NCBI GenBank assembly: GCA_024742285.1
Contig: JANSYR010000004.1
Location: forward strand, 372,001 to 436,000
Direction: 5' to 3'
From: a bacterium
Lineage (GTDB): Bacteria; Myxococcota_A; UBA9160; UBA4427
DNA length: 64,000 nucleotides
The notes under the pieces were generated by a model that ran no database searches, was not told the origin of the DNA, and saw only the letters and a list, made by a program, of their open reading frames with translations. Below, piece by piece: positions 1 through 64,000 of the stretch. The position numbers and the translations under genes were made by a program. How positions within the stretch are numbered: the stretch's first letter is position 1; each line of letters begins with the position of its first letter.

Positions 1-347
1 TGGATCACGATCACGCAACGCAGCCCCTGCGCCCGCGCGCTCTCGATCCGCTTCGCGAGGATCGCGCCGGCGGTGTCCCTGCGCGCGCCGTGCAGGTCGA
101 TGCGCTCCTCCGGCTCCGGCTCACCCCGACGCAGGGCGAAGAGCTGTTGGTCGCTCACGCCCTCGGCGGCGGCGCATCCGCGATCGCCCGGATCGGGCCA
201 ACGGAAGCGCGGTCCGGCCCCGCCGGATTCGCCTCGACCCCGCACGACGGGCTTCGCTCGTGTCTCGACCCGGGCGGGCCCACGCGAGATCGGTTTCGCC
301 TCGCCTCCGAAGAGATCGGCGAAGTCGTCGCCGTCCCTGCCGTTCAC
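1..347 (-). CDS. Smr-domain protein (partial, C-terminus off the left edge)
   Basis: This minus-strand frame opens with GTG at 347 and runs off the left edge, so only about 115 N-terminal residues are present. The start overlaps the mutY stop by 4 bp (GTGA), which supports translational coupling. The N-terminus carries DDFADLFG, a motif common at the start of SmrA/YdaL-type proteins. A spacer of about 60 residues follows, then the beginning of a Smr domain: RIDLHGARRDTA, a helix, and AQGLRCVIVI leading toward the expected HGKG loop. Smr domains are nucleic-acid endonuclease or nicking modules related to the MutS2 C-terminus. The catalytic part lies outside the window, so the exact activity cannot be judged. 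Confidence 0.85.
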   Translation of the reverse strand, partial: MNGRDGDDFADLFGGEAKPISRGPARVETRAKPVVRGRGESGGAGPRFRWPDPGDRGCAAAEGVSDQQLFALRRGEPEPEERIDLHGARRDTAGAILAKRIESARAQGLRCVIVI

Positions 348-1495
348 TTCGCCCGCTTTCGCGCCGCGCGGGCCGATTGCTCGTCCGTCGCGCCGAGCAG
401 CGCCATCGCCTTGCGCATGGGGCCCGCGTGGGCGAGTTCGAGGGCGGCTTCGGGGGCGATCCATTTGTGCGCCGTGTAGCCCCTGCGGCGGACGCGACCG
501 CCGGGTCGGAGGCGAGCGCGGAAGACGTCCAGGGTGAGCCTTCGGTGGGTGAAGAGGTGCTCGACCGATCCGACCGATTCGGCGCCCAGGATCTCGAGGC
601 CGACGGACGCACGGAGGAGATCCGAGAGGCGATCCTTCGACTCGTCCTTCGCTTCGATCTCTCCGCCCGGGAGCTCCCACAGGCCGGCCATCAGACCCTC
701 GTCGGGTCGCCGCACGACGAGGATCCGTCCGTCACGTTCGAGCCAAGCCGCGACGGCTCGCATCTTCGTCTGCTTCGCCTTCTTCTTCTTGATCGGCAGT
801 GATTCCGCATCCCCGGCCGCCGCCGCGTCGCAGGCCGTCCGGATCGGGCAGATCAGACACGAAGGATTGCGGGGTGTGCAGAGCGTCGCTCCGAGCTCCA
901 TCAAGGCCTGGTTGAGGTCACCGGGCCGCTCTCCGACGACGAGGGTCGCCGCCTCGTCCCACATGCGATCGACGACCGACTTCGCGGTCGAGTCCTCGCG
1001 AATGCCGAGCAGGCGGGAGAAGACGCGGATCACGTTGCCGTCGACGAGGGGGGCTTCCCGTTCGAAGGCGATCGACGCGACGGCGCCGGCGGTGTATCGG
1101 CCGATCCCCTTCAGGGTCTCGAGGCCTTCCGCGGTGTCCGGGAGCGCGCCGCCGTGCTCCGCGACGATCGTCTCCGCCGCGTGCTTCAGGTTGCGCGCCC
1201 GCGAGTAGTAGCCGAGTCCGGTCCAGACCGCGTAGACGTCGTCGAGGTCGGCGGCGGCGAGGGCTTCGACGGTCGGAAAGGTCTCGAGGAAACGCTCCCA
1301 GTACGGGATCACCGTCTCGACCCGGGTCTGCTGGAGCATCGCTTCGCTGATCCAGATGGCGAAGGGATCCCGCGTCCGCCGCCAGGGCAGATCGCGCCTG
1401 TGCGCGTCGTACCACGCGAGGAGCGGCGCGCGGACCCGGCGGATCTCGCTCGGGTCTTCTTTGGGGTCGCGTCGGGTGCTCCGGCTCGCGCTCAT
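344..1495 (-). CDS. mutY: A/G-specific adenine glycosylase MutY
   Basis: This is a DNA repair enzyme that removes adenine mispaired with 8-oxoguanine. The 383-residue length is normal. Visible features in order: the catalytic Glu in SEAMLQQT (residue 51), the helix-hairpin-helix in LKGIGRYTAGAV (about 128-140), the catalytic Asp in VDGNVIRVF (152), the [4Fe-4S] ligands in CX6CX2CX5C spacing (Cys206, 213, 216, 222), and a C-terminal NUDIX-like 8-oxoG recognition domain from about residue 240. It lies 49 bp downstream of sfsA and overlaps the smr-like gene, so the order sfsA-mutY-smr looks like one operon. Its Fe-S cluster would depend on the SUF operon in this same window. Confidence 0.97.
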   Translation of the reverse strand: MSASRSTRRDPKEDPSEIRRVRAPLLAWYDAHRRDLPWRRTRDPFAIWISEAMLQQTRVETVIPYWERFLETFPTVEALAAADLDDVYAVWTGLGYYSRARNLKHAAETIVAEHGGALPDTAEGLETLKGIGRYTAGAVASIAFEREAPLVDGNVIRVFSRLLGIREDSTAKSVVDRMWDEAATLVVGERPGDLNQALMELGATLCTPRNPSCLICPIRTACDAAAAGDAESLPIKKKKAKQTKMRAVAAWLERDGRILVVRRPDEGLMAGLWELPGGEIEAKDESKDRLSDLLRASVGLEILGAESVGSVEHLFTHRRLTLDVFRARLRPGGRVRRRGYTAHKWIAPEAALELAHAGPMRKAMALLGATDEQSARAARKRAK

Positions 1496-1544
1496 GAGGG
1501 GTTCATAGCAGCCGGGATCGCGGGTGAGGAGGCCGTCGACGCCC

Positions 1545-2276
1545 TCAGAGGAGGACGGGGAGGACGCGCTCCAGCCGGATCCGGTCGGCGGTGACCCGGG
1601 CCGAGAGCGCGTGGATCTCGACGCCCGCGCGAGCCGCCTCGCGGAGCGCTCGTCCGTAGGCGGGGTCGATGTCGTCGGCGGGGGCTACGTCGTCGGCGTC
1701 CGCGCGCTGGACGACGAAGAGGAGCGCCGCTCGCTCGCCCGCGGCCTTGCGGGCCATGAGATGTTCGAGGTGGCGACGCCCCCGCTCGGTCACGGCGTCG
1801 GGAAAGCGCGCGTGGCGTTCCGCGCAGAGGGTGACGCTCTTGACCTCGATCCAGCAGGGGGCGTCGGACGCCGCATGTCCCTCGAGTCGGAAGTCGAAGC
1901 GCGAGCCCTCGTCGGTCTTCACCTCGGGCCGAATGGTCGTGTAGCCGGCGAAGGGCGAGTAGGCGCCGCTCTCGAGGGCGCGTCGCGCGGCGTCGTTGGC
2001 CTTCGCCGCGTGCAGGCCGACCCAGGCCCGCCCGACGCGGATCATCTCGAGGGTATGGCGCAACTTGCGCTTCGGGTTGTCCGACGTGGAGCAGCGGACG
2101 GCGGAGCCCGGCGCCTGGGTGCCCTGCATGCTGCCGGGGTTCGGGCAATGGACGGTGACCTCGCGGCCGTCCTCGAAGACCACGTCGGCGAGGAAGCGCT
2201 TGTAGCGCTTCACGAGGCGGCCGCGGAGCGCGGCTTCGATCGGGAGCGAGACGGGACGGAGCGTCGGCGGGGACAT
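1545..2276 (-). CDS. sfsA: SfsA family DNA/RNA nuclease-like protein
   Basis: The 243-residue protein matches SfsA (sugar fermentation stimulation protein) along its length. It has an N-terminal OB-like part (GRLVKRYKRFLADV, CPNPGSM) and a PD-(D/E)XK-like core with the RFDFRL and WIEVKSVTL motifs. The family binds DNA, and nuclease activity is suggested by the fold, but its cellular role is poorly defined. The gene diverges from the phosphatase gene at 2405 and leads toward mutY. Confidence 0.93.
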   Translation of the reverse strand: MSPPTLRPVSLPIEAALRGRLVKRYKRFLADVVFEDGREVTVHCPNPGSMQGTQAPGSAVRCSTSDNPKRKLRHTLEMIRVGRAWVGLHAAKANDAARRALESGAYSPFAGYTTIRPEVKTDEGSRFDFRLEGHAASDAPCWIEVKSVTLCAERHARFPDAVTERGRRHLEHLMARKAAGERAALLFVVQRADADDVAPADDIDPAYGRALREAARAGVEIHALSARVTADRIRLERVLPVLL

Positions 2277-2404
2277 CGCCGCGCGATTCTAGTGCGAGAC
2301 ATCGAGGAATCGCCCGGGATCCCGCGTCGCTTGACGAAGACCGGGCGCCCCGGCAGTGTTCGCGGCAAGGGGCGGACGCGAGCGGAGTCGCTCCCGGCGA
2401 GGGG

Positions 2405-3064
2405 GTGAACGTGAGCGGAGTCGCGGCAGGCGCGCTGAAGCGCGTGATCCTCGTACGTCACGGGGAGACCGCCGGGCAGTCGAGCATCCGGTACTACGGA
2501 GCGACCGACGTGCCCTTGTCGGACGAGGGTCGCGCCCAGGTGCGCGCCGCCCGCGACCGGATCCGGGGCGAGACCTTCGACGCGGTCTGGGCGAGCACGC
2601 TCTGTCGCTCCTGGGAGTCGGCGCGAATCGTCGCGCCCGGCCATCCGGTCCAGCTCGAGTCGAATTTCCGCGAGATCGACTTCGGCGACTGGGAAGGACT
2701 GACCGCCGAGGAGATCGCCGAGGTCGATCCGGCGGGCTACGCGCGCTGGCAGGCGGAGGGGCTCGACTTCACCTTTCCCGGTGGCGAGCCACGGGATGTG
2801 CTTCGTGCGCGCGTCGGCCGCGGCCTCGAACGCATCCACGCCACCGGCGTCGAGTCCGTCCTGGTCGCCGTCCACAAGGGGGTGGTTCGCGCGCTCCTGG
2901 AGCTGATCACCGGCTACACCCTGCCCCCGGGCGAGCCCGAGCTCGGAGGCGTCGTCCAGGCAAGCCGCGGCCCCGACGGGTCCTGGTATACGGGTCGGAT
3001 CGGAAGCGACGCGAGCGTGAGCGAGGTCGGGACCGGGGTCCCGATGGACGAAGGCCGGGGCTAG
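2405..3064 (+). CDS. Histidine phosphatase family protein
   Basis: The 219-residue protein belongs to the phosphoglycerate mutase-like superfamily. It has the catalytic LVRHGE near residue 19, the acidic-face motif FREIDFGDWEG, and the second catalytic His in VAVHKG. It resembles CobC/PhoE/GpmB-type phosphatases and not true glycolytic mutases, because the mutase-specific insertions are absent. A GTG at 2405 is taken as the start, and a second in-frame GTG lies two codons later. The substrate cannot be determined from sequence. The last 25 residues are not conserved-looking. Confidence 0.85.
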   Translation: MNVSGVAAGALKRVILVRHGETAGQSSIRYYGATDVPLSDEGRAQVRAARDRIRGETFDAVWASTLCRSWESARIVAPGHPVQLESNFREIDFGDWEGLTAEEIAEVDPAGYARWQAEGLDFTFPGGEPRDVLRARVGRGLERIHATGVESVLVAVHKGVVRALLELITGYTLPPGEPELGGVVQASRGPDGSWYTGRIGSDASVSEVGTGVPMDEGRG

Positions 3065-3091
3065 GTCTCTCGGCGGGCCGATTCGGGGCGT

Positions 3092-4459
3092 TCAGAGCAC
3101 CCCGTACGCGAGCATCGCGTCCGCGACCTTGATGAACCCGCCGATGTTCGCGCCGCGGACGTAGTTGACGTAGTCGCCGTCTCGGCCGTGCTCGACGCAG
3201 GTCGAGTGGATGCTCTTCATGATGTCGAGGAGCTGCTCGTCGACCTGCTCGCGCGACCACGAGAGGCGCATCGCGTTCTGCGTCTGCTCGAGTCCGGAGA
3301 CCGCGACACCGCCGGCATTGGCCGCCTTCGCGGGCCCGAAGAGGACCTCGTTCCTCAGGAAGACGTTGATCGCGTCGAAGGTCGACGGCATGTTCGCGCC
3401 TTCCGAGACGAGCTGGCAGCCGTTCTTGACGAGCTCGTCCGCATCCTCGGAGTGGAGCTCGTTCTGGGTGGCGCAGGGAAAGGCCAGTTCGCAGGGCACG
3501 CCCCAGGGCCGCTTGCCCTCGTGGAAGGTGCCGCCCCACTTCTCGACGTACTCGCTGATCCGGCCGCGCCGCTCGTTCTTGAGATCCATCACCCAGGCGA
3601 GCTTCTCTTCGTCGATCCCGTTCGGGTCGTGGATGAAGCCGCCCGAGTCCGAGAGCGTGAGGACCTTGCCCCCGAGCTGGTTGATCTTCTCCGCGGTGTA
3701 CTGGGCGACGTTGCCCGATCCCGAGACGACGCAGTTCTTGCCGGCGATGTCCTCGCCTCGGGTGCCGAGCATCTCTCGCGCGAAGTAGACGCAGCCGTAG
3801 CCGGTCGCTTCGGTTCGAATCAGTGAGCCGCCGAAGGCGAGTCCCTTGCCGGTGATCGTGCCGGTGAACTCGTTCTGCAGGCGTTTGTACTGACCGAAGA
3901 GGTAGGAGACCTCTCGGGCGCCGACGCCGATGTCGCCGGCCGGGATGTCGGTGTAGGGCCCGATGTGGCGGGAGAGCTCGGTCATGAAGGCCTGGCAGAA
4001 GCGCATGACCTCGCCGTCGCTCTTGCCGTGGGGGTTGAAGTTCGCCCCGCCCTTCGCCCCGCCCATCGGCAGGGTCGTGAGCGAGTTCTTAAACACCTGC
4101 TCGAAGCCCAGGAACTTCAGGATCGAGATGTTCACGCTCTTGTGGAAGCGCAGACCACCCTTGTAGGGGCCGATCGCGTTGTTGAACTGCACGCGCATGC
4201 CGCGGTTCACACGCACGTTCTCGTCGTCGTCGACCCAGCAGACGCGGAATACGATGATCCGATCCGGCTCCGTCATTCGATCGAGGATGTGCGCGTCCTT
4301 GTAGGCCTGCTTGTCCTCGAGAAACGGGATGATGTCTCGGGCGACTTCGTGGACGGCTTGCTGGAACTCCGGCTGGCCGGGATTCCGGCGCTCGAGCCCG
4401 TGCATGAACCGCTCGAGGTAGGTGTCCGCCGCCGCCTGCTGCTTCTTGGTCAGAGCCAT
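3092..4459 (-). CDS. gdhA: NADP-type glutamate dehydrogenase
   Basis: This enzyme interconverts 2-oxoglutarate plus ammonia and glutamate. The 455-residue length is typical of hexameric NADP-dependent GDH. It has the substrate-binding lysine region KGGLRFH, the catalytic-lysine motif PMGGAKGGANFNP, the DIPAGDIGVGAREV segment, and a Rossmann domain containing VSGSGNVAQY. It is the last of three minus-strand genes (pepP, acs, gdhA), 25 bp after acs, so acetate activation and ammonium assimilation may be co-transcribed. Confidence 0.97.
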   Translation of the reverse strand: MALTKKQQAAADTYLERFMHGLERRNPGQPEFQQAVHEVARDIIPFLEDKQAYKDAHILDRMTEPDRIIVFRVCWVDDDENVRVNRGMRVQFNNAIGPYKGGLRFHKSVNISILKFLGFEQVFKNSLTTLPMGGAKGGANFNPHGKSDGEVMRFCQAFMTELSRHIGPYTDIPAGDIGVGAREVSYLFGQYKRLQNEFTGTITGKGLAFGGSLIRTEATGYGCVYFAREMLGTRGEDIAGKNCVVSGSGNVAQYTAEKINQLGGKVLTLSDSGGFIHDPNGIDEEKLAWVMDLKNERRGRISEYVEKWGGTFHEGKRPWGVPCELAFPCATQNELHSEDADELVKNGCQLVSEGANMPSTFDAINVFLRNEVLFGPAKAANAGGVAVSGLEQTQNAMRLSWSREQVDEQLLDIMKSIHSTCVEHGRDGDYVNYVRGANIGGFIKVADAMLAYGVL

Positions 4460-4484
4460 CGTTCAGTTCCCCTCTCGAGTCGAA

Positions 4485-6452
<1,968 letters not shown>

Positions 6453-6496
6453 GGCGTTCGTTCAGTCCATTCTGCCAGGCGTCGCGCGCCTGTTGC

Positions 6497-7804
6497 TCAG
6501 CCCTTGATCCAGGCTTCGATGTCGTCCGCGGTCTTCGGAATCGAGCGGGTCAGATTGAGGTGCCCGTCTTCGGTGATCACGACGTTGTCTTCGATCCGGA
6601 TGCCGATGCCCTTGAAGCGATCCGGGGCGTTCGGATCGTCCGGGGATACGTAGAGGCCCGGCTCGATGGTATAGGCCATGCCCGGGGCGAGCGGACGCGG
6701 GGACGGCTTCTCGTCGCCGTTCTTCACGACGTAGGCGCCGACGTCGTGGACGTCGAGACCGAGCCAATGGCTCGTGCCGTGCATGTAATAGGGCTTGTAG
6801 GCCTCCTTCTCGATCAGGCCGTCGAGGTCGCCCGAGAGGAAGCCCAGGTCGACGAGCCCCTGGGTGAGGACGCGGACCGTCGCCATGTGGACCTCGGGAA
6901 GAGTCCCGCCAGGGCGGCTCACTTCGAAGGAAGCGAGCTGGGCAGCGAGCACGAGCTCGTAGAGCGCGCGGGCGGCCGGCTCGAAGCGGCCGTCGACCGG
7001 ATAGCAGCGCGTCACGTCCGACGCGTATCCCTCGAGCTCGACACCCGCGTCGATCAGGACGACTTCGCCCGCGGCGAGCGGTTGGTCGTTCGTGATGTAG
7101 TGGAGGATCGTCGCGTTCTTTCCCGAGCCGACGATCGATCCGTAGGCCGGACCGGATCCGCCGCGCGCCCGGAAGGCGTAGGCGAGCTCGGCTTCGAGCT
7201 CGTATTCGTGGCGGCCGGCGAAGCAGGCGCGGGCGGCACGGTGGTGGCCCTCGAGGCTGATGTCCGCGGCGCGCTGCATGATCTCGATCTCGGCCGGGGA
7301 CTTCACGAGTCGCATCTCGTGGACGAGCAGTCGCGGGTCGATCAGCTCGTTCGCCGGGAGGACGCCGCCGCGGGACTGTCGGCGGATCTCTTCCTGGAGC
7401 GCGACGATCCTGGCGTCGATCGCCGCGTCGCGGCCGAGCACGTGGTAGATCCGCGCCGCCCCGCGAAGGAGATCGGGGAGCTTCGCGTGGAACGCTTCGA
7501 TCGGGTGGGCCTCGTCGGCGTCGTAGTCGGCGACCGCGCCATCGACGCCGGGGCGGTATCCGGTCCAGATCTCGGCGTCGCGATCGCGCGGCTGGACGAA
7601 GAGCGTGAAGTCCGGACCTTCTCTGGTCGACAGGACGGCGATCGCGTCGGGATGATCGAAGCCCGTCAGGTACCAGAAGTCGCTGTCCTGGCGGAAGGGG
7701 TACTCGGTGTCGGCCGAGCGCACGGCGAGGCGTCCGCCGACGAAGATCGCGACGGCGTCGGGGCCCATGGCCTGGAGCATCTGCTGGCGCCGTTCGGCGA
7801 ACAC
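6497..7804 (-). CDS. pepP: Xaa-Pro aminopeptidase (aminopeptidase P)
   Basis: This M24-family dinuclear metallopeptidase cleaves N-terminal residues before proline. The 435-residue protein has the aminopeptidase P N-terminal domain (about 1-135) and the pita-bread catalytic domain. Metal ligands are visible in LIDAGVELEGYASDVTR (two Asp), HGTSHWLGLDVHD (His), TIEPGLY (Glu) and RIEDNVVIT (Glu). It is the first gene of the pepP-acs-gdhA run. Its 5' side faces the long non-coding region at 7805-8571. Confidence 0.95.
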   Translation of the reverse strand: MFAERRQQMLQAMGPDAVAIFVGGRLAVRSADTEYPFRQDSDFWYLTGFDHPDAIAVLSTREGPDFTLFVQPRDRDAEIWTGYRPGVDGAVADYDADEAHPIEAFHAKLPDLLRGAARIYHVLGRDAAIDARIVALQEEIRRQSRGGVLPANELIDPRLLVHEMRLVKSPAEIEIMQRAADISLEGHHRAARACFAGRHEYELEAELAYAFRARGGSGPAYGSIVGSGKNATILHYITNDQPLAAGEVVLIDAGVELEGYASDVTRCYPVDGRFEPAARALYELVLAAQLASFEVSRPGGTLPEVHMATVRVLTQGLVDLGFLSGDLDGLIEKEAYKPYYMHGTSHWLGLDVHDVGAYVVKNGDEKPSPRPLAPGMAYTIEPGLYVSPDDPNAPDRFKGIGIRIEDNVVITEDGHLNLTRSIPKTADDIEAWIKG

Positions 7805-7958
7805 GCGCGCATTCTATCCCATCGCCCGCGGGCGTCTCGCCGGTGAGCGGGACGTGCGCTCGGCGGCCGCGAATCGGCGGCTCGCCCCTCGGTTGACCGC
7901 CCTGGAGCCGCCGTCGCCTGCGGACCGGGCGGGAATCCCAGGATTAGGGAGAGTGTCT

Positions 7959-8079
7959 CTGCCACCTCGGGCGGCAGACGCCTCGAGCGGCACCGCGATT
8001 CAAATATCTGATTTTGTTGAATAAAATCGATTCTCGAGGTGCTTCCGAAGACCGTGTCGACTCTTGCTGCCACCTGGGG
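7959..8079 (+). promoter_or_regulatory. Repeated 13-bp motif, possible enhancer sites
   Basis: Two copies of CTGCCACCT followed by C or G and GGG occur at 7959-7971 and 8067-8079 (12 of 13 bases identical), 108 bp apart. Each has a GTGTC a few bases upstream. They lie about 235 and 130 bp before the predicted sigma-54 start site, a usual distance for binding sites of sigma-54 activators. The function is inferred from spacing only. Confidence 0.35.
7981..8039. repeat. AT-rich nested inverted repeat
   Basis: CCTCGAG (7981-7987) is mirrored by CTCGAGG (8033-8039). Inside, GATTTT (8010-8015) pairs with AAAATC (8023-8028) around a 7-base loop. About 35 bp of AT-rich sequence is unusual for this GC-rich window. 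It may be a regulator or IHF site for the sigma-54 promoter downstream, or part of the pepP promoter region on the other strand. Confidence 0.4.
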
Positions 8080-8174
8080 ATGCAGGCACCCGGTCGCGGC
8101 CCGAGGCCGCTGAAGATCCTCGAAAGTCCTTGGAAAACAGGGAGTTGAGAAAAATTCGAAACTTTCTGCGCGGT

Positions 8175-8190
8175 TGGCACGCAACGTGCT
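8175..8190 (+). promoter_or_regulatory. Sigma-54 (RpoN) promoter
   Basis: TGGCACGCAACGTGCT matches the sigma-54 consensus TGGCACG-N4-TTGCW at all but one position, with GG (-24) and GC (-12) correctly spaced. The upstream 25 bp is AT-rich. Transcription would start near 8201 on the plus strand, into sequence that has no ORF but many strong hairpins. Confidence 0.6.
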
Positions 8191-8200
8191 CTTACAGGAG

Positions 8201-8515
8201 CCAAGAACGATCTGGAATACTGGCTGGCCCGGGCGGTTTAACACGGGCGCGTTCGTCCGGGCCGGCCAGTAAATCCGGGGAGTGAGGAGTCCAGCCCCAC
8301 CAACGATCCATCGGGTGGATCAGGGGCAAGACTAGATCAAGGCGCTTTCCCCCAGACTGCACCCCATTCACCTCGCTCCCCGGTTTCCAGATCGGACAAG
8401 TCAATCCGGTCGATCCCCCGCATCGTCGACCGGCGTAGACAGGAGATTCCCCTCCTGAACGCGAACGCCCCGCTCGACCCTTTCCAGGGACCGAGCGGGG
8501 CGTTCGGCGTTTCGG
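8201..8515 (+). ncRNA. Putative sigma-54-dependent structured RNA
   Basis: No credible ORF lies here, but strong stems follow one another. 8219-8232 pairs with 8257-8270 (14 bp). 8275-8287 pairs with 8371-8383 (13 bp) and encloses 8288-8291/8330-8333, 8294-8298/8323-8327 and 8305-8310/8316-8321. Then come 8406-8413/8426-8433 (8 bp), 8440-8445/8452-8457 (6 bp) and a 15-bp terminator-like stem. Both imperfect pairs in the two longest stems are U-G on the plus strand and would be C-A mismatches on the minus strand, which argues for plus-strand transcription. I could not match it to tmRNA, RNase P RNA, SRP RNA or 6S RNA. The 5' end is inferred from the promoter and the 3' end from the final stem. 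Confidence 0.55.
8462..8506 (+). terminator. Intrinsic-type terminator hairpin, possibly bidirectional
   Basis: CGAACGCCCCGCTCG (8462-8476) pairs perfectly with CGAGCGGGGCGTTCG (8492-8506), a 15-bp stem with a 15-base loop, followed on the plus strand by GCGTTTCG. It lies at the end of the putative ncRNA and 66 bp beyond the stop of the convergent RNase D gene, so it could end both transcripts. Confidence 0.7.
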
Positions 8516-8571
8516 GCGCCGTCTCGGGTGTCGTCGTTCGCATTCTTCGCGACGACGAGCGCCCGGCGTGA

Positions 8572-10158
8572 TCAGTCTTCGGACTTCGCCTTCGATGCGC
8601 CGCTGGTTTCGCCCGCCTTCTCGTCCCCGTCCGTCTTCTTGCGGGCGCGGCGAGCTCGTTTCTTCGCGCGCGAGGCTCCGGAGCGTCCCCGTCCGCCGCG
8701 TCGACTCCGCTTCGGCTTGTCCGGCTTCTCTTCGGCCTCCTTCTCCGCGGCGGCGGCGACGTCGGCATCGTGTCGTTCGATCACGCCCAGGATCTCGTCG
8801 GCGAACTCGCGCACGAACCAGGCCTTGAGCTCCGGCAGCCCCTTGAGGTCCTTCGCGTTCGTCGGGGCTGCCCAGGCGATCGCTTCGAGCGCCGCGTTCG
8901 GGCAGAGCACGCCGGGGTCGAGCTTGAGCGCTTCCGCCCGCGGCCCGCGCCAATCCTTGAGCGCGCCGAGTCGCTTCTCGGTCTTGCGATCCATGCGCCG
9001 CCGCCCGCTCGTCTCGAGCTTCGGGATCGGGCCATGAGGCTTGCGCAGTCCCTTCTTGACCGCGCTCACGAGATCCTTGCCGAGTCGCTTGAGGATCAGA
9101 TCGGTGATGCCCTTGATCTCGCCCATCGAATCCAGGTCGGTGGGCTGCGAGCGACTGATCTCGAGCAGCGTCCGGTTGCCGAGCACCTTGAAAGGCGGCC
9201 GGTCGATGTCGCGCGCGCGCAGGTCGCGAAGCAGGAAGAGCTCGCGGAGGATGGCGAGCTCCGTCGGCTCGAGGCTGCGGGCGCCCTTGATCCGCAGATA
9301 GCCCAGCTCGTCGAATTCGCGGTCGGGCCAGCGCCTCCCGCAGAGGGTCTCGAACTCGTCCATCGCCCAGTCGAGGCGCTTGGCCTTCTTGAGCTCCTTC
9401 TCGAGGCTCTCTGCGAGCTTGATCAGGTAGAGCACGTCCGACGCCGCATAGCTGAGCTGCTTCTCGGTCAGCGGACGCCGCGACCAGTCCGAGCGCTGCT
9501 CGTCCTTCGGAAGCGACACGCCGAAGTGTTTCTCGATCAACGCAGCGAGACCGATGGCCGGATACCCGAGAAGCTGGGCGCTCACCATGGTGTCGAAGAG
9601 GTTGGTGAAATCGAAGCCGCAGTCGCGCTTCAGGACGTAGATGTCGTACTCGGCGGCGTGGAAGAGGACGCGGACCTTCGGCGAGGAGAAGACCGACGCG
9701 AGGGGGGCGAGCTTGTCCGGCCCGCCGATCGCGAGGGGGTCGAGCAGCCAGCACTTCTTGCGGGTCGCGACCTGGACGAGGCAGACCTTGTCGAAGTAGT
9801 GGTAGAAGCTGTCCGCCTCGGTATCGAAGGCGACGACGTCTTCCTTCATCAGTTCCTTGGCGACGGCTTCGAGCCCCTCGACCGTGTCGACGATCTCGAA
9901 GTCGTCGCGTTGGGCGACGCCGGCGCGGCTCGACCCGGACTTGCCGCTCCCCGAGCTCGCCTTCGTGGAGCGCGAACTCGATGCGGGGCGTGAGGACTTG
10001 CCCTTCTCGCTCGTCTTCCGCTCGCTCGATCTGCCTGCGCCCGATGATTTTCTGGATTGGTCGGCCAATGCACTCTCTGTGGCTGCCAGCCCGGCTGGCA
10101 GGGACGCGGGGGTCGGCGACGACGGGCCATCGCGGCCGATCGGGTCGATTTCGGTCAA
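8572..10158 (-). CDS. rnd: Ribonuclease D with long low-complexity tails
   Basis: This is a 3'-5' exoribonuclease of the DEDDy family. The core has exo I (VAFDTEADSFY), exo II (HAAEYDIYVL), and exo III (YAASDVLYL with the catalytic Tyr and Asp), then one or two HRDC-type helical domains (about 285-460). Two features are unusual. A Ser/Lys/Gly-rich stretch of about 80 residues precedes the nuclease, and a highly basic Arg/Lys tail of about 60 residues follows it, bringing the length to 528 against about 375 in E. coli. The tails may bind RNA. The start used is TTG at 10158, and a start within the low-complexity region cannot be excluded. Confidence 0.9.
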   Translation of the reverse strand: MTEIDPIGRDGPSSPTPASLPAGLAATESALADQSRKSSGAGRSSERKTSEKGKSSRPASSSRSTKASSGSGKSGSSRAGVAQRDDFEIVDTVEGLEAVAKELMKEDVVAFDTEADSFYHYFDKVCLVQVATRKKCWLLDPLAIGGPDKLAPLASVFSSPKVRVLFHAAEYDIYVLKRDCGFDFTNLFDTMVSAQLLGYPAIGLAALIEKHFGVSLPKDEQRSDWSRRPLTEKQLSYAASDVLYLIKLAESLEKELKKAKRLDWAMDEFETLCGRRWPDREFDELGYLRIKGARSLEPTELAILRELFLLRDLRARDIDRPPFKVLGNRTLLEISRSQPTDLDSMGEIKGITDLILKRLGKDLVSAVKKGLRKPHGPIPKLETSGRRRMDRKTEKRLGALKDWRGPRAEALKLDPGVLCPNAALEAIAWAAPTNAKDLKGLPELKAWFVREFADEILGVIERHDADVAAAAEKEAEEKPDKPKRSRRGGRGRSGASRAKKRARRARKKTDGDEKAGETSGASKAKSED

Positions 10159-10485
10159 TGCGCACGGATCGACCGAAGCCGGTCGCGCACCGTGCGGAAT
10201 TCTCTGGGTGCCGACCCCGACCCACCTGCTCGTTCGCTTGTCGGCGCCTCGGGGTCGCTTCCTGATCGGTTGCGACGTCGGGCCCGGCTGCGGACGATCG
10301 CTGGCGAGTCGGCCAGCACGTCTTTCGGCAGGGGGAATGAGCCGCAGAGGGCGGCGGCTCGCGCTCGAATCTAGCCGAGCCCACGCGAAGCCGAAACCGC
10401 GAAAACCCGGGGGATCGCCCGCGGCGGGGCCCCCGATTCGGCTCCAGTGGCGTGCGAGACGCCCTTCGCGGTATCCACCCGGGCC
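10159..10485. other. Intergenic region between divergent rnd and FIST genes
   Basis: I see no convincing ORF, RNA or strong hairpin here. It must hold the promoters of both divergent genes, but no clear -35/-10 pair stands out. Confidence 0.4.
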
Positions 10486-11679
10486 ATGGATGCCTTCGCC
10501 ACCGCCCTATCGGACGCTCTCGACCCCGCTGTCGCAGCGCGAGAGCTGGCGTCCGTCCTCGAGGCCCGGCTCGGTCAGGGGGTCGCGGGGGCGCTGCTGC
10601 TGGGGACGGCCGCGGGCGACGGGGCGGGTCGGATCGCCGGGGAATCTCTCGCGGCGCATTTGTCCGAGGCCGTGCTGGCCGGCACGACGTTCGAGGGCGT
10701 CCTCGCCGGGGGACGGGTTCTCCGGGACCGCCCGGCCCTGGTGGCGATCGGCTGGGGCGCGGGCGAGGCCGAGCCGGTGCCCTTCCTGCTCGACGCCGAA
10801 GTCTTCGGGCGGGGGGCGCTCGATCTCGAGGAGGTGGCGCACGTCCTGGAGGATGCCCGCGGCGGCCCGCTGACCGGAGACGATCTGGTCCTGCTCTTTC
10901 CGGACGCGCTCGAAGGCGTCGCCCTCGAGGAACGGCTGGCTCTGCTTCGTCCCCGACTGGCTGGGGCGGTCTTTGCCGGCGCCGCCGCGGCCGGGGCGGG
11001 AACGGCGCCGGCCCAGGCCTGGGCGGGCGACCACGTGGAGCCGGGGGGAACCCTCGGCGTGGTTCTCCCGGGCGGCGCCGCAGGGGGGCGACGGCTGGGC
11101 TTCGCCGGCGCGACGCGTTTCGCGAGTCCCTGGCTTCAGGTGGGAGACTGTCGATCGCGCTGGGTCGACGAGCTCGACGGCGAGCCGGCCCTCGACTGGG
11201 TTCGGCGACAGCTCGGACTCGGCGTCTCGGACTCCGTCGAGCCCCATCTCGACCGGCTGATGGTCCGGCTGCGTTCGTCCGGGGACAGGGACGGCGTGCC
11301 GGACGAATCCGATCTCGCCTACGAGGAGCGCTACGTGGTCGGGCTCGACGACGAACGGGGGGCGATCTCCGTTCCCGCGGACGTCGAGCGCGGGGCGCAG
11401 CTGGCCTTCGCGCTGCCCGACCCCGACCACGCCCGGGCGCGCCTGCGGGCGGCCGCGGAGGGGCTGTCGCCCTCTCCGGTGGTTCTTCAGTTCGCCTGCC
11501 GGGCCCGGGATGCGGCGCTCCACGGAGACCCGGATCTCGAAGGGGCCTGGGTTCAGCACGCGGTGGGCGACCGGGCCGCCGTCGGCACCCTCGCGCCGTT
11601 CCAGCTCGGGCCCGCACCCGACGGGCGTCCCCGACGGCTCGTCCATACGACGCTCCTGGCGGCCCTCGGCCGGCGCTGA
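10486..11679 (+). CDS. FIST-domain sensory protein
   Basis: The 397-residue protein has the layout of FIST (F-box and intracellular signal transduction) proteins. The N-terminal half holds repeated Gly/Ala-rich strands (LLLGTAAGDGAGR, VFAGAAAAGAG). The C-terminal half shows FIST_C features: WVDELDGEPALDWVRRQLG, the GAISVPADVERGAQL strand and VVLQFACRARDAAL. FIST domains are thought to bind small ligands such as amino acids. Here it stands alone, with no kinase or chemoreceptor partner next to it. The ATG at 10486 is preferred over a GTG at 10447, and neither has a clear ribosome site. Family assignment is by motif impression only. Confidence 0.6.
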   Translation: MDAFATALSDALDPAVAARELASVLEARLGQGVAGALLLGTAAGDGAGRIAGESLAAHLSEAVLAGTTFEGVLAGGRVLRDRPALVAIGWGAGEAEPVPFLLDAEVFGRGALDLEEVAHVLEDARGGPLTGDDLVLLFPDALEGVALEERLALLRPRLAGAVFAGAAAAGAGTAPAQAWAGDHVEPGGTLGVVLPGGAAGGRRLGFAGATRFASPWLQVGDCRSRWVDELDGEPALDWVRRQLGLGVSDSVEPHLDRLMVRLRSSGDRDGVPDESDLAYEERYVVGLDDERGAISVPADVERGAQLAFALPDPDHARARLRAAAEGLSPSPVVLQFACRARDAALHGDPDLEGAWVQHAVGDRAAVGTLAPFQLGPAPDGRPRRLVHTTLLAALGRR

Positions 11680-11728
11680 TTTCGGGGGATCCGGGGCTCG
11701 TCGTCGGGCTTGTGTACGCTTTGGGGTT

Positions 11729-11759
11729 CCATTTATAGGAACGTTGATCTATATAATGG
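11729..11759. promoter_or_regulatory. AT-rich palindromic operator/promoter before the IclR gene
   Basis: CCATTTATA (11729-11737) and TATATAATGG (11750-11759) form an imperfect inverted repeat around GGAACGTTGATC. TATAAT inside the right arm could be a -10 element. AT-rich palindromes upstream of iclR-type genes are typical autoregulatory sites. It is about 95 bp before the start codon. Confidence 0.5.
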
Positions 11760-11853
11760 ACCCTGTTGGACGCATGGGCAGCCTGAGGGCGGCGACGGCT
11801 CGTTTCCCTGTTTGCGAACGCGTTCGAGAACCCAGGAGGGAGGACCCCCGCCC

Positions 11854-12588
11854 ATGGCCGGTGCCGCGACCGTCGACAAAGCCCTCGACGTCCTCTTCCA
11901 CCTTCACGACGCGGGGGGCGCGGTCGGTCTCACGGAGATCGGACGGGCCCTCGATCTGCCCAAGTCGAGCTGCCACCGCCTCCTTGCGTCCCTCGTCGAC
12001 CGAGAGGTCGTGTCGCGAGACGAATTCGGTCGCTACCGGCCGGGTCTCGCCCTGCTCTCCCTGGGAATCGGGGCGCAGCGGGGTGAGCCGGTGGTCGCCG
12101 CCGCACGACCGATCCTCGAAGAAGAGGCCCGCGCGTTCGGCGAGACGGTCTTCCTGGTCGGGCTGCGCCACGACCGCCTGAGGGTCCTCGACAAGGTCGA
12201 AGGCCCGGGCTTCCTGCGCGCCGCACCTGGCGTGGGCGACATCGTGCCCGCTCCGCCGACGGCCGCGGGCAAGCTCTACGCGCTCTTCGGCGCGTCCCCG
12301 ACGACAGGGGATCAGGTCCGGTTCGCGGACGGGGAGGCGGAGACGATCCGTCGACGCGGCTACGCGCTCAACCGTGACGCCTGGATCGACGGGCTGTCGG
12401 TCCTCGGCGTACCCGTCTGGCAGGGCACCGGCGCCGGGGCGCGGGATCTCGTCGCCGTGATGGCGCTCGCGTCGTCGTCGCCGCGCTTCGAGGCGCTGGG
12501 CGAGGGCGAGGTCGCAGGGCGACTGCTCGACGCGGCGGCGCGCGCCGGCGAGCGGCTCGGCGGCACGCGCGCGGGAGAGGCTCGATGA
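11854..12588 (+). CDS. IclR family transcriptional regulator
   Basis: The 244-residue protein has an N-terminal winged helix (about 5-65, with LTEIGRALDLPKSSCHRLLASL) and a C-terminal IclR effector-binding domain (about 75-240). The ATG at 11854 is chosen because AGGAGGGAGG lies about 10 bp upstream and it begins with the usual AATVDKALDVL helix. The longer frame from 11710 has no such site. It overlaps the aminotransferase gene by 4 bp (ATGA), so it may control that gene. The effector is unknown. Confidence 0.9.
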   Translation: MAGAATVDKALDVLFHLHDAGGAVGLTEIGRALDLPKSSCHRLLASLVDREVVSRDEFGRYRPGLALLSLGIGAQRGEPVVAAARPILEEEARAFGETVFLVGLRHDRLRVLDKVEGPGFLRAAPGVGDIVPAPPTAAGKLYALFGASPTTGDQVRFADGEAETIRRRGYALNRDAWIDGLSVLGVPVWQGTGAGARDLVAVMALASSSPRFEALGEGEVAGRLLDAAARAGERLGGTRAGEAR

Positions 12589-13460
12589 GCGAGGCGATCG
12601 CATGGGTCGAGGGCCGGATCGGTCCGGCGGCGGAGGCGCGGATCCCGATCCTGGATCACGGCTTCCTCTTCGGCGACGGCGTCTTCGAAGGCATCCGGGT
12701 CACCGAGCGCGGCATCTTCCGGCTCGACGATCACATGAAGCGGCTCGCCACCGCCGGGCTCGCCACCGGGATCGGTCCCGCTCGGGTCTTCGAGCAGGCC
12801 CGCGAAGTCGCCTGCGAGACGACCCGCGCCTGGGGACGTCGGGAGGGCTATCTCCGCCTGATCGTGACGCGCGGGGTCGGGGCCCTCGGAATCGATCCCG
12901 CGACCTGTCCGGAATCCGCGATCGTGTGTATCGCCGCCGGTCCGATCGATGTCGATCCGGCGCGGGAAGCGCGTGGACTCTCGCTCATCACCTCGAGCCT
13001 GCGCCGCCCGGCGGCAGACGTGCTGGATCCGCGCGTGAAGAGCCTGAACTACCTCAACAACGTGCTCGCGAGGAGGGAAGCGGGGGAGCGCGGCGCCGAC
13101 GACGCCCTGGTTCTGAACGCGCAGGGCCTCGTCGCCGAAGCCTCGGCCACGAATCTCTTCACGCTCTCGGGCAACCGCCTCGAGACGCCGCCGGTGACCG
13201 ACGGTGCGCTCGAGGGGCTCACCCGGAGGACCGTGTTGGAGCTGGCAGGGGAGCTCGGTCTCGAGGCGCGGGAGCGGAGTCTCGGCCGCTTCGACCTCTA
13301 CGCCGCGGATGCCGTCTTCCTGACGGGAACGCGCGCGGGTCTGGTGCCGGTCGGTGCCCTGGATGGCTCGCCCCTCTCCCAGACCGGCCGTCCGCGCGTC
13401 CAGGAGATCCAGTCGGCCTTCGCGACGCGGGCGCTCGACCTCTCCGTCGACGTCCACTGA
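12585..13460 (+). CDS. Class IV aminotransferase (IlvE/D-amino acid transaminase-like)
   Basis: This 291-residue fold-type IV PLP enzyme has the PLP lysine in DPRVKSLNYLNNV, the active-site Glu region LVAEASATNLF, and the GDGVFEGIRV loop near the N-terminus. Family members include branched-chain aminotransferase, D-amino acid transaminase and aminodeoxychorismate lyase. The sequence alone does not decide, but the SLNYLNNV and EGIR motifs favour a branched-chain-type enzyme. It is translationally coupled to the IclR regulator upstream and precedes proS. Confidence 0.85.
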   Translation: MSEAIAWVEGRIGPAAEARIPILDHGFLFGDGVFEGIRVTERGIFRLDDHMKRLATAGLATGIGPARVFEQAREVACETTRAWGRREGYLRLIVTRGVGALGIDPATCPESAIVCIAAGPIDVDPAREARGLSLITSSLRRPAADVLDPRVKSLNYLNNVLARREAGERGADDALVLNAQGLVAEASATNLFTLSGNRLETPPVTDGALEGLTRRTVLELAGELGLEARERSLGRFDLYAADAVFLTGTRAGLVPVGALDGSPLSQTGRPRVQEIQSAFATRALDLSVDVH

Positions 13461-13471
13461 ACGAGGCCGAA

Positions 13472-13494
13472 GCCCGAGCGAGACGTTCTCGGGC
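13472..13494 (+). terminator. Hairpin between aminotransferase and proS
   Basis: GCCCGAG (13472-13478) pairs with CTCGGGC (13488-13494), a 7-bp GC-rich stem just after the aminotransferase stop. No U-tract follows, so it could be a weak terminator, an RNA-stabilising hairpin or chance. Confidence 0.25.
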
Positions 13495-13618
13495 CCGGAG
13501 ACGCTATGTTCCGGCGTCGTCGGGGGATTCGTCCCTCGCCGTCGTGCCCCCCGCACGCGCTGACCCCAGCGCATCGACCCGACGTTCGTCCGGGTCGCGA
13601 GTCGGAGAGGAGAGAGCC

Positions 13619-15331
13619 GTGCGCTGGTCGAGCGCTTTCATTCCCACCCTGCGTGACGATCCCGCGGACGCGGAGGCGGTCTCGCACAAGCTGCTCGTGC
13701 GGGCCGGCTTCATGCGTCAGCTGATGGCGGGGCATTACTCGATGACGCCGCTCGGCTTCCGCTCGCTGCGCAAGCTCGAACAGATCGTGCGGGACGAGAT
13801 GGAGAAGATCGGCGGGCAGGAGTTCCAGCTCCCCTGCATGCATCCGCGCGAGATCTGGGAGAAGTCGGGGCGCTGGTCGACGATGGGCGAGGAGATGTTC
13901 CGCCTGAAGGACCGCAAGGAAGCGGACGTCGCCCTCGGCATGACCCACGAGGAGATCTTCGCGTTCCACGCGGCGGAGCTCCGTTCCTACAAGTCGCTGC
14001 CGCAGATCTGGTACCAGTTCCAGTCGAAGTTTCGGGACGAGGCGCGGCCCAAGTCCGGGCTGCTCCGCGTGCGCGAGTTCACGATGAAGGACTCGTACTC
14101 GTTCGATCTCGACGAGGCGGGTCTCGACCAGTCCTTCGATCGGCACTTCGAGGCGTACCGGCGGATGTTCAAGCGCTTCGGCTTCGAGATCGTCGCCGTC
14201 GAAGCGTCGTCCGGGTCGATGGGCGGCAACACTTCGATCGAGTTCATGCTGCGGACGGACGCCGGTGAGGACTGGGTCGCGGGGTGTGGGGCCTGCGGAT
14301 ACGCGGCGAACGTCGAAAAGGCAGAGAGCGTGCTTCCTGCCATCGAGGACGGCGAAGGCCTCTCGAAGCCCGAGAAGTTCGCGACCCCCGGCGTCAAGAC
14401 GATCGACGATCTCGCGAAGATGGAGGGCGGTGCCCCCGGCGATCGCCAGATCAAGACCCTCGTCTACAAGATCGACGACAAGGACGTGCTGATCCTGCTT
14501 CGTGGCGACCATCAACTCTCCGAGCAGAAGCTGATCGATCAGGTCGAGGCCGAGTCGATGCGTGCGGCCGAGCCCGGCGAGATCAAGAAGCTCCTCGGCG
14601 CGCTGCCCGGAAGCCTCGGAGCCGTTGGACGCGACGATCTCTTCGTGATCGCAGACGTGGCCCTGCAAGACCGCAGGGACATGGTGACCGGTGCGAACGA
14701 GGACGGCTTCCACCTGCGCGGCGTCGACGTCGACCGCGACGTTCCGGTGAAGGGCTGGCTCGACCTGCGCGAGGTCCAGAGCGGCGAAGCCTGTCCGATG
14801 TGTCAGCAGCCTCTCGAGGTCTACAAGACCCTCGAGGTCGGTCACATCTTCAAGCTCGGCACCAGATACAGCGAAGCGATGGGCGCGACCGTCCAGGACG
14901 AGAAGGGCGAGTCCGTCACGCTCATCATGGGCTCCTACGGCATCGGCCTCGAGCGCAACCTCGCCGCCGTCGTCGAGGCCAACCACGACGAGAACGGGAT
15001 CTGCTGGCCCGTGAACGTCGCGCCCTACGAGGTCTGCGTGACCGTCGTGAAGCCCAAGGACGTCGATTGCCACGAGGCCGGCGAACGGCTCTACGAGAAG
15101 CTCGCCGAATCGGGCCTCGACGTGATCATCGACGACCGCGACGAACGCCCCGGCGTGAAGTTCAAGGACGCGGACCTGGTCGGCTTCCCCTATCGCGTGA
15201 CGATCGGTCCGAAGGGTCTCGCCGAGGGCGTCTTCGAATTCGTACGTCGGCGCGACGGACAGAAGCGGGACATTCCGATCGAGCACGCGGCGGAGACGAT
15301 CGTCGAAGCAGTGCTCGACGATCGCTTCTGA
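13619..15331 (+). CDS. proS: Prolyl-tRNA synthetase (bacterial type with editing domain)
   Basis: This enzyme charges tRNA-Pro. The 570-residue product is the normal length. It has class II motif 1 (about 35-75, including MTPLGFRSLRKLE), motif 2 (FRDEARPKSGLLRVREFTMKD), an INS editing domain (about 225-400), motif 3 (SYGIGLERN) and the anticodon-binding domain (about 465-570). The frame is open far upstream, but GTG at 13619 is the start. It has GGAGAGGAGAG just before it, and the RWSSAFIPTLR N-terminus matches the family. Confidence 0.97.
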   Translation: MRWSSAFIPTLRDDPADAEAVSHKLLVRAGFMRQLMAGHYSMTPLGFRSLRKLEQIVRDEMEKIGGQEFQLPCMHPREIWEKSGRWSTMGEEMFRLKDRKEADVALGMTHEEIFAFHAAELRSYKSLPQIWYQFQSKFRDEARPKSGLLRVREFTMKDSYSFDLDEAGLDQSFDRHFEAYRRMFKRFGFEIVAVEASSGSMGGNTSIEFMLRTDAGEDWVAGCGACGYAANVEKAESVLPAIEDGEGLSKPEKFATPGVKTIDDLAKMEGGAPGDRQIKTLVYKIDDKDVLILLRGDHQLSEQKLIDQVEAESMRAAEPGEIKKLLGALPGSLGAVGRDDLFVIADVALQDRRDMVTGANEDGFHLRGVDVDRDVPVKGWLDLREVQSGEACPMCQQPLEVYKTLEVGHIFKLGTRYSEAMGATVQDEKGESVTLIMGSYGIGLERNLAAVVEANHDENGICWPVNVAPYEVCVTVVKPKDVDCHEAGERLYEKLAESGLDVIIDDRDERPGVKFKDADLVGFPYRVTIGPKGLAEGVFEFVRRRDGQKRDIPIEHAAETIVEAVLDDRF

Positions 15332-15362
15332 CGGGCGCGTTCCGGCGGGACGGGGAGAAGGG

Positions 15363-16310
15363 TTGGCGGCGAAACGCGCGGCACAGAAGAAGACGACGAT
15401 CGGGAGGCGTTCGTCGTCGGGCGGCGGCCCGCTCGTCCATCTCTTCGATGGCCACGTGTACATCTTCCGCGCCTACTACTCCCTGCCGTCGATGGAGGCG
15501 GCGGACGGTACGCCCTGCAACGCCGCCTACGGCTTCGCGAACACGTTGATCCGGTACGCAGCGGAAGAGGATCCGTCCCACGTCGGCGTCTGCTTCGACG
15601 CGGCGATGACGAGCTTCCGGAACGAGGTCGAGCCCGAGTACAAGGCGCAGCGCGGCGAGCCCCCGGACGATCTCGAGCCCCAGTTCGATCTCTGTCACGA
15701 GATCTCGGTGGCGCTCGGTTTCGCGACCTACGAGGTCGACGACTACGAGGCGGACGATCTACTCGGTGCGATCGCCGACGAGGTCGTCCGTCGGAAGGCG
15801 AACGCCCGGGTGCTGACGACCGACAAGGACCTCTGTCAGCTCGTGCGCGAGGACGGGCGCGTCGTGGTCCACGACCTCGCGAAGGAGAAGACGTTCGACG
15901 CGGACGCGGTCCGCGAGAAGTTCGGCGTCTCGCCGGCGCAGATCCCGGACTATCTGGGCCTCGTCGGGGACAAGATCGACAATCTGCCGGGGGTGCCCGG
16001 GATCGGGGCGAAGTCCGCGGCGGCGGTCCTGCAGGCCTTCGAGTCGATCGAGAACGTGCCCGATGATTTCGACGCCTGGGGCGGCGTGTCCGTCCGCGGC
16101 GCGAAGCGCATGGCCGAGAAGATCGCGGAGCACCGCGATCGGGCGCTCAAGACCAAGGATCTCGCGACGGTGCTCCGGAAGGTCCCCGGCGTGAAGCCGG
16201 GACTCTCGGATCTGGCCTACCGCGGAGCGGATCGGGAACGCGTCGAGGAGCTCTTCGAGCGGCTCGGCTGGAACCGGATCTACGACCGGATCCCGAAGTG
16301 GCAGTCGTGA
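15363..16310 (+). CDS. Stand-alone 5'-3' exonuclease (Pol I exo domain family)
   Basis: The 315-residue protein contains the PIN-like nuclease and helix-3-turn-helix domains found at the N-terminus of DNA polymerase I. It has the first catalytic Asp (LFDGHVYIFR), the arch-region motif FRNEVEPEYKAQR, acidic clusters in VDDYEADDLLG and TTDKDLCQLV, and the DNA-binding GLVGDKIDNLPGVPGIGAKSA. Such stand-alone proteins act as flap endonucleases or 5' exonucleases in primer removal and repair. Translation probably starts at TTG 15363, preceded by GGGGAGAAGG. The first 20 residues are basic. It lies 31 bp after proS. Confidence 0.92.
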   Translation: MAAKRAAQKKTTIGRRSSSGGGPLVHLFDGHVYIFRAYYSLPSMEAADGTPCNAAYGFANTLIRYAAEEDPSHVGVCFDAAMTSFRNEVEPEYKAQRGEPPDDLEPQFDLCHEISVALGFATYEVDDYEADDLLGAIADEVVRRKANARVLTTDKDLCQLVREDGRVVVHDLAKEKTFDADAVREKFGVSPAQIPDYLGLVGDKIDNLPGVPGIGAKSAAAVLQAFESIENVPDDFDAWGGVSVRGAKRMAEKIAEHRDRALKTKDLATVLRKVPGVKPGLSDLAYRGADRERVEELFERLGWNRIYDRIPKWQS

Positions 16311-16359
16311 CCGCGAGCGGGAGCGTCCCGAGCAGGTCGCACGACGTCGGGAGCGTGTG

Positions 16360-16923
16360 ATGAGCGTCGTGGCGGGTCGACTGCTCACCTGGTCGAACGC
16401 GCTCACCCTCTCGCGTCTCGTCTCGGCGCCCGTCTTCTTCTGCGCGCTCGTGGGGGGCGCGAGCGGCCTGGCGCTGGTCCTCTTCTGGGTGGCCGTCGTG
16501 ACCGACATGGCCGACGGGCGACTGGCGCGCGCCCGCGGCGAGACCTCCAACCTCGGTGGCCTCCTCGATCACGCGACGGACGCCAGCTTCGTGAGCCTGG
16601 GTCTCGTCGCGCTCGCGCAGGCGGGGCAGGTTCCCGTCGCGCTGCCGATCCTCGTGGCGGCCGCGTTCCTGCAGTACATGCTGGACTCGAAGAGTCTCTC
16701 GGGCCGCGCGCTCCGGGCGAGCTCCGTCGGTCGCTGGAACGGGATCCTCTACTTCGTCCCGCTCGGAATCGTCGCGACGCGGAACGGGCTCGGGCTCGAT
16801 TGGCCGGCGGACCCGCTGATCCTCGTCGTGGGCTGGGCACTCGTCGCCTCGACCACGATCTCGATGGCGGATCGAGCCTGGACGCTGCTCGGGAGCCGTC
16901 GCGAGGACGCCGACCCGAGCTGA
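16360..16923 (+). CDS. CDP-alcohol phosphatidyltransferase family protein
   Basis: The 187-residue membrane protein has the family signature DG-x2-AR-x8-G-x3-D-x3-D in the segment ADGRLARARGETSNLGGLLD followed by HATD. The rest forms about five to six hydrophobic segments. Family members transfer a phospho-alcohol group from CDP-diacylglycerol or CDP-alcohol to make phospholipids such as phosphatidylglycerophosphate or phosphatidylinositol phosphate. The acceptor cannot be told. The ATG at 16360 directly follows an in-frame GTG. It converges on the membrane gene at 16949. Confidence 0.88.
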   Translation: MSVVAGRLLTWSNALTLSRLVSAPVFFCALVGGASGLALVLFWVAVVTDMADGRLARARGETSNLGGLLDHATDASFVSLGLVALAQAGQVPVALPILVAAAFLQYMLDSKSLSGRALRASSVGRWNGILYFVPLGIVATRNGLGLDWPADPLILVVGWALVASTTISMADRAWTLLGSRREDADPS

Positions 16924-16948
16924 GGTCCGGTCGCGGCGTGGCGCGCAG

Positions 16949-17980
16949 CTACGCGGGGGCGGCCGGCGCCTCGTCGAAGAGCTCGCGATTCGCTCGGCGC
17001 AGGAAGAGCAGGCCGATCGCCGCGTTGAAGAAGATGAAGAAGTTGTGCTGGACGAATCCGAAGGCAGCCATTTCGCCTTCGTTGCCCGGGAAGAGAACGA
17101 CCCAGAGCGTGATCGCGACTGTCCGCATCGGACCCGGCGTCGCCGCTCCGAAGAAGATCACCGGCAGGTAGCCGAGCATCTGGCCCATCGTCGCTTCCAC
17201 GCCGAAGAGGCCGAGGGCCCAGGTGTAGATCACGACCGCGGCCAGCAGCGCCGGCGATCGCAGCACGACGATCGTCAGGTAATGGAGCGGCCCGGCCTCG
17301 CGAAAGCTCTTGAAGAGCGGACGATCCCGAAAGGCGACCGGGCCGTCGCCGTCCGTGGCGTCGGTTTGCGGCGCGTCGCCGCGACGGAAGAAGAAGATCC
17401 AGCCCGCGAGGAAGACCACGGCGCCCGTCGCGATCACGGGAATCAGGCCGAAGACTTCGGGCAGATCCTCGCGCCGGAGGGTCCAGCCGATCGTGGCCCA
17501 GAAGAGCAGGTAGAAGAACTCGCAGAACATGATGAAGATCATGCTCGAGCCGACTTCCCATCCCGGGACCCCGTAGCGACGGAAGAGATAGAGCCCCATC
17601 GCGCCCTTGCCGACCTGTTCGTTCAGGATCGACAGGATGTAGGAGCTCCCGCGAATGGGGAGGATTCCGGTGTACGAGATCGGCGTGTTGAACCAGGAGA
17701 CGACGCGCCAGACCACCGCCGAGTCGATCACGAAAAAGAACGCCGAGTAGGGAACCATCAGCGCGAGCCAGGTGATCCAGTCGACGCGCCCGAAGATCCC
17801 TCCGAGGTACTCGACGAGACCGAGCCCGTCGCGGGCCGCCGCGCCGGAGAGGCGCGTGTAGAGGTATCCGAAGCAGACGAGGGTGATCACCCAGGGCAGC
17901 AGCTGCTGCCAGAGTGCGGGCTTGCGCGGCCCGCCGTTCGTGCCGCCTGCGGCCCCGTTCGTCGCTTCCGTTTCGCTCAT
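16949..17980 (-). CDS. Polytopic membrane protein, possible flippase-like
   Basis: The 343-residue protein has about eight to nine hydrophobic segments spread from residue 28 to 330 and a polar N-terminus. Conserved-looking segments include ILPIRGSSYILSILNEQVGKGAMGLYLFRR and PVIFFGAATPGPMRTVAITLW, which recall UPF0104/AglD flippase-like membrane proteins, but I am not certain of the family. The ATG at 17980 overlaps the stop of the NAD(P)-binding gene by 4 bp (ATGA). It is the last gene of the long suf-containing run. Confidence 0.7.
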   Translation of the reverse strand: MSETEATNGAAGGTNGGPRKPALWQQLLPWVITLVCFGYLYTRLSGAAARDGLGLVEYLGGIFGRVDWITWLALMVPYSAFFFVIDSAVVWRVVSWFNTPISYTGILPIRGSSYILSILNEQVGKGAMGLYLFRRYGVPGWEVGSSMIFIMFCEFFYLLFWATIGWTLRREDLPEVFGLIPVIATGAVVFLAGWIFFFRRGDAPQTDATDGDGPVAFRDRPLFKSFREAGPLHYLTIVVLRSPALLAAVVIYTWALGLFGVEATMGQMLGYLPVIFFGAATPGPMRTVAITLWVVLFPGNEGEMAAFGFVQHNFFIFFNAAIGLLFLRRANRELFDEAPAAPA

Positions 17981-18939
17981 GCTTCCTCGGCTTCCGTTCT
18001 CGCGCCGTCGCGCGGCGGTCCGACGTGGTCGGCCAGGGTCCGGTCGAGCGGGGTCAACTCGATGCCGAGTGCCTCGCAGAACGCGTCGGGGTCGACGCGA
18101 TCGTCGTGCTGGAGGATGTCGAACATCGCGCGGCTCACTGGCGGGTTCTTCAGGAACCGGTCGAGCAGCCCGACGCCAACGCGCGCGAGCCAGCCAGGCA
18201 GAGAGGAGATCTTCGGCTCGTTGTCGTAGAGCCGTGCGGCTCGCAGGACGAGCATCCGGTGGGAAAGGCACTCGGGACCGCCGGCGTCGAGGGCCAGATC
18301 GCGCCCGGGCGCGACGACGCACGCGGCGAGGATCGCCGTCACGACGTCCCGCGCGTCGATCGGCTGCTGGAGCGTCCGGCCGCCGTCGACGAGGCGCAGG
18401 CTCTTCGCCTGTGCCTGGCGGCGGAGCGAGGCCGAAGCGGGGTCGTCGCCGCCGAGGACCATCGGTACCCGGAGCACCGTCGTCGCCACGCGATCGTCGA
18501 GGAGCAGGGCCCCGGCGCGTCCCTTGGAGGCGAGGCAGTCGTTGGTCGAGTCGGGGGCGCTGCCGAGGATCGAGAGGTAGACGATCCGGCTGACGCCCGA
18601 GCGGTTCGCGGCCAGCGCGAGAGCATGACAGGTCTGCTCATGGGCCTCGACGTAGCGGGTCCCAGGCATCTCCTTGATGATGCCGACCAGATGGACGACG
18701 GCGTCCGCGCCCGTGAGGGACTGTTCCATGTCCTTCGGGCTGGTGTAGTCGACGATCCGGATCTCGGGCGCGGGCACGAGGCTCCAGCCCTCGATCGTGG
18801 CCTTCGCGCGCTCGGAACGAACGAGGGCCCGCACGCCCTCGTGTCCCTGGTCCGCCAGGCGCGTGAGCAGGACGCGACCGAGCTGGCCGTTGGCGCCGGT
18901 GACGACGATCGATCGGAGGGGCTCGTCGAGGATCTCCAC
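17977..18939 (-). CDS. NAD(P)-binding protein, NmrA/NDUFA9-like atypical SDR
   Basis: The 320-residue protein has an N-terminal Rossmann fold with the glycine-rich motif VTGANGQLGRVLL and the later SDR elements DAVVHLVGIIKEM and VYLSILGS. There is no YxxxK catalytic pair where classical SDRs have it, as expected for atypical members such as NmrA sensors or complex I NDUFA9-type proteins. GTG at 18939 is taken as the start because it directly precedes the Rossmann strand. The frame extends further upstream without family support. It overlaps the membrane gene downstream. Confidence 0.8.
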   Translation of the reverse strand: MEILDEPLRSIVVTGANGQLGRVLLTRLADQGHEGVRALVRSERAKATIEGWSLVPAPEIRIVDYTSPKDMEQSLTGADAVVHLVGIIKEMPGTRYVEAHEQTCHALALAANRSGVSRIVYLSILGSAPDSTNDCLASKGRAGALLLDDRVATTVLRVPMVLGGDDPASASLRRQAQAKSLRLVDGGRTLQQPIDARDVVTAILAACVVAPGRDLALDAGGPECLSHRMLVLRAARLYDNEPKISSLPGWLARVGVGLLDRFLKNPPVSRAMFDILQHDDRVDPDAFCEALGIELTPLDRTLADHVGPPRDGARTEAEEA

Positions 18940-19012
18940 GAGCGGGACCCTACCCGCTTTTCGCGGTGCCTGCCGTGGCGACGGGTCGCTCTCCCGGTGC
19001 GGCGCCCCGGCG

Positions 19013-20227
19013 CTAGGTCGCCTGGAGGCGCCGTTGGGCAACGACGGCGCCGACGACGAGCAGCGCGAGCCAGCCGCCTTGCGTCATCAGGCCGAACGAG
19101 AGGCTCGTGGACTGCGCGATCACGCCGGTGACCCAGGGGACGATGAACCCGCCGAGCGATCCGAGGCCGCCGGCGAGGCCGACCGCGAGGCCCGGCGAGG
19201 AGGGAAGAGCGATTCCGGCGAGGCCGATCATCACGGGGAATACGCCACCCAGGAAGAAGCCGATGACGGCCATGGCCAGCTCCGGCGAGCTGATCCATCC
19301 CTGCCCGAAGAGGACGAAGACCCCCGCGGCGACGGCGGCGAGCGCGGCGATCGCGCCGCCCCCGATCGGTCGCGGAGAGAGGCCGATCGCGAGGCGACCA
19401 ACGAGGAGGCCACCCCAGAAGGCGCTGATGGTCCGGGCGGCTCGCTCCTCGCCGAGCCCCAGGACCGAAGTCGCATGGTCGGCGACGAAGAGCGTGGCGG
19501 CGGCTTCGACGCCGACGTAGGCGAAGCAGGCCAGACAGACTGCGTAGAGTGTCCGCCGGTCGTCGCGCCGGGTCGAAGCGGGGTGGTTCGTGGTCTCCGC
19601 CTCGTTCGCGAGGGCCCGCGGCGCGCCCATCGGGACGAAGAGCGCGCCCAGGATCAGGAACGCGTGCAGCATGCCCGCCATGCGGAACGTGTCGTACCAG
19701 GAGAGCGGCGACAGCCCGCGAAGGAACTCGAAGAGCAGCGGGGTGGCCGAGGCGGCTGCGGTTGCGGCCGCGTGGACGAAGATGAGTCGGCGCGGCGCGC
19801 GCGGACCGAGGTCTTCGACGATCAACGCGTTCAGCACCGTCTCGTAGAACCCGGCGCCGAAGCCGATCGCGACCGTGTGCGCGAGGAGGGCGCCGTAGCT
19901 GCTGTCGGGACCGAGGGTCGTGGTCGCGACGAGGACGAGGCCGCAGGCGGCGAGGAAGAGCGGACGGCGCGGCAGGCGGTCGACGAGGGGGCCGGCGACG
20001 ATGATCCCGACGCCGAGACCGAGCGAGAGCATGGCGCCCACGCGGCCGAACTCCTCGTAGTCGAGTCCGAGGGTCTCGATCAGCTCGCTGGCGTTCGCGC
20101 CGTAGAGGACGAGGAGGGCGCCGAAGGCGAGGAAGCTCGCGACGGAGAGGACCGTGCCTCGAAGCGGCTGCGCCTCGTGAAAAGGCTGCGTCTCGTGAAG
20201 CGGTTGCGCCTCGTGAATCGACGGCAC
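19013..20227 (-). CDS. MFS transporter with repeated N-terminal leader
   Basis: This is a roughly 404-residue major facilitator with about 12 hydrophobic segments. It has the loop 2-3 motif GPLVDRLPRRPLF and its second-half counterpart GRLAIGLSPRP. The N-terminus before the first membrane segment is three six-residue repeats, HEAQPL-HETQPF-HEAQPL, encoded by an 18-bp tandem repeat. Translation likely starts at GTG 20227, 8 bp after the sufT stop. The substrate is unknown. Its place behind the suf genes may just reflect operon extension. Confidence 0.85.
   Translation of the reverse strand: MPSIHEAQPLHETQPFHEAQPLRGTVLSVASFLAFGALLVLYGANASELIETLGLDYEEFGRVGAMLSLGLGVGIIVAGPLVDRLPRRPLFLAACGLVLVATTTLGPDSSYGALLAHTVAIGFGAGFYETVLNALIVEDLGPRAPRRLIFVHAAATAAASATPLLFEFLRGLSPLSWYDTFRMAGMLHAFLILGALFVPMGAPRALANEAETTNHPASTRRDDRRTLYAVCLACFAYVGVEAAATLFVADHATSVLGLGEERAARTISAFWGGLLVGRLAIGLSPRPIGGGAIAALAAVAAGVFVLFGQGWISSPELAMAVIGFFLGGVFPVMIGLAGIALPSSPGLAVGLAGGLGSLGGFIVPWVTGVIAQSTSLSFGLMTQGGWLALLVVGAVVAQRRLQAT
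20162..20215 (-). repeat. 18-bp tandem repeat, three copies, inside the MFS gene
   Basis: Three units at 20162-20179, 20180-20197 and 20198-20215, such as AAGCGGCTGCGCCTCGTG on the plus strand, differ by one to three bases each. They encode a 6-residue repeat at the N-terminus of the MFS protein. The unit is a multiple of three, so copy-number change would keep the frame. Confidence 0.9.
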
Positions 20228-20235
20228 GAAGCCGA

Positions 20236-20682
20236 CTACATCATGTTGAGTTCGAGGCGCGCCGCGTCGGACATCATGTCGACGCTCCACGGCGGATCCC
20301 AGACGAGGTCGAGCGAGACGTCCTTCACGCCGATCACGTTCCGCACCTTGTCCTCGACTTCGACGGGCAGCGTCTCGGCGACGGGGCACATCGGCGTCGT
20401 GAGCGTCATCGTCACGTGTGCCTCACCGTCGTCGGTCACCTCGACGCCGTAGACGAGGCCGAGCTCGTAGATGTCGACGGGGATCTCCGGGTCGTAGACG
20501 GTCTTGAGGACGGCGATGATCCGATCGCGCACCTGCATCGCCGGCGAGAGGTTCGCATCGCCCGCTGCCGTCGTCTCGTCGACCTTCGCGGCTTCTTCGT
20601 TCGCGTTCACGTCTTCGGTCATCGTCTCTTGTTCTTCTTCCTGTGCGCCGCCCAGCAGGCGTGCCTTCAGTCTGGAAAACAT
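20236..20682 (-). CDS. sufT: SufT-like DUF59 (MIP18) Fe-S assembly factor
   Basis: The 148-residue protein has a DUF59/MIP18 domain (about 45-148) with VYDPEIPVDIYELGLVY and TLTTPMCPVAE, whose single Cys is the conserved one. The N-terminal 40 residues are acidic and variable. SufT-type proteins help mature Fe-S proteins. It follows sufU by 14 bp and closes the suf block. Start at ATG 20682. Confidence 0.88.
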   Translation of the reverse strand: MFSRLKARLLGGAQEEEQETMTEDVNANEEAAKVDETTAAGDANLSPAMQVRDRIIAVLKTVYDPEIPVDIYELGLVYGVEVTDDGEAHVTMTLTTPMCPVAETLPVEVEDKVRNVIGVKDVSLDLVWDPPWSVDMMSDAARLELNMM

Positions 20683-20696
20683 CGTGAAGCCCTGCC

Positions 20697-21149
20697 CTAC
20701 TCGGTCTTCGCCGAGGCCTCGCCGTCGAGCGCAGCCTTGAGCGCGTGCCAGGCCAACGTCGCGCATTTGACCCGCATCGGGTACTCGCGCACGCCGGCGA
20801 AGACGGCGAGCTTGCCGAGTCCGTCGGTGTTCGCCTCTTCGCTCGGACTCGACGTCACGAGGTCGTGGAAGCGATCGAAGTCGGCGTCGATCGCTTCGAG
20901 GGACTTGCCCTTCACGTGATCGGTCATGAGCGAGGCCGACGCCCTGGAGATCGCACAACCGGAACCCTGGAAGGACACGTCCTCGAGGGTGCCGTCGCTC
21001 GCGACCTGCGCGTAGAGCGTCAGCTGGTCGCCGCAGAGCGGGTTGTGCCCGTCCGCTTCGTGGCTCGCGTCCTCGATCACGCGGAAGTTCCGCGGCTTCT
21101 TGTTGTGTCCCAGGATCGTCGCCTGGTAGAGCTCTCGGAGATCGTCCAT
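20697..21149 (-). CDS. sufU: SufU scaffold/zinc-dependent sulfurtransferase
   Basis: This IscU-like protein of 150 residues carries the three conserved cysteines in NPLCGD, SGCAISRAS and VKCATLAW, plus the SufU-type insertion before the third. In characterised systems SufU binds zinc and accepts sulfur from SufS. It lies 48 bp after sufS. The use of SufU, with no SufE seen here, marks a SUF system of the SufBCDSU kind. Confidence 0.94.
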   Translation of the reverse strand: MDDLRELYQATILGHNKKPRNFRVIEDASHEADGHNPLCGDQLTLYAQVASDGTLEDVSFQGSGCAISRASASLMTDHVKGKSLEAIDADFDRFHDLVTSSPSEEANTDGLGKLAVFAGVREYPMRVKCATLAWHALKAALDGEASAKTE

Positions 21150-21197
21150 CGGTCTTCCCGCTTCGGCGGCTGCAGAGGCCGGGCGAAGCGCCTTCAG

Positions 21198-22418
21198 CTA
21201 CGAAAACAGTTCCGCGGTCTTCTCGAGGGCATCGACCAGCCGATCGATGTCCTCGCGGTCGTTGTAGAACGCCAGGCTGGCGCGCGCCGTCGCCGGCACG
21301 CCCATTCGCTTCATCAGTGGCTGCGCACAGTGATGACCCGCGCGGATCGCGACGCCCTCGCCATCGAGGCAGGTTCCGATGTCGTGCGGGTGCGCGTCTT
21401 CGAGGACGAAGGACAGCACGGCGGCCTTCTCCTTGGCGCGTCCGACGATCCGCAGGCCGGGCACGGTCTCGAGCCCCTGGGTCGCGTACTCGAGCAGCTC
21501 GTGTTCGTAGGCCGCGATCGCGTCCATGCCGATTCCTTCGAGGTAGTCGATCGCGGCGCCGAAGCCGATCACGGAAGCGATGTCCGGTGTGCCCGCTTCG
21601 AATTTCTGCGGGACCGGCGCGAAGGTCGTGCCGTCGAAGGACACGATCTCGATCATGTCACCGCCACCCAGGAACGGCGGCATCGCCTCGAGCAGCGCGT
21701 GTCGTCCGTGCAGCACGCCGGCACCGCTGGGCCCGAATACCTTGTGGCCCGAGAAGGCGTAGAAATCCGCACCCAGGCCGTCGACGTCGACCGGCTGGTG
21801 GGGCACCGCCTGCGCCCCGTCGACCAGGGTCGTGATCCCGCGCTCCTTCGCGATCCGGACGAGCTCGGCGACCGGGTTGATCGTGCCGAGGGCGTTCGAG
21901 ACGTGGGTGAAAGCGAGCAGCTTCGTGCGTGGGCCGAGCAGGCTGAGCAGGTGATTCACGTCGAGCACCCCGTCGTCGTCGATCTCGGCGACGCGAATCC
22001 TGGCGCCCTTGCGTTCCGCCAGCATCTGCCAGGGAACGATGTTCGCGTGGTGCTCCATCCAGGTGAGAACGATCTCGTCGCCCTCGGCGATGTTCTCTTC
22101 GCCCCAGCTCCGGGCGACCAGGTTGATCGCCTCGGTCGCGTTCCGGACGAAGACGACCTCCCGCTCGTCGCTCGCGCCGATGAAGCGCGCGACCTTGCCG
22201 CGGACCGCTTCGTAGTCGCGGGTCGCGTCGGCGGAGAGCTGGTAGACGCCGCGATGGATGTTCGCGTAGCGCGACGAATAGAAGTCGGACATCGCGTCGA
22301 TGACCGCCTTCGGCTTCTGGGCGCTCGCACCGGTGTCGAGATAGGCGAGCGGCTTCCCTCGCATCTCGGTTCCCAGGATCGGGAAGTCGCGTCGGATCTT
22401 CTGGACGTCGAAGCTCAT
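21198..22418 (-). CDS. sufS: Cysteine desulfurase SufS
   Basis: This PLP enzyme releases sulfur from cysteine for Fe-S assembly. The 406-residue protein has the PLP lysine in AFSGHKVFGPSG and the catalytic cysteine in RAGHHCAQP, the short-loop type II (SufS) form. The ATG at 22418 overlaps the sufD stop by 4 bp. An upstream extension of the same frame is not used, since MSFDVQKIRRDFPIL matches the family start. Confidence 0.96.
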   Translation of the reverse strand: MSFDVQKIRRDFPILGTEMRGKPLAYLDTGASAQKPKAVIDAMSDFYSSRYANIHRGVYQLSADATRDYEAVRGKVARFIGASDEREVVFVRNATEAINLVARSWGEENIAEGDEIVLTWMEHHANIVPWQMLAERKGARIRVAEIDDDGVLDVNHLLSLLGPRTKLLAFTHVSNALGTINPVAELVRIAKERGITTLVDGAQAVPHQPVDVDGLGADFYAFSGHKVFGPSGAGVLHGRHALLEAMPPFLGGGDMIEIVSFDGTTFAPVPQKFEAGTPDIASVIGFGAAIDYLEGIGMDAIAAYEHELLEYATQGLETVPGLRIVGRAKEKAAVLSFVLEDAHPHDIGTCLDGEGVAIRAGHHCAQPLMKRMGVPATARASLAFYNDREDIDRLVDALEKTAELFS

Positions 22419-23775
22419 GCCGTCGACTCCCCCGCCCCGCTCTCGAGTCCGGCCAGTGCCTCTTCGAGCCGCTCCGTGACGAGCGATCGGGCCGATTCGT
22501 CGGCGATGCCGTCGACGAAGGTCTGCGCGAAGCCCCGGGTCAGGAGCAGGCGCGCCGTCGCTTCGTCGATCCCGCGAGCTCGGAGGAAGAAGAGCGCCTC
22601 CTCGTCGAGCCGGCCGATCGTCGAGCCGTGGCTCGCCTTGACGTCGTCCGCGTAGATCTCGAGCTGCGGCTTCGTATCGATCGAAGCGCCCTCCGAGAGA
22701 AGAAGGTTCGGGTTCGACTGCCGCGCATCGGTCTTCTGGGCGTCCGGTCGGACGAGCACGCGCCCGCGGAAGACGCCCGCCGCGCGATCGGTCAGCACGC
22801 CCCGGTACTCTTCGTCGCTCTCGCAATGGGCGGCCGCGTGCTCCACGGTCGTGAAGTGGTCGTGATGCGCCTGGTCTCGCCCGAGGAAGAGCCCGTACAA
22901 GCCCGCCAGGCCGCCCGGTGCGTTCATCGAGGCCTCGACCTCGCTCCGCACGAACCCCTCGGAGAGGCAGAGCACGTGCGAGGCGAATCGTGCATCGCGC
23001 TCGAGGGCCGCGCGGGTCTGCGAGATCTGCACGCGCGACGCCGACGCCGACTGGAGCTCGGCGGCGACGATCTTCGCGTCGTCGGCGACGTGGAACTCGG
23101 ACACGACGCTCGTGAAGCCGGGCGCGTCGCCGAGACTCGCGCTCTCGAAGACGATCATGCCCTCGCTGCCCGTACCGGCGACGACGAGCAGGCGCGCGAA
23201 GTTCGCGGTCGGCTCGTCGGACGCTCCCGTGGCGAGCGAGAGGATGCGAAGAACGCGACCGGGTCGCGTGTTCGGCGCGAGGGTCACGACCGCAGCGTCC
23301 TCGAAGAGTCCCGCGTTCAATGCGGCGATCGCGTCCGTCTTCGGATCGACCAGGGCACCGAGCTTCGCGGCGACGACCTCGGGGATCTCGGTCGCCGCCT
23401 CTTCGAGGGAGAGGATCTGCACGCCGGCCGGGAGATCCGCACGGGACGCACTCCCGCGAACGATCCGGCCGTCGACGAAGAGCAGGTCCGCGTCGAACGC
23501 GACCACGCGCGGGTCTTCGAGGATCGCGTCTCGTGTGGTGTCGTCGAACGCGTCGGCGGGGCCGACACGATCGAAGCCGAGATCGGCGAGGCGCGTCGTG
23601 TGGGTCCCCTTCCAGCGCTCGTCGCGGCGGGTCGGGAGACCGCGCTCGTCGAAAGCGGCCAGACCGTCGCTCCGCAGGCTCGAGAGACGGGAAGCCAGCT
23701 CCGGGGAGGGGACGTCCGCAGCTCGCTCGGCGAGCCCCGCGCGGGCTCGGTTGATGGAGTCGACGAAGGCACTCA

Positions 23776-23776
<1 letters not shown>
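22415..23776 (-). CDS. sufD: Fe-S assembly scaffold subunit SufD
   Basis: SufD pairs with SufB and the ATPase SufC in the SufBC2D scaffold. The 453-residue protein has a variable N-terminus and the conserved beta-helix core ending in KPQLEIYADDVKASHGSTIG and LDEEALFFLRARGI. Start ATG 23776 shares one base with the sufC stop (TGATG), and its stop overlaps sufS by 4 bp, so the whole block is translationally coupled. Confidence 0.94.
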
Positions 23777-24552
<776 letters not shown>

Positions 24553-24645
24553 CGTTCGGGTTTCCTGGGATGCGGGGGGAGGGGCGGCCGGGCCGACCCC
24601 GTCTTCGAGGCTTCCGGGGGGCGTTCCGGGTTGTTCTCGGCCGGA

Positions 24646-26106
24646 CTAGCCGACCGCGCCCTCCAGGCTGACGGAGAGCAGGTTCTGGGCTTCGACGGCG
24701 AATTCCATCGGGAGCTCCCGCAGGACTTCCTTGCAGAAGCCGTTCACGATCATCGAGATCGCGTCCTCTTCGCTGATGCCGCGCTGGCGGCAGAAGAAGA
24801 GCTGGTCGTCGCTGATCTTCGAGGTCGTGGCTTCGTGCTCGACCGTCGCCGTGGGGTTGCTCGCTTCGAGATAAGGGAACGTGTGCGCGCCGCACTTGTC
24901 GCCCATGAGCAGCGAGTCGCACTGGCTGTAGTTCCGCGCGCCGTACGCCTTCGGGCCCATGCGCACGAGACCGCGGTAGCTCTGGTCGCCGTGCCCGGCG
25001 GAGATGCCCTTCGAGATGATCGTGCTCGAGGTGTTCTTCCCGATGTGGATCATCTTCGTGCCGGTGTCGGCCTGCTGCCGGTTGTTGGTCATGGCGACCG
25101 AATAGAACTCGCCGACGGACTCGTCGCCGATCAGCAGGCAGGACGGGTACTTCCAGGTGATCGCGGAGCCGGTCTCGACCTGGGTCCAGGAGATCTTCGA
25201 CTTGTAGCCGCGGCACGCGCCGCGCTTGGTCACGAAGTTGTAGATCCCGCCCTTCCCGTCCTTGTCGCCGGGGTACCAGTTCTGGACCGTCGAGTACTTG
25301 ATCTCGGCGCGATCGAGGGCGACGAGCTCGACGACGGCGGCGTGGAGCTGGTTTTCGTCGCGCTGGGGCGCGGTGCAGCCCTCGAGGTAGGAGACGTAGG
25401 CGTCGTCGTCGGCGATGAGCAGCGTCCGTTCGAACTGTCCCGTGCCCGCGGCGTTGATCCGGAAATAGGTCGACAGCTCCATCGGACAACGCACGCCCTT
25501 CGGGATGTAGGCGAAGGAGCCGTCACTGAAGACCGCCGCGTTCAGGCAGGCGAAGAAGTTGTCCGAGTAGGGAACGACGCTGCCGAGGTACTTCTTGACG
25601 AGGTCCGGGTGGTCCGCGACCGCTTCGGAGAAGGAGCAGAAGATGATCCCGTGCTTCTCGAGCTCGGCCTTGAAGGTGGTCGCGACCGAGACGCTGTCGA
25701 ACACGGCATCGACGGCGATTCCGTTCAGGCGCTTCTGCTCGAGCAGCGAGATGCCGAGCTTGTCGTAGGTCTCGCGGAGCTCGGGGTCGAGATCGTCGAG
25801 GCTCTCGATCTTCTTCTGCTGCTTGGGAGCCGAGTAGTAGACGATGTCGTCGTAGTCGATCTTCGGATACGAGACCTTCGCCCACTCCGGATGGGCGTCT
25901 TCCTCTTCGAGCATCTCGCGGAAGCGGCGGAACGCCTTCAGGCGGTACTCGAGCAGCCACTCGGGCTCGTTCTTCTTCGAAGAGATCAACCGGACGACGT
26001 CCTCGGTCAGGCCGGGTGCGACGCGGTCCTCTTCGATGTCGGTGACGAAGCCGTACTTGTAGTCCTGCTTCGCGAGCTTCTCGAGTTCGGGGTTGGCACC
26101 GGCCAT
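24646..26106 (-). CDS. sufB: Fe-S assembly scaffold subunit SufB
   Basis: The 486-residue protein is typical for SufB. It has the N-terminal [12 protein letters not shown] region, the motif [20 protein letters not shown] with a conserved Cys, and the C-terminal segments [13 protein letters not shown] and [23 protein letters not shown]. SufB holds the nascent cluster. It follows the Rrf2 regulator by 55 bp. Confidence 0.97.
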
Positions 26107-26161
26107 GGTGGAGGCTTTCCGTTCCGGGTGTTGGGGGTGGGTTCGGGGATGGAATTCGGAA

Positions 26162-26647
26162 CTAACGTTCGAGTGGCGTCGAATCGGTTCGGGGAGATCG
26201 GTCGATCTGGAGCGTCGCGGTCGCGCTCTCTACGCCCGCGGTCTGTCCGCGAACGAGATCGGCGAGAGAGACGCCTTCGAGCGCGCGCTCGACGACGCGA
26301 TTGATCTGCTGCCAGGGCTCGCGGACCACGCAGGCGCTCTCGTGGGAGCAGATCGAAGGTCCGGCCGCGCATTCGGTCAGCGCCAGGGGGCCTTCGAGGA
26401 CGCGAATCATCTCGGCCACCGGGACGTCTTCGGGGTCGCGCGACAGCGCGTAGCCGCCCTTGGAGCCGCGCTGGGACGAGAGCAGTCCTTCCTTGGCGAG
26501 CGCCTTGAGGATCTTGCTCACCATCGGCACCGGCAGAGCAGACGTCGCCGCGAGCTCACGCGCGTTCTGGGGCACGGGCGACGGTTCGCTCGCGAGCTGC
26601 GCCATCAGCACGATTCCGTAGTCGGTCGTCTTGCTGAGCTTGAACAA
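26162..26647 (-). CDS. Rrf2 family Fe-S-sensing regulator of suf
   Basis: The 161-residue protein has an N-terminal winged helix ([17 protein letters not shown], then [17 protein letters not shown]) and an effector segment with three cysteines in CX6CX5C spacing ([15 protein letters not shown]). This is close to the CX5CX5C Fe-S ligand set of IscR. It stands first in the suf operon, so feedback control of Fe-S biogenesis is likely. TTG 26647 is the chosen start, with GGAGG 10 bp upstream and a protein start ([11 protein letters not shown]) that fits the family. Confidence 0.9.
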
Positions 26648-26728
26648 GGGGGGCGGTCCTCCGCTCCTGAAACGGTCGGCCCGGGGTGGGTGGAGCGTCC
26701 GGGTCGATGCGCGTCTCGGGGCGCGCCG

Positions 26729-26757
26729 ACTATAGAGGACCAAATCGGTACTGTAAA
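26729..26757 (-). promoter_or_regulatory. Sigma-70 promoter of the rrf2-suf operon
   Basis: On the minus strand, -35 TTTACA (26757-26752) is separated by exactly 17 bp from -10 TATAGT (26734-26729). Transcription would begin near 26723, about 75 bp before the rrf2 start. This is among the best housekeeping promoter matches in the window. Confidence 0.75.
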
Positions 26758-26761
26758 TATG

Positions 26762-26776
26762 GGACTAAAAAAGTCC
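26762..26776. promoter_or_regulatory. Inverted repeat upstream of the suf promoter
   Basis: GGACT and AGTCC flank five A residues (26762-26776), directly upstream of the -35 element. It could be an operator for the Rrf2 protein or another regulator. The sequence does not clearly match the IscR motif that I know. Confidence 0.35.
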
Positions 26777-26949
26777 GATATCTACCCAAAGGGCTGAAAT
26801 CCTTGCAAAATCTGGAATCGGCAGACCTCGGCGACGCTGGCTGAGGTCGCTGCACCTCGCGTCCGCCGAAACGCTCCCCAGGAGCCCTCAGCGGTCCTTC
26901 GCCGCCGACGAAGGACAGCGCGCTCGGCGCGCGTTCCGAAAAAGCGCGC

Positions 26950-27573
26950 CTAGGAAAGGCCCCGCCCGAGGCGCGCCGCGAGATCGCCCGGAGGCGACAC
27001 GATCAGCGTCACCCGCGCGGTGCTGACGAGCTCGGCGCCGGGCTCGATCCGGCCCCCTTCGACCTCGATGCAATCGCCGGCGTCCATTCGCACGCTGCGG
27101 TCCCCGGTCCGGAGATCCACGGCACCGTCCTCGACGAGCACGATCGCGCGCTGCTGCGGCGCGAGGTCGAGGGTCGGCAGGGCGCGCTCGCGCGAGAGGT
27201 CGAGCTTCCAGACGCCGAACGCCGGGCGGGCCTCGGGAGACGTCGGCCTAACATCCTGTGGCGGGAGCGTCGGTGGACCGCCGGCCATCGCGCCGTTCTC
27301 GGATCGGCCGTTCGGGAGCGTCTCCTGCACGTTCTCGGCCGTTTCGTCTTCGAACCGATCTCGGATCAATTCCTCGGGCCTGCAACCGAGACCCTTCGCG
27401 ATCTTCAGCAGCACCGAGACCGTCGGCACCATCTGGCGCGCTTCGACCTTGTGGATCGTGCTCGCAGCGACACCGCTTCGTGTCGCGAGCTGCTGGAGAG
27501 TCAGGCCGTCGGCGGATCGACAGGTCCTGATCTGGTTCGCCATGTCCGCGAGTGCGCGGCTGGTATCGAACAT
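26950..27573 (-). CDS. XRE family regulator with cupin domain
   Basis: The 207-residue protein has an N-terminal helix-turn-helix (about 12-68, GLTLQQLATRSGVAASTIHKVE) and a C-terminal cupin-like beta-barrel (about 125-205, with VEDGAVDLRTGDRSVRMDAGD). Between them is a Pro/Thr linker. This architecture is typical of small-metabolite-responsive repressors. ATG 27573 is chosen because AGGAGA lies about 8 bp upstream. It lies directly downstream of, and in the same direction as, the aminotransferase-LuxE-LuxC operon, so it may regulate it. The effector is unknown. Confidence 0.85.
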   Translation of the reverse strand: MFDTSRALADMANQIRTCRSADGLTLQQLATRSGVAASTIHKVEARQMVPTVSVLLKIAKGLGCRPEELIRDRFEDETAENVQETLPNGRSENGAMAGGPPTLPPQDVRPTSPEARPAFGVWKLDLSRERALPTLDLAPQQRAIVLVEDGAVDLRTGDRSVRMDAGDCIEVEGGRIEPGAELVSTARVTLIVSPPGDLAARLGRGLS

Positions 27574-27688
27574 CTGAAGTCTCCTGTCCCGCAGCTCGCC
27601 CAAGCTGCCGGGAAGGGGTGTCGCACGTGACCGGTCCGACACCGCCCATCGTAGGCAGTAAATGCGCACGAAAGCGGACAATACGTTG

Positions 27689-27709
27689 GACTCGAAGAGC
27701 TTCAGAGTC
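27689..27709. promoter_or_regulatory. Nested inverted repeat between luxC and the XRE-cupin gene
   Basis: GACTC-GAAG (27689-27697) and CTTC-A-GAGTC (27700-27709) form nested inverted arms with one unpaired A. It lies 17 bp after the luxC stop and about 115 bp before the regulator start. It could be the autoregulatory operator of the XRE-cupin protein or a hairpin ending the upstream operon. Confidence 0.35.
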
Positions 27710-27725
27710 TAAATCTGAGTGGCCG

Positions 27726-29111
27726 TCAGTCGACATCTTCCATAGGCGGGCCGAAGTCGCTTCCGGCGAAGCGGGCGAGGGGAAGGAGCAGCGGGAGGCC
27801 GTCGTGAGGCCAATCGATCGGAGGCGTCTGGAGCCGACCCGGTTTTGTTAAGCGGGATACACCCAGGGCCGACCATTCGATCGGAACGGTGGCGCCTGTC
27901 GAACGCGCGTCGGTAGGTGCGAGGCCGAGAGTCTCTTCCGAGCGGTTGCCGATTGAAGTGACTTCATCTTCACGATCTTCACGAAAACCTGCGACACAGA
28001 CGTTCGAGAGATGGCCGGAGAAGGGCTCCAGAGCCCGAAACAGCACATCCTTGGATTCGACCGGGCAAAGTCGCAGGAAACGGCCGAGCGGCGCCGGTCG
28101 CGGTCGCGCGTCGGTTTCCAGCACGATCGTGTGCTGTTCGCCTTCGAATAACATTCCGGCGCCCGCCGCCGCGCGCATGCGTGCTTCGCTTCGCTCGTGT
28201 GCGATCGAGACGGAGGTCTCCAATTCGAGGTCGCCGCGAGGGAGCGCTACCGACACGCGTGCGAGGGCGGCGTCGAGATCGGCGGCGAACCGCCCTGCCG
28301 CATCGGTCGGCCAGCCGACCAGGTAGACGACGACGGGCGAAAGACAGCCCGACTGATCCCAGCGCGCGACATCGAGGGCGAGGTCGGACGCCACGTCGGG
28401 GTAGGCGGATTCCGGGAGCTCCGGTCCGAGGACGCCGATCGAGAACCGATGGCCGTAGCCGAGGAACCGCTGGGTGGGCGAAAGCCGGCTGGAGATCGCG
28501 GCGAGCGTCTCGTCGGAGCCGGTCGCGACGACACAAGGCGCCGAGAGCGCTGCGTCGAGGGCCATCGAATCGTCCGACGGAAACGCGATCGGCTCGAAGG
28601 CGGCCGCGAGTCCGTCGTCCCGCTCGGCCAGCGACCGCGCCAGCAGCCGGGCGGTGACCGGGTCCTTCGAGGTCTCGCGGAGCAGCACGGGGGAGCCCAG
28701 GACCAGCGGGATCAGGGACGAGAGGAGCGTCGGCATCGGAAGGGCGCCTCCGGCGATCACCGTCGTCCACTCGAAGGGCACGAGGGCTCGGCGCCCGTCG
28801 ATCCGAGCGCCGTCGATCTCACGGGCCGCACAGGCGGCGAAATCGGCAGGCCGCCAGGCCCGCAACGCGCTCTCGAGTCCCTCGGCGATCGTCGGTCCGG
28901 TGAAGGGCGTCGCCTCGGTGAGGCCCGCGGCGAGCGCTCGTCGCCAGGGCGAATCGGGCTTCGTCCAGTCCTCCAGAACGGTCGCGACGGCGGCGAGCCG
29001 CTCCTCGATGGGGCGTTGGGCGAGGGCCGCCCCGGCGACCCGCAGTCGTCCCTCGGCCGCGCGCACCCGCTCTGCGCCCTCGTCGGGCCAGTCGATCTCG
29101 AGTCGACTCAC
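27726..29111 (-). CDS. luxC: Acyl-CoA/acyl-protein reductase, LuxC family
   Basis: LuxC-type enzymes take an acyl group as a thioester on a cysteine and reduce it with NADPH to an aldehyde. The 461-residue protein has the family's aldehyde-dehydrogenase-like layout, and its predicted acyl-accepting cysteine is Cys256 in ARWDQSGCLSPVVV, matching the LuxC DQxxCxSP motif. It begins at GTG 29111, overlapping the luxE stop by 4 bp. No luciferase (luxAB) or luxD is present, so the aldehyde is not for light. The aminotransferase in the same operon suggests that the aldehyde is aminated. Confidence 0.85.
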   Translation of the reverse strand: MSRLEIDWPDEGAERVRAAEGRLRVAGAALAQRPIEERLAAVATVLEDWTKPDSPWRRALAAGLTEATPFTGPTIAEGLESALRAWRPADFAACAAREIDGARIDGRRALVPFEWTTVIAGGALPMPTLLSSLIPLVLGSPVLLRETSKDPVTARLLARSLAERDDGLAAAFEPIAFPSDDSMALDAALSAPCVVATGSDETLAAISSRLSPTQRFLGYGHRFSIGVLGPELPESAYPDVASDLALDVARWDQSGCLSPVVVYLVGWPTDAAGRFAADLDAALARVSVALPRGDLELETSVSIAHERSEARMRAAAGAGMLFEGEQHTIVLETDARPRPAPLGRFLRLCPVESKDVLFRALEPFSGHLSNVCVAGFREDREDEVTSIGNRSEETLGLAPTDARSTGATVPIEWSALGVSRLTKPGRLQTPPIDWPHDGLPLLLPLARFAGSDFGPPMEDVD

Positions 29112-30274
29112 GGCGAAGACACCTCGCCCGCCGCTTCGAGCATCACGTCCGTCGCGATCGAGCAGCCCCGTGCCTCGGCGCCCTCCTCCCGGCCGAGTAC
29201 GTCGAAGCCGATCAGGTCTCCAGCCTCGTCTCGGATCGCACGGCCGAGATCCGCCGTCTGGATCGCGGCGACGCTGCCGGTATTCGCCAGGTCGTGGATC
29301 ACGATCATGCCGACTTCGCCCGTCGCGACGTCGCGCCCGCTCTCCGGATCGACGAAACGGACGCGCGTCCAGGGTGGCGCTTCCTTGCGGCGGGGTCCGT
29401 CGGGATCGACGAGGGTCGAGTCGTAGAACTGACTACCGAGCTCGGTCATCCCGTACTGGTTGACGACCGAGCGCTCGTCGAGGCCGAAGAGCCCGGCGAT
29501 CTGGTGACGCAGCACGTCACGGGGCACGGTTCGGCTGCGTCCCTTGAAGCCGCCGGTCTCCATGACCCGCGAGCCAGGGGGCAGCCGCCAGCGATCGCGG
29601 TCCGCCGCCAGCGGTTCGTCGAGCAGGTGCACGAAAGCGAAGCTCGTCCCCGCGACCACGAGGGGGCGGTCTTCGCGCCGCGCGCGTTCCGCGGCGGCCT
29701 GGAGGGAAGCGAGGTCGAGACGACCCTCGTGCAGGTCGTAGCCGCTCTCCGGCCCGCCTTCGGCGCGGCGAAGCGTTTCGAACATGTGGGTGAGCGACGA
29801 GTCCGGCGCCTCTGCAGGACTCGGTGCGAGGAAACGCATTTCGGGGGCCGCGCCCTGGAGGTCGTGCAGGAAGGAGCGGCGCAGGCTCGCGAGGAGCGAG
29901 GCCTCGTAGAGCGCGAGCGAGTCGAGGTGGAGCTCCCCCCTCCGATCGACGCTCGTCCCGCTCGTCCGAAAGATCTTCACGGTCTCCGCCTCCGGGAAGC
30001 AGCGGAGCGGGAACTCCTTGAAGGCGCCGGTCGGGACGGGGGGGATGTCCTCGACGCGTTTCACTGCGTCGGGGGTGCGGTCGAGCGAGTCACACAGACG
30101 TGCGTAGGGCGGGCAGGCTTCGAACTGGAATCGGAAGAGCGAGAGGGCGAGGCGCTCGAAACGGGCGAGATCGAGCGGAGGCGTCGATTCCGCCATCCAC
30201 TCGAGGAGCTCGCGTTCGATCTCGCCGCGCGCCGCGCGATCGGGATTCGCGGAGTCGCCCACGAACGCGCTCAC
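29108..30274 (-). CDS. luxE: Acyl-protein synthetase, LuxE family
   Basis: LuxE activates a fatty acid as acyl-AMP, moves it to its own C-terminal cysteine and hands it to LuxC. The 388-residue protein has the adenylation motif FRTSGTSVDRRG (about 102-113), the METGGFKGRSR and NQYGMTELGSQFY segments of the adenylate-forming fold, and a cysteine in RGCSIATD (Cys371) in the position of the acyl-carrying residue of LuxE. GTG 30274 overlaps the aminotransferase stop by 4 bp. Fatty acid chain length and true substrate cannot be inferred. Confidence 0.87.
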   Translation of the reverse strand: MSAFVGDSANPDRAARGEIERELLEWMAESTPPLDLARFERLALSLFRFQFEACPPYARLCDSLDRTPDAVKRVEDIPPVPTGAFKEFPLRCFPEAETVKIFRTSGTSVDRRGELHLDSLALYEASLLASLRRSFLHDLQGAAPEMRFLAPSPAEAPDSSLTHMFETLRRAEGGPESGYDLHEGRLDLASLQAAAERARREDRPLVVAGTSFAFVHLLDEPLAADRDRWRLPPGSRVMETGGFKGRSRTVPRDVLRHQIAGLFGLDERSVVNQYGMTELGSQFYDSTLVDPDGPRRKEAPPWTRVRFVDPESGRDVATGEVGMIVIHDLANTGSVAAIQTADLGRAIRDEAGDLIGFDVLGREEGAEARGCSIATDVMLEAAGEVSSP

Positions 30275-31608
30275 GAAGTCGCTCCCGACGTGAGCACGTC
30301 GACGATCGCGTCGCACGCGAGATGGATCGCTTCGCGGTCGATCACGAGGGGCGGCGTGAGCGAGAGCACGCGGCCTCCGTCTCCGGAGGGCAGCAGGACG
30401 AAGCCGCGCTCGAGGAGCCGGGTCGTGGCGTCGAGGGAGATCTCGGGGCGCACGCATTCGATGCCGATCATGAGGCCCCGCCCACGGACTTCGACCACGG
30501 CGTCGACCTGGGCCAGATCGACGCGCAGCCGATCGAGGATCTCCTGCCCGAGCTTCGCGGCGCGGTTGGGGAGGTCGAGTCGCGCGGACAGGTCGAGGGA
30601 GGCGACGGCCGCGGCGCAGCTGGCGGGATGGCCGAGGAAGGTCTGTGTATGGAGTGCTTCGCCGTCCGAGCGTGGCCAGGCGTCGAAGATCCCGACGAGA
30701 CCGAGGCAGGCCGAGAGCGGCATGCCGGACGCGAGTCCCTTTCCGACGCAGAGCAGGTCGGGCACGACGCCCTCGTGGTCGCAGGCGAAGACGCGGCCGG
30801 TCCGGCCGAGCCCGGTGTAGATCTCGTCGGCGATCAGCAACCAGCCTGCTTCGTCGCAGATCTCGCGCAGGCCGCGCAGGAAGCCCTCGGTGGGAACGCG
30901 CTCGCCGCCGCGTCCCTGGAGCGGTTCGACGATCACCGCGCCGATCTCCTCGCGCGCTTCGTTCGCGACGCGACGGACCGACTCGAGATCGTCGTAGGGA
31001 ACGAAGCGGGTCGCTCGGGGGAGGCGCGCCTCGAAGGGCTCGCGGAAGTCGGCGCGCCAGGTCGCGTCGAGCGCGCCGAACGAAAGGCCGTGATAGGCGC
31101 CTTCGAAAGCGAGCAGGCCCGCGCGGCCGGTCGCGAGCATCGCCGTCTTGATCGCGGTCTCGACCGCGTCCGACCCCGACGACGAGAGCACCGTTCGTAC
31201 GGCGGGTGCTTCCGCCGAACCCCCTCGCGGATAGAGCTTCGTCAGCTTCTCGAGGAGCTCGACCTTCACCCGCGGCGGATGTACGTCGCCCATTCCATGG
31301 AGGAGGGTCGTGGCCTGGGACGCGATCGCCCGGGCGACTTCCGGGTGGGCGTGCCCGACGTTGGCGACCCCGAAGGCGGCGGTGAGGTCGATGAAGCGGT
31401 TGCCGTCGACGTCCCAGAGCTGGGCGCCCTGGGCGCGCTCCCAGAAGATCGGGACCGGGTCGAGGGCGGTCACGTTGCGACTCTCGACCCGGGCCAGCCG
31501 CTCGGCGAGGTCACGCGACGCGGGTCCCGGCACCGCGGTCCGGAGGGACGGCGGAAGCGTCACCGGCACGTCGGCCTGCTCGTCGCTTTCGGAGCGCGGG
31601 GCGGTCAT
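30271..31608 (-). CDS. Class III PLP aminotransferase
   Basis: The 445-residue fold-type I aminotransferase of the 4-aminobutyrate/ornithine group has the pyridine-binding Asp in IADEIYTGLGRTG, the PLP lysine K290 in CVGKGLASGMPLS, and the SSSGSDAVETAIK phosphate-binding motif. Such enzymes move an amino group between an amino acid and an aldehyde or keto compound, often at a terminal carbon. It is the first gene of a three-gene, 4-bp-overlapping operon with LuxE and LuxC. The inferred role is to aminate the aldehyde that they make, or to act in the reverse direction. Start ATG 31608. It diverges from folK across 170 bp. Confidence 0.9.
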   Translation of the reverse strand: MTAPRSESDEQADVPVTLPPSLRTAVPGPASRDLAERLARVESRNVTALDPVPIFWERAQGAQLWDVDGNRFIDLTAAFGVANVGHAHPEVARAIASQATTLLHGMGDVHPPRVKVELLEKLTKLYPRGGSAEAPAVRTVLSSSGSDAVETAIKTAMLATGRAGLLAFEGAYHGLSFGALDATWRADFREPFEARLPRATRFVPYDDLESVRRVANEAREEIGAVIVEPLQGRGGERVPTEGFLRGLREICDEAGWLLIADEIYTGLGRTGRVFACDHEGVVPDLLCVGKGLASGMPLSACLGLVGIFDAWPRSDGEALHTQTFLGHPASCAAAVASLDLSARLDLPNRAAKLGQEILDRLRVDLAQVDAVVEVRGRGLMIGIECVRPEISLDATTRLLERGFVLLPSGDGGRVLSLTPPLVIDREAIHLACDAIVDVLTSGATS

Positions 31609-31778
31609 CGGGATCGGATCCTCGTTCGGGCGCCGCGTCGCGGACGAAGGTCGCGCGGCTCTGGGCCGGAACGGCCAGGGGGGAGGGCGCGGAGAATAGG
31701 GAACGCGGCCTATTCTCGGGGCGCGGGATCGGGATACCCCGCCGTGGGCGGGCTCGGCGCCGCCCCGGAGGAGCGAGC

Positions 31779-32312
31779 ATGCGAGCGGGCGGAGAACGGG
31801 TCTACGTGGCCCTGGGCGCGAATCTCGGCGATAGGGAAGCGACCTTCTCGGCGGCGATCGCCGCCCTCGAGCGCGAGCCGGATCTGCGTCTGGTGGCGGC
31901 TTCGGGCGTGTATGAGACGCCTCCGCTCGGCCCGCCCGGGCAGGCGCCCTACCTGAACGCCGTCGTGGCGCTCCATGCGTGGCTCTCGCCGATCGCGCTG
32001 CTGGAGCGCCTGCAGGCGATCGAGGCCGCGCTCGGCCGGATCCGCGGGCCGGAGGCCGTTCGCTGGGGCCCCCGCGCCCTCGATCTCGATCTCCTCTTCT
32101 TCGGGGATCGGTGCGTCTCGCTGCCCGCGCTCGAGGTGCCCCATCCGCGGCTCCACGAGCGCGCCTTCGTGCTGGTCCCCCTGGCCGACGTCGCGCCGGC
32201 GCTGGTCCACCCGGTCCGGGGCGGGAGCGTGGAAGCCATGTTGGCGGCGCAGGCCCGCATCGAGGAGATCCTGCCCCGTCCGCGACCCGATGGCTGGCCG
32301 GGCGCGCGCTGA
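31779..32312 (+). CDS. folK: Folate biosynthesis pyrophosphokinase FolK
   Basis: HPPK transfers pyrophosphate from ATP to 6-hydroxymethyl-dihydropterin. The 177-residue protein has VYVALGANLGDR, the pterin-loop region GVYETPPLGPPGQAPYLNAV, the catalytic RWGPRALDLDLLFFG and HPRLHERAFVL. The length is typical. The ATG at 31779 follows GGAGGAGCGAGC. Other folate genes are not in the window. Confidence 0.96.
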   Translation: MRAGGERVYVALGANLGDREATFSAAIAALEREPDLRLVAASGVYETPPLGPPGQAPYLNAVVALHAWLSPIALLERLQAIEAALGRIRGPEAVRWGPRALDLDLLFFGDRCVSLPALEVPHPRLHERAFVLVPLADVAPALVHPVRGGSVEAMLAAQARIEEILPRPRPDGWPGAR

Positions 32313-32337
32313 CCGCTGGCGGACGTATGCTCCGCCC

Positions 32338-32649
32338 ATGGCGATTGCAGCAGTCAGCATCTCTCCGATGGGCGTGGGCCTCTCGGTCTCCGAATACGTC
32401 GCGGCGGCGGTCGCCGTCCTCGAGGCCCAGGATCGCGTGACCTGGCAGCTCGACTCGATGTTCACCACGCTCGAGGGCGAGCCGGACGCGCTCTTCGAGG
32501 TGATCCGGGCGATGCAGGAGGCGGTCTTCGCGGCCGGCGCCGAAAGGGTGGGGACGGTGATCAAGATGGACGACCGGCGTGATCGGCCCGCGACCATGGC
32601 GGAGAAAGTCGCCTCGGTGGAGGCGCGGCTCGCCAGCCGAGACGAATAA
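32338..32649 (+). CDS. MTH1187/UPF0045-type thiamine-binding protein
   Basis: The 103-residue ferredoxin-like-fold protein has the family pattern: an N-terminal strand (AAVSISPMGVGLSVSEYV), a central strand with the LDSMFTTLEGE segment, and a C-terminal VGTVIKMDDRRDRP. Structures of relatives (MTH1187, YkoF-like) bind thiamine-like ligands, but the physiological role is unknown. It lies 25 bp after folK. Confidence 0.85.
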   Translation: MAIAAVSISPMGVGLSVSEYVAAAVAVLEAQDRVTWQLDSMFTTLEGEPDALFEVIRAMQEAVFAAGAERVGTVIKMDDRRDRPATMAEKVASVEARLASRDE

Positions 32650-32661
32650 ACACATCTCCGT

Positions 32662-32700
32662 AGTCGGGAAATTGCTGCGGCCATCCGACTGAGGTACTCA
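32662..32700 (+). promoter_or_regulatory. Leader hairpins upstream of cysH
   Basis: AGTCGG (32662-32667) pairs with CCGACT (32685-32690), followed at once by TGAG-gta-CTCA (32690-32700), about 50 bp before the cysH start. It may be an operator, an attenuator or a terminator for the folK pair. I do not recognise a known riboswitch. Confidence 0.3.
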
Positions 32701-32751
32701 GGAATTCGCGCCCGGCGGACGAAACGGCCGGAAGATCCCTTTTGACCGTTC

Positions 32752-33549
32752 GTGCCGGAGATCCCCGTGACTCTGCAATCGCTCGATGCGCTCGCCGGAA
32801 AGCCGTTCAAGGACGAGGTCCTGGGTCTGGTGGAGCAAGACGCCATGGAAGAACGCAGCGCGAGCGAAATTCTGACTTGGGCAGTCGAGAATTTCCATCC
32901 GCGACTGACGATCTCTGCTTCGTTCGGCGCGCCCGAAGGCATGGCGCTGATCGACATGCTCCACAAAGTCGATCCGACGACCCGGGTCTTCGTGCTCGAT
33001 ACCGGGCGCCTCCACCCGGCGACCTACGACCTGATCGACCGGGTTCGCGACCGCTACGACAAGAACGTCGAGGTCGTGTTTCCGAATGCCGAAGAAGTCC
33101 AGGACATGGTCCGCGACGCCGGCATGAACCTCTTCTACGCATCCCACGAGGACCGGAAGCGCTGCTGCCGGATTCGCAAGGTCCTGCCGATGCGCCGCCA
33201 CCTCACGAACTTCGACGCCTACGTGACGGGGCTGCGCCGGGACCAGAACGCGAATCGCGCGAATGCGCGGAAGGTCGAGATCGACTCTGCGAACGGGGAT
33301 CTGGTCAAGATCAACCCTCTCGCCGACTGGACCCACGAGCAGGTGATGGACTACGTCACCGACCACGCGGTCCCGATCAATCGCCTGCACCAGCAGAACT
33401 TCCCGTCGATCGGTTGCGAACCCTGCACCCGATCCGTCGCCCCGGGCGCGGATCCGCGTTCCGGGCGCTGGTGGTGGGAGAGCGACGACACCAAGGAATG
33501 CGGTCTCCACCTGGCCGATACCGAGGAGTCCGGCGGCTCGGGCATCTGA
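32752..33549 (+). CDS. cysH: Adenylyl/phosphoadenylyl-sulfate reductase, [4Fe-4S] type
   Basis: This enzyme reduces activated sulfate to sulfite in assimilation. The 265-residue protein has the PP-loop-like SASFGAPEGMALID, the [4Fe-4S] ligands in KRCCRIRK and GCEPCTR, and the redox-active C-terminal ECGLH motif. The CC-CxxC set is the mark of the APS-using class, as in many bacteria, versus the cluster-free PAPS-using E. coli form. GTG 32752 is the start. No sulfurylase or sulfite reductase is adjacent. Its cluster would need the SUF system. Confidence 0.94.
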   Translation: MPEIPVTLQSLDALAGKPFKDEVLGLVEQDAMEERSASEILTWAVENFHPRLTISASFGAPEGMALIDMLHKVDPTTRVFVLDTGRLHPATYDLIDRVRDRYDKNVEVVFPNAEEVQDMVRDAGMNLFYASHEDRKRCCRIRKVLPMRRHLTNFDAYVTGLRRDQNANRANARKVEIDSANGDLVKINPLADWTHEQVMDYVTDHAVPINRLHQQNFPSIGCEPCTRSVAPGADPRSGRWWWESDDTKECGLHLADTEESGGSGI

Positions 33550-33715
33550 TCCGAAGCCTTCGGCGGCCCCGCTTCGCATTCGGGGACTTGCGGCCGCTCC
33601 TGCGCGCTCGAGAGGGGGGCGGCGCTCAAGCCGTGGGCCGTATGCGCCGATCCTTCTCCCGACGATCGAGTCCGGGTTCCAGTGCGCCCTGGATCGGCCT
33701 CGGGGAGACGGATCG

Positions 33716-34048
33716 ATGGCCAGTGAAGACGTGCGGCGAATGCGCCCGATCGATGTCCTGGGTGGGCTCTGCCTGGTCGCGACGATCCTGCTCACCTCCT
33801 GGGTGGACGTGTCTCGCGCCGAGGACGCCGATGAGGCGAGGATGAGCGTCGACCCCGCCCTCGTCGCTCCGGCCGTGCCGCCTGCCGAGGCCCCCTCGAA
33901 GGCGCCCGCACAGGCGCAGCCGACCCTCGTCCAGCTCAACACGCGCGGGTACAACTACGGCCCGCCGCCCGGCGAGATCGATCGTGCGGCGATGGGCTAC
34001 GAGACCGGCGCCCCGCCGGCCGCGCCGACACCCACCCCCGCGCGCTGA
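33716..34048 (+). CDS. Small secreted or anchored Pro-rich hypothetical protein
   Basis: The 110-residue protein has one N-terminal hydrophobic segment (about 12-33, VLGGLCLVATILLTSWVDV) ending in a possible signal-peptidase site (SRA-ED). A Pro/Ala-rich, probably disordered region follows, with the sequence NTRGYNYGPPPGE in the middle. I do not recognise the family. The ATG at 33716 follows GGGGAGA. It may be exported to the periplasm. It precedes the histidine kinase gene by about 195 bp. Confidence 0.6.
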   Translation: MASEDVRRMRPIDVLGGLCLVATILLTSWVDVSRAEDADEARMSVDPALVAPAVPPAEAPSKAPAQAQPTLVQLNTRGYNYGPPPGEIDRAAMGYETGAPPAAPTPTPAR

Positions 34049-34243
34049 GTCCCGCCGACCCGGCCCGCCCGCCCGGACTGCTAGGATTCCGGCGCTTCTG
34101 AGTGGCCGGCGATCCGGTCGTCCCCGATGGACGGCCGACCGCGAGACGGCGGCTCGATCGCGTATCCCGCTGCCGCGCCGAGCGGGGCCTCGCGTCGTGG
34201 CCGCCCCACGCGGCGTCGCGCCCTGCCTGTGAGGCCCGGCCCG

Positions 34244-36820
34244 ATGGATCCCGACACGACGCGGCGCACACGACAGGTCACCGGCACCCTCGCCGCGATC
34301 TGGGCGATGCTCGCCATCGGCCTGTCGATCTTCTCGCTGATCTCGCCGCGACCCGGTCCGCAGCTGCCGGTGCGGACTTCGATCATCGCCGGCGTCGCCA
34401 TCGTGCACGCCATGAGCGACGCGGCCGCGGCGGCCGGCGTCGAGGAGAACGACCAGCTCCTCTCCGTCGATGGGGTGCCCGCGATCCAGGCCATCTGGGA
34501 GCCCGCCCTCGAGACCGGCGTCGTCGACACCTATCGCCTGCTGAAGCCGGATGGTTCGATCCTGACGGCCTCGCTCCTGCCCGTGCGCGCGGGAGAGGTC
34601 GAGAAGACCGGTGACGTGTTGCTCCACCTCGGGCTCCTGCTGGTGAGCTCGCTCTATCTCGTCGTGGCGCTCACGGTCTGGTGGACGCGGCAGGCGAGCC
34701 GCGAGTCCTGGGCGCTGTTGCTCTACTGCTCGGTGATGTCGGTGCTGCTCTCGTCGGCGATTCGTGTCGACATCATCCCCTGGGCGCCCACCCGGGTCCT
34801 CGCGACGTTGCCCTTCCTGGGCGCGACCACCTTCCATCTCTTCACGACCTACCCGATCGAGCCTTCGTGGATCGTGAAGCGTCGCCGTATCCGGTTGATC
34901 CCCTACCTGATCGCCGGTTCGATCTTCTTCACGGTCCTCACCCAGTCCGCCATGGGGATTCCGCCGAGCTGGGTCGCCACCGCCGCCTTCGTCTTCGGGA
35001 TCGGAACGAGTGTCGGCTCGATCGCGATCCTCGCGGCCGGTCGCTCCGAGGCCCGCCAGGCAGGCATCGGCGATCGCGCGGACCTGATGCTGTTGGCCGG
35101 CCTCGTCAGCCTGCTGCCCGCGCTCCTCGCGCTGATCGCGGAGTGGGTCGTGCCGACGGCGCTCCCCTGGTACGTGGCCCTCCTCTGGGTGGGCTTCTTC
35201 CCCGTCGCCGTCGGCTACGGGATGATCCGCCGCCAGCTCTTCGAGTTCCGCCTCGCGGCGAAGTCGAGCGCCGCCTACGGCGCCGCTTCGCTCGCGATCA
35301 CCGGCGTCTTCGCCTTCATCATCACCTTCGCCGACGAAGTCGTCGAGCAGTACGGCGTGGACGAACGGAACGTGCAGGTCGTCCTGCTCTTCCTGGCGAT
35401 CCTCGCGTTCAACCCCCTGCGCGAACGCATGCAGGGCCTCGTCGACAACTTCTTCGACCGCGACCGATCCCAGTACCGGCGCGCGGTCCGCGAGATCTCG
35501 GAGGCGATGGTCTCCATGTTGTCGATGAACGAGATCGGCGACCGGATCCTGGCGGCGCTGACGGATACGATGGGCGTCTCGCGCGCGATGGTGCTGCTCT
35601 TCGACGACGGCGATCGTGTGCTGCGCGCCTCGGCCTGGCGCGGCGACTGGGACCAGGAAGACATCGACACCGAGATCCCTTCGGACCACCCGATCTGGAA
35701 GCATCTCTGGATGCGTCGGGAGGAGCTCGCGCGCCAGGATTTCGACGACGACCCGGATCCCGAGAAGCGCGAGAGCTGCTGGGACATCTACGACACGCTC
35801 GAGGTCGAGCTGCTGGTTCCCATCCTCTTCGGGGTCGACCTGCTCGGCGTGATCGCCGTCGGCCGAAAGCTCTCCGGCGAGCGGCTCGCGACCGACGATC
35901 GCCAGCTCCTGCGCACGCTCGCGAACCAGAGCTCGATCGCGATCGAGAACGCGAAGGCCTTCGACGAGATCGCGAAGCTGAACGAGAGCCTCGAGATGCG
36001 CGTCGAGGAACGCACGCGCGAGCTCCAGGACACGCAGAACCAGCTCATGCAGAGCGAGAAGCTGAAGAGCCTCGGGCAGCTCGTCGCCGGCGTCGCCCAC
36101 GAGCTCAACAACCCGATCGGCTTCGTCCACGCGAACCTGCAGCTGATCGACGAGTTCGTGGACCGGGCAGCGACCGCCCGGGATGCCGGACGTGGCGAGG
36201 AAGCCGATCGGCACCGCGAGGCGATCAAGAAGCTCCTCGCCCGAAGCCGCGAGGGGACCGAGCGCGTCAAGCAGATCGTGATGGACCTGCGCACGTTCTC
36301 ACGGATGGATCAGGCGGACCTGCAGACGGCGCAGCTCACCGACGAGATCGACCGCACCCTCGCCCTCATGGAGCCGCAGTTCAAGGGATCGATCGAGGTG
36401 GTCAAGGACTATCAGCCGATCCCGGAGGTGCGCTGCTTCCCGGGTCAGCTGAACCAGGTCTTCCTGAACCTGCTGATGAACGCGTGCGACGTACTCGAAG
36501 ACGGCGGCACGATCACGATCCGCACGCGTCCGACGACCGAGGGCGTGCGGCTGCGCTTCGAGGACACCGGGCCCGGCATCCCGCCCGACGTCGCCTCACG
36601 AATCTTCGACCCCTTCTTCACGACGAAGGAGGTCGGGAAGGGTACGGGGCTCGGCCTCTCGCTCTCCCACGGCATCATCGAGCGACACGGCGGACGCATC
36701 CAGATCCTCTCCGCGCCCGGCGAGGGTGCGGTCTTCGAGATCGACCTTCCGCTCGAAGCTCCGGAGATCGAGGGCGCAGGTGAAGAAGAGGGAACTGCGA
36801 GTCCAGCGCGAGCGATGTGA
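34244..36820 (+). CDS. Membrane sensor histidine kinase with PDZ and GAF domains
   Basis: The 858-residue hybrid sensor has, in order: one membrane segment (about 10-35), a PDZ-like domain (about 40-115, AAGVEENDQLLSVDGVPAI), about seven or eight membrane segments (about 130-370), a GAF domain (about 425-600), a short coiled coil, a dimerisation domain with the phospho-His in LVAGVAHELNNPIGF, and an HATPase with N-box NLLMNACD, G1 DTGPGIPP and G2 GTGLGLSLS. ATG 34244 starts just before the first membrane segment. No response regulator is adjacent, so its partner lies elsewhere. The periplasmic PDZ suggests a protein or peptide cue, which is inference. Confidence 0.88.
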   Translation: MDPDTTRRTRQVTGTLAAIWAMLAIGLSIFSLISPRPGPQLPVRTSIIAGVAIVHAMSDAAAAAGVEENDQLLSVDGVPAIQAIWEPALETGVVDTYRLLKPDGSILTASLLPVRAGEVEKTGDVLLHLGLLLVSSLYLVVALTVWWTRQASRESWALLLYCSVMSVLLSSAIRVDIIPWAPTRVLATLPFLGATTFHLFTTYPIEPSWIVKRRRIRLIPYLIAGSIFFTVLTQSAMGIPPSWVATAAFVFGIGTSVGSIAILAAGRSEARQAGIGDRADLMLLAGLVSLLPALLALIAEWVVPTALPWYVALLWVGFFPVAVGYGMIRRQLFEFRLAAKSSAAYGAASLAITGVFAFIITFADEVVEQYGVDERNVQVVLLFLAILAFNPLRERMQGLVDNFFDRDRSQYRRAVREISEAMVSMLSMNEIGDRILAALTDTMGVSRAMVLLFDDGDRVLRASAWRGDWDQEDIDTEIPSDHPIWKHLWMRREELARQDFDDDPDPEKRESCWDIYDTLEVELLVPILFGVDLLGVIAVGRKLSGERLATDDRQLLRTLANQSSIAIENAKAFDEIAKLNESLEMRVEERTRELQDTQNQLMQSEKLKSLGQLVAGVAHELNNPIGFVHANLQLIDEFVDRAATARDAGRGEEADRHREAIKKLLARSREGTERVKQIVMDLRTFSRMDQADLQTAQLTDEIDRTLALMEPQFKGSIEVVKDYQPIPEVRCFPGQLNQVFLNLLMNACDVLEDGGTITIRTRPTTEGVRLRFEDTGPGIPPDVASRIFDPFFTTKEVGKGTGLGLSLSHGIIERHGGRIQILSAPGEGAVFEIDLPLEAPEIEGAGEEEGTASPARAM

Positions 36821-36875
36821 CGGCGGCCGGGTCGGGGCGTAGAATCGAGCGCCCCAAGTACCAGGAGGCTCTCCC

Positions 36876-37916
36876 ATGAAGCTCGGACTCGTCGCCGGCT
36901 ATTCCCCCGCCACCATGAGCGTCCCGATGGACCTGATCAAGGAAGCCGAGAGCCTCGGCTTCACGTCGGTCTGGACCGCGGAAGCCTGGGGCTCCGATGC
37001 GGCGACGCCCGCGGCCTGGATCCTCGCGTTGACCGAGAAGATCAACGTCGGCACCGCGATCATGCAGATGCCCGGTCGCACCCCGGCCATGACGGCCATG
37101 ACGGCGATGACCCTCTACGCCATGTCCGGCGGACGCTTCATCCTCGGTCTCGGGCCCTCGGGTCCGCAGGTCGTCGAGGGCTGGCACGGCGTGCCCTACG
37201 GTCGGCCGTTGACCCGCACGAAGGAATACATCTCGATCATCCGCACGATCCTCGAGCGCAAGGAGAAGCTCGAGCACCAGGGCTACCACTATCAGATTCC
37301 GTACACCGGCGAAGGCGCTTCGGGTCTCGGCAAGCCGCTCAAGAGCATCCTGCACGGCGATCCGAGCCTGAAGATCTACACCGCCTCGATCTCGCCCAAC
37401 GGAATGAAGTGCGCCGGCGAAGCGTCCGACGGCGTCTTCCCCGTCTGGATGAACCCCGAGCGCTACGACATCTTCGAGGAGTCGCTGAACGAAGGCTTCG
37501 CCGCGGCGGGCGGGGGCAAGTCCCTCGACGACTTCGAGATCGCGCCGTTCTGCACGACGATCCTGAACGACGACCTCGAGAAGGCCCGCATGCCCGTCAA
37601 GGCGAACCTCGCGCTGTACATCGGCGGCATGGGCGCGCGCGACAAGAACTTCTACAACGACTACTGCAAGCGCCTCGGCTATCCGGATGCCGCGAAGGAG
37701 ATCCAGGACCTCTTCCTCGACGGCAAGAAGGCCGAGGCGGCAGCGGCCGTTCCCGATCAACTCGTCGACGACGTCGCCCTCGTCGGCTCGGCGGACCGCA
37801 TCCGCGATCGCCTGCAGGCCTGGAAGGCCGCGGGCGAGAAGCGCCACGTGGGCTCGCTGCTCGCAGGAACCCAGAGCGTCGAAGCGCTCCGGGTTCTCGC
37901 CGAGGAAGTGCTCTAG
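36876..37916 (+). CDS. LLM-class (F420/flavin-dependent) oxidoreductase
   Basis: The 346-residue TIM-barrel protein belongs to the luciferase-like monooxygenase superfamily, in its F420-dependent branch by overall look. It has an N-terminal MKLGLVAGYSPATMS strand, the SVWTAEAWGSDA motif, the GTAIMQMPGRTPAMTAM segment and the GGRFILGLGPSGPQVVEGWHG stretch. AGGAGG lies 8 bp before the ATG. The substrate is unknown. It is not a luxA/B chain of a known luciferase, although it lies about 5 kb from the LuxC/E operon. It is a single-gene unit convergent with the SRPBCC gene. Confidence 0.9.
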   Translation: MKLGLVAGYSPATMSVPMDLIKEAESLGFTSVWTAEAWGSDAATPAAWILALTEKINVGTAIMQMPGRTPAMTAMTAMTLYAMSGGRFILGLGPSGPQVVEGWHGVPYGRPLTRTKEYISIIRTILERKEKLEHQGYHYQIPYTGEGASGLGKPLKSILHGDPSLKIYTASISPNGMKCAGEASDGVFPVWMNPERYDIFEESLNEGFAAAGGGKSLDDFEIAPFCTTILNDDLEKARMPVKANLALYIGGMGARDKNFYNDYCKRLGYPDAAKEIQDLFLDGKKAEAAAAVPDQLVDDVALVGSADRIRDRLQAWKAAGEKRHVGSLLAGTQSVEALRVLAEEVL

Positions 37917-37962
37917 GGCTCGGGAACCCGGTCCGTCCGAATCACGTCGAGGCCGGCGCGTT

Positions 37963-38457
37963 CTATGCGTCGGCCTCGCAGTGTTTCTGGACCTGGCGCA
38001 GGGTCGCGTCGACGTACTCGATCACGAGCTTCTGCACTTCGAGTCGGGGGATGACCTCGCCGATCACGGCGATCGAATTGGTCGCGACGACCTTCATGCC
38101 GACGCGCGTACGCGGACCGGTTTCGTCGCCGTCGTCGTGCAGCGTCAGCGTCTGGTCGAAGTGCAACGACCCGATGGTGATACGGCTCATCAATCGATCG
38201 TGACCGTCGGCGCGCATCACCTCGTCCTGCATCACGAGCGGAACGCGGTCGAGCTTGAAGCGCCACTGCGTCGTGCGCAGCGCGTTCTTCGTACTCGACG
38301 CTCGCGAACGATCCGTCGACTTCTTCGAGGCACGGGAGAGCTCGACGACGCCGAGGATCCGCTCGTCCCAGATCTCTCGTTCCCGTGGATCGACGAGGGC
38401 GTGCCAGACTCGTTCTCGAGGTGCGCCAATCGCGGCTGAGAGCGCAACGGTGATCAA
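37963..38457 (-). CDS. SRPBCC/START-like family protein
   Basis: The 164-residue protein has the helix-grip pattern of the SRPBCC superfamily. An N-terminal strand leads into APRERVWHALVDPREREIWDERI, several beta strands follow (about 60-130), and a long C-terminal helix ends with VIEYVDATLRQVQKHCEAD. Members bind hydrophobic ligands or aid polyketide and lipid chemistry. TTG at 38457 is the start, preceded by GAGGAGCG. No function can be assigned. Confidence 0.75.
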   Translation of the reverse strand: MITVALSAAIGAPRERVWHALVDPREREIWDERILGVVELSRASKKSTDRSRASSTKNALRTTQWRFKLDRVPLVMQDEVMRADGHDRLMSRITIGSLHFDQTLTLHDDGDETGPRTRVGMKVVATNSIAVIGEVIPRLEVQKLVIEYVDATLRQVQKHCEADA

Positions 38458-38601
38458 TGCGTGCGTCGCTCCTCGCCGAAATCATGCGGGCTCGACCCGG
38501 TGGATGCAAGCGAAAGGGCCCGTCGGGCGTCGCGATACGGTGTCATCGTGCGGCGCCGTGGGGTGAAACCCCGGTGTCGCGCCGGAAGGTCGCGCGTCGC
38601 G

Positions 38602-39615
38602 TCAGCCGCTCGAACGCTCGTGGTGCCGTTCGAGCGGACCCTCGACGCGATTCCGGCCACCCTGCTTCGCGCGATAGAGGGCCTGGTCGGCTTCCTCGAC
38701 GACTTCGCTCCATTCCGCGAAACGCTGGACATTGTGACGCGTGACCGAAGCATGGCCGAGAGAGAGGGTGAGGTGGGGCCGGGTCTTCGAGTCGGGGTGC
38801 GGGATCGCCTGCTCTTCGATCGCTTCGCGAACGCGATTCGCGACGACGCCCACCGCGTCGTGATCCGTTTCGGGCATCGCGATGAGGAACTCCTCACCGC
38901 CGTACCGATAGGCCGTGTCCGCGGTCCGTACCGATTCCGAGAGGAGCCTGGCGATCTCGCAGAGTGCCTGGTCACCCTGAAGGTGCCCGAGCGCGTCGTT
39001 GTAGTTCTTGAAGTGGTCGATGTCGAGCAGAATCACCGAGTACGCGTTGCCGTATCTGACCGAGAGCGCGTGCAGATCCTCGAGTTTCTCGGACATCGCG
39101 CGTCGGTTCAGGAGTCCCGTCAAGCCGTCGCGGATCGAGAGCTCTTCGAGCTTCGCGTTGGCCGCCTGGAGCTCAGCGGTTCGTGCCATGACCGCGACCT
39201 CGAGGTCCCGTCCGCGGCGTTCGAGGACGGTGTTCATCGCGGCCTGCAGCTCCATCAGGTTCACGATCCCCGACAGCTTGCCCTTGTCGTCCGTGATCGG
39301 GACACGGCGGAACTTGCGTTCCTTCATGATCCGGATGACTTCGCCCATGTTCGCGTTCTCGGAGAGCGTATGCACCGGGCTCGCCATGATCTCGCCGGCG
39401 CGAACGTCGTCGTAGCGCTTGCCTTCGAGGAGATGATCGAGGAAGGCGACCGCATCGCGCTCGGTGATCACGCCGGCGGGCACGCCGCTCTCGCACACGA
39501 CGAAGCAGCTATGGGCGCGCGAGTGCATCAGCGAAACGACTTCCGCGAGGGGCGTTTCCGGCGCGCCCATCAGGACGTCGCGATTCATGTGCTGCGAGAC
39601 CTTGTCGTCGATCAT
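38602..39615 (-). CDS. CBS-pair diguanylate cyclase
   Basis: The 337-residue protein has two N-terminal CBS motifs (about 8-135), a short helix linker and a GGDEF domain (about 165-325). The active site is intact as YGGEEF, and the RxxD inhibitory site lies five residues upstream (RTAD), so synthesis of cyclic di-GMP with product inhibition is expected. CBS pairs bind adenine nucleotides, so energy charge or a nucleotide may set its activity. There are no membrane segments. No effector or EAL protein is nearby. Confidence 0.93.
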   Translation of the reverse strand: MIDDKVSQHMNRDVLMGAPETPLAEVVSLMHSRAHSCFVVCESGVPAGVITERDAVAFLDHLLEGKRYDDVRAGEIMASPVHTLSENANMGEVIRIMKERKFRRVPITDDKGKLSGIVNLMELQAAMNTVLERRGRDLEVAVMARTAELQAANAKLEELSIRDGLTGLLNRRAMSEKLEDLHALSVRYGNAYSVILLDIDHFKNYNDALGHLQGDQALCEIARLLSESVRTADTAYRYGGEEFLIAMPETDHDAVGVVANRVREAIEEQAIPHPDSKTRPHLTLSLGHASVTRHNVQRFAEWSEVVEEADQALYRAKQGGRNRVEGPLERHHERSSG

Positions 39616-39777
39616 GTCGCCCGGCCGCTTCGCGAGAGAGACGTTCTCCGTAATCGGACTCTTCGACGCTCGCCGAGTTCCGCTGGAGACGGAACTCGAT
39701 GCTCGATGTTAGGCACGAGGACCTGCGCAGGGAAAACCCCGAGATCGCGGGTCGCAGGGCGACGGAGCGGTTCGGGC

Positions 39778-40140
39778 TCAGGCGCGGATGGCGATTCGCT
39801 GTCCGAGCGCGGCGGAACCCGTTCGCTGATAGGCGGCGACGGCACTGCCGCTTCGCGGAGTGATCGGCGATGCCGCCGTCGTGTTCTCGCGCGGGCCGTA
39901 GGTCGCGGGTGTCGAGGAGGTCTCGGCCGCATCCTCGGCCGGACCCTCGGCGGGAGCAGGTCCGGTCGCGGCGCGCGAGAGGGAAAGCTTGATCCCGTCG
40001 CCCTTTCTCTCCCGAGAGGGCGCTGCGGGCTCCGTGCGTTCCGGACGGCGGGGGCCACGGGACGGCTCGACCGCAAGGTCTTGCGCGTACTGGACCAGCT
40101 TTTCCAGACCGGAGATCGCCACGGTTCCCTCCGCCCGCAC
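39778..40140 (-). CDS. Hypothetical Pro/Ala-rich protein
   Basis: The 120-residue frame starts at GTG 40140 and ends at 39778. The N-terminal helix (ISGLEKLVQYAQDLAVE), the GDGIKLSLSRAA segment and the C-terminal VAAYQRTGSAALGQRI look like real protein around a low-complexity Pro/Ser/Ala middle. There is no family match that I know. The opposite strand is also open, which weakens the case. It lies between the hydrolase and the diguanylate cyclase on the same strand. Confidence 0.5.
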   Translation of the reverse strand: MRAEGTVAISGLEKLVQYAQDLAVEPSRGPRRPERTEPAAPSRERKGDGIKLSLSRAATGPAPAEGPAEDAAETSSTPATYGPRENTTAASPITPRSGSAVAAYQRTGSAALGQRIAIRA

Positions 40141-40254
40141 GCCGCCGCGCGGGCCTTCCCTCAGCGAATCGCCGGGACCCGCGAGGCGCTTGAGTTTCGC
40201 GTGCAGAATCCGGGCGATGGCCCGGTCGGCCGCTCGGGGCGAAACCCGATTCGA

Positions 40255-41094
40255 CTAGGCTGAATCCCCGGGTGCGAGCCCTTCGCGTTCGACGAACGCG
40301 GCGATCGCGTCGAGGAGGCGATCGGGCTGGTCGACGGCCACGTGATGGCCCGCGTCGGGGACGACTGCGAGGCTTCCGCGAGGCAGGACGCGGGCGAGCT
40401 CCTCCGCGGCTTCCTGGGAGAGGAGTCGACTGTCCCCGCCGCGGACGAGGAGGACCGGACAGCGCACGTCCGCAGGGTCCGGGCGAGGTCGCGACGGCAG
40501 TCCGAACCAGGCGGGGTCGAACTTGTACCCGAAGCGCCCGTCCGGCTCCTCGCGGACCGAGCGGCGGGCGATCGAGAGGCGAAGTGACTCGTCCGCGTGA
40601 CTCGACTCGGGGAGGAAGCGGAAACGCTGGATCGCCTCTTCGCGCGTGGCATAGGTCCGCCGCAATGCGAGGGCGAGGCGTGCGCGACGTCCCGAGCCGC
40701 GTTCGCTGCCCCGGGCCAGGTCGATCAGGACGACACTTCGCGTCGCGGGGAAACGACTCGCGTGATCGAAGGCGACCGCCGCGCCCATCGAGTGGCCGAT
40801 CAGGTGGACGTCGTCGCGGCCGAGCCAGCTGAGCAGCGCTTCGAGGTCGAGGTTGAAGGCGCCGACTTCCCGCTCCTCGGGAAAGTCCGAATCGCCGTGC
40901 CCCCTGAAGTCGAGTGCGAAGCGGGGGCCGCGGTAGGCGAGGCGACCGACCAGATGGGTCCACCAATGGGCGTGGGCGCCGCCGCCGTGGAGGAAGACGA
41001 CGGGTGCATCGTCGGATTCCGTCCTCCACTCGAGGCAGTGGAGACGGATGTCGCCGGGCGCGGGAATCGTATGGACGAGCGGGTCTCGGGGCAT
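40255..41094 (-). CDS. Alpha/beta hydrolase
   Basis: The 279-residue protein has the alpha/beta-hydrolase fold with the oxyanion loop VFLHGGGAHAHWW, the nucleophile elbow GHSMGAA (Ser catalytic), an acidic residue in LLVRGGDSRLLS and the catalytic His in PDAGHHVAVDQPD. A lid is inserted at about 150-195. The substrate is unknown. A sigma-70-like promoter lies upstream at 41188-41216. Confidence 0.92.
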   Translation of the reverse strand: MPRDPLVHTIPAPGDIRLHCLEWRTESDDAPVVFLHGGGAHAHWWTHLVGRLAYRGPRFALDFRGHGDSDFPEEREVGAFNLDLEALLSWLGRDDVHLIGHSMGAAVAFDHASRFPATRSVVLIDLARGSERGSGRRARLALALRRTYATREEAIQRFRFLPESSHADESLRLSIARRSVREEPDGRFGYKFDPAWFGLPSRPRPDPADVRCPVLLVRGGDSRLLSQEAAEELARVLPRGSLAVVPDAGHHVAVDQPDRLLDAIAAFVEREGLAPGDSA

Positions 41095-41187
41095 GTCCTG
41101 GGTGTCGTCGGGGCGGTCCGGCGTCCGGTCGGGATCGGGCGGGAGAGGCGCTCTCGACCCCGGATCCGGGCTTTTCGGTTACGGCGT

Positions 41188-41216
41188 AGCATACGAGATT
41201 CCACTGCAATACCCAA
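41188..41216 (-). promoter_or_regulatory. Possible promoter of the alpha/beta hydrolase gene
   Basis: On the minus strand TTGGGT (41216-41211) and TATGCT (41193-41188) are 17 bp apart, with transcription likely near 41181, 87 bp before the hydrolase start. The -35 match is only moderate. Confidence 0.4.
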
Positions 41217-41401
41217 CGTTTGGCGCGACTCGCGAGACTTGACTCCATGTTCATGAAGGCGCGTGCGAACGAAGAACAAACGGTGGTTGGGGAACGAACG
41301 TCTCGCCAGCCGGTCGAAATCGGGAGGCTCGTGGTCGTTTCGGGGCCGTTTCCGGAAACGCTCGATTTCGGCAAGGAGAGGGCGAATGGCGGCGTTTTCG
41401 A

Positions 41402-41429
41402 TTGACAGGAATCGCGAAACGTTTATGAT
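41402..41429 (+). promoter_or_regulatory. Sigma-70 promoter of the histone gene
   Basis: TTGACA (41402-41407), a 16-bp spacer and TATGAT (41424-41429) form a near-consensus promoter. Transcription would begin near 41436 and give a leader of about 160 bases before the histone ATG at 41597. The strong match fits the high expression expected of a chromatin protein. Confidence 0.75.
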
Positions 41430-41596
41430 CGCGCCGTTTGACGGGGTTTCCCGGCCGAACGCGTTTATCTGGGGGAGTCAGACGAATCGGTTCGACCCGC
41501 AGTGGGTTCGTTCCAGGGTTCGCTGGCGGAACGCGAAGCGAGACGAAGGCGCAAGCTCTCGATCGACTTCGCTTCGACGAGTGAGAGGAAGCCAAC

Positions 41597-41809
41597 ATGG
41601 CAGCCAAGAAGAAGAAGAAGGCAGCGAAGAAGGGCAAGCCCGCCGAGCTCATCATCTCGAAGGCTCGGGTGAAGGCCGCGGTCAAGAAGTGCAACGTGGG
41701 CGGTGAGTTCTACGGTGCGCTCGACGCGGCGGTCCGCGACCTGATCAAGGAAGCGGAAGGCCGAGCCCAGGGCAACAAGCGCAAGACGCTGAAGGCCGTC
41801 GACCTCTAG
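41597..41809 (+). CDS. Bacterial histone-fold protein with lysine-rich N-terminal tail
   Basis: The 70-residue protein has a lysine-rich tail (residues 1-14, ten Lys) followed by a histone fold: helix 1 about 18-31, helix 2 about 36-57, then RKTLKAVDL (62-70). That last stretch matches the archaeal histone motif RKTIKAED. R62 and D69 keep the spacing of the histone Arg-Asp clamp, and the RKT triad is intact. Helix 3 is nearly absent, as in short bacterial histones such as the Bdellovibrio type. It should bind DNA as a dimer and help organise the nucleoid. GAGAGGAAG precedes the ATG. The gene has its own promoter and terminator. Confidence 0.85.
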   Translation: MAAKKKKKAAKKGKPAELIISKARVKAAVKKCNVGGEFYGALDAAVRDLIKEAEGRAQGNKRKTLKAVDL

Positions 41810-42081
41810 CTTTCGAGGTCACCCGTTGTTCATCCGCGTTGCTTCGTGGGGGACAGCGCAGCCCAGGGCGATCGAGCTTCCTGGGCAATTCGACCTCGAT
41901 GAATGCGAGAGAGACGGTGCTCTTGAGCTGCAGTACGGATGCCGTCGTTGCCTCCCCGAGGCGACGCTGGCGGCCGGCCCCCCGGTTGTTTTCGAACCCC
42001 CGGAGACTGCGTTTCGGCTCGAGGGTTGCCTGACTGCCGATCGATCCGGCGCGACGCGGTCGCGATCGGATCTGGCCAAAG
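41810..42081 (+). other. Histone mRNA 3' region
   Basis: This stretch of about 270 bp lies between the histone stop and its terminator. A plus-strand frame runs through it from 41826, but it continues antisense into the DUF6178 gene and looks accidental. No strong hairpin was seen before the terminator. Confidence 0.35.
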
Positions 42082-42112
42082 AAAAGGCCCGCTGCGCTGC
42101 AGCGGGCCTTTT
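42082..42112. terminator. Bidirectional intrinsic terminator
   Basis: AAAAGGCCCGCTGC (42082-42095) pairs perfectly with GCAGCGGGCCTTTT (42099-42112) around a GCT loop. It gives a U-tract in both directions, so it ends both the histone transcript and the convergent DUF6178 transcript. Confidence 0.92.
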
Positions 42113-42143
42113 CGTTTCCGGCGCCCGGGGGAGCGCAACGGCC

Positions 42144-43364
42144 CTAGTGGACGGTGGCATCCTCGTTCGGCGAAGCGTCGTCCTCGTCTTCCTCGTCTTC
42201 GGTGATCGAAGTGGGGAGCGCAGCCTCGCGGTCGAGATTGGTGCCGACCCGGAAGAGACGCTCGAGGGGAACGCGGCGAAGCGTCTCCTCGAGAGAGAGG
42301 CCGTTCTCCCCGGCGACGTGTTCGAGTCCGTCGCTGGCGAAGCGCGTCGCCTTGTCGATGGCGCCCGGCAGGGATTCCGGATCGCCGAGCTCCATCCGGT
42401 CGGCGACGGCGATCCGGTTCGAGAGCGCGATCAGCCCGTAGAAGACGGCGCTTCGCTCGTCGGCGGTGAGCTCGCGGGTCGCGCGGAAGAGCGCGCGCTC
42501 GTCGCTCGCGATCCCGGGGAGCTCGGTGATCCAGACTGGCAGCGCCCAGCTCGCCAGGTCGAGGGCCTTCGTCTCGGCCGGAACGGTCGTCATCGCCTCC
42601 GGTCGCATGAACCCGTAGATGCGCATCGACGCGTCCCACGACGGGAAGCCCAGATCTTCCAGGCGGCCCGTTCTCCAGCGAAGGGCCCACTCCTCGTTCT
42701 CCGTCTGCAGCTCTTCCTTCACGGCCTGGATCACGCGGAAGTAGAGCCAGTAGTCGCCCTGGAAGAGCGAGTGGAGCAGGCTGAGCATCGGCGCGAGGTC
42801 GTCCTTCGGGTCCTTCGCGACGAAGTAGAACTGTCCTTCGAGGGTCTGCCCACCGTCCGGCGGCTGCCAGTCCGGGTCCTCCTGCTCGCTCGGCTTGAGG
42901 TGGACGTCGACGTGGTTGCGCAGGTAGATGACGAGCATCTCCGGGTCGACGGCGCGGGCGGCACGCAGGAGCGTCTCGTCTTCGGCGGAGGCGAGCGCCG
43001 CGACCCATCCGTCGAGCCGCGTGGGGTCGATCGTCAGGCCGGCCCAGGCGTCGAGGTCGAAGCTCGTGACGATCTGGGCGTCCGTCGCCATCGGCAGCAG
43101 CCAGCTCGCGTCGTCGAGGCCGATCGAGCGGCACGTGTACGTGAACTCGGCTTCGGGGATGAGCGGAATCACGTCTTCCGGGCTGGGGAGCAGCTCGATC
43201 ACCTGGCGGCGGATCGAGAGCGGTGCTTCGCAGACGACGGTCGCCTGTTGCTCGGCCGGAAGCGACGCGAGCGCGCGCTCCGCTTCGCGCCGGTCGTCTC
43301 GGGCCAGCTTGAGGAGGCGGCGCGCCTCCGGCACGAATGCGCGGGGGAGGTCCATGGCGCGCAC
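42144..43364 (-). CDS. DUF6178 family protein
   Basis: The 406-residue soluble protein has a helical N-terminal part (PEARRLLKLARDDRREAERAL, then ALPAEQQATVV-like repeats), a central part with LVIYLRNHVDVHLKPSEQED and FYFVAKDPKDD, and a conserved-looking C-terminus ending in LERLFRVGTNLDREA before an acidic tail. This matches my recollection of the uncharacterised DUF6178 family from deltaproteobacteria. No enzymatic motif is seen. GTG 43364 or the ATG three codons later may be the start. It is convergent with the histone gene. Confidence 0.7.
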   Translation of the reverse strand: MRAMDLPRAFVPEARRLLKLARDDRREAERALASLPAEQQATVVCEAPLSIRRQVIELLPSPEDVIPLIPEAEFTYTCRSIGLDDASWLLPMATDAQIVTSFDLDAWAGLTIDPTRLDGWVAALASAEDETLLRAARAVDPEMLVIYLRNHVDVHLKPSEQEDPDWQPPDGGQTLEGQFYFVAKDPKDDLAPMLSLLHSLFQGDYWLYFRVIQAVKEELQTENEEWALRWRTGRLEDLGFPSWDASMRIYGFMRPEAMTTVPAETKALDLASWALPVWITELPGIASDERALFRATRELTADERSAVFYGLIALSNRIAVADRMELGDPESLPGAIDKATRFASDGLEHVAGENGLSLEETLRRVPLERLFRVGTNLDREAALPTSITEDEEDEDDASPNEDATVH

Positions 43365-43435
43365 CCTAGCAGGCCGGTCCGCGATCCGCGCGGCGATCGT
43401 CGAGGGGCCCCGCGCAGGGGCGCTAAGGTCGGATC

Positions 43436-44080
43436 GTGGACATCGATCACGTACGCAGGAAGCTCGCCGGCCATCGGCCCGAGCCGCTCGCCATCGAGGA
43501 GCACCGCAAGGCAGCCGTCGCCGTCGTCCTGCGGGAGGGCCCCCGCTCCGCCGAGGTCCTGCTGATCGAGCGCGCCCTCCACCCCCACGACCCCTGGTCG
43601 GGCCACATGGCCTTTCCCGGCGGAAGGATGGAAGAGGCGGACGATTCGACGCGAACGACCGCGGCCCGGGAGACCTTCGAGGAGGTCGGGCTCTCGCTCG
43701 AGGGCGCCGAGTACCTCGGGCATGTGGACGAGCTGACCGGCAACCGCCGGACGACGCCGAGCCTCGTGGTGTCGGCGCACGCCTTCCATGTCCGCGAACA
43801 CGGCGAGTTCGCGCTCGACCCGACCGAGGTCCAGCAGGCCTTCTGGTTCCCGCTGGCCGGTCTCCATGATCGGGAGCGGCAGGTCGAGCACGTCATCAAG
43901 GACATGCCCGACGCGCGCTTTCCCGGCGTGCTGGTCGGCGAGCCCGGCCGCCACGTGGTCTGGGGGCTCACCTTCCGCTTCCTCGACCGGATGCTCCAGA
44001 CGATCGAGCATCCCTTCGACCGAACCTGGGGCAACCTCTCGACCCTGGTCGACGCCTCGGGCAGGCCGCGCTTTCGTTAG
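43436..44080 (+). CDS. NUDIX hydrolase, CoA pyrophosphatase-like
   Basis: The 214-residue protein has a NUDIX box, GGRMEEADDS...AARETFEEVGL (about 62-84), preceded by HPHDPWSGHMAFPGG, the pattern of NudL/CoA pyrophosphatases that hydrolyse CoA and related nucleotides. GTG 43436 is the start. Its stop overlaps the zinc-ribbon gene's stop, TTAG tail to tail. Confidence 0.88.
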   Translation: MDIDHVRRKLAGHRPEPLAIEEHRKAAVAVVLREGPRSAEVLLIERALHPHDPWSGHMAFPGGRMEEADDSTRTTAARETFEEVGLSLEGAEYLGHVDELTGNRRTTPSLVVSAHAFHVREHGEFALDPTEVQQAFWFPLAGLHDRERQVEHVIKDMPDARFPGVLVGEPGRHVVWGLTFRFLDRMLQTIEHPFDRTWGNLSTLVDASGRPRFR

Positions 44081-44277
44081 GCCTCCCGCGCGTCCTCGAA
44101 GCCACGGCATCGTACGACCGGCGTCGGCGGGTACCTCCGGAACGACGGATCGTCGTCCGCACGTCCGCAGCGGTAGAAGATCGCGCCGCGCTTCGTGTCC
44201 TGTCGCTTCACGAAGCGGCAGGCGGAGCAGAGGCCCACGTTCGGATCGGGTCTCGGATCTGCGTCTTCGTTGCCCAT
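44077..44277 (-). CDS. Small zinc-ribbon-like protein
   Basis: The 66-residue protein has four cysteines: CSAC near residue 17, then a single Cys in FYRCGR and another in VRCRGF. This suggests a small zinc-binding ribbon. I recall similar short uncharacterised proteins with RYPPxPVxxCxGFE in many bacteria. The function is unknown. Its start is at ATG 44277 and its stop overlaps that of the NUDIX gene. Confidence 0.7.
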   Translation of the reverse strand: MGNEDADPRPDPNVGLCSACRFVKRQDTKRGAIFYRCGRADDDPSFRRYPPTPVVRCRGFEDAREA

Positions 44278-44315
44278 CCGGACAGTCTAACGGCGGACGA
44301 GTACACTCTGCGCCC

Positions 44316-45257
44316 ATGTCGGACTTCCTGGATCGTCTGCAGGCACGGCTCGAGCCGATCCTCGAGCGCATCGAGCGTCTCCTCGCGGGCTTCGTCGGCG
44401 ATCTGCCGGGGATCCTGACCTTCGAGCGCCACCCCGCGTTCCGCTGGCGCTCGGCCCGCGGCGTGGGTCGGCTCGAACCGATCGGGACGATCTCGGGCTT
44501 CGACCTCGACAGCCTGATCGGTGCCGACCGCGCGGTCGAGGCCCTGGACCGGAACACGCGCCAGCTGATCGGCGGTCTGCCCTACAACGACGTGCTGCTC
44601 TACGGCGATCGTGGGACGGGGAAATCCTCGGCGGTGCGCGGGCTGCTCAGTCGCTACGCGGACGAGGGGCTCCGGATCATCGAGGTGGATCGCGGCGACC
44701 TGGCGGAGCTGCCGGAGCTGCTCGCGATGCTGCGCGAAGGAACCCGCGAGGCACCCGACGCCTTCTCCTTCCTCGTCTTCTGTGACGATCTCTCCTTCGG
44801 CGGGAACGAGCACGGCTTCCGCGAACTCAAGGCGGCCCTCGAAGGCGGCGTCGAGGCGCGACCCGCCCGGGTGTGCGTCGTGGCGACCAGCAACCGACGC
44901 CATCTCCTTCCCGAGACCATGGACGAGAATCGGCAGGCCTGGGTCGACGCCGACAACGAGCTCCACCACGGCGAGGCCCTCGAAGAGAAGCTCGCCCTGT
45001 CGGATCGCTTCGGCCTCGTGCTCGGCTTCTATGCCTGCGATCAGCCGACCTATCTGGCGATCGTCGAGCACTGGCTCGCAGAGGCGGGGCTCGACGGCCT
45101 CGACGAGACGGGTCGCGCGGCGGCGCTTCGTTACTCGCTCGAGCGCGGAGGCCGCAGTGGACGGATCGCGCGGCAGTTCGCCAACGAGTGGATCGGACGT
45201 GTCCGACTCGGCGAGACGCCGACGCCGGACGCGCCGGGGCGCCCGGTCGGGCGCTGA
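44316..45257 (+). CDS. DUF815 family AAA ATPase
   Basis: The 313-residue protein has an N-terminal region, a conserved linker (DLDSLIGADRAVEALDRNT), Walker A GDRGTGKSS (about 95-105), a Walker B-like FLVFCDDLSF and a sensor segment RVCVVATSNRRHLLP, as in the DUF815 ATPase family. Its biological role is not established. The ATG at 44316 is the start, although the frame is open far upstream inside the NUDIX gene. Confidence 0.88.
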   Translation: MSDFLDRLQARLEPILERIERLLAGFVGDLPGILTFERHPAFRWRSARGVGRLEPIGTISGFDLDSLIGADRAVEALDRNTRQLIGGLPYNDVLLYGDRGTGKSSAVRGLLSRYADEGLRIIEVDRGDLAELPELLAMLREGTREAPDAFSFLVFCDDLSFGGNEHGFRELKAALEGGVEARPARVCVVATSNRRHLLPETMDENRQAWVDADNELHHGEALEEKLALSDRFGLVLGFYACDQPTYLAIVEHWLAEAGLDGLDETGRAAALRYSLERGGRSGRIARQFANEWIGRVRLGETPTPDAPGRPVGR

Positions 45258-45308
45258 TCGGACGGCGATCCGACGCGTGAGCGTGCGCGACGCGTCCGTC
45301 GATCGCGC

Positions 45309-46493
45309 TCAGATGATCGAGAGCTCGCGTCCGACCTTTGCGATCACGCCGAGCGCCTGGTCGAGGTGCTCGCGCGTGTGCGTCGCCATGTAGGACGTGC
45401 GGATCACGCCGTGGCCGGGCGGAACCGCCGGGGTCACGACGGCGTTCACGAACACGCCCTCTTCCTGGAGGCGGTTGGCCATCGCGTAGGTGACCAGATC
45501 ATCGCCCGTCAGCAGCGGGATGACCGGCGACTGGGAGCCGCAGGTCTCGAAGCCGAGCAGCTCGAGCTCGCGCTTCATGTAGTTCGTGTTGTCCCAGAGC
45601 TGCTGTCGCCGCTCGGGCTCCGTCTCGACGATCTCGATCGCGGCCTCGACGGCGGCGGCCGCCGCCGGGGGGATCGCCGCCGTGAAGAGCTGGGCCCGCG
45701 CGGTGTGCTTGATGTAGTCGAGGATCTTGGCGTCGTCGCAGGCGATGAAGCCGCCGACCGTCGCGAGGGACTTCGAGAAGGTCCCCATGACCAGGTCGAC
45801 TTCATGCTCGAGACCGAAGTGCTCGCAGATGCCGCGACCGTGCTCGCCGAAGACACCGAGGGAGTGGGCTTCGTCGACGAAGAGCCCCGCACCGTAGGTG
45901 TTCTTGTGCTTCACGATCTCGGGGAGCGGCGTGACGTCACCCTCCATCGAGAAGACGCCGTCGACGACGATCAGCTTGCCCTTGTCGGGGCCGACGTTCT
46001 TGAGCTTCTTCTCGAGGTCTTCCGGGTCGTTGTGCCGGAACTTCACGGACTTGGCGAGGCTCATCTGGACGCCGTCGATGATCGAGGCGTGATCCATCTT
46101 GTCGAGGATCGCCACGTCGTGGCGTCCGAGCACGGTCGAGAGGACGCCGACGTTCACGCCGTAGCCGGTCGAGAAGACCAGGACGTGCTCGCGCTGCATG
46201 AAGTTGGCGAGGCGCTCTTCGAGGCGCACGTGGATGTCGAGGTTGCCGTTCAGCAGTCGCGATCCGGCGCAGCCCGTGCCGTACTTGGCCGTCGCGGCGA
46301 TCGCGGCTTCCTTGACCTTCGGGTGGCTGGTCAGCCCGAGGTAGTTGTTCGAGCCGAGCATGACGACCTTCTGGCCGTCCATCGTGACGACGGGATCCTG
46401 GGGTGACCCGATCTCCCGGTAGAGCATGTAGGCGCCGGAGTCCCGGGCCTCCTGGGCTCGCGTGTAGTCACGACATTTCTGGAAGACGTCCAC
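45309..46493 (-). CDS. Alpha-oxoamine synthase, probably serine palmitoyltransferase
   Basis: The 394-residue PLP enzyme has the segment LGSNNYLGLTSHPKVKEAA, then KYGTGCAGSRLLNGNLDIH, and the PLP lysine in TFSKSLATVGG. The family covers 8-amino-7-oxononanoate synthase, 2-amino-3-ketobutyrate CoA ligase and serine palmitoyltransferase. The GTGCAGSRxLNGxLDIH signature is one I associate with bacterial serine palmitoyltransferases, which make the sphingoid base from serine and palmitoyl-CoA. GTG 46493 follows GGGAGG. A KBL/BioF role is not excluded. No other sphingolipid gene is adjacent. Confidence 0.75.
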   Translation of the reverse strand: MDVFQKCRDYTRAQEARDSGAYMLYREIGSPQDPVVTMDGQKVVMLGSNNYLGLTSHPKVKEAAIAATAKYGTGCAGSRLLNGNLDIHVRLEERLANFMQREHVLVFSTGYGVNVGVLSTVLGRHDVAILDKMDHASIIDGVQMSLAKSVKFRHNDPEDLEKKLKNVGPDKGKLIVVDGVFSMEGDVTPLPEIVKHKNTYGAGLFVDEAHSLGVFGEHGRGICEHFGLEHEVDLVMGTFSKSLATVGGFIACDDAKILDYIKHTARAQLFTAAIPPAAAAAVEAAIEIVETEPERRQQLWDNTNYMKRELELLGFETCGSQSPVIPLLTGDDLVTYAMANRLQEEGVFVNAVVTPAVPPGHGVIRTSYMATHTREHLDQALGVIAKVGRELSII

Positions 46494-46993
46494 GATCGTT
46501 CCTCCCGGTCGGCCGTTCCGCGCTTCCGGCGTCGCCTTCTCGGGGAAGGGTCTGCCGTGGCGCGCGTGATGCCCCGGCTCGGGGCCGGCCTGTCGGTGGG
46601 TGGTTGGATGGGTAGCCGATGTTTCAGCGATTCCTGAATCCCGGCGTCCGTTCGTGGGCCGCGGGGCACGTTTCTGAACGGGGATCCTGCTCTCGTTGAT
46701 GGAAAGAAGGTCCCAGCACCGCGGCCAGCCCTCGTCGGGGCTCGGCCGTATCGTGGGGGGTGCGGTCAGCCGCGCATCGCGCGGATCTGGAGAGTACCCC
46801 ACCGATTCTCGGGCTGTCAGCGAGATCCTCGTTTTGTGGGGGCATGTCACCACGAATCGACGAAGAGTTCTCTCCAGATCCGGAAATGTCGTCCGACTCG
46901 CGAATCCGCCGCGTCGGGTAGAGTCTGAGACGGTGCGCATCCCCCGCGAGCCCGCGGGGTCATTCCACGGCGTGCCGATCGAGGGGGTGGGCG
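46494..46993. other. Intergenic region between divergent spt-like and mlaA genes
   Basis: This is a 500-bp gap. No reliable ORF, strong promoter or long stem is seen. Only a weak 5-bp inverted repeat, TTCAG/CTGAA, lies near 46623-46638. It must hold the promoters of both genes. Confidence 0.4.
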
Positions 46994-47932
46994 ATGAAGC
47001 GCGGTTGGGTTCGCTCGAGGAGCACCGGGTCCAGCGCGCGCCGGCGGAGCGCGTCGTCGATCCTGGCCGCGCTGCTCGGGCTCGTCCTCGCGATGCCCGC
47101 CCTGGCCGAGGATGGCGCCGACCTCGAAGAGGAACCGGATCCGGTCCTCGACGAGGAACCCGATCCGCTCTTCGACGATCTCTTCGACGAGGAGTTCGAC
47201 GAGCCGGCGGGCTATCCCGACCCGCTCGAAGGGACGAATCGCGGAACCTTCGCCTTCAACCGCCAGCTCGACCGATGGATCCTCGATCCGGTGACCGAGG
47301 GCTATCGCTGGCTCGTTCCCGAGCCGGGCCGGAAGGCGATCGCGCGGGCCTTCGCCAATCTCGGTTCGACGCAGACGCTGGTGAACGACGTGCTCCAGCT
47401 CGAGTGGAAGGACGCGTCGGTGACGACGGGGCGCCTCGTCCTGAACTCGACGCTCGGCGTCCTCGGGTTCTTCGAGGTCGCCGAGACGTTCGGCCTCGAG
47501 GCCCACGAGTCGGATTTCGGGCAGACCCTCGCCCTGGCCGGCACGCCCTCGGGCCCCTACGTCGTGCTTCCGCTCCTCGGGCCTTCGACGGTGCGCGACG
47601 CGATCGGTACCGGGGTCGATGGCTTCTTTCAGCCGACCTACTACATCCTCGGTCCCTCGAACTTCCTGCTCGGTCCGACCGAGATCCTGCTCTACACCGG
47701 CAGCTCGGGGATCAGCACGCGAGATCGTCACTACATCGAGCTCAAGAGTCTCGAGGACAGCAGCATCGACTTCTACGCCGCCATGCGGAGCGGCTACTAC
47801 CAGGATCGCGTCGCGGCGATCTGGACGCGCCGTCCGGGACATCGGACGAGCGAGGAGCCCGAGTTCACCCTCGGTCGCGACGAAGACGATGCCGCGCCCG
47901 ACGAGGGGGATGCCCTCGCCGAGGAACGATGA
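46994..47932 (+). CDS. mlaA: MlaA (VacJ) outer-membrane lipid asymmetry protein
   Basis: MlaA removes misplaced phospholipids from the outer leaflet in the Mla pathway. The 312-residue protein has an export signal (about 20-38, ending ALA-ED), an acidic low-complexity stretch (about 40-70), then the MlaA domain with DPLEGTNRGTFAFNRQLD, FANLGSTQTLVNDVLQ and TFGLEAHESDFGQTLALAG. No lipobox cysteine follows the signal, so it would not be a classical lipoprotein, which differs from E. coli. The tail is acidic. It overlaps the permease gene by 4 bp. Confidence 0.93.
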   Translation: MKRGWVRSRSTGSSARRRSASSILAALLGLVLAMPALAEDGADLEEEPDPVLDEEPDPLFDDLFDEEFDEPAGYPDPLEGTNRGTFAFNRQLDRWILDPVTEGYRWLVPEPGRKAIARAFANLGSTQTLVNDVLQLEWKDASVTTGRLVLNSTLGVLGFFEVAETFGLEAHESDFGQTLALAGTPSGPYVVLPLLGPSTVRDAIGTGVDGFFQPTYYILGPSNFLLGPTEILLYTGSSGISTRDRHYIELKSLEDSSIDFYAAMRSGYYQDRVAAIWTRRPGHRTSEEPEFTLGRDEDDAAPDEGDALAEER

Positions 47933-49074
47933 AGTCCTTCGACCCGGACGTGGCGCCTGCCCACCAGCGCCGCTTCCTCCTGCTGGTCGTCGCGGCGATC
48001 TCCGCCCTCTTCCTCTGGATGGTCGGCGGGTTCCTGATGGCGCTGCTGCTCGCGGCGATCACCGCGGGCATGACCCACCCGATCCATCGTCGACTCGAGC
48101 GGCGGCTCGGAGGTCGATCGGTCCTCTCGAGCATCCTGGTGTTGCTCGGTCTGCTCGTCCTGGTGATCGGGCCGCTCTTCACCCTGCTCGGTCTCGTGAT
48201 TGGTCAGACGGTCGAGCTCTCCCAGCAGATCGGGCCCTGGATCGAGGCGCGGACCGCGGATCCCGACGCGCTCTCGCTCTGGATCGAAGGGCTTCCGATC
48301 TGGCAGTGGCTGCCGATCGAGCCGGTCCTGCCCGAACGGGAGCGGGTCCTCGAAATCGGCGCGAACGCGGTCCGCAACACCGGTGCGCTGCTCGTCGACG
48401 GGCTGGCCGCGGCGGGGCGAGGGACCGCCGCGTTCGTGCTCGGCGGGTTCATCTATCTCTACGCGGTCTTCTTCTTCCTGATCTCGGGCCGCGAGATTCT
48501 CGATCGCGTGCTCTACCTGAGTCCCCTCGAGGCGGAGGACGAGGCCCTCGTGATCGAGCGATTCGTCTCGGTCACGCGAGCGACCCTGCGCGGGTCCCTG
48601 TTGATCGGCGGGATCCAGGGGCTGCTCACCGGGATCGGCTTCGCCGTCGCGGGCATCTCCGGCGCGGCCTACTGGGGCACGATCGTGGTCGTGCTCTCGG
48701 TGATCCCCGGGATCGGTGCGCCCCTCGTCTGGCTGCCTGCGGTCCTCTGGCTCTTCGCGACGGGCGAAGCGACGACGGCGATCGCGCTCGCGGCCTGGTG
48801 TGCGCTGGCGGTCGGGAGCATCGACAACGTGCTGCGTCCCCGCCTCGTCGGCTCCGACGCGCGGATGTCGGACCTGATGATCCTGATCAGCACCCTCGGC
48901 GGGATCTCGCTCTTCGGCGCCCCGGGCTTCGTGATCGGACCGATCGTGGCGGCGGTCTTCGTGACGCTCTGGGACGTCTACGGACGCGTCTTCGCCGATG
49001 CGCTCCCGCCCATCGCGCCGACGCTGGCCGACGAACCGGGTGAAGCGAGCGAACCGGAAGCCCCGGAAGACTGA
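47929..49074 (+). CDS. AI-2E family membrane permease
   Basis: The 381-residue membrane protein has the AI-2 exporter (PF01594) layout: paired N-terminal membrane segments, a long amphipathic middle (about 95-160), and a second cluster of six membrane segments (about 180-350) with GIPGIGAPLV-like turns. Members export varied small molecules or act in ion tolerance. True AI-2 export is shown for only some. ATG 47929 overlaps the mlaA stop (ATGA), and coupling to mlaA suggests a shared envelope role. The substrate is unknown. Confidence 0.88.
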   Translation: MKSFDPDVAPAHQRRFLLLVVAAISALFLWMVGGFLMALLLAAITAGMTHPIHRRLERRLGGRSVLSSILVLLGLLVLVIGPLFTLLGLVIGQTVELSQQIGPWIEARTADPDALSLWIEGLPIWQWLPIEPVLPERERVLEIGANAVRNTGALLVDGLAAAGRGTAAFVLGGFIYLYAVFFFLISGREILDRVLYLSPLEAEDEALVIERFVSVTRATLRGSLLIGGIQGLLTGIGFAVAGISGAAYWGTIVVVLSVIPGIGAPLVWLPAVLWLFATGEATTAIALAAWCALAVGSIDNVLRPRLVGSDARMSDLMILISTLGGISLFGAPGFVIGPIVAAVFVTLWDVYGRVFADALPPIAPTLADEPGEASEPEAPED

Positions 49075-49106
49075 AGCAGAGCCCGCAGCCTGGGAAGCGC
49101 GCCTCG

Positions 49107-49805
49107 CTAGCCTTCGGTCTTCCCCTTCTCCTTCAGGTCCTCGATCTTGTCCTCGATCGAGGCCATGAGGAAGTCGAAGCCCTCGCGCTTGAGCGCGGAG
49201 GAGTACTCGGAGCGGCGCAGGGCGAGCTCGCTGACGGTGCCATTCAGGTAGACGTCGATCACCTTCCAGTCGCCGTCGCGCTCGATCACGCGGTAGTTGA
49301 GCTGGACGTCCTCGCCGTCGGGCACGACGATCTTGGTGAGCACGTTGCGCGTGCCCCGGGCGGCGTCTTCGACGCCGAGCGTCACGAACTCTTCGCCGGT
49401 ATAGCCGGTGAAGCGGCCGGCGTAGTTCGCGGTCGTGAAGCGCGCGAAGGTCTCGGCCCAGCGCGCCTTCTCTTCGACGGAGAGCTTCTTCCAATGGCGG
49501 CCGACGGTCTTGCTCGCCATGAAGTCGAGGTCGAAGGTCTCTCCCATGAGCGGCGCGAGGCGATCGATCCGACCCTCGAAGCCGAGCGTCTTCGCGTCCT
49601 TCATGATCTGCAGGAGGCCCGCGTGGAACTTCTCGATGATCGCGGTCGGCGCCCCCGCCTCCGCCTCGACGGTGGCCGCCGCGGTCGCGTCGGCGCCGGG
49701 GTCGATGGCCGCCACGTTCTGGGCGAGCGTCGTCTGCGTCGCGAGCACGAGCAGCGTCGCGACCACGATCGAGTTCGGGCTGGGTCGAGTAGACATCTTC
49801 CGCAT
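49107..49805 (-). CDS. mlaC: MlaC (Ttg2D-like) periplasmic phospholipid carrier
   Basis: The 232-residue protein has an N-terminal signal peptide (about 10-28) and the MlaC domain, with FDLDFMASKTVGRHWKKLSVEEK, FARFTTANYAGRF, YRVIERDGDWKVIDVYLNG and a C-terminal helix. It carries phospholipids between MlaA and the inner-membrane MlaFEDB complex. No mlaD, E, F or B gene is near. It is convergent with the mlaA-permease unit. The ATG at 49805 precedes the signal, and the frame extends upstream without family support. Confidence 0.92.
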   Translation of the reverse strand: MRKMSTRPSPNSIVVATLLVLATQTTLAQNVAAIDPGADATAAATVEAEAGAPTAIIEKFHAGLLQIMKDAKTLGFEGRIDRLAPLMGETFDLDFMASKTVGRHWKKLSVEEKARWAETFARFTTANYAGRFTGYTGEEFVTLGVEDAARGTRNVLTKIVVPDGEDVQLNYRVIERDGDWKVIDVYLNGTVSELALRRSEYSSALKREGFDFLMASIEDKIEDLKEKGKTEG

Positions 49806-50319
49806 CAAGGTCCTGCTTCCTCTCGAGCGCCGTCGCGAGCCAGGGGCTTCGCGTGGGCCCTCGCTCGCCGCTGATTCGAGGGGTCGATCCTCGCTCGTAC
49901 GCACGACCTCGTGGCGCGCGCCGAGCTCTGTTCTTCGAATGCGTCGGGGTCGAGATTCGTCATCGGCGGAGGGGTGGGCACCGATGGTCGGCCCGAACTC
50001 TAGCAGCCTCCGCGCAATGCAAGGCGCCTCCGATCCCCCCGAATCGCCGGGTTCTACCCGCGGGCGTTCGACACACCGCGCAGGAGATTCTGTGCAACAG
50101 TCTGTGGCGCCGATCGGGGCGGGATGGGGTCGCGCGCCGATCTCGGCTCGCTCATGGAGCGTGGCAGCCACGCCGGTGGGACGTTCTAGACCACGCGCGC
50201 CCGAACGCGTGGATTCTCCGTGGTCGTGCGTACCCGGGGCGAGGCAACAGGTTCCGGAACGCGCCCGTCGTCGGGCCGGGACGAGCGCGAGACCAGGGGC
50301 GGTTGGGGTACGCAGCTCG
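49806..50319. other. Intergenic region between divergent mlaC and hpnN-like genes
   Basis: This is a 514-bp gap. Open frames run through it on both strands but look like GC-rich artefacts. I see no strong promoter, stem or repeat. Confidence 0.4.
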
Positions 50320-52995
50320 GTGAGCGAAATCGACGAAGAAACGCTGGAATCCCGCCTCGGTGCCGGTCTCGGCGCGTGGGTGCGGGCGAGCGCCCGCAGT
50401 CGGGGCCGAGTGGCAGCGCTCGCCGCGCTCCTCTTCGCGACTTCCCTCGTCTACACCGCGACGGAGCTCGGGATCCGCTCGGAGACCGAAGCGCTCTTTC
50501 CGGAGGACCTGCCCTTCCGAGTGCGGGACGCGCGTTTCCTCGAGACCTTCCCGATGCTCCACGAGAACATCGTGCTGGTCGTCGAAGGCCCGACCGCCGA
50601 GGGCACCCGCGATGCGACCCAGCGACTCGCGGCCCGTCTGGCCTCCCAGCCCGAGCTCTTTCCGCGGGTCGCCCTTCCCGCCCATCCCTTCTTCGAGCGC
50701 AACGGCCTCCTCTATCTCGAGGTCGAAGAGCTCGTCACGCTCGCGGATCGGCTCGCGCAGCTGCAGCCGCTTCTCGCGGGGCTCGTCGCGGACGAGAGCC
50801 TGCGTGGCTTGATGGACCAGACGCGCGGCGCCGTCGAAGCGCTCCATCGCGAGCGCATCGAGGAATTCGACCTCGCCCCGATCCTCGCTCGCCTTGAGGA
50901 GACCGTGCGCACGTCGTTCGCGCCGGGCGGGGACGCTCGGGGTCGTCTCGATTGGTCGGCGATCATCGATTGGGGTCAGAGCGACGGCGATCCGCGGCGG
51001 CGGGTCCTGCAGGTCCAGCCGGCCCTCGACTACGGATCCATGGCGGCGGCGCGGCAGGCGATCCTCCGGCTCCGCGACCTGGTTCACGAGCTCGGTTTCG
51101 CGACCGTCGACGATCCCGAGCCCCGCGACTACCGGGTCCGCATGACCGGCGACATCGTCCTCAACTTCGACGAGATGGCGCTGCTCCGGACCCAGGTCGC
51201 GGGCGCGGGCGTGGGCTCCTTCGTCGTCGTGGCGATCCTGCTCTTCGTCGCGCTCCGTTCCGGTCGGCTCGTTCTCGCGACGGTCATGTCGCTGCTCTTC
51301 GGGCTCGTGGTGACCGCCGGCTTCGCGACCCTCGCGATCGGCCACCTGAACATGATCTCGGTGGCTTTCGCGGTGCTCTTCATCGGCCTCGGCGTCGACT
51401 TCGGGATCCATCTCTGCATGCGCTTCCAGGAGCTCCGAGAGCAGGGCGACGACGCCGAAGCGGCGCTCCAGGCAAGCGCGCGGGGCGTGGGCAGCAGCTT
51501 GATGGTCTGCGCGGCGACGACCTCGGTCGGCTTCTTCGCGTTCGTGCCGACCGACTTCATCGGCGTCGCCGAGCTCGGGGTGATCGCGGGCGTGGGGATG
51601 TTGATCGGCGTGGCCTCGAGCTTCACGATCATCCCCGCGATCCTCGCCGGCGCGCCGAAGATCGCGCCCGGCGAACGGCGTCTGCCGACGCTGCACCTGC
51701 CGACCTGGCCGGTCCGACATGCCCCGGCCGTCGTGGTGGGTTGCGCGCTTCTGTTCGTCGCCGGCGGCTCGCTCCTTCCGGAGCTCTACTTCGATCAGAA
51801 TCCGCTCAACGTTCGCGATCCCGCGGCGGAGAGCGTTCAGGTCTATCAGGATCTGCTCGCAGACAGCGACCGTTCGCCCTGGCCCCTCGAGGTCCTGGCC
51901 AACACCGCCGAAGAGGCCGACGCGATCGCCCTTCGCTTCGAAGCGCTTCCCGAGGTCGACCGCGCTCGGACGCTCTCGGATTTCGTGCCGGAAGAGCAGG
52001 CCGCGAAGCTCGAGGCGATCGACGAGATGGCCTACTTCGTCGACTGGGGCGCGATCCGTCGGGTCGAGACGCCACCCACGACGGAAGATTCGATCGCGAG
52101 TCTCGAAGCGCTGCGAGACGCGCTCGCGGAGGCGCGAGCGAGCGGGCTGGCGCCGGAGACGGCGCGCGCTGCGGCGAGTCTCGAGTCGGCGCTCACGGCC
52201 CTGCTCGAACGCCTGGCGGCGCAGGGTCCCGAGGCGCGAACGGCACGGATCGACGCGCTCGAGGATCGGTTGTTGGGCGGGCTCCAGGGGATGCTCGCGC
52301 GACTCGAGCGTGCGATGAACGCCGAGCGCATCCGACTCGAAGACGTTCCGCAGACCGTCCGGGAAGAGCGGGTCAGCGCGAGCGGACTCCATCGCGTGGA
52401 GATCGTGCCGGCGGAAGACCTGACGGTCCCGGGCGCGCTCGATCGGTTCGTCGCAGCGGGACAGTCGGTGACCGAGGATCTCGCGGGTCCGGCGATCCGG
52501 ATCCAGGCCTCGGCCCGGGCGGTGACCGGGGCGCTGATCCAGGCCCTCGCTTCGGCCGTCGTCGTGATCCTGGTCTTCCTCTCCGTGCTCTGGCGCCATC
52601 CGGGCGACGTCTCGCTCGTGATGCTTCCGCTCCTCTTCGCGGGGGTCTCGACCGGCGCGTCGATGGTGCTGCTCGACATCCCCTTCAACTTCGCGGACGT
52701 GATCGTATTGCCGCTCCTGCTCGGGATCGGCGTCGACTCGGGGATCCACATGGTCCATCGCGCGCGGATTCGTGAAGACGCGGACGCGTCGCTCCTCTCG
52801 ACGAGCACCGCTCGCGCGGTCGTCTTCAGCGCGACCACGACGATCGCGAGCTTCGGCACCCTCGCCCTGGTTCCGCATCGCGGCATGGCGAACCTCGGTC
52901 AGCTCCTGGTGGTCGGCGTCGGCTGGACGGTGCTGGCGAATCTCGTCCTGCTCCCGGCGCTCCTCGAGCTGCGCGAGCGCCGGGCCCGCGCGTGA
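50320..52995 (+). CDS. RND family lipid exporter, MMPL/HpnN-like
   Basis: The 891-residue inner-membrane protein has the RND fold: a membrane segment at about 25-45, a large periplasmic loop (about 50-290), five membrane segments (about 295-430) with the GLGVDFGIHLCMRF motif, a second periplasmic loop, and a last five-segment bundle with GIGVDSGIHMVHRA. It resembles HpnN, the hopanoid exporter, and MMPL lipid transporters. No hopanoid genes are nearby, so the substrate is unproven. GTG 50320 is the start. It overlaps the EamA gene by 4 bp (GTGA). Confidence 0.85.
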   Translation: MSEIDEETLESRLGAGLGAWVRASARSRGRVAALAALLFATSLVYTATELGIRSETEALFPEDLPFRVRDARFLETFPMLHENIVLVVEGPTAEGTRDATQRLAARLASQPELFPRVALPAHPFFERNGLLYLEVEELVTLADRLAQLQPLLAGLVADESLRGLMDQTRGAVEALHRERIEEFDLAPILARLEETVRTSFAPGGDARGRLDWSAIIDWGQSDGDPRRRVLQVQPALDYGSMAAARQAILRLRDLVHELGFATVDDPEPRDYRVRMTGDIVLNFDEMALLRTQVAGAGVGSFVVVAILLFVALRSGRLVLATVMSLLFGLVVTAGFATLAIGHLNMISVAFAVLFIGLGVDFGIHLCMRFQELREQGDDAEAALQASARGVGSSLMVCAATTSVGFFAFVPTDFIGVAELGVIAGVGMLIGVASSFTIIPAILAGAPKIAPGERRLPTLHLPTWPVRHAPAVVVGCALLFVAGGSLLPELYFDQNPLNVRDPAAESVQVYQDLLADSDRSPWPLEVLANTAEEADAIALRFEALPEVDRARTLSDFVPEEQAAKLEAIDEMAYFVDWGAIRRVETPPTTEDSIASLEALRDALAEARASGLAPETARAAASLESALTALLERLAAQGPEARTARIDALEDRLLGGLQGMLARLERAMNAERIRLEDVPQTVREERVSASGLHRVEIVPAEDLTVPGALDRFVAAGQSVTEDLAGPAIRIQASARAVTGALIQALASAVVVILVFLSVLWRHPGDVSLVMLPLLFAGVSTGASMVLLDIPFNFADVIVLPLLLGIGVDSGIHMVHRARIREDADASLLSTSTARAVVFSATTTIASFGTLALVPHRGMANLGQLLVVGVGWTVLANLVLLPALLELRERRARA

Positions 52996-53849
52996 CGGGC
53001 GGCGCCGACGAGCTCACCCTCGTTCTGGTCCTCGCCGCTGCGCTCATGCACGCGAGCTGGAACGCGGTCGCGAAGGCGAGCGGCGATCCCCTGGTCAACA
53101 TCGCGGTCATCACCGTGACCGGCGGCGTGATTGCGCTCCCCTTCATGGCCTGGTTCCCCTGGCCTTCCGACGAGACCTGGCGGTGGCTCCTGATCTCGGG
53201 CGTGATCCACTTTCTCTATCAGCTGAATCTGGCGCGCATGTACCGGCTCGGCGATCTCAGCCAGGTCTACCCGATTGCTCGGGGGCTCGCGCCGCTCGGC
53301 GTCGCCGCGATGGGGGCCCTCTTCGTCGACGAACGCCTCGCCTGGAATCAGGTTCTCGGCCTCGTGTTGAGCGCGGCGGCGATCGGGGTCCTCGGTCGTT
53401 CGGGTGGCCGTGGCGGCCAACGGGCGCGGGGCGTCGGGACGGCCCTCTTCGTCGCCGTGTTGATCGGGCTCTACACCTACTCGGACGGGCGAGGCGTTCG
53501 CTCGGTCGAGAACCCGCTCCTCTACATCGCCTGGACCTGCTTCATGAGCAGTCTCCCCTTCGGTCTGTACACGGCGGTCGTCCGGCGGCAGACCGTCGTC
53601 GATTCACTTCGCCGCGGTGGAGCGCGCGCCGTCGCGGGCGGGGTCCTCGCGACGGTCGGCTATGGGATCGCGCTCTGGGCGATGGCCCGCACGCCGCTCG
53701 CCCTCGTGGCCTCGCTCCGCGAGGCGAGTGTCCTCTTCGCAGCGCTGATCGGCGCGTTCGTGCTACGCGAATCCTTCGGACGGATCCGCATCCTCGCGTC
53801 CGCCGTCCTCGTGGTGGGACTCGTGCTGGTTCAACTCGCTTCGGGCTGA
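52992..53849 (+). CDS. EamA/DMT family transporter
   Basis: The 285-residue protein has ten hydrophobic segments arranged as two five-segment EamA repeats. It has AALMHASWNAVAKASGDPL in the first and a conserved Pro/Glu region (VASLREASVLFAALIGAFVLRE) in the second. DMT members move varied metabolites. It is coupled to the RND exporter by a 4-bp overlap. The substrate is unknown. Confidence 0.9.
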   Translation: MTGGADELTLVLVLAAALMHASWNAVAKASGDPLVNIAVITVTGGVIALPFMAWFPWPSDETWRWLLISGVIHFLYQLNLARMYRLGDLSQVYPIARGLAPLGVAAMGALFVDERLAWNQVLGLVLSAAAIGVLGRSGGRGGQRARGVGTALFVAVLIGLYTYSDGRGVRSVENPLLYIAWTCFMSSLPFGLYTAVVRRQTVVDSLRRGGARAVAGGVLATVGYGIALWAMARTPLALVASLREASVLFAALIGAFVLRESFGRIRILASAVLVVGLVLVQLASG

Positions 53850-53877
53850 TCGGGTCGGGCGCGTCTATCCTGCGCGC

Positions 53878-55311
53878 ATGACGAAGAGCGCTGCCGACGT
53901 GTCCTCCGATTCCGTCGCCTCCCTCGATGCGATCCTCGAGCGCCTCGACGGCGGTTTCGAGGAGAGGATCGAGGAGCTCGTGACGCTCGCGAAGATTCCG
54001 AGCGTCTCGGCGGCGGGCTATCCCGCCTCCGAGGTCGCGCGATCCGCGGAGGCCGTGGCGGAGCTCCTCGCCGATTCGGGATTCGAGCGGGTCGAGGTCG
54101 TGCCGCTCGAAGGGGCTCACCCCTACGTGATCGGCGAGTGGTTGGGTGCCGGGCCGGAAGCCGAGACACTCCTTCTCTATGCGCACCACGATGTCCAGCC
54201 GCCGGGTCGCGAGGCGAAGTGGCGGAGTCCCGCGTTCGAGCCCACGCGTCGCGGTGACGAAGGCGAGGCCGGTCGGCTCTACGGCCGAGGGGTCGTCGAC
54301 GACAAGGCGGGGGTCGTGGTCTTCGCCGGGGCGCTCCGCGCCTGGCTCGAGAGCGGGACGCCACCGCCGGTGAACCTGAAGATCGTCGTCGAGGGTGAAG
54401 AAGAGATCGGATCGGGACATCTCGCCGCGTTCCTTCGCGAACACCAGGCACGGCTCCAGGCGGACGTGCTCGTGCTGTCCGACACGGCCAACTTCGCGAC
54501 CGGTTTGCCTTCGATCACGACGAGTCTGCGCGGGATGGTGATCGTCGACGTGCGCGTGCGCGCCCTCGACCATCCGATCCACAGCGGCATGTGGGGCGGA
54601 CCGGTTCCGGACGCGGCGACCGCGCTCTCCCGGATCCTCTCGCGCCTCTTCGACGAAGAGGGCCGTGTCGCGATCCCGGGCTTCGACGACGACGTCCCGG
54701 CGCCGACGGAGGGACAGCGCGCGCGCCTCGAGGCGTTGCCGATCGACGACGACGCCTTCCGGGCCGATGTGGGACTCGTCCCGTCGGCCGAGCTGATCGG
54801 GGGCGGCGGCACGAATCTCTACGAGCGGATCTGGTATCGGCCGGCGGTCTCGCTGGTCGGGCTCGAGGGCATGCCCCTCGCGGAAGCCGCGAACAACCTG
54901 CTCGCCGACGCGGCGGCGAGGGTCGGCGTCCGGCTCGCGCCGGGCCAGGACCCCGCGGCCATGCGCGAGCGGGTGACGGCACTCCTCGGGGCCGATCCGC
55001 CGTGGGGCGTCGAGGTCGAGCTCAGCGTCGAGACCGAGGCGGCGGGCTGGGCCGTCGAGCCCGAGGGTCCTGCCTTCGAAGCCGCCGAGCGCGCGCTGGC
55101 AAAGGGCTACGGCCGCCGGCCGGTCTACATCGGCTGCGGTGGGGGAATTCCCTTCGTCGGGCCCTTCGCGGAGGTCCTCGGCGGTGCGCCCGCGCTGCTC
55201 CTCGGCCTCGAGGACCCGATCTGCAACGCCCATGGCGAGAACGAGAGCCTCGATCTCGCCGACTTCAAACGCGCCCTGCGCTCGGCGACGATCCTGTTCG
55301 GCGAATTCTGA
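53878..55311 (+). CDS. M20 family dipeptidase
   Basis: The 477-residue metallopeptidase has the M20 catalytic set: YAHHDVQPPG (first metal His/Asp), YGRGVVDDKAG (bridging Asp), VVEGEEEIGS (catalytic and metal Glu), DTANF and a C-terminal metal His region, with a dimerisation domain at about 200-330. This is the CNDP/DapE-like dipeptidase type. Substrate specificity cannot be inferred. It follows the EamA gene by 28 bp. Confidence 0.92.
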   Translation: MTKSAADVSSDSVASLDAILERLDGGFEERIEELVTLAKIPSVSAAGYPASEVARSAEAVAELLADSGFERVEVVPLEGAHPYVIGEWLGAGPEAETLLLYAHHDVQPPGREAKWRSPAFEPTRRGDEGEAGRLYGRGVVDDKAGVVVFAGALRAWLESGTPPPVNLKIVVEGEEEIGSGHLAAFLREHQARLQADVLVLSDTANFATGLPSITTSLRGMVIVDVRVRALDHPIHSGMWGGPVPDAATALSRILSRLFDEEGRVAIPGFDDDVPAPTEGQRARLEALPIDDDAFRADVGLVPSAELIGGGGTNLYERIWYRPAVSLVGLEGMPLAEAANNLLADAAARVGVRLAPGQDPAAMRERVTALLGADPPWGVEVELSVETEAAGWAVEPEGPAFEAAERALAKGYGRRPVYIGCGGGIPFVGPFAEVLGGAPALLLGLEDPICNAHGENESLDLADFKRALRSATILFGEF

Positions 55312-55600
55312 GCCGGTCGGTCGACGTTCTTCCGCAGGCGGTCCGCGGAGCGCGAACACGCGCAACTCCGCGTCTCGATTGTTGATTCCACGATACAGCC
55401 CCCCGCCGGTGCCGCGATCCAGATGCTAAGGTGGGCGCGCTTCGAATCCGAAGCGGCCTTTGTCGATCCCGCAGCGGGCCGGTTCGAGCCCGGGGCGACA
55501 CGCTTCGATTCCAGCACGCACACCGCAAACCGCTGCGCGCGCGATCGCGCCCCGACGATCGACGGGGCGCCCCGAACGAGAACTGCAGGAGGAGCCACCC
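55312..55600. other. Leader region of the aconitase gene
   Basis: This gap of about 290 bp ends in CAGGAGGAG just before the aconitase ATG. Its promoter is not evident. I see no strong stem or riboswitch. Confidence 0.35.
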
Positions 55601-57892
55601 ATGTCCGCCGACTCGGCACTCGCGACGACCCCCGAACTCGTCCAGAACACGTACGACAAGCTCAACGCCAACCTCGAGGTGATCCGCGATCGTCTCGGTC
55701 GCCCGCTGACCTACGCCGAGAAGATCCTCCTCGGTCACCTCGACGACGCGAAGGGCCAGGAGCTCATTCCGGGCGATTCGTATCTCCAGCTCCGCCCCGA
55801 TCGCGTCGCCATGCAGGACGCGACGGCGCAGATGGCGCTCCTCCAGTTCATGCAGGCGGGCAAGGACGAGACCGCAGTTCCGTCGACGGTCCACTGTGAC
55901 CATCTCATCCAGGCCTACAAGGGCAAGGACGAGGACATGGACACGGCGCGCACGACGAACGCCGAGGTCTACAACTTCCTGCGCAGCTGCTCCGCACGCT
56001 ACGGCATCGGCTTCTGGGGCCCCGGCGCCGGCATCATCCACCAGGTCGTCCTCGAGAAGTACGCCTTCCCGGGCGGCATGATGATCGGAACGGATTCGCA
56101 CACCCCGAACGCCGGCGGCCTGGGCATGTTCGCCTGCGGCGTCGGCGGCGCGGACGCGGTCGACGTGATGGCGGGGTTCCCCTGGGAGGTGCTCTATCCG
56201 AAGGTCGTCGGCGTCCACCTGACCGGACAGCTCTCCGGCTGGGCCTCGCCGAAGGACGTGATCCTCAAGGTCTGCGAGATCCTGACGGTGAAGGGCGGCA
56301 CGAACCGCGTCGTCGAGTACTTCGGTGATGGCGTCGCGAGTCTCTCCTGCACGGGCAAGGGCACGATCACGAACATGGGCGCCGAGCTCGGCGCCACGAC
56401 CTCGATCTTCCCCTTCGACGAGCGGATGGCGACCTATCTGAAGGCGACGGAGCGAAGCGAGCTCGCGGACCTCGCCAACGCGAACAAGGACCTGCTCACG
56501 CCGGATCCCGACGTCGTCGCGAACCCGGACGGCTACTTCGACGAGATCGTCGAGATCGATCTGTCGACCCTCGAGCCGCACATCGTCGGCCCGCACACGC
56601 CGGACCTCGCCCGCCCGGTCTCGAAGATGGCGTCGGACGCCAAGGAGCAGGGCTACCCGCTCAACCTGAGCTCCTGTCTGATCGGCAGCTGCACGAATTC
56701 CTCCTACGAGGACTTCTCGCGCGCAGCGGACGTGGCCAGCCAGGCTTCCGCCAAGGGCGCCAAGGTCAAGTCGACCCTCTTCTGTACGCCCGGCTCGGAG
56801 CAGGTCGACGAGACCGTGAGCCGGGACGGACAGAAGGAGGCCCTCGAGTCGATCGGTGCGGTCGTCCTCGCGAACGCCTGCGGCCCCTGCATCGGTCAGT
56901 GGAAGCGCGACGACATCGAGCCGGGCGAGTCCAACTCGATCCTCTCGTCCTTCAACCGCAACTTCCCGAAGCGCAACGACGGCAACGCCGAGACGCTCTC
57001 CTTCATCGGAAGCCCGGAGATCTGCATCGCGTTCGCCCTCGCCGGAACCCTCGACTTCAATCCGATGACGGACGAGCTCGAGGCGGGCGACGGCACCCGC
57101 TTCAAGCTCGATCCGCCCGGACCGGCCCCCGAGATCCCGGACGACGGCTTCGTCATCAGCTTCGAGGGCTACCTGGATCCGCCGCCGACCGCCGAGCGCG
57201 CCAGCGTCGAGGTCGAGGTGTCGCCGGACAGCGAGCGGCTCCAGCTCCTGGAGCCCTTCTCGGCCTGGGACGGCAAGGACTACGAGAACCTGCCGCTCCT
57301 TCTGAAGGCCAAGGGCAAGTGCACGACGGACCACATCTCGATGGCCGGACCGTGGCTCCGCTTCCGCGGCCACCTCGACAACATCTCCGACAACATGTTC
57401 ATCGGCGCGATCAACGCGTTCACCGGCGATGCGGGGACGGGCAAGAACGTCGAGACGGGCGAGACGGGCGTCGGCTTCCCGGCGATCGCCCGGGACTACA
57501 AGGCCAAGGGCCTTCGCTGGGTCGTGGTCGGCGACGAGAACTACGGCGAGGGTTCGTCCCGCGAGCACGCGGCGATGGAGCCGCGCCACCTCGGCTGCGC
57601 CGCGGTGATCGTGCGGAGCTTCGCCCGGATCCACCAGGCGAACCTGAAGAAGCAGGGCGTGCTGCCCTTCACCTTCGTCGACCCGGCGGACTACGACAAG
57701 ATCCAGGAGACGGATCGGATCTCGATCGTCGGCCTCGACGGGCTCGCACCCGACCAGAACGTCGACGTGATCGTGACCCACGAAGACGGCTCGGAAGACC
57801 GCTTCCAGGTCGCGCACACGCTCAACGAAGAACAGATCGAGTGGTTCAAGGCGGGATCGGCGCTCAACCTGCTGCGACAGCAGGGGGTCTAG
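55601..57892 (+). CDS. acn: Aconitate hydratase, mitochondrial (ACO2) type
   Basis: This TCA-cycle enzyme interconverts citrate and isocitrate. The 763-residue protein resembles mitochondrial aconitase more than bacterial AcnA (about 890 residues) or AcnB. Its [4Fe-4S] cysteines are in [13 protein letters not shown] and [11 protein letters not shown], the active-site segments are [14 protein letters not shown] and [15 protein letters not shown], and the swivel domain spans about 590-763. Its cluster would be supplied by SUF. The ATG at 55601 follows a strong ribosome site. Confidence 0.94.
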
Positions 57893-57917
57893 CGCCCATC
57901 GCTCGGCAGGGTCCGGA

Positions 57918-58634
57918 TCAGTCGGACGCCCCGTCGATCTCTTCGGCGGGGCGTTCTTCGTTCGGGCGCCCCAGAAAGACGTCGCGCAGCCACGCCCGGC
58001 CTTCCGCGAAGGTCAGCGGGATCGCGAGGACGCCGCCGAGCACGGCCACGGGCGCGAGCAGGGCCGTCCAGCTGGCCTCGACGAGCGCGTTGCCGAAATA
58101 GGCGAAGACGGCGGCGCGGATCACGCCGCCCACGAACGCCGCCACGACGAAGTTCGCGCCCGGCATCGGGGTCCAGCCCGCCGCGGCGTGGAGCGGGGTC
58201 AGCGGCGAGATCGGGTAGCCGAAGGCCAGGCTGAAGGCGACGATGCCGGTCCGGCGGCTCGTGAAGTTCAGGATCTTCTGCACGCCGTCGCCGAGTCGCT
58301 TCTCGATCACGTGGCGTCCCGCATAGCGGGCGGCGGCGAACACGGCGGAGCCCGAGAGCATCAGACCGGCGCCCCCGACCAACGCGCCGACCCACGTACC
58401 GAAGCAGAGCCCCGCGGCGATCAGGACGAGCTGCGAGGGGAGGCCGAGGAGCGCGCGGCCGGCGACGATGAAGACGAAGAGGACGGGCGCCGCCGGTCCG
58501 AGATCGAGCACGTAGTCGCGGATGGCCTCCGCCTCGAACTCGATGCCGAGGCGGGTCCGGAGGATCGTTCCCGCGACGTAGACGACCACGAGGATCCCGC
58601 TGACGATGAGGAGGCGTCGGACCGTCGGGTTCAT
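57918..58634 (-). CDS. TVP38/TMEM64 (DedA-like) membrane protein
   Basis: The 238-residue protein has about five to six hydrophobic segments and the SNARE-associated domain pattern, with GLPSQLVLIAAGLCFGTWVGALVGGAG and the re-entrant GYPISPLTPLHAAAGWTPMP. Related proteins are thought to help lipid scrambling or undecaprenyl-phosphate recycling, and the exact role of this branch is not known. Start ATG 58634, or 58646. It is divergent from the lipid kinase gene across 73 bp. Confidence 0.87.
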   Translation of the reverse strand: MNPTVRRLLIVSGILVVVYVAGTILRTRLGIEFEAEAIRDYVLDLGPAAPVLFVFIVAGRALLGLPSQLVLIAAGLCFGTWVGALVGGAGLMLSGSAVFAAARYAGRHVIEKRLGDGVQKILNFTSRRTGIVAFSLAFGYPISPLTPLHAAAGWTPMPGANFVVAAFVGGVIRAAVFAYFGNALVEASWTALLAPVAVLGGVLAIPLTFAEGRAWLRDVFLGRPNEERPAEEIDGASD

Positions 58635-58707
58635 GGCGGGGAGCATACTGGGTCCGGGTCCCGAGCCGCGGCGAAAGTTCCACTTCGGATTTCGGTACCG
58701 TCGCGGC

Positions 58708-59673
58708 GTGGAGAGGGACACCGTCGTCTGCCTCAATCCGGCGAGCGCCGCCGGCCGGACCGGTCGCGAACGGCGAGCGATCGTCGCGGCGATCGAGTCG
58801 AGGCTCGGCCCGGTCGAATGCGTCGTCACCCGCGCATCCGGAGATGCGGCACGGATCGCCGCGGAGGCGTGTCGTGACGGCATCACGCGCCTGCTGGTGG
58901 CGGGCGGTGACGGCACGATCAACGAAGTAGCCACGGGACTTCTCGGCGAGGGGGCACCGTCGGGGCCGCGGCCCCGCCTCGGACTCCTGCCCCTCGGCTC
59001 CGGCTGGGACTTCGCTCGGAGCCTCGATCTGCCGCGCCGTCTCGACGCCGCCCTCGACGTGATCGCGAGCGGCGCCGTACGGCGGATCGACGCAGGGCGA
59101 GCCGTCGTCCGGACCGGGGGCGGCGCCCCCCGCGAGCGCGTCTTCGTGAACGAAGCGAGCGCGGGGCTCTCCGGGGACACGATCCGGATCGTCGGTCGCT
59201 TCGCGAAGCGGGTCGGGGCGCGGGCGGGCTTCGCCCTCGGCGCGGTCGCGGCGATCCTCTCGCATCGCGCCCTCGAGGCCGCCGTCGAGGTCGACGGCGA
59301 GCGGATCTACGAAGGCCCGATCTCGCTCGTCGTCGCGGCGAACGGCTGCTGTTTCGGCGCGGGGATGAAGGTCGCTCCGAACGCGCGGCCCGACGACGGG
59401 CAGCTCGAGCTGGTCCTCGTTCGCGGGCTCTCGGTTCCTGCTCTGCTGGCGAATCTGCCTTCGCTCTTCGCGGGCACGCATGGGCGTCACCCCGCGGTGT
59501 CCTTCCACGCGGCGCGGACGGTGTCGATCGAACCGAAAGGGCGGGCGATGAACGCCGATCTGGATGGAGAATCCATGGGGACGCTGCCGCTTCGGGCGGA
59601 GGTGCTGTCCGGTGCGCTCGAGGTCTTCGCGCCGGCCGCAAGGGCCGGCGAGTCGGAGGGGGCGGACGCGTGA
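58708..59673 (+). CDS. Diacylglycerol/sphingosine kinase-family lipid kinase
   Basis: The 321-residue protein has the catalytic GGDGTINEVATGLL and LPLGSGWDFARSLDLP motifs of DAGK/YegS/sphingosine kinases, with the C-terminal beta domain (about 140-310). GTG 58708 is the chosen start. The open frame further upstream lacks family features. It may phosphorylate diacylglycerol or a sphingoid base. The nearby serine palmitoyltransferase makes the latter worth testing. It overlaps the queuosine-salvage gene by 4 bp (GTGA). Confidence 0.88.
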   Translation: MERDTVVCLNPASAAGRTGRERRAIVAAIESRLGPVECVVTRASGDAARIAAEACRDGITRLLVAGGDGTINEVATGLLGEGAPSGPRPRLGLLPLGSGWDFARSLDLPRRLDAALDVIASGAVRRIDAGRAVVRTGGGAPRERVFVNEASAGLSGDTIRIVGRFAKRVGARAGFALGAVAAILSHRALEAAVEVDGERIYEGPISLVVAANGCCFGAGMKVAPNARPDDGQLELVLVRGLSVPALLANLPSLFAGTHGRHPAVSFHAARTVSIEPKGRAMNADLDGESMGTLPLRAEVLSGALEVFAPAARAGESEGADA

Positions 59674-60632
59674 GTGATGTCTTCGACGCGATCCGGACGC
59701 GCTGCGCCGAGGTCACGCGGCTCGCGCGCTTCGTCGCGATCGACGAGCCCGGGCTCGCGCGATTCGCGGACGAGCTGGCGCGTGAACCCTGGCCCGAGGA
59801 CGATCTCGATCCGGCGCATCACTTCGAGGGCGATGACGAGACGATGCTCGCGTTCACCTTCCTGCTCGACGCCATCAACTTCGGCTCGGGGTGGTTCCCC
59901 GTCCTCGCGAAGCGCGATGGGATGAGCGGCTACCGGACCGTCGCGACCGCCTGCAAGGAGCGCTTCGAACGGGACGGCGCGCCCGATGCGCGGGCGCTCG
60001 GCCGGGCGACCCCCGAATCGATGGCGACGATGCTCGGGCAGGACGCGAGCGAGCCCGAGGTCGCCGAGCTGATGGCCCTCTTCGCCCGGGCCTGGCGCGA
60101 CTTCGGCGCGTGGCTCGAGGCGTCGTACGAAGGGCGCTACGACCGCGCGATCGAAGCCGCCCGGGGCTCCGCGGCGCGCCTCGTCGACGCGTTGACGGAG
60201 ATGCCGCTCTACCAGGATCGGGCGCGCTACGGCGGGATCGACGTGCCCTTCTACAAGCGAGCCCAGATCACCGCTGCCGACTTGAGCCGTGCCTTTCCCG
60301 GAAAGCCCTGGGGCACGTTCCGCGATCTCGATCGACTCACGCTCTTCGCGGACAACCTGGTGCCGCACGTCCTTCGCTGTCGTGGCGTCCTCGACTACGA
60401 CGAGGGGCTGCTCGCGAGGATCGATCGCGGGGATCGGCTCGAGGTCGGTTCGCCGGAGGAGGTGGAGATCCGTGCGGTCGCCGTCGTCGCGGTCGAGCGG
60501 CTCGTGGCGGCGCTCGCCGGACGCGGTCGACCCACGACGGCGCACGTCCTCGACGGGCTGCTCTGGAACGCGGGGCAGGCCAGGGAGATCAAGGCGCATC
60601 CGCGGCACCGCGCGCGGTGCGCCTTCTATTGA
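59670..60632 (+). CDS. Queuosine salvage protein, DUF2419/Qng1 family
   Basis: The 320-residue protein matches the DUF2419 family, whose members hydrolyse queuosine-5'-monophosphate to free queuine for reuse. It shows LDAINFGSGWFP, the segment from FYKRAQITAADLSRAFPGKP to LTLFADNLVPHVLR, and GSPEEVEIRAVAV with a C-terminal LLWNAGQAREIKAHPRHR. This is common in eukaryotes and in a scatter of bacteria. It overlaps the lipid kinase gene by 4 bp. Start GTG 59670. Confidence 0.87.
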   Translation: MSDVFDAIRTRCAEVTRLARFVAIDEPGLARFADELAREPWPEDDLDPAHHFEGDDETMLAFTFLLDAINFGSGWFPVLAKRDGMSGYRTVATACKERFERDGAPDARALGRATPESMATMLGQDASEPEVAELMALFARAWRDFGAWLEASYEGRYDRAIEAARGSAARLVDALTEMPLYQDRARYGGIDVPFYKRAQITAADLSRAFPGKPWGTFRDLDRLTLFADNLVPHVLRCRGVLDYDEGLLARIDRGDRLEVGSPEEVEIRAVAVVAVERLVAALAGRGRPTTAHVLDGLLWNAGQAREIKAHPRHRARCAFY

Positions 60633-60666
60633 TGGACGAGACGGGCTGGGAGCTACCTTCGGCGCG

Positions 60667-61170
60667 ATGAAGATCCTCGACGGCAATTTCTGGATCATCT
60701 TCGGCCTGCTGATCGCGCTCTCCGGCCTCGCGCTCTGGCGCGGCGGCACGCCCTTTCTGGGCGAAGCGCTCGGCGGCGGGATGAAGCTCTTCCTGCGCTT
60801 CGGACTCGTGCTCTTCGTCTCGTTCCTGGTGGCCGGCCTCGCGGAGGCGTTGATGCCGCGCGAGTGGGTCCAGTCGTCGCTCGGGCCCGAGTCTGGGTGG
60901 AAGGGGCTGCTGATCGCGACGGCCGCCGGCGCGATCACGCCGGCGGGGCCCTTCGTGTCGATGCCGCTGGCGGCGGCGATGCTTCGCGCGGGGGCGGGTG
61001 CGGCCGCGGTGATCACCTTCCTGTCCGCCTGGAGCCTGCTCGCGATCCATCGGCTGATCGCCTGGGAGGTTCCGATCCTGGGCGCGGGCTTCGCGGTCTC
61101 GCGTTGGGCGCTCTGTCTCGTCCTTCCGCCTCTGGTCGGCCTGCTCGCGCGCGCCCTGCTCCGGAGCTGA
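60667..61170 (+). CDS. Half-size DUF318/YraQ-like permease
   Basis: The 167-residue membrane protein has about four to five hydrophobic segments, with GAITPAGPFVSMPLAAAMLRAG and SAWSLLAIHRLIAWEVPILG. These resemble one half of the DUF318/YraQ permease family, and the full-length members of that family are about twice as long. It may work as a homodimer. It lies 34 bp after the queuosine gene. ATG 60667 is chosen over a longer upstream frame. Confidence 0.65.
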   Translation: MKILDGNFWIIFGLLIALSGLALWRGGTPFLGEALGGGMKLFLRFGLVLFVSFLVAGLAEALMPREWVQSSLGPESGWKGLLIATAAGAITPAGPFVSMPLAAAMLRAGAGAAAVITFLSAWSLLAIHRLIAWEVPILGAGFAVSRWALCLVLPPLVGLLARALLRS

Positions 61171-61268
61171 ATCCGGCCGTCTGCGCCCTGCCTGCGCCCT
61201 GCCAGCGAATCCCTGCATCCCGTCTCGCGACGTCGAGGGGTACCCTCGCTCGGCCCGCGGAGGAATCC

Positions 61269-61832
61269 ATGGTTCTGCTCGTACTCGGTGTCGCCCTCTT
61301 CGCGTTCGCTCATTTCGCGACCGCCCTCGACCTCGCTCCGAGAAGGCGATCGATTGAACGCTTCGGTGCGGACGGCCATCGCGGCGTCTTCTCCCTGGTG
61401 GTGATCGCCGCCGTCGCCCTGATCGTCCTCGGTTGGCGCGGGAGCGAGCCCGTCTTCCTCTACGGTCCGCCGGCGTGGAGTCGCGCCGCGGCGAACGGGG
61501 CGATGGTGATCGCGTTCTTCCTCTTCGTGGCGAGCAGCGCGCCCTCGAACGTGCGCCGCTTCCTTCGACATCCGCAGCTGCTCTCCGTGCTCGTATGGGC
61601 CATCGCCCATCTCGTGGCGAATGGCGACGTGCGGTCGGTGGTCCTCTTCGGCGGGCTCGGCGCCTGGGCGGCGCTCATGATCCCGGCGCTGAACCGGCGG
61701 GACGGTGCTTGGGAACGCCCGGCGCCGCAGCCGTTCGTGGGCGACGTCGTCGTGGTCGCGATCGCGGGGGCCGTCTTCTTCGGCGTGCGCTGGGCGCATC
61801 CCTGGATCGCCGGCGTCTCCGCCGCGTTCTGA
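61269..61832 (+). CDS. NnrU family membrane protein
   Basis: The 187-residue protein has about five hydrophobic segments, the SAPSNVRRFLRHPQLLSVLVWAIAHLVANGD segment typical of NnrU, and an N-terminal FAHFATALDLAPRR. NnrU was named from denitrifiers, but homologues are widespread and some related proteins act in carotenoid isomerisation. No denitrification gene is near. GGAGGAA precedes the ATG at 61269. Confidence 0.85.
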   Translation: MVLLVLGVALFAFAHFATALDLAPRRRSIERFGADGHRGVFSLVVIAAVALIVLGWRGSEPVFLYGPPAWSRAAANGAMVIAFFLFVASSAPSNVRRFLRHPQLLSVLVWAIAHLVANGDVRSVVLFGGLGAWAALMIPALNRRDGAWERPAPQPFVGDVVVVAIAGAVFFGVRWAHPWIAGVSAAF

Positions 61833-61850
61833 ACGCGGCCGCCGGCCCGC

Positions 61851-63188
61851 TCAGCGATCGGCGGCGAGCACGCGTTCGAGGCTCGCGTGGATCGCCTCGA
61901 GGTCGCTCGCTGGCAGCGCGTGGCGAGCGAGCGCGTCGCCCACGGCTTTCCGCGTCGGCGCATCGACGTCGCTCGCGGCGGCCTCCACGAGCAGCGCGGC
62001 GATCCGGTCCCCGAGATCGAGCAGGGCGGGTCGCACGTCGTCCGCGAGTCGGGCGGCGGCGGCCTCGAGCGCCGTCGCCGGTGCGGGCGCCTCGGCGCTC
62101 GTCGGGTTCGCTCGCGTCCAGGCGCGTTGGATCGACTTCGCGGCCTCGATCTGCGCCTGGTAGAAGGCGCGGATGCCGGCTTCGTCGGGCGCCGGCAGAC
62201 CTCGCGCTGCCGCTTCGTTCGCGACCGAGCCGGCCGCGCGGTCGAGGACCGTCGCCTCCCGTGGCCGATCCTCGATCGGGCGGGTCATCACCTGCTTGAC
62301 CCGCGCGACCTCGGTCATGAGCGAGAGTCGGTCGTCGAGGAGGGCGAGGAGCGCGGCGACGGTTTCCGCGGTTCGGTCCGCGGGCAGAGCGTGCTTCGCT
62401 CGCAACGCGGCGAGGGTCCCGTCCCGTTCGGCCGCCTGGAGCCAGGCATCGAAGCGGGCGCGCTCGTCCTCGGACCCGACCGGGAACCAGGCCGCCTTCC
62501 GATCCCGCGTGAGCGGTCCGATCGCCCGGAGCCCTGGTCGGCGCGTCTGCCAGTGGGGGGCCTCGAGGGAATCCGTGACGACCGCGTCGACGCCGGGCCC
62601 TTCGAGTCGGTCGAGCACCGACCCGTTGTCCGGCACCGGCACGATCCGCGCGTCCGGGAAGAGCGCTCGGGCCGTTCGCTCGAGATGGCCCCCCGCGTTG
62701 ACCGCGAAGGTGAGGCCCGGGCCGGCGAGTGTCCCGACGTCGGCGAGGGGCCCATCCGCCGGGACGAGGACGACCGCCCCGCTGACCGTGACGGGCAGGC
62801 TGAAGCGGCCCGCGATCGAACGGTCTGCCCGGACGGTCACGCCCGAGAGCGCGAAGTCGAAACGTCCCTCGTCGAGATCCCTCGCGAGCGTCCTCCAGAC
62901 GAAGGGCACCCATTCGACCCGGCGACCGGTCGAGGCCGCGTACGCTTCACCGAGATCGATGGAAAAGCCCCTCGGGTCCGTCTGGGAGGGCGCCAGGGCC
63001 AGCGAGAACGGGTGGTAGTCGCCGCTCGTGCCGATTCGGAGCGTATCGGCCGGCGGGGCGGAACCGCTCGGGCCGCCCAGGCAACCGAGGGCCGAGAGGG
63101 TCGCCAGCAATGCGAACAGGTTCGCAATCGAGGTGAAGACGCTTCGATTCGCTGCATCGGGGCGAGAAAGATTTTCCATTCCAGACAT
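61851..63188 (-). CDS. Secreted cyclohexadienyl dehydratase-chorismate mutase fusion
   Basis: This 445-residue fusion has a signal peptide with a possible lipid-attachment Cys (about residue 36). A substrate-binding-type domain (about 50-267) resembles cyclohexadienyl dehydratase PheC (GTSGDYHPFSL, GRFDFALSGVTV, NAGGHLERTAR, VPDNGSVLD, VDAVVTDSLEA). Then comes an AroQ-gamma chorismate mutase (about 274-445) with LLDDRLSLMTEVARVKQ, PIEDRPREATVLDRA and AFYQAQIEAAKSIQRAW. Together these would turn chorismate into prephenate and then phenylpyruvate outside the cytoplasm. The alternative is an amino-acid-binding protein, but the PheC-like pattern favours catalysis. Start ATG 63188 (second Met at 63179). 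The minus-strand gene stands alone, convergent with nnrU. Confidence 0.85.
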   Translation of the reverse strand: MSGMENLSRPDAANRSVFTSIANLFALLATLSALGCLGGPSGSAPPADTLRIGTSGDYHPFSLALAPSQTDPRGFSIDLGEAYAASTGRRVEWVPFVWRTLARDLDEGRFDFALSGVTVRADRSIAGRFSLPVTVSGAVVLVPADGPLADVGTLAGPGLTFAVNAGGHLERTARALFPDARIVPVPDNGSVLDRLEGPGVDAVVTDSLEAPHWQTRRPGLRAIGPLTRDRKAAWFPVGSEDERARFDAWLQAAERDGTLAALRAKHALPADRTAETVAALLALLDDRLSLMTEVARVKQVMTRPIEDRPREATVLDRAAGSVANEAAARGLPAPDEAGIRAFYQAQIEAAKSIQRAWTRANPTSAEAPAPATALEAAAARLADDVRPALLDLGDRIAALLVEAAASDVDAPTRKAVGDALARHALPASDLEAIHASLERVLAADR

Positions 63189-63799
63189 TTACGGCACTCG
63201 CGGGGCTCGACGAGGGTTCCCGGGATCGTTGACCAGCGCGGCCCCCTCTCCTACTCTCGGCGCCCGCCGGCACGGAGACGGTTTGTCCCCCGGTCGTTCC
63301 CGCGGTCCTCGGCCCGATCCCAGGCCGCCGACACGGGAAGCGATTCGAGAGGAAGCGAGCGAGAGAGGCGACGCCTCGATCATCCACCAACCCCCCTCCG
63401 GAGCAGGCTCCCACCCGCGCTGCCCCCGATCGACGATTCGACGAGAAGCAAAGTCGTGATCGTTCCCGGAGCTGCCCACCGACCTGGTTCGGCGTGCAGG
63501 AATCGAGAACGACGTCGGTGTCGCGCAGACGGAAGGGGATCGCAACCAGCGTCGAAGGCTCGCCCGCGGTCGGGACGGTCGGACTGAATCGTGGGCGGCG
63601 GTTGGACGAGGGATCACAGGCCCGGGCTCATCGGGCTTCGGATCGAGAATACGAACGAATCATCGGCGCGGTCGACTCGGAGCGAGCCGAGTCCCGTGCC
63701 CAGGGCGGCGGAAACGGTCGCCAGTCCGTCCGACGCCGCGAGCGAGCGAGCGCCGGCGCCCCCAAGAGGACACCGCCCCGAGCGGAAAGGAGACGCGTC
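63189..63799. other. Long intergenic region before the last partial gene
   Basis: This gap of about 610 bp has open frames on both strands, none of which looks like protein. A 7-bp stem, GACTCGG/CCGAGTC (63674-63680, 63687-63693), lies in the leader of the last gene. No promoter stands out. Confidence 0.4.
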
Positions 63800-64000
63800 A
63801 TGCTGACTCTCGACGAGATCGAATCCGGACTCTACGTGACGCACAAGAACACGGGCCTCCGCTACAGCGTGGTGGACGCCGAGGACGACGAGGTCCTCCT
63901 CGCCCCCGAGCAGGACGGACTGCAGGACCTGACCGTCCCCCTCGACCTCTTTCGGAGCGAGTTCGTGGCGAGTGATCGCTTCCGTGCGCCCGGAGGACGT
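63800..64000 (+). CDS. Unrecognised protein (partial, runs off the right edge)
   Basis: The ATG at 63800 has AAAGGAG 8 bp upstream, and the frame stays open for 67 codons to the window edge. The visible N-terminus (MLTLDEIESGLYVTHKNTG, then YSVVDAEDDEVLLAPE) is acidic and soluble-looking, possibly a small beta-rich domain. I do not recognise a family. Confidence 0.7.
   Translation, partial: MLTLDEIESGLYVTHKNTGLRYSVVDAEDDEVLLAPEQDGLQDLTVPLDLFRSEFVASDRFRAPGGR

Follow-up and report, generated by a model that had tools for sequence, protein, structure and literature searches.

A previously unlisted family of structured RNAs behind a conserved sigma-54 promoter in Myxococcota

Comparison of homologous sequences establishes that the gap between pepP and rnd in the window (the whole stretch of 64,000 nucleotides that was analysed) holds an RNA gene of a previously unlisted family, in which the RNA, its structure, its strand, its promoter, the sites upstream of the promoter and the terminators are all conserved. 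The original prediction, an undescribed structured RNA with a sigma-54 promoter, is confirmed as an observation and supported as an interpretation on this comparative basis; that reading had overlooked both enhancer sites, the connection with rnd and the three-way junction at the core of the RNA.

Fold and parts of the RNA in the window

On the plus strand, the stretch 8190-8530 folds at -184.6 kcal/mol (z -8.25), with none of 100 shuffled sequences folding as well; the minus strand of the same stretch stands out less (z -6.16). A three-way junction forms the core; it is closed by helix P1 (GAUCUGG/CCAGAUC) and bears two arms with near-invariant loops. Loop A (GGGCGCG), which does not vary among the 47 sequences of the first alignment, sits at the end of P2, and P3 presents AGGCGCUUUCCCCCAGAAYGGCACCCCGCC, with CUUUCCCCCAGAAYGGCAC as its loop. 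The locus contains the following features:

6497-7804, minus strand: pepP-like M24 aminopeptidase gene, the upstream divergent neighbour
7960-7976, no strand assigned: candidate activator palindrome 1, TGCCACCTCGGGCGGCA, of the form TGCNNC-N5-GNNGCA, 215 bp 5' of the -24 element, in the family cluster at about -215
8068-8084, no strand assigned: candidate activator palindrome 2, TGCCACCTGGGGATGCA, 107 bp 5' of the -24 element, in the family cluster at about -107
8175-8190, plus strand: sigma-54 -24/-12 promoter, TGGCACGCAACGTGCT
8201-8506, plus strand: the RNA, whose start would lie at about 8200-8203, as judged from the -12 element
8209-8215, plus strand: 5' strand of P1, GATCTGG, pairing with 8387-8393 and closing the three-way junction
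8219-8235/8254-8270, plus strand: P2 hairpin, 17 pairs, two of them G-U
8245-8251, plus strand: loop A, GGGCGCG, in the loop of P2
8275-8287/8371-8383, plus strand: P3 arm, 13 pairs, one of them U-G, presenting motif B
8294-8327, plus strand: extra hairpin inserted in P3, found elsewhere only in two close congeners (L002, L003)
8340-8365, plus strand: motif B, AGGCGCTTTCCCCCAGACTGCACCCC, the conserved C-rich loop region
8387-8393, plus strand: 3' strand of P1, CCAGATC, partner of 8209-8215
8406-8433, plus strand: genus-specific hairpin, read from sequence and fold
8440-8457, plus strand: genus-specific hairpin, CAGGAGATTCCCCTCCTG, read from sequence and fold
8462-8476/8492-8506, plus strand: terminator hairpin, a perfect 15-bp stem with a weak T-tract
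8572-10158, minus strand: rnd, encoding RNase D (DNA_pol_A_exo1 and HRDC domains), the downstream convergent neighbour in conserved synteny

The strong stem systems and terminator-like final hairpin described from the window alone are recovered as P1, P2, P3, three further hairpins and the 15-bp terminator-like stem. Although an ORF at 8064-8285 spans the promoter, coding potential was rejected, as the spacing from loop A to motif B in the family shows no reading-frame bias (19, 18 and 14 in the three frames).

The T-tract after the terminator hairpin of the window is weak (GCGTTTCG), and good T-runs are found in most homologues. In most loci, a terminator hairpin with a T-run follows 3-10 nt after P1, so that the usual RNA of the family would be about 170-185 nt long. 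In the genus of the window, additional hairpins, some within P3 and others separating P1 from the terminator, bring the RNA to about 310 nt; the length of about 300 bases expected earlier therefore holds for this genus but not for most of the family. As a separate observation, the sequence CGCATC recurs in the 130 nt that follow P1 at 17 of 67 loci, where 2.5 would be expected. It mostly falls within the terminator-hairpin loop (for example in L033, L035, L047, L050, L103 and L128) and is a possible third conserved element; in the window it stands at 8419-8424. In L040 and L015, the DNA separating the RNA terminator from rnd holds short tandem repeats (TAAGACTG units), some 80-150 nt beyond P1.

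Homologues and covariation

Because aligning all homologues with MAFFT put the stems in the wrong places, the structure was built up through covariance models that started from two near neighbours. The first model, built from only these two sequences, matches 48 of the 79 genomes of the order, at one place each, and a model of 47 sequences matches 61 of the 79; it finds nothing in the 11 class genomes that lie outside the order, nor at any place outside the order in a search of 377 genomes of the phylum. Blastn, the promoter and loop A add five further members of the genus of the window, together with genome G014, whose copy is shortened, and bring the homologues to 67 of the 79 genomes of the order, mostly draft MAGs, against none of the 11 genomes from elsewhere in the class. 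Only one genome (G061) has two matches, of equal score and on two contigs (L116, L117); with 8% contamination, the duplicate is perhaps an artefact of assembly or contamination.

With blastn against 60 relatives, every member of the window's genus shows the same intergenic region, and at the level of family and order short conserved pieces are retained, namely the promoter and AAGGCGCTTTCCCCCAGA..TGCACCCC. Scanning 84,980 species for the latter piece returned 36 stretches. Those that also have the promoter and the other loop belong to MAGs labelled Deltaproteobacteria, Myxococcota or something vaguer, including isolate UBA9160, and the stray matches in other phyla lack both the promoter and the other conserved loop. 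By these searches, the family is confined to one order of Myxococcota, probably GTDB UBA9160.

Rfam 15 assigned no family at gathering score anywhere in the window; permissive matches over the RNA stretch were weak and nearly all on the opposite strand, and 16 homologues gave no match at E<=1, which agrees with the earlier placement of the RNA outside the known families. It is scarcely conceivable that this is the order's unrecognised 6S RNA, a reading that draws on the similar length (about 180 nt), the single copy and the failure of RF00013 to find a 6S RNA in any of 20 relatives. The fold, a three-way junction whose hairpin loops are conserved, lacks the single long hairpin and central bubble of 6S RNA; the promoter is of the inducible sigma-54 type, and no Rfam 6S score is obtained.

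Covariation in homologous regions, proposed beforehand as a check, was found. Among 67 distinct sequences, in an alignment that had been fitted to the model, 88.8% of cells are standard pairs (63.9% when shuffled), and double changes occur in 40 of 42 pairs, with 696 double-change cells against 225 in shuffled data. The covariation score is 0.603, compared with 0.203 when shuffled and 0.05-0.11 when slid by 1-3 columns; the first alignment, of 47 sequences, gave a similar result. P1 is paired in 93.4% of cells and shows double changes in all 7 of its pairs, as does P2 in all 16 modelled pairs, and RNAalifold predicts the same P1, P2 and P3 from the same alignment. P4 (GGCG/CGCC), at the base of motif B, is only weakly tested because it is mostly invariant and is absent in the window's genus. 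Family-wide, G-U cells outnumber A-C cells (204 versus 50), from which it follows that the plus strand is the RNA; the strand argument first drawn from the U-G pairs of the window is thus borne out across the family.

Each arm can go missing alone. L034 lacks P2, the arm of loop A, and in L027 loop A is changed or lost, with motif B kept in both; conversely, motif B is missing from L119, L006, L007 and the G014 copy (L151), all of which keep loop A. This pattern suggests two binding surfaces that can be separated. Kissing between loop A (GCGC) and motif B (GGCGC) was considered and rejected: motif B varies (GTTGC, GTCGC, GGCAC) while loop A stays constant, and the arms are lost singly. Both loops are too conserved for covariation to test their binding partners, and proteins are equally possible as their ligands.

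Promoter, upstream palindromes and neighbouring genes

The near-consensus sigma-54 promoter first noted at 8175-8190 proved to be an exact -24/-12 match, the single match to TGGCACN6TGCW in the 64 kb, and it is kept at all 68 homologous loci. At each of these, a -24 element of the TGGCAC type lies 12-29 bp 5' of P1, and the -12 element is TGC except at nine loci, which belong to family f4; the GG at -24 and the GC at -12 stand at fixed spacing within a TGGCAC-N5-TTGCW context. The promoter score is at least 9.7 at every locus, with a background rate of 0.0036 per 65 positions for scores of at least 8. In the nine f4 loci (L013, L028, L031, L032, L045, L101, L112, L115 and L120), the -12 element reads TGAA, TGTA or TGGA instead of TGCT, a clade-wide deviation that is unusual for sigma-54 and is accompanied by a still perfect -24 element. 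The rpoN gene is present in 83 of 90 genomes of the class. Because a sigma-54 promoter is gated by an activator, expression of the RNA is predicted to be tight and signal-dependent.

In 280-bp regions upstream of the promoter at the 68 loci, 17-bp TGC-N11-GCA palindromes (TGCNNC-N5-GNNGCA) occur 55 times, compared with 0.4 in shuffled sequence and 0.2 in the remaining DNA of the loci, and across the family they form two position clusters, at about -107 and about -215. Judged by sequence, they qualify as enhancer-binding-protein sites of a sigma-54 promoter and have the outline of NtrC-family sites. The genome holds 22 exact sigma-54 sites, and a TGC-N11-GCA palindrome lies within 350 bp upstream only at the RNA locus and at one amtB. 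The amtB promoters of the order (L163-L192) combine sigma-54 elements with palindromes of the TGCCC-N7-GGGCA type, likely the NtrC site of the clade, and the TGCNNC-N5-GNNGCA type was not found next to amtB promoters of the same genomes. NtrC itself finds no support as the activator, since the half-site at amtB (TGCCC..GGGCA) is not shared by the palindrome of the RNA locus; because these half-sites differ, the activator is probably an NtrC-family protein other than NtrC.

The gene order pepP(-), RNA(+), rnd(-) is kept in nearly all loci with enough flank, with a gap between pepP and the RNA that is about 1 kb longer in some. A gene that is single-copy and keeps its place points to vertical inheritance. 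The RNA lies 3' of rnd and convergent with it in essentially all such loci, and action in cis, by which converging sigma-54 transcription or antisense overlap would control the expression of RNase D, might be read from this arrangement. Such control is very unlikely: the terminators end tens of bases or more before rnd, interference would not need the structure and the loops, rnd persists where the RNA is gone, and single-copy vertical descent accounts for the synteny. Some genera have cleanly lost the RNA. In genus g11 (L144, L146, L147), rnd is kept and pepP is nearby, and RNA, promoter and palindromes are all absent, a loss across the lineage although rpoN is kept. Loss of rpoN was rejected as the reason for a missing RNA, as all 11 genomes of the order that have rnd without a full model match possess rpoN.

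Proposed function and relation to known small RNAs

The reading favoured here, with moderate confidence, is that of a trans-acting sRNA under the control of an activator and sigma-54, which would pair with its targets through the C-rich loop independently of Hfq. In the proposed sequence of events, an NtrC-family activator would bind both TGC-N11-GCA palindromes (at about -107 and -215), DNA looping would bring it to the sigma-54 RNA polymerase at 8175-8190, and transcription would fire and then stop at the hairpin ahead of rnd. The RNA would adopt its three-way junction, with two independent arms exposing GGGCGCG and CUUUCCCCCAGAAYGGCAC as functional surfaces, and the C-rich loop may pair, without Hfq, with G-rich sequence near the ribosome-binding sites of target mRNAs. 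Transcription, the identity of the activator, the activating signal and the base-pairing mode are what we infer.

Hfq (PF17209) was detected in 5 control genomes and in none of 20 relatives of the window, so that, as far as these relatives go, the RNA does not qualify as an Hfq-dependent sRNA, whose host encodes Hfq. Base pairing through motif B is the likeliest mode of action and titration of a protein its main rival. If it were a decoy like CrcZ or RsmZ, the RNA would use its two conserved loops to titrate an RNA-binding protein and would pair with no mRNA. This alternative is rather unlikely but deserves weight: both loops are near-invariant over the order, more so than a flexible antisense seed needs, Hfq is absent from the 20 relatives, and a search of ten genomes for motif-B complements ahead of ATG returned seven matches, two of them the RNA itself and the rest unrelated, with no consistent or shared target. 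Decoys typically carry repeated sites, whereas each RNA here has one loop of each type; moreover, a conserved unpaired GGA motif for CsrA was not seen, and the arms are lost independently.

Pairing through the C-rich loop, the preferred mode, has a precedent in the UCCC-loop mechanism of sRNAs in Firmicutes. These LhrC/UCCC-motif sRNAs (PMC4132741) are a precedent for Hfq-independent C-rich loops, and they share with the present RNA a C-rich hairpin loop as presumed seed; they differ in sequence, structure, promoter type and phylum, and pairing is only proposed here. For Qrr, CrcZ and GlmY/GlmZ of gammaproteobacteria, too, a noncoding RNA is under the control of a sigma-54 promoter and of activator palindromes that lie upstream of it. 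The present RNA differs from them in having no Rfam match and another activator site, and Qrr and CrcZ act on or depend on Hfq, which was not found in the 20 relatives.

To our knowledge, Pxr is the sRNA of this phylum that has been studied in depth. It is a developmental gatekeeper, a sigma-54-driven sRNA of the Hfq-less host Myxococcus xanthus in which one C-to-A change in the SL1 loop abolishes function (PMC5684412). SL1 carries GGUUCCCCCC according to published primers (PMC5568312), and RNase D processes the RNA (PMC10217877). The resemblances to the present RNA are considerable (PMC10217877, PMC5684412, PMC5568312): the same phylum, a predicted sigma-54 promoter with an upstream enhancer region and an NtrC-like activator, a host without Hfq, a terminal terminator hairpin, and an apical hairpin loop with UUCCCCC (motif B here; positions 13-33 in PMC5568312 for Pxr, in which the loop is essential). 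RNase D figures in both, as processor of Pxr and as mere neighbour here, a link that may be coincidental.

These likenesses could be taken to mean that the RNA is a highly diverged orthologue of Pxr, which has a very small probability. The pxr gene lies directly downstream of pxrR/pxrK, whereas the neighbours here are pepP and rnd. Pxr, reported only in Cystobacterineae, is 108-111 nt long, with three tandem stem-loops and no loop A. When the primer-printed parts of an inferred ancestral pxr (PMC5568312), of which 14 nt are unknown, were aligned with two family members, the scores stayed within those of shuffles. As the Pxr parts align no better than shuffles, locus and fold differ, and the family model is restricted to the order even among 377 genomes of the phylum, the RNA is best regarded as a new family, probably one that works like Pxr and other activator/sigma-54-driven sRNAs.

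A broader view, speculative and doubtful at present, is that Hfq-less Myxococcota use a separate class of C-loop sRNAs fired by an activator and sigma-54 and matured by RNase D, in which the present order-wide RNA, always found beside rnd, would be a further counterpart of Pxr, of independent origin and conserved more deeply, with GGGCGCG as a second invariant loop. The finding adds a well-supported RNA family, conserved in promoter, enhancer sites, structure and terminator, to a Myxococcota order of uncultured organisms, and it makes testable both the mode of action of trans-acting RNAs in Hfq-less bacteria and the question of whether RNase D generally takes part in the maturation of myxobacterial sRNAs.

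Follow-up and report, generated by a model that had tools for sequence, protein, structure and literature searches.

A conserved aminotransferase-LuxE-LuxC operon of Myxococcota as a candidate replacement for QueC and QueF in preQ1 biosynthesis

Which acid is reduced by LuxE- and LuxC-like enzymes that are encoded together with an aminotransferase and away from luciferase genes? This question was raised by three genes in the window, the 64,000-nucleotide stretch of myxococcotal DNA analysed here. All three lie on the minus strand and encode, in the direction of transcription, a class III PLP-dependent aminotransferase (AT; 30271–31608; 445 aa), a LuxE-like adenylate-forming acyl-protein synthetase (29108–30274; 388 aa, GTG start) and a LuxC-like acyl-thioester reductase (27726–29111; 461 aa, GTG start). 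The AT/LuxE and LuxE/LuxC junctions each consist of a 4-bp GTGA overlap. Pfam searches assigned the products to PF00202 (334 bits against a cut-off of 30.5; class III aminotransferases), PF04443 (64 bits, cut-off 24.9) and PF05893 (115 bits, cut-off 21; the LuxC/ALDH fold), respectively. These assignments are secure and agree with AlphaFold models: the luminous reductase 7xc6_A was the top fold match of LuxC, and LuxE gave a profile match of 126 bits to 7xc6_E. The preliminary description of this locus had reported the overlapping genes, their families, a TSGTS motif and Cys371 in LuxE, and Cys256 within DQSGCLSP in LuxC; its coordinates and frames were correct, and the motif and both cysteines were found intact. 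Alignment of relatives spanning the phylum revealed that Cys371 (RGCS), the putative acyl acceptor near the C terminus of LuxE, Cys256 of LuxC and the PLP lysine K290 of the AT were invariant. A profile search of the neighbourhood yielded no luxA, luxB or luxD near the trio, in agreement with the same description; the sole luciferase-family gene found was an F420-type oxidoreductase gene at 36876–37916. The observation of a three-gene operon with intact catalytic residues is confirmed.

Among 148 Myxococcota genomes, relatives from genus to phylum level, LuxE was detected in 137 and was single-copy in most. Of 57 primary Myxococcota loci inspected, 50 carry the family AT beside LuxE and 42 the whole AT-LuxE-LuxC trio in an uninterrupted run, both counts being made by hand from the search output. 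The preliminary description had let its proposal depend on whether relatives keep the AT beside LuxE and LuxC; they do so strongly, and this conservation is far beyond chance. The genes flanking the trio differ between Myxococcota families and the trio itself is kept. LuxC was located elsewhere in the genome in one family (f16), as was the AT in another (f18); in the LuxE-bearing genomes tested, a family AT (476–650 bits) and LuxC were present even where unlinked. Eight well-assembled Myxococcota genomes that lack LuxE contained no LuxC and only paralogous ATs (at most 341 bits). The LuxE-LuxC pair recurs in Verrucomicrobiota, Gemmatimonadota, Acidobacteriota, Eremiobacterota and Omnitrophota, and a family AT, linked or unlinked, was found in 33 of 47 genomes examined (two of them Myxococcota). 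Flavobacteria carried a lone LuxE of the trio's clade, with no AT and no QueF detected. A phage or mobile origin of the trio was considered and set aside, as no phage or viral LuxE relatives were found; plasmid relatives in Azospirillum and Pantoea consisted of LuxE-LuxC with an SDR or an ABC transporter and no aminotransferase.

The neighbourhoods of relatives pointed to queuosine biosynthesis. The canonical route runs through FolE, QueD, QueE, QueC and QueF, where QueC converts 7-carboxy-7-deazaguanine (CDG) to preQ0 and QueF converts preQ0 to preQ1 (PMC6884629, PMC9508795). QueE was encoded directly upstream of the family AT in ten Verrucomicrobiota genomes (L099 and nine in which the AT is unlinked from LuxE-LuxC), overlapping it or lying within 40 bp of it in eight of the ten (−17 to +39 nt). 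QueD immediately follows LuxC at 15 Verrucomicrobiota loci (LuxE-LuxC-QueD), and eight genomes of this phylum carried both operons. Locus L139 contained a contiguous AT-LuxE-LuxC-QueD on one contig, the gene order in L099 was QueE, a small ORF, AT, LuxE and LuxC, and in the Myxococcota locus L082 QueE lay 3 kb upstream of the trio. The L099 QueE and three Verrucomicrobiota QueDs that were tested scored above curated cut-offs. This linkage was seen mainly in Verrucomicrobiota and not in the window's own class. Because QueE and QueD adjoin relatives of the trio, and genomes with LuxE lack QueF and full-length QueC, the acid would be CDG and the amine preQ1. Formally, preQ1 is a carboxylic acid turned into a primary amine, and the chemistry of the trio would make just such a product.

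If the trio makes preQ1 from CDG, QueC and QueF should be replaced while QueE, TGT and QueA are kept, and this pattern was tested on the 148 Myxococcota genomes. Matches above 100 bits were taken as true QueF and those above 200 bits as full-length QueC. True QueF could be detected only in four genomes (G092, G121, G137 and G145) and full-length QueC only in these and G128, all of them without LuxE, while 136 of the 148 contained QueA and 145 gave QueE-like matches. The mutual exclusion of LuxE with QueF and with QueC gave p values of 1.7e-5 and 8e-7, respectively, when counted by genome with kinship ignored, and 0.02 and 0.002 when counted by family, the fairer unit. Both linkage to queuosine genes and missing QueC and QueF with QueA and QueE kept, the two findings expected of a preQ1 role, were thus obtained. 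Three LuxE-bearing genomes (G012, G062 and G076) were exceptions to the pattern, with partial or divergent QueC matches, and two others (G114 and G134) encoded a QueF-like protein without the catalytic cysteine. Two LuxE-less genomes (G091 and G146) had QueA and neither QueC/QueF nor the trio; given these, other solutions for preQ1 exist.

Weak matches were not counted. Of the QueF matches of 22–31 bits, those inspected (in the window's genome and G018) carried the GTP cyclohydrolase I motif and are FolE; the remaining ones matched in the same way and were by analogy set aside too. QueC matches of 20–34 bits, mostly short and inside long frames, probably represent other ATP-pyrophosphatase-type proteins. 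The window's genome contained neither QueF nor full-length QueC, and QueA and TGT were encoded in one operon. Its QueE candidate was divergent (67 bits against a cut-off of 300), with CDG synthases as the best PDB matches, and its QueD candidate scored below the cut-off (60 against 89 bits) and was located near a dihydropteroate-synthase-like gene. Among the 47 genomes examined for other phyla, none of the 33 with a family AT contained QueF. True QueF was found in two (G151 and G180), a Methylomirabilota and a Chloroflexota genome, where LuxE-LuxC occurs without the family AT; the LuxEs of these two genomes were placed outside the main LuxE clade of the tree, with modest support.

It is very probable on these grounds that the trio is a non-orthologous replacement of QueC and QueF, taking CDG to preQ1 for queuosine. 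From the protein families, catalytic residues, co-occurrence, QueE/QueD linkage and QueC/QueF absence read in the sequences, we infer each catalytic step, cofactor and amino donor of the following route. QueE, encoded elsewhere in the genome, would supply CDG. LuxE would activate the CDG carboxylate with ATP to CDG-AMP and then bind the acyl group as a thioester at Cys371. From there the acyl group would pass to Cys256 in LuxC, where a nicotinamide cofactor would reduce it to 7-formyl-7-deazaguanine, which the AT would convert to 7-aminomethyl-7-deazaguanine (preQ1) by PLP-dependent amination. The nitrile preQ0 would be bypassed; TGT would then put preQ1 into tRNA and QueA would elaborate it towards queuosine. 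A second, undescribed route from CDG to preQ1 via 7-formyl-7-deazaguanine, with LuxE, LuxC and the AT in place of QueC/QueF, is likely to operate across the larger part of Myxococcota and in a large share of Verrucomicrobiota and Gemmatimonadota, and to have representatives among Acidobacteriota, Eremiobacterota and Omnitrophota. Full-text searches of open-access papers brought up no description of such a pathway.

The genomic linkage gives the trio a role with 7-deazaguanines in general more than one exact product, and such bases occur in DNA too (PMC6884629). The trio could accordingly act on a 7-deazaguanine and yield something other than free preQ1, such as a base modified further or a modification of DNA, with preQ1 coming from salvage or another enzyme. 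This is improbable, however, as QueA depends on preQ1-bearing tRNA and persists in 136 of the 148 genomes while QueF is gone, and the missing step is precisely an acid-to-amine conversion.

Still less probable than a different 7-deazaguanine product is the pathway put forward in the preliminary description, in which LuxE and LuxC turn a fatty acid into a long-chain aldehyde and the AT forms a fatty amine or an amine-capped lipid. The LuxE/LuxC of luminous bacteria do use fatty acids, and PigE and TamH demonstrate that acyl groups are converted to aldehydes and then to amines in nature. However, both proteins fell far below the fatty-acid equivalog cut-offs: LuxE scored 56.9 bits against the long-chain-fatty-acid ligase model NF052244 (cut-off 550) and LuxC 33.3 bits against the long-chain-fatty-acyl-CoA reductase model NF052251 (cut-off 750), so that neither belongs to these equivalogs. 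By fold, the LuxE AlphaFold model most closely resembled phenylacetate and other aryl-acid ligases; its matches also included the phenazine-biosynthesis structures 3hgu, 3hgv and 3l2k. No lipid or acyl-carrier gene recurred beside the trio in the neighbourhoods of relatives, where the flanks vary between families, whereas QueE and QueD do recur; moreover, the trio is single-copy, near-universal in the phylum and mutually exclusive with QueF. A link to ether lipids through ElbD of myxobacteria was also rejected, ElbD being a different multidomain protein. The acid-to-aldehyde-to-amine logic of the earlier proposal is probably right and its fatty-acid substrate probably wrong: QueE/QueD neighbours, aryl-acid-ligase folds and low equivalog scores argue against the substrate, and the QueE/QueD context with missing QueF/QueC indicates preQ1 in place of fatty amines.

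The AT itself departs from well-known class III enzymes. The signature of GABA, ornithine and acetylornithine aminotransferases (Glu in EPxQGEGG and Arg in VIRxxPP) was not found in it: Arg233 (EPxQGRGG) replaces the gate glutamate in 106 of 106 family members, and the partner arginine of VIRxxPP is missing in the family. The changed gate and missing partner suggest an altered substrate or donor site. The AT scored 263 bits against the PigE model (cut-off 850). A LuxC-AT fusion in locus L142 looked at first like direct support; the Glu/Arg pattern of its AT is, however, the canonical one, and the fusion was left uncounted. That the trio makes another small amine, a polyamine or omega-amino acid, with an incidental queuosine association, could be argued from its closest solved AT structures (GABA, acetylornithine and putrescine transaminases) and from the other partners kept by plasmid LuxE-LuxC pairs, yet it is barely credible in view of the altered glutamate-gate residues, the presence, within the same genomes, of two different queuosine genes that each adjoin another half of the trio, and the absence of QueF and QueC where the trio is present.

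The preQ1 route proposed for the trio can be compared with several known systems. Like the QueC-QueF branch, it would lead from CDG to preQ1, with QueE upstream and TGT/QueA downstream; QueC and QueF pass through the nitrile preQ0, whereas the trio, composed of unrelated proteins, would use an aldehyde and transamination. Luminous bacteria reduce fatty acids with a LuxC-LuxE pair (7xc6) homologous to the one described here; both catalytic cysteines are kept, and adenylation, cysteine thioester formation and reduction to an aldehyde would be common to the two; unlike the luminous system, the present pair has no luxABD, has an AT partner and would act on a heteroaromatic substrate. PigE of prodigiosin biosynthesis and TamH of tambjamine biosynthesis, both reductase-aminotransferases of which the second part is a class III enzyme, likewise take an acyl group through an aldehyde to a primary amine. 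The reductase domains of PigE and TamH are fused and of another kind than LuxE/LuxC. In griseoluteic acid biosynthesis by EhpF/EhpG, the proposal is that an atypical adenylating enzyme activates the carboxylate of a heteroaromatic acid, which is then reduced to an aldehyde; unlike the trio, EhpF/EhpG belong to phenazine secondary metabolism and have no aminotransferase step.

Queuosine is a widespread wobble-base modification, and animals take up its precursor, queuine, as a micronutrient. If the proposed route is true, several phyla that are scored as incomplete in pathway reconstructions would make preQ1 by different chemistry, and the annotations 'long-chain-fatty-acid ligase' and 'acyl-CoA reductase' would be wrong in many genomes. 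The trio would also provide enzymes that take an electron-rich heteroaromatic acid through an aldehyde to a primary amine, and it would represent an unrecognised branch of queuosine biosynthesis built from known enzyme families. Many bacteria have neither of the two textbook enzymes for this step, and in them a branch of this central pathway seems to have escaped notice.

Two genomes of family f22 that carry LuxE also encoded QueF-II-like proteins (G134, locus L199, 4150-4734; G114, locus L200, 4649-5230), which scored 71-84 bits, slightly below the QueF-II cut-off of 86.9 bits. Their catalytic Cys region was altered, reading FLGVANQPD versus CLCPKTGQPD, and both proteins are possibly a repurposed QueF. 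At four Flavobacteriaceae loci (L159, L163, L166 and L170), a lone LuxE formed a long branch within the preQ1-type clade; the family aminotransferase was absent and QueF was undetected alongside it. In the window's own order, a PTPS/QueD-like gene paired with FolE, as in genome G018 (locus L201, 4228-5617), recurred in many genomes and is possibly the QueD of this lineage. QueA was found in the Myxococcota genomes G091 and G146, in which neither QueC/QueF nor the LuxE trio was detected; these may use salvage or yet another route.

Downstream of the trio, SUF iron-sulfur genes (Rrf2 regulator, SufB and SufC; window, 23776-26743) were retained in much of the window's order, but no functional link to the trio was evident despite the kept synteny. 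A single member of the luciferase family was found in the trio's vicinity (window, 36876-37916); it is an F420-dependent LLM-class oxidoreductase (TIGR03559, 373 bits), not a luciferase.

Plasmid-borne LuxE-LuxC-SDR cassettes adjoined by ABC transporters were observed in Azospirillum lipoferum (L260, 6959-12800) and Pantoea dispersa (L261, 6911-10258), and possibly represent an acid-to-aldehyde-to-alcohol pathway. Behind LuxE at locus L142 (3137-5737), an 866-amino-acid LuxC-aminotransferase fusion displayed the canonical EPVQAEAG and VVRLAPP motifs in its aminotransferase part. A similar non-family aminotransferase lay behind LuxC at the Nitrospirota locus L104, and such arrangements possibly reflect a second, independent acid-to-amine pathway.

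Follow-up and report, generated by a model that had tools for sequence, protein, structure and literature searches.

A face-to-face-type histone with a basic N-terminal tail, conserved in a class of uncultured Myxococcota-type bacteria

Background

Only a handful of bacterial histones have been investigated, and the main case of the face-to-face (FtF) kind is Leptospira, which has no HU and in which the histone has been proposed as a stand-in for HU (PMC12701072). A stretch of bacterial DNA of 64,000 nucleotides, the whole of which is hereafter referred to as the window, encodes a small protein described in an earlier note, from the letters alone, as a histone with a lysine-rich tail, a strong promoter and a terminator of its own. 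The locus raises the question of whether its product is a true histone and, if so, to which of the known kinds it belongs and what roles its tail and its expression signals are likely to have. As judged from its sequence, the product is a genuine bacterial histone and belongs to the FtF kind, which is known from earlier work. The distribution of the family, the predicted structure, the tail, the expression signals and the HU-family complement of the source genome were examined in support of this assignment and of the probable biological role of the protein.

Results and discussion

Occurrence of the histone and status of the gene

The 70-residue reading frame reported earlier was confirmed, together with a ribosome-binding site (Table 1). 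Relatives of the histone are encoded in 58 of 60 related genomes. Within the class of uncultured Myxococcota-type bacteria they occur in 83 of 90 genomes (42 of the 42 good ones), normally as one copy each, and the reading frame is therefore regarded as real and not a product of chance. The two closest relatives differ from the coding sequence of the window by synonymous changes only (seven of seven at third codon positions) or by none.

In the rest of the phylum a distant match was obtained in just 23 of 287 sampled genomes. Those relatives that carry a name bear the titles Deltaproteobacteria, Myxococcota and Myxococcales; others were identified in Planctomycetota, Latescibacterota, Methylomirabilota, Krumholzibacteriia and others. 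The source genome was found to carry no second histone, the viral contigs searched yielded no relatives, and a literature search under the label UBA9160 returned no paper connecting the group with histones. One lineage of the same order carries a covalent doublet of about 125 residues, in which two near-identical FtF cores are fused in tandem and hardly any of the basic tail is left.

Table 1. Coordinates of the features at and around the histone locus (positions in the window unless a genome or locus label is given)
Feature	Position	Strand	Basis or remark
Upstream element AACGCTCGATTTCGGC	41357-41372	+	similar distance in most relatives
Promoter TTGACA-N16-TATGAT	41402-41429	+	11 of 12 consensus positions; 0.1 in shuffles
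5' leader, about 160 nt	41436-41596	+	start inferred from the -10 box
Ribosome-binding site GAGAGGA	41583-41589	+	sequence
FtF-type histone gene (70 aa, MAAKKKKKAAKKGKPAELIISKARVKAAVKKCNVGGEFYGALDAAVRDLIKEAEGRAQGNKRKTLKAVDL)	41597-41809, stop included	+
Basic tail, residues 1-17 (MAAKKKKKAAKKGKPAE, 8 Lys)	41597-41647	+	pLDDT 49-60
Alpha-1, residues 22-32	41660-41692	+	model
Alpha-2, residues 37-59, bearing R56 of the putative FtF interface	41705-41773	+	model; R56 invariant
N60, loop 2 RKT (62-64), R62-D69 clamp, one-turn alpha-3 (67-69)	41774-41806	+	invariance and model
Perfect 15-bp hairpin, probable bidirectional terminator	42081-42113		z -7.4 and -7.9 on the two strands
DUF6178 gene, convergent with the histone gene	42144-43364	-	would share the terminator
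IHF-beta and IHF-alpha genes	G000:C23:33815-34084 and G000:C2:394935-395204		curated models
Doublet histone loci	L078 about 2800-3180; L113 1309-1734	L113: -

Family assignment

Searches of the whole genome with Pfam, NCBIfam and PF00808 gave nothing above cut-off, a result that could misleadingly suggest that there is no histone. The window protein has no match to the Pfam models DUF1931 and CBFD_NFYB_HMF, and the best members of its family reach E-values of about 0.007-0.009, which fall short of the curated cut-off. Standard Pfam models overlook this family, so that surveys relying on them may under-count bacterial histones.

Comparison with proteins of solved structure was more informative. 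The window protein alone matched 9F2C with an E-value of 3.8e-5 and 9QT0 weakly, while a profile of 49 sequences matched the two with E-values of 1.5e-8 and 1.9e-4, respectively. Both are FtF tetrameric histones, 9F2C being HTkC of Thermococcus kodakarensis (as described in PMC11390915) and 9QT0 being HLp of Leptospira perolatii (PMC12701072). HBb (Bd0055) of Bdellovibrio was not recovered by the sequence search.

The RKTLKAVD motif with R62 and D69, pointed out earlier, is present in the sequence. The counterparts of R48, N52, R54, T56 and D61 of the FtF profile are R56, N60, R62, T64 and D69, none of which varies in 49 relatives; K63 is invariant as well. K22, R24 and K26, likewise invariant in the 49 relatives, and K30 of the window protein are the predicted basic residues of alpha-1 for DNA, of which R24, K26 and K30 match K15, K17 and K21, the residues with which HLp binds DNA (9QT0 alignment; PMC12701072). 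The FtF kind is formally defined by a tetramer (torus) in which dimers join on both sides; we infer the tetramer itself from homology and a few residues.

Predicted structure and the possibility of a dimeric histone

An AlphaFold2 (AF2) model computed on a 40-row alignment, one row with ambiguous bases having been left out, reached a pLDDT of 74.9 and a pTM of 0.49. It was preferred to a single-sequence model, which showed a poor long helix and a pLDDT of 60. The alignment-based model keeps the histone fold and reduces the third helix, described earlier as nearly absent, to a single turn, as is characteristic of FtF histones. In the Foldseek search 9f2c, 9qt1 and 9qt0 came first, followed by HBb and then by eukaryotic histones; no E-value was below 0.001, which is to be expected of a protein of this small size. 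In VIA-align the FtF chains reached Z scores of 5.8, 5.8 and 5.6 and HBb one of 5.4, a tie within 1 that does not separate the two groups. The histone fold claimed in the earlier note, which had also proposed a structural comparison with Bd0055, is thus upheld by the profile matches, the AF2 model and the Foldseek and VIA comparisons, with HBb ranking behind the FtF structures in the fold search.

The alternative that survives best, though it appears quite unlikely, is that the protein belongs with the 'bacterial dimer' histones such as HBb/Bd0055 and works as a dimer in bending or coating DNA. It would account for the minimal fold, the RKT loop and the short alpha-3, and the nearness of the HBb structures in rank and Z score noted above is in its favour. 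However, the R48/N52 pair is missing from bacterial dimer histones such as HBb in the account given by PMC11390915, whereas its equivalents R56 and N60 are present in all 49 relatives, and the profile matches with E-values below 0.001 among the bacterial and archaeal short histones were to FtF structures only. HBb-type histones are therefore placed in a neighbouring group and not as the closest one. The likeness to the Bdellovibrio protein suggested earlier stands inasmuch as both are short histones, but it probably extends to a neighbouring subgroup, the nearest solved relatives being the FtF tetramers HTkC and HLp.

The basic N-terminal tail

Ten lysines had been counted earlier in the first 14 residues; there are eight (K4-8, K11, K12 and K14). 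Among 75 distinct relatives the stretch preceding the fold ranges from 9 to 22 residues and is always net positive, with Lys predominating and Arg substituting freely. The tail is basic in every singlet relative, with basic residues being fewer in relatives from other phyla. M1 alone is invariant in the tail of the 49-row alignment, which contains no invariant Lys, although the 14 closest relatives retain K6 and K7. Since no tail lysine is invariant, Lys and Arg interchange and the length varies, charge rather than particular lysines looks to be selected. The tail accordingly appears closer to a charged, disordered arm for contacting DNA than to an array of modification sites at fixed positions.

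These observations weaken the earlier suggestion that the tail is a regulatory acetylation target switching compaction as in eukaryotic histones, which seems marginally less probable than a dimeric histone. The density of lysines in the first 14 residues and the disorder of the segment in the model are compatible with such a role, but lysine sites kept at particular positions, as in eukaryotes, were not found; the exchange of Lys for Arg, the variable length and the sparser basic residues in other phyla argue against it, and no dedicated modifying enzyme was seen adjoining the histone gene. The earlier remark that a tail like this seems little studied needs correction, as positively charged N-terminal tails on bacterial FtF histones have already been described in PMC11390915.

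Expression signals and gene neighbourhood

The near-consensus promoter reported earlier is conserved in relatives. Sites with at least 10 of 12 consensus positions at a spacing of exactly 16 bases are present in 27 of 82 distinct upstream regions, compared with 0.2 in dinucleotide shuffles, and the adjacent spacings yielded between none (14 and 15 bases) and five (17 bases). A T-run immediately 5' of the -35 box also recurs in relatives. The upstream element takes the class form (A)AGTGCCGAAATCGGC and lies about 30-45 bases 5' of the -35 box. This block is partly palindromic, with GCCGAAATCGGC in many relatives across the class, and is a possible candidate site for a regulator.

The leader has the length stated earlier. 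A structured regulatory leader was considered and rejected, the whole leader folding no better than shuffles (z -0.57). A short hairpin followed by GGGGG is located near the inferred transcription start (41430-41480); it recurs in many relatives, where the stems have changed and still pair, but its advantage over shuffles is small (mean z -1.1 in relatives). All Rfam matches in 41200-42200 were below gathering scores and fell mostly on the terminator hairpin.

The perfect hairpin taken in the earlier note for a bidirectional terminator was likewise recovered, with a 15-bp stem on both strands, and is probably such a terminator. It is situated about 270 nt past the histone stop, in the gap shared with the DUF6178 gene, and is kept in the closest relatives; a simple terminator scan reported no site, probably owing to its T-run rule. 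The histone gene is flanked by an alpha/beta hydrolase gene and the DUF6178 gene, both of which can be aligned in many relatives. The pairing of histone and DUF6178 genes is kept in many relatives and is seen beside the doublet histone as well. Strong, independent transcription is supported, at the level of sequence, by the class-wide conservation of the promoter and by the terminator. The 'high, independent expression' proposed earlier thus holds for transcription as a signal in the sequence, from which we infer high expression itself.

Probable role in the nucleoid

Two HU-family genes were identified in the source genome (95.3% complete), and curated models assign them above cut-off to IHF-beta and IHF-alpha. 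No HU was found in this genome, as neither gene reaches the cut-offs of the HU models. Exactly two HU-family genes are present in 46 of 52 genomes of the class as against at least three in 26 of 30 other genomes of the phylum, a comparison that ignores relatedness and in which subfamilies were assigned in the source genome only. This contrast suggests that the histone may stand in for HU.

The protein is probably a general nucleoid organiser of the FtF kind. Two chains would form a handshake dimer, and two such dimers, in contact on both of their sides, would give a ring-shaped tetramer, by analogy with the solved FtF histones; the contacts would be made by loop 2, the end of alpha-2 and the short alpha-3 (R56, N60 and R62). 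The tetramer would bind DNA irrespective of its sequence, using the basic residues of alpha-1 and both loops, and may wrap about 60 bp of it, as HLp does (PMC12701072). The disordered 17-residue tail, rich in Lys and Ala, would contribute further charge contacts of a non-specific nature, either with the wrapped DNA or with DNA nearby. The histone is probably abundant and probably takes the place that HU occupies elsewhere among bacteria.

A wider proposal is put forward tentatively, namely that throughout the class the tailed tetrameric histone and IHF replace HU as the main bulk chromatin protein, forming beads of about 60 bp that would resemble nucleosomes, with the basic tail adjusting how they pack. 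The least probable reading is that of a specialised factor with a histone fold that acts at a small number of loci and not in bulk, for although IHF-alpha and IHF-beta could do much of the DNA bending, it sits poorly with a near-consensus promoter, a terminator of its own and a class-wide core gene, and with the non-specific DNA binding of HLp and HBb (PMC12701072, PMC11317129).

Comparison with known histones

HLp (PDB 9QT0-9QT2, PMC12701072) shares with the window histone its length, fold, one-turn alpha-3, RD clamp, alpha-1 basic residues and a short N-terminal extension, and its R49, N53 and R55 correspond to R56, N60 and R62. The two proteins are about 29% identical and differ in the second loop (RTT in HLp, RKT here); the window histone is further distinguished by a strongly K-rich tail and by IHF in the same genome. 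HTkC (PDB 9F2C, PMC11390915), a tetramer in the crystal, is the best match in both sequence and Foldseek searches and has the RKT loop. Its 59-residue chain lacks a basic tail and has E at the position of the invariant N60, and it comes from an organism, T. kodakarensis, that also has nucleosomal histones. RKT is kept in the family described here, whereas the FtF profile presented in PMC11390915 does not conserve it strongly. HBb/Bd0055 of Bdellovibrio bacteriovorus (PDB 8CMP, 8FVX; PMC11317129, PMC10627809) has the same minimal fold, RKT-type loop and short alpha-3, but is a dimer of the group without the R/N interface residues and carries no lysine-rich tail.

The tailed bacterial FtF histones of PMC11390915 have similarly positive N-terminal tails, and FtF histones are recorded there from Myxococcota and Planctomycetota among others; the main text of that paper contains no discussion of the present class or of its gene context, promoter or HU absence. 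The histone is thus of a published kind, and what is added here is its universality in the class (42 of 42 good genomes), the conserved promoter with 16-bp spacing, and the presence of IHF without HU in the source genome. The class adds a lineage in which a tailed histone is universal and normally single-copy and HU is apparently missing, and it therefore offers a test of the replacement of HU by histones.
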